From IMG/VR virus record IMGVR_UViG_3300023087_000122, positions 1-22,330 of that record: a stretch of DNA of 22,330 bases; one strand, written 5' to 3'. This stretch comes from a virus. The first letter of the stretch is position 1; each line of letters starts with the position of its first letter. The notes under the pieces were generated by a model. The model saw only the letters and a list, made by a program, of their open reading frames with translations. It was not told the origin of the DNA and ran no database searches. The translations under genes and the position numbers were made by a program. Below, piece by piece: positions 1-22,330 of the stretch.

Positions 1-197
1 AATACGAGTTTCTTATAAATATTGTAAGACCACGGAAAAGATTCTCCAAGTGGTATAAAAAAGAAGAGGATAGTGACCTTGAAGCTGTAAAAGAATATTA
101 TGGCTATAGCAATGAAAAAGCAATTCAAGCACTCACTGTACTTACCCGCGACAATATCATAACAATAAAAGAAAAATTAGAAAAGGGTGGTTGTTAA
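1..197 (+). CDS. 62: Clamp-loader small subunit gp62 (3' end only)
   Basis: Partial gene, open at the left edge; the reading frame starts at base 3 and stops with TAA at 195-197. The visible 64 residues contain the block RPRKRFSKWYKKEEDSD followed by a helical segment. This matches the C-terminal region of T4 gp62 (PRGKRYGKWAKLVEDS in T4) and its cyanophage relatives. gp62 with gp44 forms the clamp loader that places the gp45 sliding clamp on DNA. The stop overlaps the next start as TAATG, and the next gene is regA, the same order as in T4 (44-62-regA), which strongly supports the call. The start and N-terminal half lie outside the window. Confidence 0.85.
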   Translation, partial: YEFLINIVRPRKRFSKWYKKEEDSDLEAVKEYYGYSNEKAIQALTVLTRDNIITIKEKLEKGGC

Positions 198-595
198 TGG
201 ATAATATTATTGAATCATTGGTGGAAGTGATTCTAAGAAATGAAGATGATTTTTTGAAAGTGAGGGAAACTCTAACTCGCATCGGAATTGCTTCACCAAA
301 AGAAAGAAAACTTTATCAGTCTTGTCACATTTTACACAAGCGTGGTAAGTATTACATCGTTCACTTTAAAGAACTGTTTGCCCTTGATGGGAAAAGCACT
401 AACTTTTCTGAAGAAGATAAAGGTCGTCGTAATACTATCACTAAATTGTTAGCTGACTGGAATCTCATTGATGTGGTTAATCCTTCTGTAATTGAAGAAC
501 CCGTCACTCCAATGAATCAGATTAAAATTATTGCTCACAAAGATAAAGACGATTGGGAATTGGTTACTAAATATAATATTGGTAAGAAAAAATAG
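197..595 (+). CDS. regA: RegA-type translational repressor
   Basis: 132 residues, near the 122 of T4 RegA. The central stretch LYQSCHIL-KYYIVHFKE and the following EEDKGRRNTITKLLADWNLI block match T4 RegA closely. RegA binds the ribosome-binding region of many early phage mRNAs and shuts off their translation. I place the start at ATG 197, coupled to the gp62 stop. This adds about seven residues to the N-terminus compared with T4. An in-frame GTG at 221 would give a T4-length N-terminus but has no Shine-Dalgarno. In T4 the next gene is DNA polymerase 43. Here a promoter and a SprT-like gene follow instead, so the cluster has been rearranged. Confidence 0.95.
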   Translation: MDNIIESLVEVILRNEDDFLKVRETLTRIGIASPKERKLYQSCHILHKRGKYYIVHFKELFALDGKSTNFSEEDKGRRNTITKLLADWNLIDVVNPSVIEEPVTPMNQIKIIAHKDKDDWELVTKYNIGKKK

Positions 596-598
596 CGG

Positions 599-626
599 TT
601 GACATTTTTGTAAATCATGATAGAAT
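599..626 (+). promoter_or_regulatory. Sigma70-like promoter upstream of the SprT-like gene
   Basis: TTGACA at 599-604, 16-nt spacer, TAGAAT at 621-626, in the gap between regA and the gene at 652. The -35 is a perfect consensus and the -10 differs at one position. A GAGG Shine-Dalgarno follows at 641-644. It fits a host-sigma70 early or middle promoter; no transcript evidence is available. Confidence 0.7.
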
Positions 627-651
627 AGATCTATCGAGTTGAGGTAAGCTT

Positions 652-1194
652 ATGGCTACTCTACGTTATAATAGACTTTCTAAAGCACAAAAAAATCTTG
701 CCTTTGATGCAATTAATTTTTGTATACAAAAGTTTATGCCTCGTTTAAATAACAAATTGTTTATACGAGTTATAGGAAAAGAAAATCTTCTTGAGAAAGA
801 AGGTGTGTATGGTGACTGTGATTATGAAGAACCAATTCGTTACAATCCTCGCGACTTTAAAATACGTATAGATAATCAAATCGACGCTGAAACTTTTGTC
901 AGTACGATAATGCATGAAATGGTTCACCTTAAACAGTATGCTAAAGGTGAAATGAAGCAAATCATGACAACGCGTCGTTTAACATATCGTTGGAATGGTG
1001 ATAGAATAGATGTTCAAGATTTAGATTACTATGATATGCCGTGGGAAGTAGAAGCTCACGGCAGAGAAGCAGGTTTAGTACATCAGTTTCTCAAAGAAAA
1101 TCCGTATTGGAATAAATTTATGATGGGAGCAGCGCATGACGAGACAATATATCTTGGTAGAAAAATGCCAAGACAAATTGAAATGGTATTCTAA
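652..1194 (+). CDS. SprT-like zinc metalloprotease
   Basis: 180 residues with an HEMVH zinc motif (H88, E89, H92) and downstream the acidic PWEVEAHGRE segment (about 130-139) likely to supply the third ligand or second-shell contact. This is the layout of SprT/WSS1-type zincins, which in cells cleave DNA-bound proteins. Proteins of this type are frequent in T4-like marine phages, where their substrate is not known. There is no signal peptide, so it is cytoplasmic. Start ATG 652 has GAGG eight bases upstream and follows a good promoter, so the gene probably begins its own transcription unit. The exact subfamily is uncertain. Confidence 0.75.
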   Translation: MATLRYNRLSKAQKNLAFDAINFCIQKFMPRLNNKLFIRVIGKENLLEKEGVYGDCDYEEPIRYNPRDFKIRIDNQIDAETFVSTIMHEMVHLKQYAKGEMKQIMTTRRLTYRWNGDRIDVQDLDYYDMPWEVEAHGREAGLVHQFLKENPYWNKFMMGAAHDETIYLGRKMPRQIEMVF

Positions 1195-1327
1195 TTATAT
1201 CGGCGAAAAGTTTATATTGTTAGATGATCCTGATTATGATGGGACTGAGTGGAAAACACTACAACCAGACGGATACATAAATTTTATTTCTACTCGTGAT
1301 GGAAAGATTGTGAATAAAGATGAGTAA
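1136..1327 (+). CDS. Small conserved-type phage protein, start uncertain
   Basis: Up to 63 residues, overlapping the end of the SprT-like gene by 59 bases in another frame. The part that looks protein-like begins at KWYSNYIGEKFILLDD and continues through PDGYINFISTRDG. This resembles short proteins of T4-like marine phages that begin with MKWY. A TTG at 1178 followed by Lys-Trp-Tyr may therefore be the true start (49 residues), with ATG 1136 as the alternative. Neither has a good Shine-Dalgarno. The stop overlaps the next start by eight bases, so it is probably translated together with the cytidylyltransferase. Function unknown. Confidence 0.5.
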   Translation: MTRQYILVEKCQDKLKWYSNYIGEKFILLDDPDYDGTEWKTLQPDGYINFISTRDGKIVNKDE

Positions 1328-1739
1328 GATTGGTTTTACATGCAGCACATTTGATTTACTTCATGCTGGCCATATTGCTATGTTAAGAGAAGCAAAGACT
1401 AAATGCGACTATCTCATCTGTGGTCTTCAAGTAGATCCAAGTCTGGATCGCAAAGAAAAAAATTCTCCGGTTCAAAGTTTAGTTGAAAGATATACTCAAC
1501 TTAACGCTGTGCAATATGTCGATGAAATTATTCCATACCAAACAGAGTCTGATTTGGAAGATATCCTTGCCATGTATAATATTAACTTACGTATTCTCGG
1601 CGTAGAATATAGAGATAAAGATTTTACTGGTAAAGATATTTGTAGAAAACGTGATATTGAATTGTTTTTTAATCAAAGAGATCACAGGTTTTCTAGTTCA
1701 GATTTAAGAAATCGTGTTTATCAAGCACAAAATATATAA
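1320..1739 (+). CDS. Cytidylyltransferase-like nucleotidyltransferase (TagD/GCT type)
   Basis: 139 residues, a single Rossmann-like nucleotidyltransferase domain. The signature HxGH is at H15-A-G-H18 in the context FDLLHAGHIAMLREAK, and a C-terminal SSSDLRNRV replaces the usual ISSTxIR motif. This is the arrangement of glycerol-3-phosphate and ethanolamine-phosphate cytidylyltransferases, which transfer CMP or AMP to a phosphorylated small molecule. The length equals TagD (about 130). The substrate cannot be told from sequence; an adenylyltransferase role is possible. It overlaps the previous gene by eight bases and ends one base before tRNA-Leu, so the tRNA must be cut from the same transcript. 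Confidence 0.8.
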   Translation: MSKIGFTCSTFDLLHAGHIAMLREAKTKCDYLICGLQVDPSLDRKEKNSPVQSLVERYTQLNAVQYVDEIIPYQTESDLEDILAMYNINLRILGVEYRDKDFTGKDICRKRDIELFFNQRDHRFSSSDLRNRVYQAQNI

Positions 1740-1740
1740 T

Positions 1741-1827
1741 GCCTCGGTGGTGAAATTGGTAGACACAAGAGACTTAAAATCTCTCGGAGGAAACTCCGTG
1801 CCGGTTCGAGTCCGGCTCGAGGCACCA
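1741..1827 (+). tRNA. tRNA-Leu (anticodon UAA)
   Basis: 87 nt including an encoded CCA. Acceptor GCCTCGG pairs with TCGAGGC (one G-U). The anticodon loop CTTAAAA holds TAA at 1775-1777. A long variable arm CGGAGGAAACTCCG is typical of class II tRNA-Leu. The T arm is GCCGG-TTCGAGT-CCGGC. It reads UUA, a codon common in AT-rich phage genes. Confidence 0.97.
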
Positions 1828-1831
1828 ATAT

Positions 1832-1907
1832 TCCGTCTTAGCTCAGTTGGTAGAGCAGCTGACTGTTAATCAGCGGGTCGCTGGTTCGAGCCCAGCAGAC
1901 GGAGCCA
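1832..1907 (+). tRNA. tRNA-Asn (anticodon GUU)
   Basis: 76 nt including an encoded CCA, four bases after tRNA-Leu. Acceptor TCCGTCT pairs with AGACGGA, anticodon stem GCTGA/TCAGC, loop CTGTTAA with GTT at 1865-1867, T arm GCTGG/CCAGC. All canonical arms are present. Confidence 0.97.
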
Positions 1908-1911
1908 TTTT

Positions 1912-1919
1912 TATAAATA
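1912..1919 (+). promoter_or_regulatory. TATAAATA box, possible T4-type late promoter
   Basis: Exact TATAAATA between tRNA-Asn and isocitrate lyase. It matches the T4 late promoter box, but a start about six bases downstream would leave only a few bases before ATG 1929. In AT-rich DNA the motif also arises by chance. It could also be unrelated AT-rich spacer. Confidence 0.3.
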
Positions 1920-1928
1920 GGATTGATT

Positions 1929-3170
1929 ATGAAAAAGAGAAACTACTCAGCTGAGACTGTAAGGTCTCTACAGGGTTCGATAAAGATTGAACATACGCTT
2001 GCAAAGTTGGGGGCAAGCAAGCTGCGTAAACTCTTTGAAGAACATGAATACATAAATACATTTGGCGCATATAATGGTCAACAGGCTATTCAACACGTTA
2101 AAGCAGGTTTGCATGCAATTTATTTGTCAGGCTGGCAGGTCGCTGCCTCTCAGAACTCAGCTGGCGAAGTCTATCCTGATCAAAGCCTTTACCCTGTTAA
2201 TAGTGTTCCTGACGTCGTTCGTAATATTAATAACGCCTTTAGACGACAAGATCAAATCGAATATGCCGAGAAGGGAACCGGGTTTTCCTTCGCACCGATT
2301 ATAGCAGACGCAGAAGCTGGATTTGGAGGAGTCTTAAATGCTTACGAATTGGCACGAAATCTTATTGAGGCAGGCGCAGCGGCCGTCCACTTCGAAGACC
2401 AACTCTCCTCAGCCAAAAAGTGTGGACACCTCGGAGGAAAAGTCCTCATCCCTACTGACCAAGCTATTCGAAACCTCAACGCTGCAAGGCTTGCTGCTGA
2501 TGTGGCTGATACTGATACTGTTATCATCGCACGAACCGACGCAGAATCGGCTAAGCTCATGGTCTCTGACCAACACGTCATCGACAAAAAATATGTCAAA
2601 CGATATGGTTCAGCAGGCGGAGCAACAACAATTGGAAAAACGTCAGACGGATTCTACCAAATCGAGGAAGGTCGAGGACTAGAATTTGGCTGTGAACGTG
2701 GTGCAGCGTACGCTGAATACGCTGACCTCGTATGGTGTGAAACTTCTAAACCATGTCTTAAAGAAGCAAAGCGATTCTCTGATGCTGTAAGAGGATCAGT
2801 ACCAGACGCGATGCTTGCATATAACTGTTCACCATCATTTAACTGGCGTAAGTCAATTCCTGGTGATGCAGAATTACGAGACTTCCAATATGAACTCGGT
2901 AAGATGGGTTTTAAATTCCAGTTTATTACTCTTGCTGGTTTCCATGCAACGAATCATGCTATCTTTCAGTTTGCTCGAGCTTATAAGAAAATGGGCATGC
3001 TAGCTTATAGTTATTTGCAAGAAGAAGAATTCGCTGCTGAACAATTTGGCTACACAAGTACGAAGCATCAACGCGAGGTTGGTGTTGGTTACTTCGATCA
3101 AATTGCAAATGCCTTAGGTTCATCATCGACCGCAGCTATGAAAGGTTCGACTGAAGAGGATCAGTTCTAA
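1929..3170 (+). CDS. aceA: Isocitrate lyase (glyoxylate shunt)
   Basis: 413 residues, against 434 in E. coli AceA; only about 20-30 N-terminal residues are shorter. It cleaves isocitrate to glyoxylate and succinate. The catalytic loop KKCGHLGGK is intact with Cys165, the Mg site region ADAEAGFGG is at 126-134, and the conserved stretches YLSGWQVAA, LVWCETS, NCSPSFNW, KFQFITLAG and the terminal GSTEEDQF all match bacterial isocitrate lyase. The KKCGH signature separates it from methylisocitrate lyase. Nothing looks decayed, so it is expected to be active. Start ATG 1929 has only a weak AGGA. The TAATG stop/start overlap begins a run of coupled genes that reaches the alternative oxidase. The middle of the gene is about 53% GC (2341-2460) in AT-rich surroundings, consistent with acquisition from a cell. 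Confidence 0.97.
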   Translation: MKKRNYSAETVRSLQGSIKIEHTLAKLGASKLRKLFEEHEYINTFGAYNGQQAIQHVKAGLHAIYLSGWQVAASQNSAGEVYPDQSLYPVNSVPDVVRNINNAFRRQDQIEYAEKGTGFSFAPIIADAEAGFGGVLNAYELARNLIEAGAAAVHFEDQLSSAKKCGHLGGKVLIPTDQAIRNLNAARLAADVADTDTVIIARTDAESAKLMVSDQHVIDKKYVKRYGSAGGATTIGKTSDGFYQIEEGRGLEFGCERGAAYAEYADLVWCETSKPCLKEAKRFSDAVRGSVPDAMLAYNCSPSFNWRKSIPGDAELRDFQYELGKMGFKFQFITLAGFHATNHAIFQFARAYKKMGMLAYSYLQEEEFAAEQFGYTSTKHQREVGVGYFDQIANALGSSSTAAMKGSTEEDQF

Positions 3171-3505
3171 TGTTTAAGAAATTAGGCTTTGCAATCTATG
3201 ACCTGTACAACTTTTTCTTTAGTTTAAAGGTCAATCCACTGCGCCACATTCCAAACGCATTCACACAATTCATTCTGATGTTTTACTTGTCAGTGATGTG
3301 GACTGTTGTGTTTACTTTGTGGGCAGGATATACCATTTATTTTGGTATCGGTAGTGTAGGGGGACACTTATTAGTAATCGCCGCATTCTTTATTACAGCA
3401 CTAACATTTCAAGATGCTGAAAAGAACGGCCATCTATGGGTAAAGAGATCTCAACCAGATCCGAGGAAAAACAAATGCGTATGGGACTTGGAAAAAGAGG
3501 GCTAG
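3170..3505 (+). CDS. Two-TM inner-membrane protein, unknown
   Basis: 111 residues with two hydrophobic segments at about 34-58 and 62-80, a basic N-terminus and a polar, charged tail of 30 residues. I recognise no family. The start is fused to the isocitrate lyase stop (TAATG at 3168-3172), so the two are almost certainly co-translated. Its position between isocitrate lyase and the alternative oxidase makes a membrane role linked to respiration or transport conceivable, but nothing in the sequence shows it. Confidence 0.75.
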   Translation: MFKKLGFAIYDLYNFFFSLKVNPLRHIPNAFTQFILMFYLSVMWTVVFTLWAGYTIYFGIGSVGGHLLVIAAFFITALTFQDAEKNGHLWVKRSQPDPRKNKCVWDLEKEG

Positions 3506-3699
3506 CGCTCTTTGCATTATTCATACCAGCTTGTTCGAATGTAGAAGAACAAGGTGAGTGTTTTGAGTGGTACACAACTGTTATAGAGAAGAAACAACGA
3601 CTACCATATCCAATGCAAGGTGTAGTTGTAAGAGAAGAAACCGTAGTTCAATGTAGGAGCAGAGATGAAAGACAAACTACTGAAAGCAGTGCGAGCTAA
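3475..3699 (+). CDS. Small lipoprotein, signal peptide overlapping upstream gene
   Basis: 74 residues. ATG 3475 follows GAGG and gives a short basic start, a hydrophobic core LALFALF and an IPAC lipobox with Cys at about residue 19. The mature part is short and has three further cysteines at most. An in-frame ATG at 3436 lacks a clear Shine-Dalgarno and would bury the signal peptide. The first 31 bases overlap the end of the two-TM gene in another frame. Function unknown. A spanin-type lipoprotein is possible on size alone, but there is no proline-rich segment and no obvious partner. Confidence 0.65.
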   Translation: MRMGLGKRGLALFALFIPACSNVEEQGECFEWYTTVIEKKQRLPYPMQGVVVREETVVQCRSRDERQTTESSAS

Positions 3700-3871
3700 G
3701 CACGCAGCAATTTGTGAAGAAGCACTCGTAAATATCGAGGTATATGAAAAGGCAGTCGGCATCGGTGAGCACCCTGATTTAGTTGGCGCAGTCGAAGAGC
3801 AAGTCGATAAGTTCGTGCATGCCCTTGAAATGGTCGAAGGTGTAGATAAAATCTTGAAAGAAACACGATGA
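3665..3871 (+). CDS. Small helical protein of a marine T4-like phage family
   Basis: 68 residues, highly charged and predicted helical throughout, with a central VGIGEHPDLVGAVEEQVDK segment. I recall very similar short proteins with a GIGEHP motif in cyanophages and other marine T4-like phages, without assigned function. An AGGAG at 3655-3659 sits five bases before ATG 3665. It overlaps the lipoprotein by 35 bases and the alternative oxidase by four (ATGA), so it links the two in translation. Confidence 0.75.
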   Translation: MKDKLLKAVRAKHAAICEEALVNIEVYEKAVGIGEHPDLVGAVEEQVDKFVHALEMVEGVDKILKETR

Positions 3872-4431
3872 GAGATTGGTTTGCAAAATCAATGACGATG
3901 TTCTTTCGGTTCTTTGCTGACACGTTCTTTGCTAAACGTTATGGCCATCGTGCTGTTGTGCTTGAAACTGTAGCCGGTGTTCCTGGCATGGTAGCAGGTA
4001 TGTTAGTCCATTTACGCAGTCTTCGTAAAATGGAGCGCGGCAATGGAACAATGATCCATGAAATGCTAGCTGAAGCTGAAAATGAGCGTAAACATCTTAT
4101 GTTTTTTATTGAGATTGTTAATCCTAATCGGTTTGAACGTTGGTTAATTGTTTTTGCACAATTTATTTTTTGGCACTTTTATCTTATTACTTATTTGATT
4201 TCACCAAAAACTGCTCATAGAATGACACATTACTTTGAGGCAGAAGCAGTCAAAAGTTACACTGAATATCTATCATTGATAAATAAAGGTGAGATAGAAA
4301 ATGTTCCAGCTCCACAGCTGGCCATTGAATATTATAATTTACCAGAAGATGCAAAACTTGCAGACATGGTGATTTGTATTCGTGCAGATGAAGAAAAACA
4401 TAGCAAGGTTAATTTAGAATATTCGTTATGA
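3868..4431 (+). CDS. aox: Alternative oxidase (quinol terminal oxidase)
   Basis: 187 residues. All di-iron ligands of the AOX/PTOX family can be placed: E33 in LETVAGVPGM, E73 and H76 in AENERKHL, E124 or E126 in YFEAEAVKSY, and E175 and H178 in RADEEKH. Two hydrophobic helices match the monotopic membrane patch. The enzyme oxidises quinol and reduces oxygen to water without pumping protons. Bacterial and cyanophage PTOX/AOX proteins are usually somewhat longer at the N-terminus; the catalytic bundle here is complete. The start forms an ATGA overlap with the previous gene. Local composition is very AT-rich (about 22% GC at 4141-4200), unlike the isocitrate lyase, so it looks long adapted to the phage. 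Distinguishing AOX from PTOX needs a tree. Confidence 0.93.
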   Translation: MRDWFAKSMTMFFRFFADTFFAKRYGHRAVVLETVAGVPGMVAGMLVHLRSLRKMERGNGTMIHEMLAEAENERKHLMFFIEIVNPNRFERWLIVFAQFIFWHFYLITYLISPKTAHRMTHYFEAEAVKSYTEYLSLINKGEIENVPAPQLAIEYYNLPEDAKLADMVICIRADEEKHSKVNLEYSL

Positions 4432-4658
4432 CACCACAGCAGATATTTGATTATAAAAGAAAATGGATGCCGGGGATTGTGGTTACATTGCACAGTGATT
4501 TAGAATCTGCTGGTAAAGATTGGTGTAAGAAACAATGTGAAAAATATGAATGGCACTTCAAATCATATACTGACATTTATCAGCATTCTTTTATGTTTGA
4601 AAATATAAAAGCTGCACAAAATTTTGAAATGGAGTTTGCACCTTACACTAATCAATAA
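4428..4658 (+). CDS. Small hypothetical protein
   Basis: 76 residues, rich in aromatic residues, with two cysteines in the WCKKQCEKYEWHFKSY segment and no membrane helix. The start overlaps the oxidase stop as ATGA, so it is the sixth gene in the coupled chain. It reads like a small alpha-beta cytoplasmic protein of the kind common in T4-like marine phages. I do not recognise its function. Confidence 0.7.
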   Translation: MTPQQIFDYKRKWMPGIVVTLHSDLESAGKDWCKKQCEKYEWHFKSYTDIYQHSFMFENIKAAQNFEMEFAPYTNQ

Positions 4659-4669
4659 GAAGAATAATT

Positions 4670-5434
4670 ATGGCATTTCTAGTTCATCCTTTACCACCCA
4701 TTTCAGTTTACGTTCGTAAAGAATATTTGTATGATTTAGAAAAAGGCCATGGTGAATTTACACCAGGTGTGTGGATTAGTGTTAAAAGTACAATGTATAA
4801 AGCATTATACTTTGAAACACTTCTCACTGATTATGGTGCTTTATACGACAAACTTCCAATCTCAGCGTTTGTTTGGAAAACAGACCACGGAGATCTCCTT
4901 CCTCTCGATGTCCTACAATTGTGGGATTGCTTTGACTACGATATTACTGTAGTACAAAAACCAATATTATCTCGTTGCGAATTCTTTGGTAAAGATAAGA
5001 ATATGCACGCCGGCGAATATGAATTTACAATTGATAATTGCCACAGAGATCATTCTATTTTAAATACTAATTTTAGTGAAGAAGATCCTGAGCACAAATC
5101 ATTTAACGTTATAAGACTAGACAATGGCCAATTTGCTGCTCAACCAAATAATAGAGTTATTTGGCGAGATTCAAGTCTAACGCCTGACAAACTTCTTCAG
5201 CCAGATTTTAAAGTATGTACACAAAACTATGCAGTTGAAACTGAACCAAAGTGGAGTGTTGGTCATACAGATGAGTGGCAATACAAAACAAAAGAAGAAG
5301 AGTCTTTACCAAGTATTAGTGAAAGCTTTAAAGACGATTTAGACGACTATACGCGTAAACGAGAAGATAATGAAAAGTATAGACGTCGTAAAAAAGTGAT
5401 GCGTAAAAATAAAGAAAAGGATAATAAAAAATGA
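4670..5434 (+). CDS. Hypothetical phage protein with charged C-terminal tail
   Basis: 254 residues. The first 170 look like a folded domain of mixed type (VYVRKEYLYDL, GVWISVKSTMYKALYFE, ALYDKLPISAFVWK), followed by a linker and a strongly basic, lysine/arginine-rich tail from about 220 that suggests RNA or DNA contact or a disordered end. Similar proteins occur in T4-like cyanophages and pelagic phages, but I know no function. Eleven bases separate it from the previous gene, and it overlaps the metzincin start by four bases. Confidence 0.75.
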   Translation: MAFLVHPLPPISVYVRKEYLYDLEKGHGEFTPGVWISVKSTMYKALYFETLLTDYGALYDKLPISAFVWKTDHGDLLPLDVLQLWDCFDYDITVVQKPILSRCEFFGKDKNMHAGEYEFTIDNCHRDHSILNTNFSEEDPEHKSFNVIRLDNGQFAAQPNNRVIWRDSSLTPDKLLQPDFKVCTQNYAVETEPKWSVGHTDEWQYKTKEEESLPSISESFKDDLDDYTRKREDNEKYRRRKKVMRKNKEKDNKK

Positions 5435-6951
5435 AAAAAATATTATTTACGCTACTTCTTTTAACAGGATGCGGTGGCGGTGGAGGTGCAGAAGAAACAG
5501 CAGTAATAGCGCCACCTTCTAATCCAACAGAAGGAACTGTTTTAGAAACATCATGTAATGGAACAACACTCATCGAAACAATTGCAGATGGTAACGGCGG
5601 TTCTACTCAACAAGAAACTCCAAACTCAGAACAGTGTGGTTATGTAGAACCACCAACAGAAGGTACATTGCTTGATGAGTTTTGTGAAGATACAACTAAA
5701 GTTACAATTACAGCTGATGGACAGGGTGGTGAAGTACGTTCAGAACAAGAAAAATCTGAGGAATGTGGTTATGAAGGTCCACTTGAGCGTGGCACTCCAA
5801 TTGGCGAATCATACTGTGCGTTAATAACACCAGAAGAAAGATTTTTAGAATTACTTAATACTATTGACAATGTTTTACGTGACGATCTAATACAGGATTA
5901 TGCAGATGGCGAAGGTGGTTCATATTCAGAACGTGTCAAGCCAGTAGCACAAGAATGTTGGGAACAATTACAAATGGAAGAACCAACCGAGTGTCCTACT
6001 ACGTACACAGACACCGGTGATAGTCGTTTTGAATATACTACATGTGATGGTATTAAACAAAAGTCATCAGTAAGTTATCCTTACGATGTAAATAATGATG
6101 GTATTGCTATTATTGATATATTAGTCGCGCTTGATGTTGCCTTAGGTGAAGATGAAGAATTTGTTTTATATCAATTACAACAAGCAAACATTTATTTTGC
6201 TGAATCTAATGTTGATATAAGATTACGCCTAGCAGGAATTTGGGAAGTACAGACACAAAATACTGACTTAAGAGGTGAGTACTATGATTTCTTTTATGGT
6301 AGATCTCCTTATAATGAAATAGATGAAAGGCAGCGCGGTGCAAATGCAGATTTAGCATTTCTCTTTAAAAAGAGACCAGAAAATCCTATTGCATGTGGTG
6401 TAGCTCAGTTAGATGCAACAAATGGTTTAGATTATACTCGAGGTATTTCTCAATGTTTTTATGGTGATACATTTCAAGAAGGCGAAACAACTCGATATTA
6501 TGAACGAGCATCAGAAACATTTGTACATGAAGTTGGTCACTTATTAGGATTAGAGCACGAATGGGATGACGCAATAAATGTACCAATTTTTGAATATGGT
6601 TTTGGATATAACTTACCCGGTTATAATCCAAATGAAAATAATCCAGAATACCAAGGTATCTATGGTGGCTACGGAACAATCATGTCTTATGCTGATCTCT
6701 CAACTGGAAGATTTTCAGATCGTAGCGAAAGAATTGTAATACCTGAAACAGGTAAATCCATAAGCCTAGGAACTAATGGTGGATGTTTTTGTTTAGAACC
6801 TATTGAAGAACAGCCACCGCCCACTGATAATCATGAACACCTACAACGAGTAAGATATATAATGAGTCAGCTGAGTGAGTATGAACACAGCATTGGTTAT
6901 AATGTACTCTTTGAAAAACCTATTGATCAAGAAAATATTTGTTTATTTTAA
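5431..6951 (+). CDS. Exported metzincin-type metalloprotease lipoprotein
   Basis: 506 residues. The N-terminus has a lipobox LTGC with Cys14 followed by a glycine run, so the protein should be a lipoprotein. Three copies of an EGTxL...C...ADGxGG...CGY repeat cover residues 34 to about 177. The catalytic domain follows, with the full metzincin zinc motif HEVGHLLGLEH at 366-376 and a Met-turn GTIMSYAD around M418. Known metzincins digest proteins outside the cell. A phage-encoded, repeat-bearing version might cut envelope or surface proteins during release or superinfection exclusion, or be a virion part; this is inference. The gene starts with an ATGA overlap and ends the chain that begins at isocitrate lyase. 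A promoter follows at 6955. Confidence 0.9.
   Translation: MKKILFTLLLLTGCGGGGGAEETAVIAPPSNPTEGTVLETSCNGTTLIETIADGNGGSTQQETPNSEQCGYVEPPTEGTLLDEFCEDTTKVTITADGQGGEVRSEQEKSEECGYEGPLERGTPIGESYCALITPEERFLELLNTIDNVLRDDLIQDYADGEGGSYSERVKPVAQECWEQLQMEEPTECPTTYTDTGDSRFEYTTCDGIKQKSSVSYPYDVNNDGIAIIDILVALDVALGEDEEFVLYQLQQANIYFAESNVDIRLRLAGIWEVQTQNTDLRGEYYDFFYGRSPYNEIDERQRGANADLAFLFKKRPENPIACGVAQLDATNGLDYTRGISQCFYGDTFQEGETTRYYERASETFVHEVGHLLGLEHEWDDAINVPIFEYGFGYNLPGYNPNENNPEYQGIYGGYGTIMSYADLSTGRFSDRSERIVIPETGKSISLGTNGGCFCLEPIEEQPPPTDNHEHLQRVRYIMSQLSEYEHSIGYNVLFEKPIDQENICLF
5530..5961 (+). repeat. Three protein-level repeats (EGTxL...C...ADGxGG...CGY)
   Basis: Units span about residues 34-75, 77-117 and 120-177. 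Each has a GTxL opening, one cysteine, a central ADGxGG and a closing cysteine. The third carries an insertion of about 15 residues between the first cysteine and ADGEGGSY. Similar units occur in phage tail fibre and adhesin-type proteins. The paired cysteines suggest one disulfide per unit. Confidence 0.8.
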
Positions 6952-6954
6952 CAG

Positions 6955-6983
6955 TTTACTTTATTTCTCAACTATGGTAGTAT
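6955..6983 (+). promoter_or_regulatory. Sigma70-like promoter upstream of the DUF7220 gene
   Basis: TTTACT at 6955-6960, 17-nt spacer, TAGTAT at 6978-6983, immediately after the metzincin stop. A GAGGA Shine-Dalgarno follows at about 6996-7000 before ATG 7006. Confidence 0.6.
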
Positions 6984-7005
6984 ATACCTATGGTTGAGGA
7001 AGTAT

Positions 7006-7218
7006 ATGAAAAAAGAAGCATTTAAAGAAGCAATTACAGATACTATTGTTGCTGCACTAATTAACGTTCCTTTAAATTATTTGTTTATTAATATTGCGTT
7101 TTATTATAATATGACAGCAGCACAAACAACATTATTTTTTACAATAGCGTTTTCTATTTTTGCAATCACTCGAAAGTATTATACGCGAGTATATTTTGCA
7201 AAAAGAAACGGAGTATAG
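7006..7218 (+). CDS. DUF7220-type small membrane protein
   Basis: 70 residues. MKKEAFKEAITDTIVAALINVPLN is followed by two hydrophobic segments and a basic RKYYTRVYF end. This is the pattern of the DUF7220 family found widely in T4-like phages. ATG 7006 follows GAGGA; a TTG at 6994 is in frame but sits on the Shine-Dalgarno. Its last codons and TAG lie inside the acceptor stem of tRNA-Pro, so the mRNA is cut at its stop codon when the tRNA is processed. Function unknown; it is expected in the inner membrane. Confidence 0.85.
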   Translation: MKKEAFKEAITDTIVAALINVPLNYLFINIAFYYNMTAAQTTLFFTIAFSIFAITRKYYTRVYFAKRNGV

Positions 7219-7285
7219 CACAGCTTGGTAGTGCGTCCGCTTTGGGAGCGGAAGGTCGCAGGTTCGAATCCTGCTACTCCGACCA
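7210..7285 (+). tRNA. tRNA-Pro (anticodon UGG)
   Basis: 76 nt with encoded CCA. Acceptor CGGAGTA/TACTCCG, anticodon stem TCCGC/GCGGA with loop TTTGGGA and TGG at 7244-7246, T arm GCAGG/CCTGC. Its first nine bases overlap the end of the DUF7220 gene. Confidence 0.97.
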
Positions 7286-7301
7286 AATAGAGGAAAATGG
7301 T

Positions 7302-7478
7302 ATGACTAAACAACGCATGAAAGATTTATTAATTATTGCAATGTTACCATTTTTAGTAGTAGCGTGGGAAACTACCGACTGGAGTTTTTTAAGGCCTGTT
7401 GATTTTGAAGAACGCAAATGTGATATATATCACACTAATGCAAAACCTTCACTTAAGTGTGAAACATGGGAGCCATAA
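7302..7478 (+). CDS. Small membrane-anchored protein
   Basis: 58 residues with one hydrophobic segment near the N-terminus (about 8-22, LLIIAMLPFLVVAW) and a short polar part with two cysteines (ERKCDIYH, LKCETW). AGAGGA lies upstream of ATG 7302, 16 bases after the tRNA end. It could be an uncleaved signal anchor or a cleaved signal peptide. No family recognised. Confidence 0.65.
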   Translation: MTKQRMKDLLIIAMLPFLVVAWETTDWSFLRPVDFEERKCDIYHTNAKPSLKCETWEP

Positions 7479-7481
7479 ATC

Positions 7482-7694
7482 GTGAATTGGTTTAATAACG
7501 TTATTAAACAACTGGAAAAGCCGGTTGAAGAAAATCCTATAGATAAAGCTATAGTAGAAAAATTGCCACAAGACGGTGAGGTCAATAAAGTTTACCAAGC
7601 ACGTTGGGTGTGGTATCATACTATTCTTGCTATAGAAATTGGATTCACTAATGTTCTTTTACTACTAATCTTATTTGTGTTGGCGTTCAAATGA
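7482..7694 (+). CDS. Small tail-anchored membrane protein (GTG start)
   Basis: 70 residues, with a charged N-terminal half and a C-terminal membrane segment (about 48-69, IEIGFTNVLLLLILFVLAF). The start is GTG 7482 with GGAG at about 7469-7472; no in-frame ATG precedes it. It ends in an ATGA overlap with the next gene. Tail-anchored topology with the N-terminus in the cytoplasm is likely. A holin-like role is possible but unsupported. Confidence 0.65.
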   Translation: MNWFNNVIKQLEKPVEENPIDKAIVEKLPQDGEVNKVYQARWVWYHTILAIEIGFTNVLLLLILFVLAFK

Positions 7695-7996
7695 AATTTT
7701 TAATGTACTTATTTTTCTTTATAATTGGTCTTGCTGTTGGTACAGCAAATACTGAAAATGTGTGGGAAGATAAATTAAAATTTGCACTCGAAGAAAGAGA
7801 AGAAGTGCATAAGATTATGATTGATGTTGAGAATACAGTTACACGTAAAGAAGCAATGGATGATTTTTTAAGAACATTGTGGGATACATGTATTGATGGG
7901 GGTGGTTTTTACATAGACAATCAAGAAACTGGAGAAAAGGAAACTTTCAAATGCTCCAAACATGATGGTAATGACTATACTGTAGCACATAGATGA
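7691..7996 (+). CDS. Small protein with N-terminal signal/anchor
   Basis: 101 residues. MKFLMYLFFFIIGLAVGTAN is a signal peptide or membrane anchor. It is followed by a charged helix (EDKLKFALEEREEVHKIMIDVE) and a C-terminal part with two cysteines (TCIDGGGFYI, FKCSKH). It is joined to both neighbours by ATGA overlaps and forms a three-gene membrane set with the two genes upstream. Function unknown. Confidence 0.65.
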   Translation: MKFLMYLFFFIIGLAVGTANTENVWEDKLKFALEEREEVHKIMIDVENTVTRKEAMDDFLRTLWDTCIDGGGFYIDNQETGEKETFKCSKHDGNDYTVAHR

Positions 7997-8619
7997 TAAC
8001 TGAAATTACTACAGACAGAGTTGATGACATTGTTATCGTTGAAGATTTTTTGTCTCCTAGATATCTTAATCACCTTTACGAATTTATTACACAGGTGCCA
8101 GAAGAAACGTGGTGGAACCATAGTTATGAAGATGTAGACTTTTGGAATGGTAGATTTTATAACGCGCATGAAGTGCATAAAGATGGTCATCCATATATGG
8201 CAAATATTATGTGGCAACAAAGAAAGCGTGTTATTAAAATCATTAAATCTATATTCGACAAAGATATAATGTATTCAGATCTTTGTCAGTTTGTACGTTG
8301 GTTTGATGGATATGAACTCACACCTCATGCTGATGCAGAAGAACCAGATGGAAGTCCTCATCCGTTCCCATATCGTGAATATGCTAGTATAATTTATCTC
8401 AATGATAATTTTACTGGTGGTGAAATACATTTTCCTAATAAAAACTTTTCACCAAAAATTAAGCCAGGAATGCTTGTAATTTTTCCGGGCACGTTAGAAT
8501 ATTTGCATGGTGTGAGAGAAGTGACAGAAGGAATAAGATATACTTTGTGTAGTTTTTATACTTCACAAAAAGAACACAGTGATGATCATTGGTCAGAAAC
8601 AGGAATATCTTTAGGATGA
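7993..8619 (+). CDS. 2-oxoglutarate/Fe(II)-dependent oxygenase
   Basis: 208 residues, prolyl-4-hydroxylase-like double-stranded beta helix. The iron ligands are H112 and D114 (TPHADAEE) and H172 (YLHGVREV). R182 in TEGIRYTL is placed to bind the 2-oxoglutarate carboxylate. SIIYLNDNFTGGEIHFP is the usual core strand region. Such enzymes hydroxylate proteins, nucleic acids or small molecules, and several copies are common in T4-like marine phages with unknown substrates. There is no signal peptide. ATGA overlaps on both sides tie it to the DUF6065 gene downstream, which may be its partner or target. Confidence 0.92.
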   Translation: MITEITTDRVDDIVIVEDFLSPRYLNHLYEFITQVPEETWWNHSYEDVDFWNGRFYNAHEVHKDGHPYMANIMWQQRKRVIKIIKSIFDKDIMYSDLCQFVRWFDGYELTPHADAEEPDGSPHPFPYREYASIIYLNDNFTGGEIHFPNKNFSPKIKPGMLVIFPGTLEYLHGVREVTEGIRYTLCSFYTSQKEHSDDHWSETGISLG

Positions 8620-9347
8620 TTATACCAGAAAATACTATTGCCGCTTTGCCGCATCATGCAGAGGAAGGTAATTTAGATGATGTTATTGTTCCTTTTGCAG
8701 GTATGAAAAAACGTGATTGGTTTAGTACTCACGCGTATTATTGCCTACCACTTACAATAGGTAATCAATACGGCTTTGGTGTAAAAACTCAATACAATTT
8801 TTGGGCTGAATGGAATGGTGGCAGAGATTTAGAAGATACTGTAATAGAATTTGGTGAAAGTGAAAATAACCGTCAACATATTAATAGTCACTTTGGTGAT
8901 GGAATCATTACAATTCAAAATAATTGGACATTAAGAACTCCACCTAATATTAATTTAATAACGATGGATCCACCAAATATTATTAATCACGGAATTAGAA
9001 ACTTAACCGGTGTCATTGAAACAGATAATTTAAGAAGAGATTTTACTTTTAATCTTAAAATGACAAAACCAAATGAAAAAATCTTTATTCCAAAAGGAAC
9101 AATCATTAGCGCCTTTATGCCTATTCCAAGATTTTTTGTTGAAGAGTTTAAGGTTGTAAATGCAATGGATCTTTTTGATGAAGAAGTTTTAAAAGAAGAA
9201 TGGGATATACAACTTAAGTTCTCAGAGTTAAGAACCGGCCCAGATACAGAAAAACCACACCAATCTGGTAGATTATATTATAATGGTGAAGATGCATATG
9301 GTAATAAATATAAAAACCACCAACGGACTATAGGCAAAAAGAAATGA
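8616..9347 (+). CDS. DUF6065 family protein
   Basis: 243 residues. The order of conserved blocks fits DUF6065: PFAGMKKRDWF, YYCLPLTIGNQYGF, W-WNGG, SHFGDGIITIQNNWTLRTPP, LITMDPPN, GVIETDNLRRDFTFNLKMT, and a hydrophobic strand before PIPR. The domain is of unknown function and occurs in phages and bacteria. The start ATG 8616 overlaps the oxygenase stop as ATGA. An in-frame upstream codon at 8589 is less likely. The tight coupling with a 2-oxoglutarate oxygenase suggests a shared pathway, perhaps modification of a metabolite or glycan, but that is inference from position only. Confidence 0.8.
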   Translation: MIIPENTIAALPHHAEEGNLDDVIVPFAGMKKRDWFSTHAYYCLPLTIGNQYGFGVKTQYNFWAEWNGGRDLEDTVIEFGESENNRQHINSHFGDGIITIQNNWTLRTPPNINLITMDPPNIINHGIRNLTGVIETDNLRRDFTFNLKMTKPNEKIFIPKGTIISAFMPIPRFFVEEFKVVNAMDLFDEEVLKEEWDIQLKFSELRTGPDTEKPHQSGRLYYNGEDAYGNKYKNHQRTIGKKK

Positions 9348-9535
9348 CCGGATTAGAACATACATTTATTGCAACATCATTGTTGGCTATTGCTTTTTAT
9401 GCTGGTAAATATTTTGGTGTTAAGCAAGGTCGAATAGAAGGTGTTGCTAAAACTTTTGATTTAATGAGTGACAAAGAAATTGAAAGAATTAGTGAAGAAA
9501 TTATGCAATCAATAAAAGAGGAAAATGATGTCTAA
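9344..9535 (+). CDS. Small N-terminally anchored membrane protein
   Basis: 63 residues. One membrane segment at about 8-24 is followed by a basic turn (KYFGVKQGR) and an acidic helix (MSDKEIERISEEIMQSIKEEN). Topology with the helix in the cytoplasm is likely. The start is an ATGA overlap with the DUF6065 gene, and it overlaps the following gene by eight bases. No family recognised. Confidence 0.65.
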   Translation: MTGLEHTFIATSLLAIAFYAGKYFGVKQGRIEGVAKTFDLMSDKEIERISEEIMQSIKEENDV

Positions 9536-9803
9536 TAAAGGTGATGTAGTTACTGTTTTAACTCCAGTTGGAGAAATTGTAGGACGGTATAAAGAAAAAG
9601 ATGATGGTGGTATTACTCTAGAATCACCGCGGACTTTTGTTCAAACAGAGCAGGGTATGGGATTTGCTCCAGGAATATGTATGACTGGAGCTCCAAATAC
9701 TAAAGAAGCTAAAGTCTATCGTAATATGATTGTTGCTATTGTAGAAAGTAGTGATGAAGTAGAAAAAGCTTGGTTACAAGCTACAACTGGCTTGGTAATA
9801 TGA
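9528..9803 (+). CDS. Sm-like fold phage protein, conserved in T4-like marine phages
   Basis: 91 residues, all-beta pattern: VVTVLTPVGEIVGRYKEKDDGGITLESPRTF, then GMGFAPGICMTGAPNTKEAKVY and a short helix ending ATTGLVI. The first half resembles the five-stranded Sm/LSm barrel. Proteins with the same GMGFA-GIC-TG motif are common in cyanophages and pelagic T4-like phages. I choose ATG 9528 because GAGG at 9519-9522 is better spaced than for ATG 9525. An RNA-binding or structural role is possible but unproven. Confidence 0.7.
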   Translation: MSNKGDVVTVLTPVGEIVGRYKEKDDGGITLESPRTFVQTEQGMGFAPGICMTGAPNTKEAKVYRNMIVAIVESSDEVEKAWLQATTGLVI

Positions 9804-10039
9804 GTTGGAACTATAGAATTTGTTTTAGATCTAAAAATCGAGGATATGGGTTTTATATCCACGAAGTATATTACGATGATGATGGATCTATCAAATACTA
9901 TACATCAAATCCAGTAAATGTCTTTGGTGATGATCCGGATGATGTTTATCAAACATTAAAAATGATGATGGACTCGCTTGATAAAGATTTACTAGATTTA
10001 GATGAAGTTGATGCTATCTTTGAATTGAAAAAAGTATAA
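9800..10039 (+). CDS. Small conserved hypothetical protein (MSWNYR family)
   Basis: 79 residues starting MSWNYRICF, with FYIHEVYYDDDGSIKYYTSNPVNVFGDDPDDV and a helical acidic end. This is a short beta-rich family seen in many bacteria and phages, function unknown. ATG 9800 overlaps the previous stop as ATGA; the in-frame upstream codon at 9770 is not needed. It is the last gene before a strong terminator. Confidence 0.75.
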   Translation: MSWNYRICFRSKNRGYGFYIHEVYYDDDGSIKYYTSNPVNVFGDDPDDVYQTLKMMMDSLDKDLLDLDEVDAIFELKKV

Positions 10040-10049
10040 ATAAATCTAG

Positions 10050-10077
10050 AAACCTGTCAATTAATTGACAGGTTTTT
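10050..10077 (+). terminator. Strong rho-independent terminator
   Basis: AACCTGTCAA at 10051-10060, loop TTAA, TTGACAGGTT at 10065-10074, then further Ts. The whole 24-nt arm-loop-arm is a perfect palindrome. It closes the 7006-10039 transcription unit just before the tmRNA. Confidence 0.85.
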
Positions 10078-10088
10078 GACAGGTATTC

Positions 10089-10405
10089 GTTGAAACATTG
10101 TAAATAAGAAGTGCGGACAGGGGTTCAAATCCCCTCGCCTCCACCAAAAGTAGTTTTATCACTGTTGACCTGCCCATCGACGGATGAGGGGGCATCACTG
10201 CGCTGAGACTACTTTTGATGGGGGCGTTATGGAATCGACGGGCGACTGAAAACAATGTAGAGAATCAGACGATGAACGCCGTCTGTCAAAACAGGGTTCA
10301 AACAAATAGTTGCAAACGATGACAACTACTATGGAGATGTAGCCTTAGCGGCATGATCTTCCGAGGATTGCTCCCACCTCGTCGCCCAACGGGAGCCTTG
10401 ATTTA
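10089..10405 (+). ncRNA. ssrA: Circularly permuted (two-piece) tmRNA
   Basis: The acceptor piece comes first and the coding piece second. The acceptor 3' strand CGCCTCC-A-CCA (10136-10146) pairs with 5' GGGGGCG (10220-10226), giving a G3-U pair typical of alanyl-tRNA synthetase recognition. The T arm AGGGG-TTCAAAT-CCCCT stands before it. The P2 helix joins ACATTGT (10095-10101) to ACAATGT (10252-10258). The conserved GGAATCGACGGGC follows the 5' end. Pseudoknot PK1 has CAGACG/CGTCTG (10266-10271/10280-10285) and TGAAC/GTTCA (10273-10277/10296-10300), ending 11 bases before the resume codon. A second pseudoknot after the tag has CGAGG/CCTCG (10362-10366/10377-10381) and GCTCCC/GGGAGC (10370-10375/10391-10396). 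The spacer removed in maturation (about 10147-10219) is closed by AAAAGTAGT/ACTACTTTT (10146-10154/10208-10216). The outer ends are approximate. tmRNA rescues stalled ribosomes and tags the unfinished protein. Confidence 0.95.
10312..10356 (+). other. tmRNA tag reading frame
   Basis: Resume codon GCA at 10312 and stop TGA at 10354-10356. The encoded tag is ANDDNYYGDVALAA, to which the charged alanine is added in front. The AND start and the hydrophobic ALAA end match proteobacterial tags that ClpXP and other proteases recognise. The upstream AAATAGTT context resembles the E. coli resume site. Confidence 0.93.
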
Positions 10406-10461
10406 TCATTGGATCACCTTGTTTTATATAATATAATAATAAATTATTAAGGTAAAATACA

Positions 10462-11067
10462 ATGGATAAACTAGACGCAAGCTTGATCAGAATCTTGTGC
10501 GTTGGAATTGGTGTTATTTTATTAGTATCTTGGCTACCTGCTGCATTGGCGCAAGAAGAAGCTGTAGATCCTAATCTGATAAGAACTGAGTCGACAACTA
10601 CAAGCACTATCACGACAAACGGTAATACTACTACAACACTGAAGTCTCCTCCGGCTTCAGCAATCACACCTACAATCAATACGTCAAACTCAGATCTTTG
10701 TACGTTTGGTGTGGCTGGAGCAGTACAAACACAAATTCTCGGTATTTCTACAGGTACTCAATTTACTGATGAAAACTGTGAACGACTGAAGAATGCCAAA
10801 ACTCTATATGATATGGGTATGAAAGTAGCAGCAGTATCATTGATGTGCCAAGACTCTAGGGTCTTTAGTGCAATGATGAATGCTGGTACGCCGTGTCCAT
10901 ACGATGGACTTATTGGACCCGAAGCAAAAGCCGCATGGCAAGCACAAGGAGTATCCTCAAGTCCCGAAGAAGTAGAATTAAAGGAAGATATGGATGAGCA
11001 GACTAAAGAAACTGCAATGGCTGGTGGTGGTATTGCTGGCCTACTCGCCCTCTTACTCCTACTCTGA
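10462..11067 (+). CDS. Exported protein with C-terminal membrane segment
   Basis: 201 residues. It has a signal peptide (1-30, ending AALA), a Thr/Ser-rich linker, and a conserved domain around residues 74-160 with cysteines (LCTFGVAGAVQTQILG, NCERLKNAKTLYDMGMKVAAVSLMCQD, GTPCPYDG). It ends with a hydrophobic run GLLALLLLL at the very terminus. Proteins with the same central block are present in T4-like cyanophages and pelagic phages, without known function. ATG 10462 has AAGG upstream. It is the first gene after the tmRNA and the head of a five-gene run of exported proteins. Its last 74 bases also encode the signal peptide of the next gene. Confidence 0.8.
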   Translation: MDKLDASLIRILCVGIGVILLVSWLPAALAQEEAVDPNLIRTESTTTSTITTNGNTTTTLKSPPASAITPTINTSNSDLCTFGVAGAVQTQILGISTGTQFTDENCERLKNAKTLYDMGMKVAAVSLMCQDSRVFSAMMNAGTPCPYDGLIGPEAKAAWQAQGVSSSPEEVELKEDMDEQTKETAMAGGGIAGLLALLLLL

Positions 11068-11878
11068 ACAAGTATTTGGTCAAACGACCAATGCAGCACA
11101 GAATGGATATGCATGGGTAATGAACAATGTTTTGCCTCAGCAGGCAGGTTTGCAAGTCAATACAGTTTTGTATCGTTACACTACAATTAAGGATATTGAT
11201 GATCCATTGTTTGTGACAGTACAAAATGAAAATGCAGTCGACGGTGGTTACATATTCAGAGAGACCGACGACTGGACAGGATTGCCAGGTAATTCTATCA
11301 ACAAAGTAGTTGGTGTTGGTGGAGTTCCTATCGATTATTGGGGAGATGGCTCAATAGTATGGGAAGGTGAAGGTAAAGTCACTGATCCAGTAGTGGTTTA
11401 CACTTATCAGTATGATACATGTTTTGATCCACAGGCGGATCCATCATGTCCGGGATATAAGGTAGAAATGCCTGATATACCATCAGTTGACCCAGTCGAT
11501 CCATTGGATGACCAATTTGTACAAGATGAGATCGATCGGGAAATGACTATGAGAGACGAAGATGAAGATGAACGTGAAAGACAAAGAATGTCTGAAAAAG
11601 AAGATAATGAAGATGAAGAGGTTGATCTCGAAACTGTATTAGGAATAGTTGGTCGTTCCTTACAGAATGCACAAGACACTGCAAAACATCAACAGCAGAT
11701 GGCTTTGAATCAGTTCTCAAACATATATTATAATCAACTGCCAGATACAGTATACAATGAGACAGTGCAACTCAAAGATGCTACGTTGCCTAGAAATAAT
11801 CGGGGACGTAGACTACAATATGCGCAAGACTTACTTCATGACAAATTAGTCAAATCACAATATAAAGGAGAACGTTAA
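10994..11878 (+). CDS. Exported beta-rich protein with acidic region
   Basis: 294 residues. ATG 10994 gives MSRLKKLQWLVVVLLAYSPSYSYS, a good signal peptide, although it lies inside the end of the previous gene in another frame. A beta-rich domain follows (to about 150, with the pair CFDPQADPSC), then a proline/aspartate linker and a very acidic and basic mixed segment at about 176-215. A helical C-terminus (NAQDTAKHQQQMALNQF) completes it. No known family recognised. It fuses to the next gene as TAATG, so the cluster is co-translated. An outer-surface or virion role is possible. Confidence 0.8.
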   Translation: MSRLKKLQWLVVVLLAYSPSYSYSEQVFGQTTNAAQNGYAWVMNNVLPQQAGLQVNTVLYRYTTIKDIDDPLFVTVQNENAVDGGYIFRETDDWTGLPGNSINKVVGVGGVPIDYWGDGSIVWEGEGKVTDPVVVYTYQYDTCFDPQADPSCPGYKVEMPDIPSVDPVDPLDDQFVQDEIDREMTMRDEDEDERERQRMSEKEDNEDEEVDLETVLGIVGRSLQNAQDTAKHQQQMALNQFSNIYYNQLPDTVYNETVQLKDATLPRNNRGRRLQYAQDLLHDKLVKSQYKGER

Positions 11879-12375
11879 TGTTCAAGAAAATTTTGGCCGC
11901 TTCAATTGCTATGATGGCCATCGGCGCACAGGCTGCCGACGTTCCTATCATTGGTAACGTTGAGTCAAAGTGTGTAGTTACCATCGACAAGCAAGGTGTG
12001 TATGGTAACCCTTCAGCAAGCATTCTTTCAACTGATGCTGTTGACGGTGGTGTAGAACCGGTTGTACGCTTCGATGTAGTACTCGCCGATGCATACAAAG
12101 CTGTTATTTCTCATCCTATCTCTTTCTCTCAGAGTCCTGCACTCAATGATACAGTAACATGGACTGGATCCACTTCAGTTGAGGCTGTGTCAGATGCTGG
12201 TATGTCTGCGTATGATACTGATAAGATCGAATACGATAATACGACAGAAGTAGATCTGTCAATCGCTGGTAGCACGTGGTTTAAGGTCAGTTCAGAAGCT
12301 GACTATGGTTATAGCAAAGCACTTCCAGGTGGTACTTACACCTCTATTGTGGAAGCTAACTGTATAGCACTCTAA
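11878..12375 (+). CDS. Exported beta-sandwich protein, possibly pilin-like
   Basis: 165 residues with a clear signal peptide (MFKKILAASIAMMAIGAQA, cleavage before ADVP). The mature part is beta-rich and has only two cysteines, one near the N-terminus (ESKCVVTID) and one near the end (EANCIAL), placed as for a single disulfide. The closing LPGGTYTSIVEA resembles the last strand of spore-coat-U/Csu-type pilins. This is a weak resemblance, not an identification. Its GC and codon use look richer than the neighbours. It directly precedes a small exported protein that could be its chaperone. Confidence 0.75.
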   Translation: MFKKILAASIAMMAIGAQAADVPIIGNVESKCVVTIDKQGVYGNPSASILSTDAVDGGVEPVVRFDVVLADAYKAVISHPISFSQSPALNDTVTWTGSTSVEAVSDAGMSAYDTDKIEYDNTTEVDLSIAGSTWFKVSSEADYGYSKALPGGTYTSIVEANCIAL

Positions 12376-12378
12376 ACC

Positions 12379-12753
12379 ATGCGCTATATCATGGCACTTT
12401 TGTTAGTCCTGAGTGGTCCCGTTTGGGGCCATTCATGGACTCCCACCTATCCAAAGTTCGAGCAATCATGGGCTGAAGGAATTTATCAGGTTAATATGAC
12501 CCTGTGGAATTCTCGTGCTGACGTTAATTATTTTACATTTGACGTGTTTGACGAAAACTTTAATCATGTGCCTTGGGCATCATATGAACGTACTACACAT
12601 GTAGCTTACCTAGAAAGAAAAATTATAAATATATACATAAAAGAAGAAGATCTCGACAGAGTTGTATACATTTGTTCACGGACACAAATTGTAAAGCGTC
12701 AAAATACAGCGTCGTTAGTCTCATCTAGAATATGTTCGAAAATACAAAAATGA
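12379..12753 (+). CDS. Small exported protein, possible Ig-like fold
   Basis: 124 residues. Signal peptide MRYIMALLLVLSGPVWG, then alternating strands (YQVNMTLWN, YFTFDVFDENF, RKIINIYI, RVVYICSRTQI) that would fit an immunoglobulin-like sandwich, with two cysteines in the last third. The order is reminiscent of the N-terminal domain of periplasmic pilus chaperones, but the conserved Arg-Lys pair is not obvious. It lies three bases after the previous gene and overlaps the next by four. A TATAAATA box inside it (12624-12631) may serve the downstream gene. Confidence 0.7.
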   Translation: MRYIMALLLVLSGPVWGHSWTPTYPKFEQSWAEGIYQVNMTLWNSRADVNYFTFDVFDENFNHVPWASYERTTHVAYLERKIINIYIKEEDLDRVVYICSRTQIVKRQNTASLVSSRICSKIQK

Positions 12754-13202
12754 AAAAATTATTGACATTATTATTGTTACTACCTTCTTTTGTCTTTGCA
12801 CAAAATACTGGTGTCAACATTGCTATACCCAATGCTCCTCAGAGTTTCCAATCTGATAGAGTGCGAGCAGGTGATGTAGAATGTTCAGCAGCAATTGGTT
12901 CATCGACAAACGTAGAGTTTGGTGTTGTAGGTATCTTAAATCAAAATGATCCTATGTATCAATTTAATAATGATCCTACACTGAACTATAATCAAGATGA
13001 GTTTTTAAGAGATATTGGTGTATATGGTAGAATTACTATTCCTATTGGTGCACCAAAAAAGAGATTAAATTGTAATAGACTATATGAATTAGAACTTGAA
13101 AAAAAGAGACTAGAAGTGCTCAAGCTGCAGCGTGAGATTCAGATGTTAAAAAATCTTCAGTTTGAAGCACCAACCGCAGGAAATGTTATAGTAGGAGACT
13201 AA
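12750..13202 (+). CDS. Exported protein with C-terminal coiled coil
   Basis: 150 residues from ATG 12750, which gives an excellent signal peptide MKKLLTLLLLLPSFVFA and an ATGA overlap. An in-frame ATG at 12732 would add six polar residues. The middle is beta-rich with two cysteines (VECSAAIG, LNCNRLY). The end is a coiled coil (ELEKKRLEVLKLQREIQML) followed by a short tail. I considered CsgF and other curli parts but see no matching motif. Function unknown; it is the fifth exported protein in a row. Confidence 0.8.
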   Translation: MKKLLTLLLLLPSFVFAQNTGVNIAIPNAPQSFQSDRVRAGDVECSAAIGSSTNVEFGVVGILNQNDPMYQFNNDPTLNYNQDEFLRDIGVYGRITIPIGAPKKRLNCNRLYELELEKKRLEVLKLQREIQMLKNLQFEAPTAGNVIVGD

Positions 13203-13203
13203 A

Positions 13204-13665
13204 ATGGTAGAGATAGCAGCCGCGCTGAGCATGGCTGGATCTGCCTATAATATGATAAAGAATGCAATTGAGACTGGCCGAGAGGTCGAAGATATGTACG
13301 ATGTATTTGCGAAATTTTTTGATGCTAAAGAAACATTAGCTGAAGCAGATATGCATGTAAAGAATCCATCTATGGTCGGATCATTGTTTGGTGGAAGTAG
13401 TGTAGAAGCACAGGCACTACAAGTCACTGCAGCACGACACAAGATAAAGCAACTCGAAAAAGAACTATACGAATTTTTGCTTTATACTGGACAACAACAA
13501 TTCTACGAAGATATGATGAGAGAAAGACGAGTCATTCGTCAACGTAGAATTGAAGCAGCACAAGCAGCTGCACGTAAAAAAGCATTTTATATTGATGTAG
13601 CAGCCATCGCCGGCTTCTTTATATTTTGTGGTTTACTTATTGCCGGCTTTGTGAGTATCTTATGA
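13204..13665 (+). CDS. Tail-anchored helical membrane protein
   Basis: 153 residues. The N-terminal part is mostly helical (SMAGSAYNMIKNAIETGREVEDMYDVFAKF begins it), with a long charged helix HKIKQLEKELYEF and RQRRIEAAQAAARKKA, and one C-terminal membrane segment at about 129-152. There is no signal peptide, unlike the five genes before it, so the body should stay in the cytoplasm. Similar proteins occur in T4-like marine phages. It may be the inner-membrane partner of the exported cluster; this is inference from order. Confidence 0.75.
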   Translation: MVEIAAALSMAGSAYNMIKNAIETGREVEDMYDVFAKFFDAKETLAEADMHVKNPSMVGSLFGGSSVEAQALQVTAARHKIKQLEKELYEFLLYTGQQQFYEDMMRERRVIRQRRIEAAQAAARKKAFYIDVAAIAGFFIFCGLLIAGFVSIL

Positions 13666-13847
13666 GGCGAGGAAAACAACATACAATGGTAGAATACATT
13701 GATATTCGTATCAGTCAACTTGCCTCCGATATGGATAAAGCAAAAGATGAATACGATAAGCAATGGTATAATCGTATCATACAGGAATTATCTTGGGTAA
13801 GAGACCAAGAACATAATTGCTATATGACCAAAGAAAAAGTAGACTGA
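13662..13847 (+). CDS. Small charged hypothetical protein
   Basis: 61 residues from ATG 13662, which overlaps the previous stop as ATGA like most junctions here; ATG 13686 (53 residues, MVEYIDIRI) is the alternative. It is a helical, charged protein (QLASDMDKAKDEYDKQWYNRIIQELSWV) without a membrane segment. Function unknown. Confidence 0.6.
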   Translation: MRRGKQHTMVEYIDIRISQLASDMDKAKDEYDKQWYNRIIQELSWVRDQEHNCYMTKEKVD

Positions 13848-13860
13848 AGGAGTTTGCGCA

Positions 13861-13959
13861 ATGAAATGGTATACGATATACGATGAAAATGGGGCTATTA
13901 TCATCAGAACTACATGTAGAAAATTAGCAGAGGTCGCAAAGAAATATGGCAGAATTTGA
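13861..13959 (+). CDS. Very small ORF with good RBS (32 aa)
   Basis: 32 residues, MKWYTIYDENGAIIIRTTCR followed by a short basic helix. GAAGGAG lies eight bases before ATG 13861, one of the better Shine-Dalgarno sites in the region, and the stop overlaps the next gene by 14 bases. The size and context suggest a true small protein translated with the coiled-coil gene. No function assigned. Confidence 0.6.
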   Translation: MKWYTIYDENGAIIIRTTCRKLAEVAKKYGRI

Positions 13960-14422
13960 ATTTGCTGGCATGACATTTAAGGGTGGTAAGATGTTTGTCG
14001 TGTTGACAGCATTATCAACCCTAGGTGGTGGTGCGTGGGGAGCATTCGAATTTTATAATGACTATCGAAATATGAAAGCACAGATCGAGGAGTATGTGGC
14101 TCCTGACCTGTCTCATATTGAACAAGAGTTAGCAGTACAGTTAGAAACAATGAATACACTCAGTGAGATAATGGATCAGCTGGAAAAGAAATTAGAATTA
14201 ACTGATGATCGCCTTACTGATGATCTCGATAAGGTCGAGGCACTTGCTAGACGTGTAGACGACCAGACAAATACTACACAGCGCGAATTGCGTGATGATG
14301 TATATGATATTGAGTTGAAGGTTAACGAGCGCATGAGAACGCTCGATGAAGATTTGCGTCAGACGAGAAAGGATCTCGAAGAAAAGATTCAAATCATACT
14401 TGATAATCCATTGAATAATTAA
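13946..14422 (+). CDS. Membrane-anchored coiled-coil protein
   Basis: 158 residues. A short N-terminus (MAEFEFAGMTFKGGK) leads to one membrane segment (about 16-34) and then a long coiled coil from about 45 to 155, rich in Glu, Asp, Leu and Arg. It resembles membrane-anchored coil proteins found near structural or lysis genes in T4-like marine phages. A role as inner-membrane spanin-like tether or scaffold is possible but no partner lipoprotein is adjacent. The start overlaps the small gene before it. Confidence 0.75.
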   Translation: MAEFEFAGMTFKGGKMFVVLTALSTLGGGAWGAFEFYNDYRNMKAQIEEYVAPDLSHIEQELAVQLETMNTLSEIMDQLEKKLELTDDRLTDDLDKVEALARRVDDQTNTTQRELRDDVYDIELKVNERMRTLDEDLRQTRKDLEEKIQIILDNPLNN

Positions 14423-14439
14423 AGAGAATAAATAACCTT

Positions 14440-14694
14440 ATGAAGATATGGGATAAAATAAAACATAAGATAGATGTGTGGCTGCACGACGAGTGGGAAG
14501 TCACTATCTATTTTCAGCACCAAACTTTAACAAAAGATGGTAACGTAGTAACTACAAACAAACCAAAGACTTATGTATGTAAGAAACTTGTCAAAGTGAG
14601 TGAGACACATTTTAAGTTAAGAACAACAGATGGTAGATTAGTGGAGATCAAGACAGTTTCGCCTGTGGGATTCGATGTTGTACAAACCAAATAG
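14440..14694 (+). CDS. Small hypothetical beta-rich protein
   Basis: 84 residues. A basic N-terminal helix (KIWDKIKHKIDVWLHDE) precedes beta strands (WEVTIYFQHQTL, TYVCKKLVKVSETHFKLRT, LVEIKTVSPVGFDVV). No membrane segment or known motif. The Shine-Dalgarno is weak (AGAGAA). Function unknown. Confidence 0.65.
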   Translation: MKIWDKIKHKIDVWLHDEWEVTIYFQHQTLTKDGNVVTTNKPKTYVCKKLVKVSETHFKLRTTDGRLVEIKTVSPVGFDVVQTK

Positions 14695-14703
14695 GAGAAA
14701 CAA

Positions 14704-15027
14704 ATGGCTGACGAAGAAAAGAAAGAATTTCATCCAGCAGACACAAATGGTGATGGTAAAGTTAGTGCTGAAGAGCATGCAATGTATATGGAGTTTAAAA
14801 GGAAGGAGTTAGAAGATGCCGACGCAATGCGAGACGCACAGAGAAATATGGCGTGGTTCTCTCTTGCTGGTATGCTTCTGTATCCCGCCATGGTTGTTGT
14901 TACTGATCTTGCTGGGTTAGAAAAAGCATCGAACATTTTAGGTGATATGGCACCGACCTATTTTGTTGCAGTCGCTGGTTTAGTTGCAGCGTTCTTTGGT
15001 GCCCAAGCATATAGTAAAGGTAAATAA
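14704..15027 (+). CDS. EF-hand membrane protein
   Basis: 107 residues. A canonical EF-hand loop DTNGDGKVSAEE has Ca ligands at D13, N15, D17, K19 (backbone) and E24. A charged helix follows, then two membrane segments at about 51-68 and 83-103. Proteins with one EF-hand and two TM helices are recurrent in marine T4-like phages. Calcium-dependent membrane activity, such as holin control, is conceivable and unproven. GGAG sits six bases before ATG 14704. The stop overlaps the next start as TAATG. Confidence 0.8.
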   Translation: MADEEKKEFHPADTNGDGKVSAEEHAMYMEFKRKELEDADAMRDAQRNMAWFSLAGMLLYPAMVVVTDLAGLEKASNILGDMAPTYFVAVAGLVAAFFGAQAYSKGK

Positions 15028-15209
15028 TGTCAGGTAAAGGTGATAAAAGACGTCCAATGAAAATCGATAACAAAACTTATGAAAGTAATTGGGATCGTAT
15101 TTTTGGAAATAAACAAAAGCAATCTGAAAAAGATTGGGAAGAGCCTGAGCTTTGTAGCTTTGGTGAAACAGACGGGAAGTGTAAAATAAATGTATCAGTA
15201 CAGATGTAA
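15027..15209 (+). CDS. Small conserved protein (SGKGDKRRP family)
   Basis: 60 residues starting MSGKGDKRRP, then YESNWDRIFGNK. Short proteins with this GDKRRP...WDRIF layout occur in phages and bacteria; function unknown. It is basic at the N-terminus and acidic later, with two cysteines near the end. TAATG overlap with the EF-hand gene and a 20-base overlap with the nuclease gene put all three in one operon. Confidence 0.75.
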   Translation: MSGKGDKRRPMKIDNKTYESNWDRIFGNKQKQSEKDWEEPELCSFGETDGKCKINVSVQM

Positions 15210-15633
15210 GATTGTAAAAATTATTGATGGTGACACAGTTGATGTCGACATTGATTTGGGTTTTGGTATTTGGATGCGTAATGAGCGTGTTCGAGTACAT
15301 GGTATCGATACACCTGAATCACGAACCCGTGACAAAGTTGAAAAGAAGTTTGGACTTCTCGCTAAAGATTTTGTAAAGAAAACTATTCCATTAGGAAGCA
15401 TGCAAATGCTTGTTACAGAAAAGCCAGGTGATGAAGCCAAAGGTAAGTTTGGTAGAATTCTTGGTAAGTTCAAAGTTTACGATCATAAGACAGACTCAGA
15501 AATGTTTATGGGTGACATTATGATTCGCGAAGGTTACGCTGCTCCATATCACGGTCAAAGCAAAGATGACATTGAAGCTATTCATATGGAAAACCGAGAA
15601 AAGCTCATCAAAGCTGGCGTAATTACTCTCTAA
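15190..15633 (+). CDS. Staphylococcal-type nuclease (thermonuclease domain)
   Basis: 147 residues, one SNase domain and no signal peptide. The active-site residues are present: D15 and D20 region in GDTVDVDI, R35, D40 and E43 in RVRVHGIDTPE, and R89 in KFGRILGKF. These correspond to Asp21, Arg35, Asp40, Glu43 and Arg87 of the staphylococcal enzyme. It cuts DNA or RNA with Ca. Without export it should act in the host cytoplasm, possibly in breakdown of host nucleic acid or repair. The start overlaps the preceding gene by 20 bases. A 77-base gap with promoter elements follows. Confidence 0.93.
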   Translation: MYQYRCKIVKIIDGDTVDVDIDLGFGIWMRNERVRVHGIDTPESRTRDKVEKKFGLLAKDFVKKTIPLGSMQMLVTEKPGDEAKGKFGRILGKFKVYDHKTDSEMFMGDIMIREGYAAPYHGQSKDDIEAIHMENREKLIKAGVITL

Positions 15634-15654
15634 AAATCTGTTAAATATTTACAG

Positions 15655-15683
15655 TTTACATAGCCATCATAATAGTGTAGAAT
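15655..15683 (+). promoter_or_regulatory. Sigma70-like promoter, copy 1 of a repeated cassette
   Basis: TTTACA at 15655-15660, 17-nt spacer, TAGAAT at 15678-15683, followed by GGAGAT and ATG 15711. It shares TAGTGTAGAATGG (15673-15685) with the promoter at 16126-16154. Confidence 0.75.
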
Positions 15684-15696
15684 GGATTTCCATTCT
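15679..15696. promoter_or_regulatory. Operator-like palindrome over the -10/start region
   Basis: AGAATGGA-TT-TCCATTCT is a perfect 8-bp inverted repeat with a two-base centre. It covers part of the -10 box and the expected transcription start, where a repressor would block initiation. It could instead form a hairpin at the mRNA 5' end. Confidence 0.5.
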
Positions 15697-15710
15697 GTGG
15701 AGATTTGACT

Positions 15711-16031
15711 ATGGCTATGATGTATACAAACACCCTTTCCTACGATATGGCCGGTCGTAAGCGACGTAAGTCTAAAGTCAAAGGTGAGGTCTACAAAAAG
15801 TATAAAGCCAAGTTTGTCCCCATGCAGTCCGCCCCCACGCCTTACAGAAGGGATTCTGGTGTACATTATTCTTCCGTGCAGGATACTATTGCCTCAAGCG
15901 TAGCGGCCCGGACAGAGCCCCTCAAGTACACTGGCACCCTCGTAAAGGGTATCGCTACCATGCATAAGTCCAATGCTGTACCAGTAATTGACGACGAGCA
16001 GGCCAAGGATTTGGCTAGCATGCGACGGTAA
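15711..16031 (+). CDS. Basic hypothetical protein of marine T4-like phages
   Basis: 106 residues starting MAMMYTNTLSYDMAGRKRRKSK. The first 40 residues are strongly basic (RKRRKSKVKGEVYKKYKAK), suggesting nucleic acid or ribosome contact. The rest is polar without membrane segments. ATG 15711 is chosen with GGAGAT seven bases upstream; the TTG at 15705 lies too close. Composition is distinctly GC-richer than the preceding genes. Own promoter with an operator-like palindrome. I recall similar short proteins in marine myophages, function unknown. Confidence 0.75.
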   Translation: MAMMYTNTLSYDMAGRKRRKSKVKGEVYKKYKAKFVPMQSAPTPYRRDSGVHYSSVQDTIASSVAARTEPLKYTGTLVKGIATMHKSNAVPVIDDEQAKDLASMRR

Positions 16032-16059
16032 TTTGTTAAATATTTCCATAAATTTAAAT

Positions 16060-16115
16060 CCCTTAAAAATCAATAACTTAGATAACCGATCACATAAGTG
16101 GTTGTTTTTTAAGGG
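16060..16115. repeat. Long inverted repeat, possible terminator or RNA structure
   Basis: CCCTTAAAAA (16060-16069) pairs with TTTTTAAGGG (16106-16115). Inside, AACC (16084-16087) can pair with GGTT (16100-16103), with TTTTTT following. The gap 16032-16179 holds only this and the promoter. Confidence 0.45.
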
Positions 16116-16125
16116 AAAAAAAAGT

Positions 16126-16154
16126 TTTACTTTTACTGAAAACTAGTGTAGAAT
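16126..16154 (+). promoter_or_regulatory. Sigma70-like promoter, copy 2 of a repeated cassette
   Basis: TTTACT at 16126-16131, 17-nt spacer, TAGAAT at 16149-16154, then GGAGAT at about 16168-16173 and ATG 16180. It drives the nine-gene overlapping chain 16180-19523. The copy lacks the palindrome present at 15679-15696. Confidence 0.7.
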
Positions 16155-16179
16155 GGTTCTATCAAATGGAGATATTGTT

Positions 16180-16686
16180 ATGAAAGCGATTATTCAGACT
16201 CAACACATGGAAAACTACGGCGCCCACGATTGGGACGGTGAGGGCGAGTGCCCGCAGTACTGGAAGCCGAAGGGTGGAAACACCTATATTTTCAATTGCA
16301 CCATCGAGGAGAACATGGACCCTCAGTGGTGGGCCCGTGTTGAGGCCGCTTGCACTAGCAAAAGCGAGTACTTCGAAGAGTACTCAGTCGGTGAGACTGT
16401 CGTCGATGATGTCGACTTTCGTGTGTCCGACCACTGTGCTGAGTGGGATGCTCCCTATCATTGTACTGTCTTGGAAGACCGCGTTCAATTCAAGCGTGTC
16501 ACTAACAACACTGAGTATGGTTACCTTCGCAAGGAAATTGCAAAGGAGTTCACCGCGTATGACGTGTTAGACGACGGCGAGCAAGTAAGCTACGGTGTAG
16601 CTTACGAAATGATTAACGGGGATGTTGTTCCCTTTGCCGAACTTCGAGCTTGGTTAGATAAGTATGCACTAGAGGAGGCAGCTTAA
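16180..16686 (+). CDS. Conserved hypothetical phage protein (MKAIIQTQHMENYGAHDW)
   Basis: 168 residues from ATG 16180. An in-frame ATG at 16153 lies inside the -10 box and cannot be on the transcript. The first 40 residues, with MENYGAHDWDGEGECPQYWKPKGG, look strongly conserved and resemble proteins of other T4-like marine phages. The remainder is acidic with several aromatic residues and no membrane segment. Local GC is high (about 62% at 16201-16260), unlike most of the window. First gene of the overlapping chain; TAATG at the end. Function unknown. Confidence 0.75.
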   Translation: MKAIIQTQHMENYGAHDWDGEGECPQYWKPKGGNTYIFNCTIEENMDPQWWARVEAACTSKSEYFEEYSVGETVVDDVDFRVSDHCAEWDAPYHCTVLEDRVQFKRVTNNTEYGYLRKEIAKEFTAYDVLDDGEQVSYGVAYEMINGDVVPFAELRAWLDKYALEEAA

Positions 16687-16880
16687 TGAGTAACACAAAT
16701 GAAACTCCTTGGTACAACCGAGGCGAAACTGGAGAGTACCTGCGTGACTGGGCAGACTGTCTGCTTCACGGTAACGGACCTCAAGACTGTTTGGGGTTTG
16801 CTAAGAAGGCAAAGCGTGTAGGTCTTACTGACGCTGAAGTCAACCAAGTTTTGCGCGAAGAGTTGGAGGAAGCAGCATGA
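16686..16880 (+). CDS. Small acidic hypothetical protein
   Basis: 64 residues, helical in the second half (CLGFAKKAKRVGLTDAEVNQVLREELEEA), with two cysteines. Joined to the previous gene by TAATG and to the next by ATGA. The LTDAEVNQVLREEL part resembles small helix-turn-helix-like or UBA-like modules, but this is too short to name. Function unknown. Confidence 0.65.
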   Translation: MSNTNETPWYNRGETGEYLRDWADCLLHGNGPQDCLGFAKKAKRVGLTDAEVNQVLREELEEAA

Positions 16881-17218
16881 GCTATTGGGAATCAAACGGT
16901 AAGTATCAAACACAGTACGAAGAGCTACACAAGCTTGTACCACGTGAAGGTGAAATCAAAAAAGGCATGTGCAAGCACGTTTCCTCACTTGAACGTTTTC
17001 GTAAAGCTTGCAATAGCTACTACGATGTGTTCAACAATGGTGGTGGTAATCGCAATGCTTCTACTGCTCGCTTCTTTCCTGGTGTCCTCAGCGAGATTCG
17101 ATTTGCATGGGAAAGAAACTATGAAGTCAATTGGGACTACATTCATCGTGTGTGTGACGAAAAAATGGACGAGATCATTCATGAAGCCTATGTCAAAAAC
17201 ATTGGAAATATTGTATAA
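16877..17218 (+). CDS. Small hypothetical protein
   Basis: 113 residues, without membrane segment. It contains a charged central part (KHVSSLERFRKACNSYYDVFNNGGG) and a C-terminal helix with aromatic residues (FAWERNYEVNWDYIHRVCDEKMDEII). ATGA overlap at the start and TAATG at the end. No family recognised. Confidence 0.65.
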   Translation: MSYWESNGKYQTQYEELHKLVPREGEIKKGMCKHVSSLERFRKACNSYYDVFNNGGGNRNASTARFFPGVLSEIRFAWERNYEVNWDYIHRVCDEKMDEIIHEAYVKNIGNIV

Positions 17219-17448
17219 TGGATAAGCGACACGGTGGACCGTACGATCGTGGGTCAGCTGACTCTTACTATCAACGTGGTCCTTGTCCTCATTATTATGT
17301 CGAAGGCACGACAGTGTTTAATTTAATGAACCCTCATCTACGTGTCGAAGAAAAAGATATGACTGAGCAAGAAATTGCTGAGTATATGCAAGGCTTTAAT
17401 GACAACGAAAAGATTAGAAACTTTAAGGATTATGGACATGACTACTAG
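17218..17448 (+). CDS. Conserved small phage protein (MDKRHGGPYDRGSAD family)
   Basis: 76 residues. MDKRHGGPYDRGSADSYYQR is a highly characteristic start that I recall from many marine phage proteins of similar length, followed by PHYYVEG and an acidic TEQEIAEYMQGFNDNE helix. Function unknown; small, soluble and basic-to-acidic along its length. TAATG overlap at the start, 11-base overlap at the end. Confidence 0.8.
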   Translation: MDKRHGGPYDRGSADSYYQRGPCPHYYVEGTTVFNLMNPHLRVEEKDMTEQEIAEYMQGFNDNEKIRNFKDYGHDY

Positions 17449-17632
17449 TGATCTCATTCGCCACATTTTAAACAGTGTGGAAGACATGGCAAAAGAAGCA
17501 GACGATCGAGCAATCGATAACCCAAGCGCTCATAACGTCGGTGTTGCTGATGGAATTGACCAGGTTCGTAATACGCTTTTTGCAATTGATTACGAATGGA
17601 CAGAAATGATGTCTGCAAGGAGTGAACAATGA
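17438..17632 (+). CDS. Small acidic helical protein
   Basis: 64 residues from ATG 17438, with AAGGA eight bases upstream; ATG 17432 is the alternative. Pattern MTTSDLIRHILNSVEDMAKEAD then a loop and VADGIDQVRNTLFAIDYEW suggest a compact helical protein. No membrane segment. Overlaps both neighbours. Function unknown. Confidence 0.65.
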   Translation: MTTSDLIRHILNSVEDMAKEADDRAIDNPSAHNVGVADGIDQVRNTLFAIDYEWTEMMSARSEQ

Positions 17633-17841
17633 CCAAGCGTGAACTAGCAGCTCGCGAGTTTACTAATCTAATGGACCATTACTTCGCGTATGATGATTTT
17701 CACCTCGGTGTATTTCCTCTAATGAAGAAAGCACATGGCCGCGAGGATGCAGTTGATGACCGTGAATGGAATAAGTTCGAGGCTAAATTACTCGAGCTTG
17801 TTCTTCGTCATATACCAACGGAGTATCCAAATGAGCTCTAA
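17629..17841 (+). CDS. Small hypothetical protein
   Basis: 70 residues, helical and charged (ELAAREFTNLMDHYFAYDD, WNKFEAKLLELVLRHIP). ATGA overlap with the preceding gene; its last 11 bases overlap the PsiE gene. No known motif. Confidence 0.65.
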   Translation: MTKRELAAREFTNLMDHYFAYDDFHLGVFPLMKKAHGREDAVDDREWNKFEAKLLELVLRHIPTEYPNEL

Positions 17842-18232
17842 ACATATAAGTAATTTTATTGAGCAAATAGAAAAGGCTCTGTTACTTTTTATTGTAGCTG
17901 GAACTGTGTGGGCAGCTGGATTTGACATTATTCATATGTTCAATAGTCAAGGTAAAATGGCATTAGCTGATCTTTTTATGCTATTCATATATGCTGAGAT
18001 TCTAGGAATGGTCGGTGCATTCTATAAAGATCACAGAATTCCAGTTACTTTACCAATCATTATTGCAATCACTGCATTGACACGAATGATTTTACTTCAA
18101 ACAAAAGGCGACGATAGTATACGCATATTATATGAATGCTTAGGTATATTCATATTAGCAGGTAGCGCATTTGTTTTGAGTTACAAAGATAAATTAAGCT
18201 TAGAAAAATTATCTCTAAGGAAACCAGAATGA
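17831..18232 (+). CDS. psiE: PsiE-like phosphate-starvation membrane protein
   Basis: 133 residues, close to the 136 of E. coli PsiE. Four membrane segments can be drawn at about 16-34, 45-64, 70-88 and 100-120. The central FMLFIYAEILGMVGAFYKDHRIPVTLPIII followed by ALTRMILL matches the conserved core of the PsiE family (LYFE...[26 protein letters not shown] in E. coli). PsiE is induced by phosphate starvation; its molecular role is not settled. I take ATG 17831, overlapping the previous gene by 11 bases; the frame is open further upstream but has no better start. It is one of several host-type stress genes here. Confidence 0.85.
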   Translation: MSSKHISNFIEQIEKALLLFIVAGTVWAAGFDIIHMFNSQGKMALADLFMLFIYAEILGMVGAFYKDHRIPVTLPIIIAITALTRMILLQTKGDDSIRILYECLGIFILAGSAFVLSYKDKLSLEKLSLRKPE

Positions 18233-18387
18233 TATATATTTGGGAAATTTTTGTTGATAACAAAAGCAAAGGGTTTGTTCGATCAATGACAGAGTATGGT
18301 GCACGTGAAGCGTATTACATGCGCTATGGTAGTGCAAGTCGTTATTCTGGAATTGGAATGGATCAAATCGAAGCGAGGAAAGCATAA
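18229..18387 (+). CDS. Small conserved phage protein (52 aa)
   Basis: 52 residues, MIYIWEIFVDNKSKGFVRSM then EYGAREAYYMRYGSASRYSGIGMDQI. ATG 18229 overlaps the PsiE stop as ATGA, and its TAA overlaps the next ATG as TAATG. The REAYYMRYGSASRYSGI segment resembles short proteins in other T4-like marine phages. Function unknown; soluble. Confidence 0.75.
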   Translation: MIYIWEIFVDNKSKGFVRSMTEYGAREAYYMRYGSASRYSGIGMDQIEARKA

Positions 18388-19523
18388 TGGCAAAGCGCAA
18401 ATCACGAGTAACATCTTTAGTACCAGAACCTGATTGGAAACAATTGTCTATTCGTACAAATGAGCAAGATCAAAAAGCTGCATACGATTATGCACTCTAC
18501 TATGTTCATTATGAAGTTGGTGCTAAAAAGACTGCAACGTCATTGCGTAAGTGGGCTAAGAAATCTCAATTGTTTAATGATTCTTTCTTAGAAGAATTAT
18601 CTAAAGTAACTGACCAATGGATAAGCGCTTTAGGTAAAGCTACGTATGTGCAAGAAAAACTTGGATACATGCCTGACAATTACGTCAAAAATCTTGTTGA
18701 TACTATTCCTACTGTTGTTGAAAAGTTTAAATCATTTAAGTCTAAATCTATCAATGATGACATACCAGAAAAAGAAAAACCAAAAGGTCCAGTCATTAGC
18801 ATTCAAGAAAGAATGCGAGATCAAATGTTACCATTGCTTGAAAAATTTGATTTAGTTGTCGATGAGTGGATGGAAACTAAAGATGTTGATGTTAAAAAGT
18901 TTGATCCTTATAAGCTTATTCTTTCACATGAGGTGCAGGTAAAACCTGCACACGCTAAAATCATTAAGGATGTGTATCAATCTGATTATGATGAGTTGCT
19001 CAGTGACGATGAAGATATTAAAGAAGGATATAGCCACGTCAATAAAAAGCAATTGGACAATCTTAAAGATATTTACGAAAAGATTTTTGGTGCTTGTGAT
19101 GCAGTGGCTACTGAAGGTAAAGTTAATCGTAGAAAGCGTAAGCCAAAAGCAGTTAGCAAAGAAAAGGTTGTATCTAAACTCAAGTTTAAAGCTAAAGATG
19201 TAGATCTCAGTATTGTGTCAGTTGATCCAATTGATATACTAGATGCTAAAGTTTTGTGGGTTTATAATACTAAGTATCGACGCCTTGGTAAGTATGTTGT
19301 TGATGAAATGATTGGAACTCTTGGTGTAAAAGGTACGAGTGTTGTTGGGTTTGATAAAGTAAAAAGCGTACAAAAGACTTTACGTAAACCAGAAGAAGCA
19401 CTTAAAGAATTTGCAAAGTGTGGTAAGGTTGCACTACGTAAATTCTTAGATGATATTAATAGTAAACCCGCTCAGTTAAATGGACGTATAAATAATGATA
19501 CAATCTTATTAAAGATTGAATGA
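18387..19523 (+). CDS. Large hypothetical phage protein, lysine-rich
   Basis: 378 residues, no signal or membrane segment, very rich in lysine and aspartate. The layout is a helical N-terminal part (about 20-110), a linker, a second helical domain (about 135-240), a basic linker with NRRKRKPK (about 248-256), and a C-terminal domain (VDPIDILDAKVLWVYNTKYRRLGKYVV) to the end. Homologues appear common in T4-like cyanophages and pelagic phages, where the function is unknown to me. The basic linker suggests nucleic acid binding. Last gene of the nine-gene overlapping chain. A TATAAATA box lies near its end at 19487-19494. Confidence 0.75.
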   Translation: MAKRKSRVTSLVPEPDWKQLSIRTNEQDQKAAYDYALYYVHYEVGAKKTATSLRKWAKKSQLFNDSFLEELSKVTDQWISALGKATYVQEKLGYMPDNYVKNLVDTIPTVVEKFKSFKSKSINDDIPEKEKPKGPVISIQERMRDQMLPLLEKFDLVVDEWMETKDVDVKKFDPYKLILSHEVQVKPAHAKIIKDVYQSDYDELLSDDEDIKEGYSHVNKKQLDNLKDIYEKIFGACDAVATEGKVNRRKRKPKAVSKEKVVSKLKFKAKDVDLSIVSVDPIDILDAKVLWVYNTKYRRLGKYVVDEMIGTLGVKGTSVVGFDKVKSVQKTLRKPEEALKEFAKCGKVALRKFLDDINSKPAQLNGRINNDTILLKIE

Positions 19524-19552
19524 CTTAATGATAAAATAACTGAGGTATCACA

Positions 19553-19963
19553 ATGAAAAATATCATTGCATTTCTTTTGTGCCTGCCCATCTTGGCACAC
19601 GCTCAAACAGTAATTAATTACGACGATGGTTCCACTCTTACTCTTGAAGAAGGTGAACAAATTATGGTTACCAAGGGTAAGTTGTATCAACATCGAACTT
19701 ATAACAACGGCCGAACTTTTCAATTCAAAGAGTTTCCCGCGACTACCCGACGTGATTACGTACCAGTAGATAACGGTACTGATCCGAGTCAAGAAGTTGG
19801 TTCACACGAATGGTGTAAAGCATTTGTTCCTTGGTCAGAAGGCCTATCGTTTACTCAAGTCACTTGGCAACGTGCATGTGATAAGAACAACGACGGCAAG
19901 TATGGTTGTGGCGATGAAGGCTTTGACCAATCTGACGACGGAGCAGCTTGTCCAGCTGGATAA
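19553..19963 (+). CDS. Exported protein with Ca-loop-like motif
   Basis: 136 residues with signal peptide MKNIIAFLLCLPILAHA. The mature protein has a beta-rich first part (TVINYDDGSTLTLEEGEQIMV) and a C-terminal KNNDGKYGCGDEGFD segment resembling a dockerin or EF-hand calcium loop, with paired cysteines. Shine-Dalgarno GAGG lies upstream of ATG 19553. It ends three bases before IscU. Function unknown; probably periplasmic or secreted. Confidence 0.75.
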   Translation: MKNIIAFLLCLPILAHAQTVINYDDGSTLTLEEGEQIMVTKGKLYQHRTYNNGRTFQFKEFPATTRRDYVPVDNGTDPSQEVGSHEWCKAFVPWSEGLSFTQVTWQRACDKNNDGKYGCGDEGFDQSDDGAACPAG

Positions 19964-19966
19964 AGC

Positions 19967-20344
19967 ATGGCATACTCAAAGGAAGTATTAGACCACTATG
20001 ATAACCCAAGAAACGTTGGAAAGCTTGATGGAACGGATGAAACCGTGGGAACAGGCTTGGTTGGCGCTCCGGCTTGCGGAGATGTCATGCAGCTGCAAAT
20101 CCAAGTATCGACCAACGGAATCATTGAAGATGCTAAGTTCAAAACTTTTGGATGTGGATCCGCAATTGCATCAAGCTCTCTTCTCACAGAATGGGTCAAA
20201 GGTAAAAGCCTTGAGGAAGCTGGTTCTATCAAGAACACAGACATCGCTCAAGAACTTTCGCTTCCGCCAGTAAAGATACATTGTAGTGTTCTTGCCGAAG
20301 ATGCAATTAAGGCTGCTATTGCTGACTATCGCAATAAGCACTAA
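19967..20344 (+). CDS. iscU: IscU iron-sulfur cluster scaffold
   Basis: 125 residues, full length. The three cluster-ligand cysteines C37, C63 and C106 and the essential D39 are all present at the same numbers as in E. coli IscU. The LPPVKIHC segment (99-106), where the HscA chaperone binds, is intact, and the C-terminal AEDAIKAAIADYR is nearly identical to E. coli. It receives sulfur from IscS and assembles [2Fe-2S] clusters. No iscS, iscA or hscA is nearby, so it must work with host partners. Local GC (58% at 20041-20100) is above the neighbours, suggesting acquisition from a bacterium. ATG 19967 has a weak Shine-Dalgarno. Its last 44 bases overlap the next gene. Confidence 0.97.
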   Translation: MAYSKEVLDHYDNPRNVGKLDGTDETVGTGLVGAPACGDVMQLQIQVSTNGIIEDAKFKTFGCGSAIASSSLLTEWVKGKSLEEAGSIKNTDIAQELSLPPVKIHCSVLAEDAIKAAIADYRNKH

Positions 20345-20642
20345 TGCATATGCTGATCAAGCTGATATAATGCGTGATCAGATGAAAATGTGCTACAATC
20401 GTATTACGAATGAGTGGCCAACCAAAAGAATCTTTCTTATGAAAGAAAGAGAAGGAAAGGTAGAAAGAGAAATGGCTGTTCGTTGTTATCAACCAGCATG
20501 TGAACAGCCATTTACATTTGCAGTTTACGAGGTTCGATATATCAACGGCGCAAAGGTACCTGTCACCTGTTCCTTTATGGATGGTGATGAACCACGACTA
20601 AGTCGATATAACGATCAGAACGTCTTTACGCCGCCTGAATAG
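20301..20642 (+). CDS. Exported protein, signal peptide inside the iscU end
   Basis: 113 residues. ATG 20301 gives MQLRLLLLTIAISTNAYA, a good signal peptide with an AYA cleavage site before DQAD. It is read in a different frame from the last 14 codons of iscU. The mature part is about 95 residues with four cysteines (KMCYNRI, AVRCYQPACEQPF, VTCSF), likely disulfide-bonded, and a short acidic end. No known family. Its 3' end overlaps the minus-strand gene by 17 bases. Confidence 0.75.
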   Translation: MQLRLLLLTIAISTNAYADQADIMRDQMKMCYNRITNEWPTKRIFLMKEREGKVEREMAVRCYQPACEQPFTFAVYEVRYINGAKVPVTCSFMDGDEPRLSRYNDQNVFTPPE

Positions 20643-20904
20643 TTTCGATTTCGCAGTGTTTGTTATTGCTTAATTTTACTATAGCACCGGCGCGTAAAGC
20701 TTTACCACGTACGGTAAATTCTTTGACTTCTTTGCGTTGTATCTGACAATTAGTTACAACTGCCCAGTCATTACCTTTTTTGTCGGTAACATAAATTGTA
20801 CTATCGACAATATGAATGACTGGCTCGAGAGATCTCGTAGGTAAGACATCAGCATATACAAATGCTGGTGAAAATAGTAAAATAGCTACTAATAGTTTTT
20901 TCAT
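20626..20904 (-). CDS. Exported small protein, minus strand
   Basis: 92 residues. MKKLLVAILLFSPAFVYA is a clear signal peptide, starting at 20904 with AGGGG upstream. The mature part is beta-rich (VIHIVDSTIYVTDKKGNDWAVVTNCQIQRKEVKEFTVRG begins it) and has two cysteines (TNCQIQ, KHCEIE). The fold looks like a small barrel with one disulfide. Function unknown. It has its own leader with a palindrome and a divergent promoter shared with the Hsp20 direction. Its end overlaps the convergent gene by 17 bases. Confidence 0.75.
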   Translation of the reverse strand: MKKLLVAILLFSPAFVYADVLPTRSLEPVIHIVDSTIYVTDKKGNDWAVVTNCQIQRKEVKEFTVRGKALRAGAIVKLSNNKHCEIETIQAA

Positions 20905-20919
20905 GGGATTGCCCCTTAG

Positions 20920-20932
20920 CGTCGTCACGACG
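20920..20932. repeat. Palindrome CGTCGT-C-ACGACG in the minus-strand leader
   Basis: Perfect 6-bp arms around one base, immediately upstream of the Shine-Dalgarno of the minus-strand gene. It could be an operator or a leader hairpin. Confidence 0.5.
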
Positions 20933-20935
20933 CGA

Positions 20936-20955
20936 TTGTTACAGAATTGTTACAG
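20936..20955. repeat. Direct repeat TTGTTACAG, 11-bp period
   Basis: Two exact copies of TTGTTACAG at 20936-20944 and 20947-20955, one DNA turn apart, between the divergent promoter and the minus-strand gene. Suggestive of a tandem protein-binding site. Confidence 0.4.
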
Positions 20956-20968
20956 CTCTATTACTATA

Positions 20969-21007
20969 TATATAAAATTTACAATTAAAAACTGTAAAAA
21001 TTATATA
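20969..21007. promoter_or_regulatory. Symmetric divergent promoter pair
   Basis: TATATA (20969-20974), TTTACA (20978-20983), TGTAAA (20993-20998) and TATATA (21002-21007). Read rightward: TTTACA, 18-nt spacer, TATATA toward Hsp20. Read leftward: TTTACA, 18-nt spacer, TATATA toward the minus-strand gene. The two overlap so that each -35 sits in the other's spacer. The gap 20905-21107 contains only this, the palindrome and the direct repeat. Confidence 0.5.
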
Positions 21008-21107
21008 AATAACTTTGTCGATACTGGGGACACAGGTCGACACACCTCTACGCAGAATGGTCTGGTAGAGTATAACAACAACCTTGCTTTTAATTAAGGA
21101 GGCCGTT

Positions 21108-21560
21108 ATGGTATCTAAAGCATTTTCTTTTCCACGTTCACATTTCATTGGGTTTGACCACATTTGGAATGATATCGCTCGTCTTTCAGAGATGTCAGAC
21201 AATAAGCTGTATCCTCCACATAATGTAGTCAAGCAAGATGATACACATTTCTCAGTTGAACTAGCATTGGCTGGTTATTCCAAAGATGAACTCACTGTTG
21301 AGGTCAAAGATGGAATCCTCGTGGTAACTGGTGGCAAAGCCGAAGGAGACGAAGAACGTGAGTATCTCCACCGTGGTATTTCTGCAAAGAAATTCACGCG
21401 TACTTTCCGACTGTCCGAACACGTTGTTGTAGACGGAGCTGACTTCAAAGATGGATTACTCGTTATCAACCTAAGAGTTGAGATCCCAGAAGAGAAGCGT
21501 CCTCGCATTGTCCAAATTGGTAAAACCAAAGGCAAAAAGCAACTATTAACTGAGGACTAA
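21108..21560 (+). CDS. hsp20: Hsp20/IbpA-like small heat-shock protein
   Basis: 150 residues. The alpha-crystallin domain spans about 36-130. Landmarks are YPPHNVVK, VELALAGYSKDELTVEVKDGILVVTGGK, YLHRGISAKKFTRTFRL and ADFKDGLLVINL, closely matching IbpA. It holds unfolded proteins for refolding by host chaperones. Hsp20 genes are a known feature of T4-like cyanophages. ATG 21108 follows AAGGAGG at the ideal distance, the strongest Shine-Dalgarno seen here; in-frame codons from 21084 are not needed. Divergent from the minus-strand exported gene. Confidence 0.96.
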   Translation: MVSKAFSFPRSHFIGFDHIWNDIARLSEMSDNKLYPPHNVVKQDDTHFSVELALAGYSKDELTVEVKDGILVVTGGKAEGDEEREYLHRGISAKKFTRTFRLSEHVVVDGADFKDGLLVINLRVEIPEEKRPRIVQIGKTKGKKQLLTED

Positions 21561-21561
21561 A

Positions 21562-21762
21562 ATGAAAAACTTGGCAGTCGTTGCCTTGTGTTTTCTTTCA
21601 TCCTTTGCAAGCGCTAATGAGATTGAAGAAGTCGTCGTGAAAGCGAGACGAGTACAGATTGTATTGGTGAAACTCTCTGAGAATCACGTACAAAACCCGA
21701 TCACTAAAAATTGGCGTTATGTCGAAGAAAAGAAAGAAGACGACAAAGGCAATAAGGCATAA
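21562..21762 (+). CDS. Small exported protein
   Basis: 66 residues with signal peptide MKNLAVVALCFLSSFASA and a charged mature part of about 48 residues (EIEEVVVKARRVQIVLVKL then polar, lysine-rich tail). It starts two bases after the hsp20 stop, inside one operon, and is closed by a terminator. The mature start IEEVVVKARR resembles the opening of TonB-dependent receptor plugs, but the protein is far too short. Function unknown. Confidence 0.7.
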   Translation: MKNLAVVALCFLSSFASANEIEEVVVKARRVQIVLVKLSENHVQNPITKNWRYVEEKKEDDKGNKA

Positions 21763-21764
21763 AC

Positions 21765-21786
21765 AAGGGGCCGTAAGGCCCCTTTT
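21765..21786 (+). terminator. Rho-independent terminator after the hsp20 operon
   Basis: AAGGGGCC (21765-21772), loop GTAA, GGCCCCTT (21777-21784), then TT. Perfect 8-bp GC-rich stem. Confidence 0.85.
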
Positions 21787-21798
21787 CTGGAGATACAA

Positions 21799-21951
21799 AT
21801 GGAAGATATAATTCCTATCATTGGAATTGGAGCTGTAATGATGATTGCTCCAATTGCTATTGGTATTACACTCATTTATTCATATGAGGCAACAAAGAAT
21901 ATTGGTCTTACACAGACTCCATCCGAGACATTAGACGCTCAGCACGATTAG
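21799..21951 (+). CDS. Small membrane protein (50 aa)
   Basis: 50 residues with one long hydrophobic segment (about 4-28, IIPIIGIGAVMMIAPIAIGI) and a short polar tail. GGAG lies six to seven bases before ATG 21799. It follows a terminator, and no promoter is evident, so it may rely on read-through. The last 44 bases run over the convergent end of the lysozyme gene. Its place beside a lysozyme allows a holin idea, without further support. Confidence 0.55.
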   Translation: MEDIIPIIGIGAVMMIAPIAIGITLIYSYEATKNIGLTQTPSETLDAQHD

Positions 21952-22330
21952 TCACTTGACGATACCAAAGTGAATCACGACCTTCGACTGCAGCTTTCTT
22001 CCAATCATGGTCAAGAATAGCAGCATTGAAGTTTTTAAATTTTGAAAGGCGAGTACGACCCATATTGAACATCATATTAACCAAGATCTGCTGGACCTCG
22101 TCTGGTAGGTCTCCAAAGTTCCCTTTGCCGTATAGAGCGTCACACTCTCCGATGGCGAGGTCGAGGTCTGCTTCGAAACACTCCTTAACTCGTTCTTCCG
22201 TAACTCCAGTACCGACTGGTTCTCCGTGTTCCGGGTCACTTTCGAGGACAAGGTGACCAACTCCAAACGTGGGGTAACCGAGGTGATCGTTGTAGATGAC
22301 ATATTCTACTCCTTCATCGATTTTAAGTTG
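21908..22330 (-). CDS. e: T4-type lysozyme (GH24 endolysin), N-terminus cut by window end
   Basis: 140 residues visible; the first few N-terminal residues are beyond the right edge. The catalytic triad of T4 lysozyme can be placed: Glu in KIDEGVEY (T4 E11), Asp in IYNDHLGY (T4 D20) and Thr in PTFGVGH (T4 T26). The C-terminal half keeps QQILVNMMFNMG, a match to T4 AAINMVFQMG, and WYRQVTNRAERLM, a match to WYNQTPNRAKRV. It cleaves the glycan strand of peptidoglycan for cell lysis. The insert after GVGHLVL differs from T4. There is no visible signal peptide in the part present. Stop is at 21908-21910 and overlaps the plus-strand small gene. Confidence 0.95.
   Translation of the reverse strand, partial: QLKIDEGVEYVIYNDHLGYPTFGVGHLVLESDPEHGEPVGTGVTEERVKECFEADLDLAIGECDALYGKGNFGDLPDEVQQILVNMMFNMGRTRLSKFKNFNAAILDHDWKKAAVEGRDSLWYRQVTNRAERLMSRMESV

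Follow-up and report, generated by a model that had tools for sequence, protein, structure and literature searches.

A circularly permuted two-piece tmRNA gene in a T4-like phage, with a late-promoter motif upstream

The stretch of DNA analysed here, termed the window, is a virus contig of 22,330 bases that represents only a 22 kb fragment of a phage genome. Its + strand encodes a RegA-type translational repressor, the product of a T4-like core gene (191-595; PF01818, E 4e-46; phrog_242, E 7.5e-60), and a tmRNA (ssrA). ARAGORN reports a permuted tmRNA spanning 10054-10447, with the tag ANDDNYYGDVALAA, and the Rfam covariance model RF04321 (tmRNA_permuted; built in PMC11915505) matches 10085-10356 on the + strand with 100.9 bits (E 6e-19), above its gathering score of 47 bits. 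The standard tmRNA model (RF00023), run at relaxed thresholds, matches as two halves in swapped order, with model position 1 beginning at 10220 (45.6 bits) and the last model position, 374, ending at 10146 (44.7 bits). This break at 10146/10220 is a direct signature of circular permutation: the 3' tRNA-like piece precedes the 5' coding piece and is separated from it by an intervening sequence, an arrangement that ARAGORN likewise reports as 'Permuted'. A G3-U acceptor pair, a resume codon and a tag frame with an AA-type end are all present, and the conserved RNA spans about 10083-10400. The original prediction, made from the letters alone, had placed a complete permuted two-piece ssrA of a T4-like phage at 10089-10405, and had named ARAGORN and covariance models as checks. 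Both return the gene, the RF04321 match being significant, and with the RF00023 halves, RegA and the T4 genes of relatives described below they bear the prediction out; its coordinates are essentially correct, and the mature ends that it proposed, 10146 and 10220, coincide with the RF00023 break points.

All elements of the RNA are encoded on the + strand. The acceptor piece (10083-10146, its end set by RF00023 model position 374) comprises one strand of helix P2, the T-arm, the 3' strand of the acceptor stem and an encoded CCA end. The 5' gene strand of P2 occupies 10085-10114 (segments 10085-10088, 10095-10101 and 10110-10114), and its partner lies at 10242-10265. The T-arm (10119-10135) is canonical, AGGGG-UUCAAAU-CCCCU, and is followed by the acceptor-stem strand CGCCUCC (10136-10142), which pairs with 10220-10226 and includes the G3-U alanine identity pair (U10140-G10222), invariant in 17 of 17 phage sequences. 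The intervening spacer (10147-10219), for which removal is predicted, is closed by a stem of 10147-10157 with 10205-10215. The coding piece (10220-10400), delimited by model position 1 of RF00023 and by RF04321, holds pseudoknot PK1 (10266-10300; 10266-10271 with 10280-10285, and 10273-10277 with 10296-10300), the tag frame with its stop codon (10312-10356, resume codon GCA, as called by ARAGORN) and pseudoknot PK2 (10362-10396; 10362-10366 with 10377-10381, and 10370-10375 with 10391-10396).

The acceptor stem with its G3-U pair, P2, PK1, tag, PK2 and spacer stem had all been drawn in the original prediction; they are present, and covariation supports them. Across the acceptor stem, T-arm, P2, PK1, PK2 and spacer stem of 17 phage sequences, the window included, pairing is found in 88% of cells and both-sided changes occur in 30 of 61 pairs. 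Doubly changed cells number 98 against a shuffled mean of 28, none of five covariation measures was reached by any of 500 shuffles, and sliding the partners by 1-3 columns reduces pairing to 41-47%. PK2 is paired in 67-78% of cells and has double-sided changes, while the spacer stem, though variable in sequence, shows them in 10 of its 11 pairs. In an independent test, cognate acceptor and coding pieces pair better through P2 than do pieces swapped between phages, and the same holds for a phage's own spacer arms (duplex energy of -11.3 kcal/mol, compared with -3.9 kcal/mol for swapped arms); the mean over all spacers, distorted by the positive placeholder energies of failed duplexes, is disregarded. 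These patterns are evidence that selection maintains the tmRNA as a functional RNA.

The tag has the form ANDDNY-YGDV-ALAA, and both the frame and the ALAA-type end are kept among viral relatives, where 121 of 141 distinct tags end in AA and 94 end in LAA. The earlier suggestion that the tag might confer an altered protease fate is unsupported, because it ends in ordinary ALAA. An ANDN start is found in 36 of 38 permuted bacterial references, and the standard gammaproteobacterial tags among the references in the tree described below are mostly ANDDNYALAA. Long or odd tags are predicted for the viral permuted calls L280, L298, L303 and L317 (e.g., AEKTSKFETVKVSMGKGFRFGSADRAVALA), and are either genuine long tags or ARAGORN frame errors.

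The same locus is found with 99.6-100% identity in three other IMG/VR contigs (L017, L073 and L087). These near-identical independent contigs, together with two T4-like relatives of 160 and 164 kb (G001 and G002), rule out an assembly artefact. The two large contigs have matches to gp23, gp43, gp45, gp55, gp33, TerL and portal, carry the tmRNA about 4 kb after RegA, and have many window genes in common, some at >90% identity; RegA in the window and the T4 core genes in G001 and G002 place the window phage among the T4-like phages. Viral relatives were collected by pattern searches in IMG/VR, which gave 258 permuted calls among 365 fetched loci; when the acceptor piece was not part of the pattern, numerous one-piece ssrA copies from the host side were retrieved as well. 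The gene for gp23 is present in 28 of the 50 large records that the tmRNA patterns retrieved. A blastn search of the tmRNA against the phage collection gave weak tRNA-like or attachment-site matches only. None of the 16 phage records tested yielded SmpB, from which it follows that host SmpB would be needed.

The window also encodes, at 1923-3170, 3170-3505 and 3868-4431, isocitrate lyase (ICL; PF00463), alternative oxidase (AOX; PF01786) and a small conserved ORF, which possibly form a glyoxylate-shunt and respiration cassette. It is common to other T4-like contigs, with ICL up to 95% identical in L315 and G001, and it recurs at 76-82% protein identity in a 6 kb contig (L367, JAAERX010000037.1) that is binned in a gammaproteobacterial MAG and is probably a mis-binned phage contig. 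PMC4053976 refers to ICL in marine viruses. ICL did not reveal the host, the best match being probably itself a phage contig and the next ones 60% identical and spread across many phyla. A large lipoprotein that is predicted to be secreted and bears a reprolysin-like zinc metallopeptidase domain (5431-6951) is found in G001 too, directly following the tmRNA, and a NifU/IscU-like Fe-S scaffold (19967-20344) and Hsp20 (21084-21560) show 92-93% identity with their G001 counterparts. Both of the latter occur in phage C48C1, the nearest named phage by ICL, which has RegA, Hsp20 and NifU as common neighbours; ARAGORN finds no tmRNA in the pieces of the C48C1 genome scanned.

Permuted tmRNA in T4-like phages had been thought undescribed in the original prediction. 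This is wrong, because Buchholz et al. (2022; PMC9004378) reported a two-piece tmRNA from Melnitz, a T4-like phage, and in the same study found permuted tmRNA in 17 of 47 related contigs and 53 two-piece forms among 133 unique phage tmRNAs. Melnitz EXVC044M (a Methylophilales phage; MZ577097, gene 86) is a T4-like (Kyanoviridae) marine myophage whose permuted two-piece tmRNA resembles that of the window in its LAA-type tag and in the motif TATAAATA just upstream of the acceptor piece, and scores 113.4 bits with RF04321. The two differ in the T-arm, which is alpha-type in Melnitz (GGGGGCAGUACCC) but canonical in the window, in the tag (ANDNYVPVDYALAA as opposed to an ANDDNY type), and in the score with the alphaproteobacterial model RF01849, which is 106.7 bits for Melnitz. 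Melnitz also has a glutamine riboswitch, whereas the window has no riboswitch above the Rfam gathering score; none of the glutamine type was found in the record of L241. Among the viral permuted tmRNAs examined, Melnitz stands out by its alpha-type T-arm, and its ssrA (L366, 5985-6437) has TATAAATA upstream despite the early promoter described in PMC9004378.

The tmRNA had further been called alphaproteobacterial in style. With RF01849 the window does pass the cut-off, although marginally (56.3 bits against a gathering score of 50, where a real alphaproteobacterial copy from Pelagibacterales reaches 243 bits), but the alpha style itself is unsupported. Alphaproteobacterial tmRNAs, which exceed the RF04321 cut-off in 263 of 289 genomes, are like the window in permuted order, two-piece logic, P2, PK1 and tag, but their reference T-arm is GGGGGCGGUACCC, whereas the window has the canonical arm that 215 of the 254 viral permuted copies share. 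The canonical T-arm and the ANDDNY...ALAA tag are instead those of gammaproteobacterial one-piece tmRNA (RF00023), from which the window differs in its permuted gene order and spacer-separated halves. In a tree of alpha-permuted, gamma-standard and phage tmRNAs, with the window as leaves L559 and L560, the phage copies, the window among them, form a clade outside the alphas and gammas (UFBoot 96), although such RNA trees, resting on about 190 columns, are weak evidence. The window falls below the cut-offs of the equally permuted betaproteobacterial type (RF01850; 49.2 bits against 84) and of the cyanobacterial model (RF01851; 32.1 against 70). The window tmRNA does not look as if it was copied from alphaproteobacteria, and a beta-like origin of the phage tmRNA is plausible because some relatives exceed the RF01850 cut-off (L204, 162.8 bits; L139, 117.7; L174, 100.5; L163, 98.9; L329, 95.0). 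Beta-type permuted tmRNAs also occur sporadically in one gammaproteobacterial order (loci L550 and L561-L564), in which two of 85 genomes exceed the RF01850 cut-off, with the tag ANDDNFEVALAA, and three further genomes lie just below it.

Upstream of the window tmRNA there is an exact match to the T4-type late promoter motif TATAAATA (10035-10042, + strand), which is the late promoter of T4, with a predicted transcript start at about 10048. Among the 7-mers upstream of permuted phage tmRNAs the core ATAAATA ranks first in frequency, being present in 22 of 101 clustered representatives and in only 3 in the next stretch farther out. Of 180 distinct viral copies, 48 have it at a distance of 50-100 nt ahead of TCCACCA (shuffle mean 5.4, maximum 11), and it stands upstream of none of 38 bacterial permuted tmRNA genes, whose stretches have 49% G+C compared with 37% for the viral ones. 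The motif is found in 10 of 26 large records with gp23 and in 1 of 20 without, and some of these tmRNA-bearing phages have it upstream of gp23 too. In close relatives the predicted late start lies only a few bases from the conserved RNA; the window motif is farther upstream, at -104 from TCCACCA compared with mostly -64 to -93. Between motif and acceptor piece the window has a 26-base palindrome, AAACCTGTCAATTAATTGACAGGTTT (10050-10075), read directly from the sequence and absent from aligned relatives, including the 87%-identical L361. It could be a terminator, an attenuator or a 5' stabiliser, and termination or attenuation of a late transcript at this site could count against late expression. 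The window tmRNA is probably expressed late in infection.

Expression from a sigma-70 promoter early in infection, as proposed for Melnitz, would give the tmRNA a different purpose, namely the tagging of host proteins or keeping hijacked ribosomes running at that stage. Melnitz ssrA was placed after a predicted early promoter (PMC9004378), and CTTGACA and ATATAAT likewise recur among the 7-mers upstream of viral copies; with 132 of 180 phage permuted tmRNAs devoid of the late motif, this makes sigma-70-type expression possible. However, no sigma-70-like site lies on the + strand directly upstream of the window tmRNA, the late motif is the most frequent upstream 7-mer, and Melnitz itself carries TATAAATA just ahead of its acceptor piece, so that we regard early expression as rather unlikely for the window.

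Two readings that would deny the RNA a role in rescue fare worse. Since integration at ssrA is common and fragments of the gene are known from prophages (cited in PMC9004378), the window copy could be an inactive remnant, for instance a host copy taken by a prophage at its integration site, but both halves are complete and covary, the tag is in frame, the T4-like neighbourhood is conserved in the 160-164 kb contigs, and no integrase was found among the window proteins scanned. That explanation is already largely refuted, and we give it next to no credence. A decoy that competes with host tmRNA and inhibits trans-translation has a precedent in mycobacteriophage DS6A, whose tag-less tmRNA-like RNA is reported to inhibit the endogenous tmRNA (PMC11915505). 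The DS6A RNA has no coding part, however, whereas the window tmRNA retains both pseudoknots, its resume signal and a complete tag frame with ALAA at the end, which makes a decoy very improbable.

We therefore favour, with reasonable though not full confidence, a functional phage-borne permuted ssrA that is probably transcribed late, processed into two pieces, delivered by host SmpB and used in ribosome rescue late in infection. A single precursor, probably made mainly late, would start from the TATAAATA promoter at 10035, transcribed by host RNA polymerase with the phage late factors gp55, gp33 and gp45. The stem-closed spacer would be cut out by host tRNA-processing enzymes to leave an acceptor RNA ending at 10146 and a coding RNA starting at 10220, joined through the acceptor stem and P2. 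This RNA would be charged by host AlaRS through the G3-U pair and brought by SmpB to ribosomes stalled on broken mRNA, which would be freed as (A)ANDDNYYGDVALAA is added to the truncated protein, and host ClpXP-type proteases would then receive the tagged product. Of the roles open to the window tmRNA, ribosome rescue is the most likely, and the gain to the phage would be a steady supply of it late in infection.

The gene type is already known, and with a permuted tmRNA of a marine T4-like phage on record, the gene alone is no surprise. What is new here is the apparent late-promoter link and the placement outside the alphaproteobacteria, and these candidate additions to prior work need experiments. 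The value added lies in the evidence for selection, the apparently non-alpha descent in this phage group and the late-promoter motif at many copies, which together turn the vague idea that a phage tmRNA helps or recycles into a timed and testable one, that of ribosome rescue while late genes are expressed. More tentatively, aquatic T4-like phages may possess a two-piece tmRNA lineage of their own, apart from those of alphaproteobacteria, betaproteobacteria and cyanobacteria, which would be driven by a T4-type late promoter with its predicted start at or close to the RNA's 5' end and be delivered into hosts whose own tmRNA is of the one-piece kind, perhaps gammaproteobacteria.
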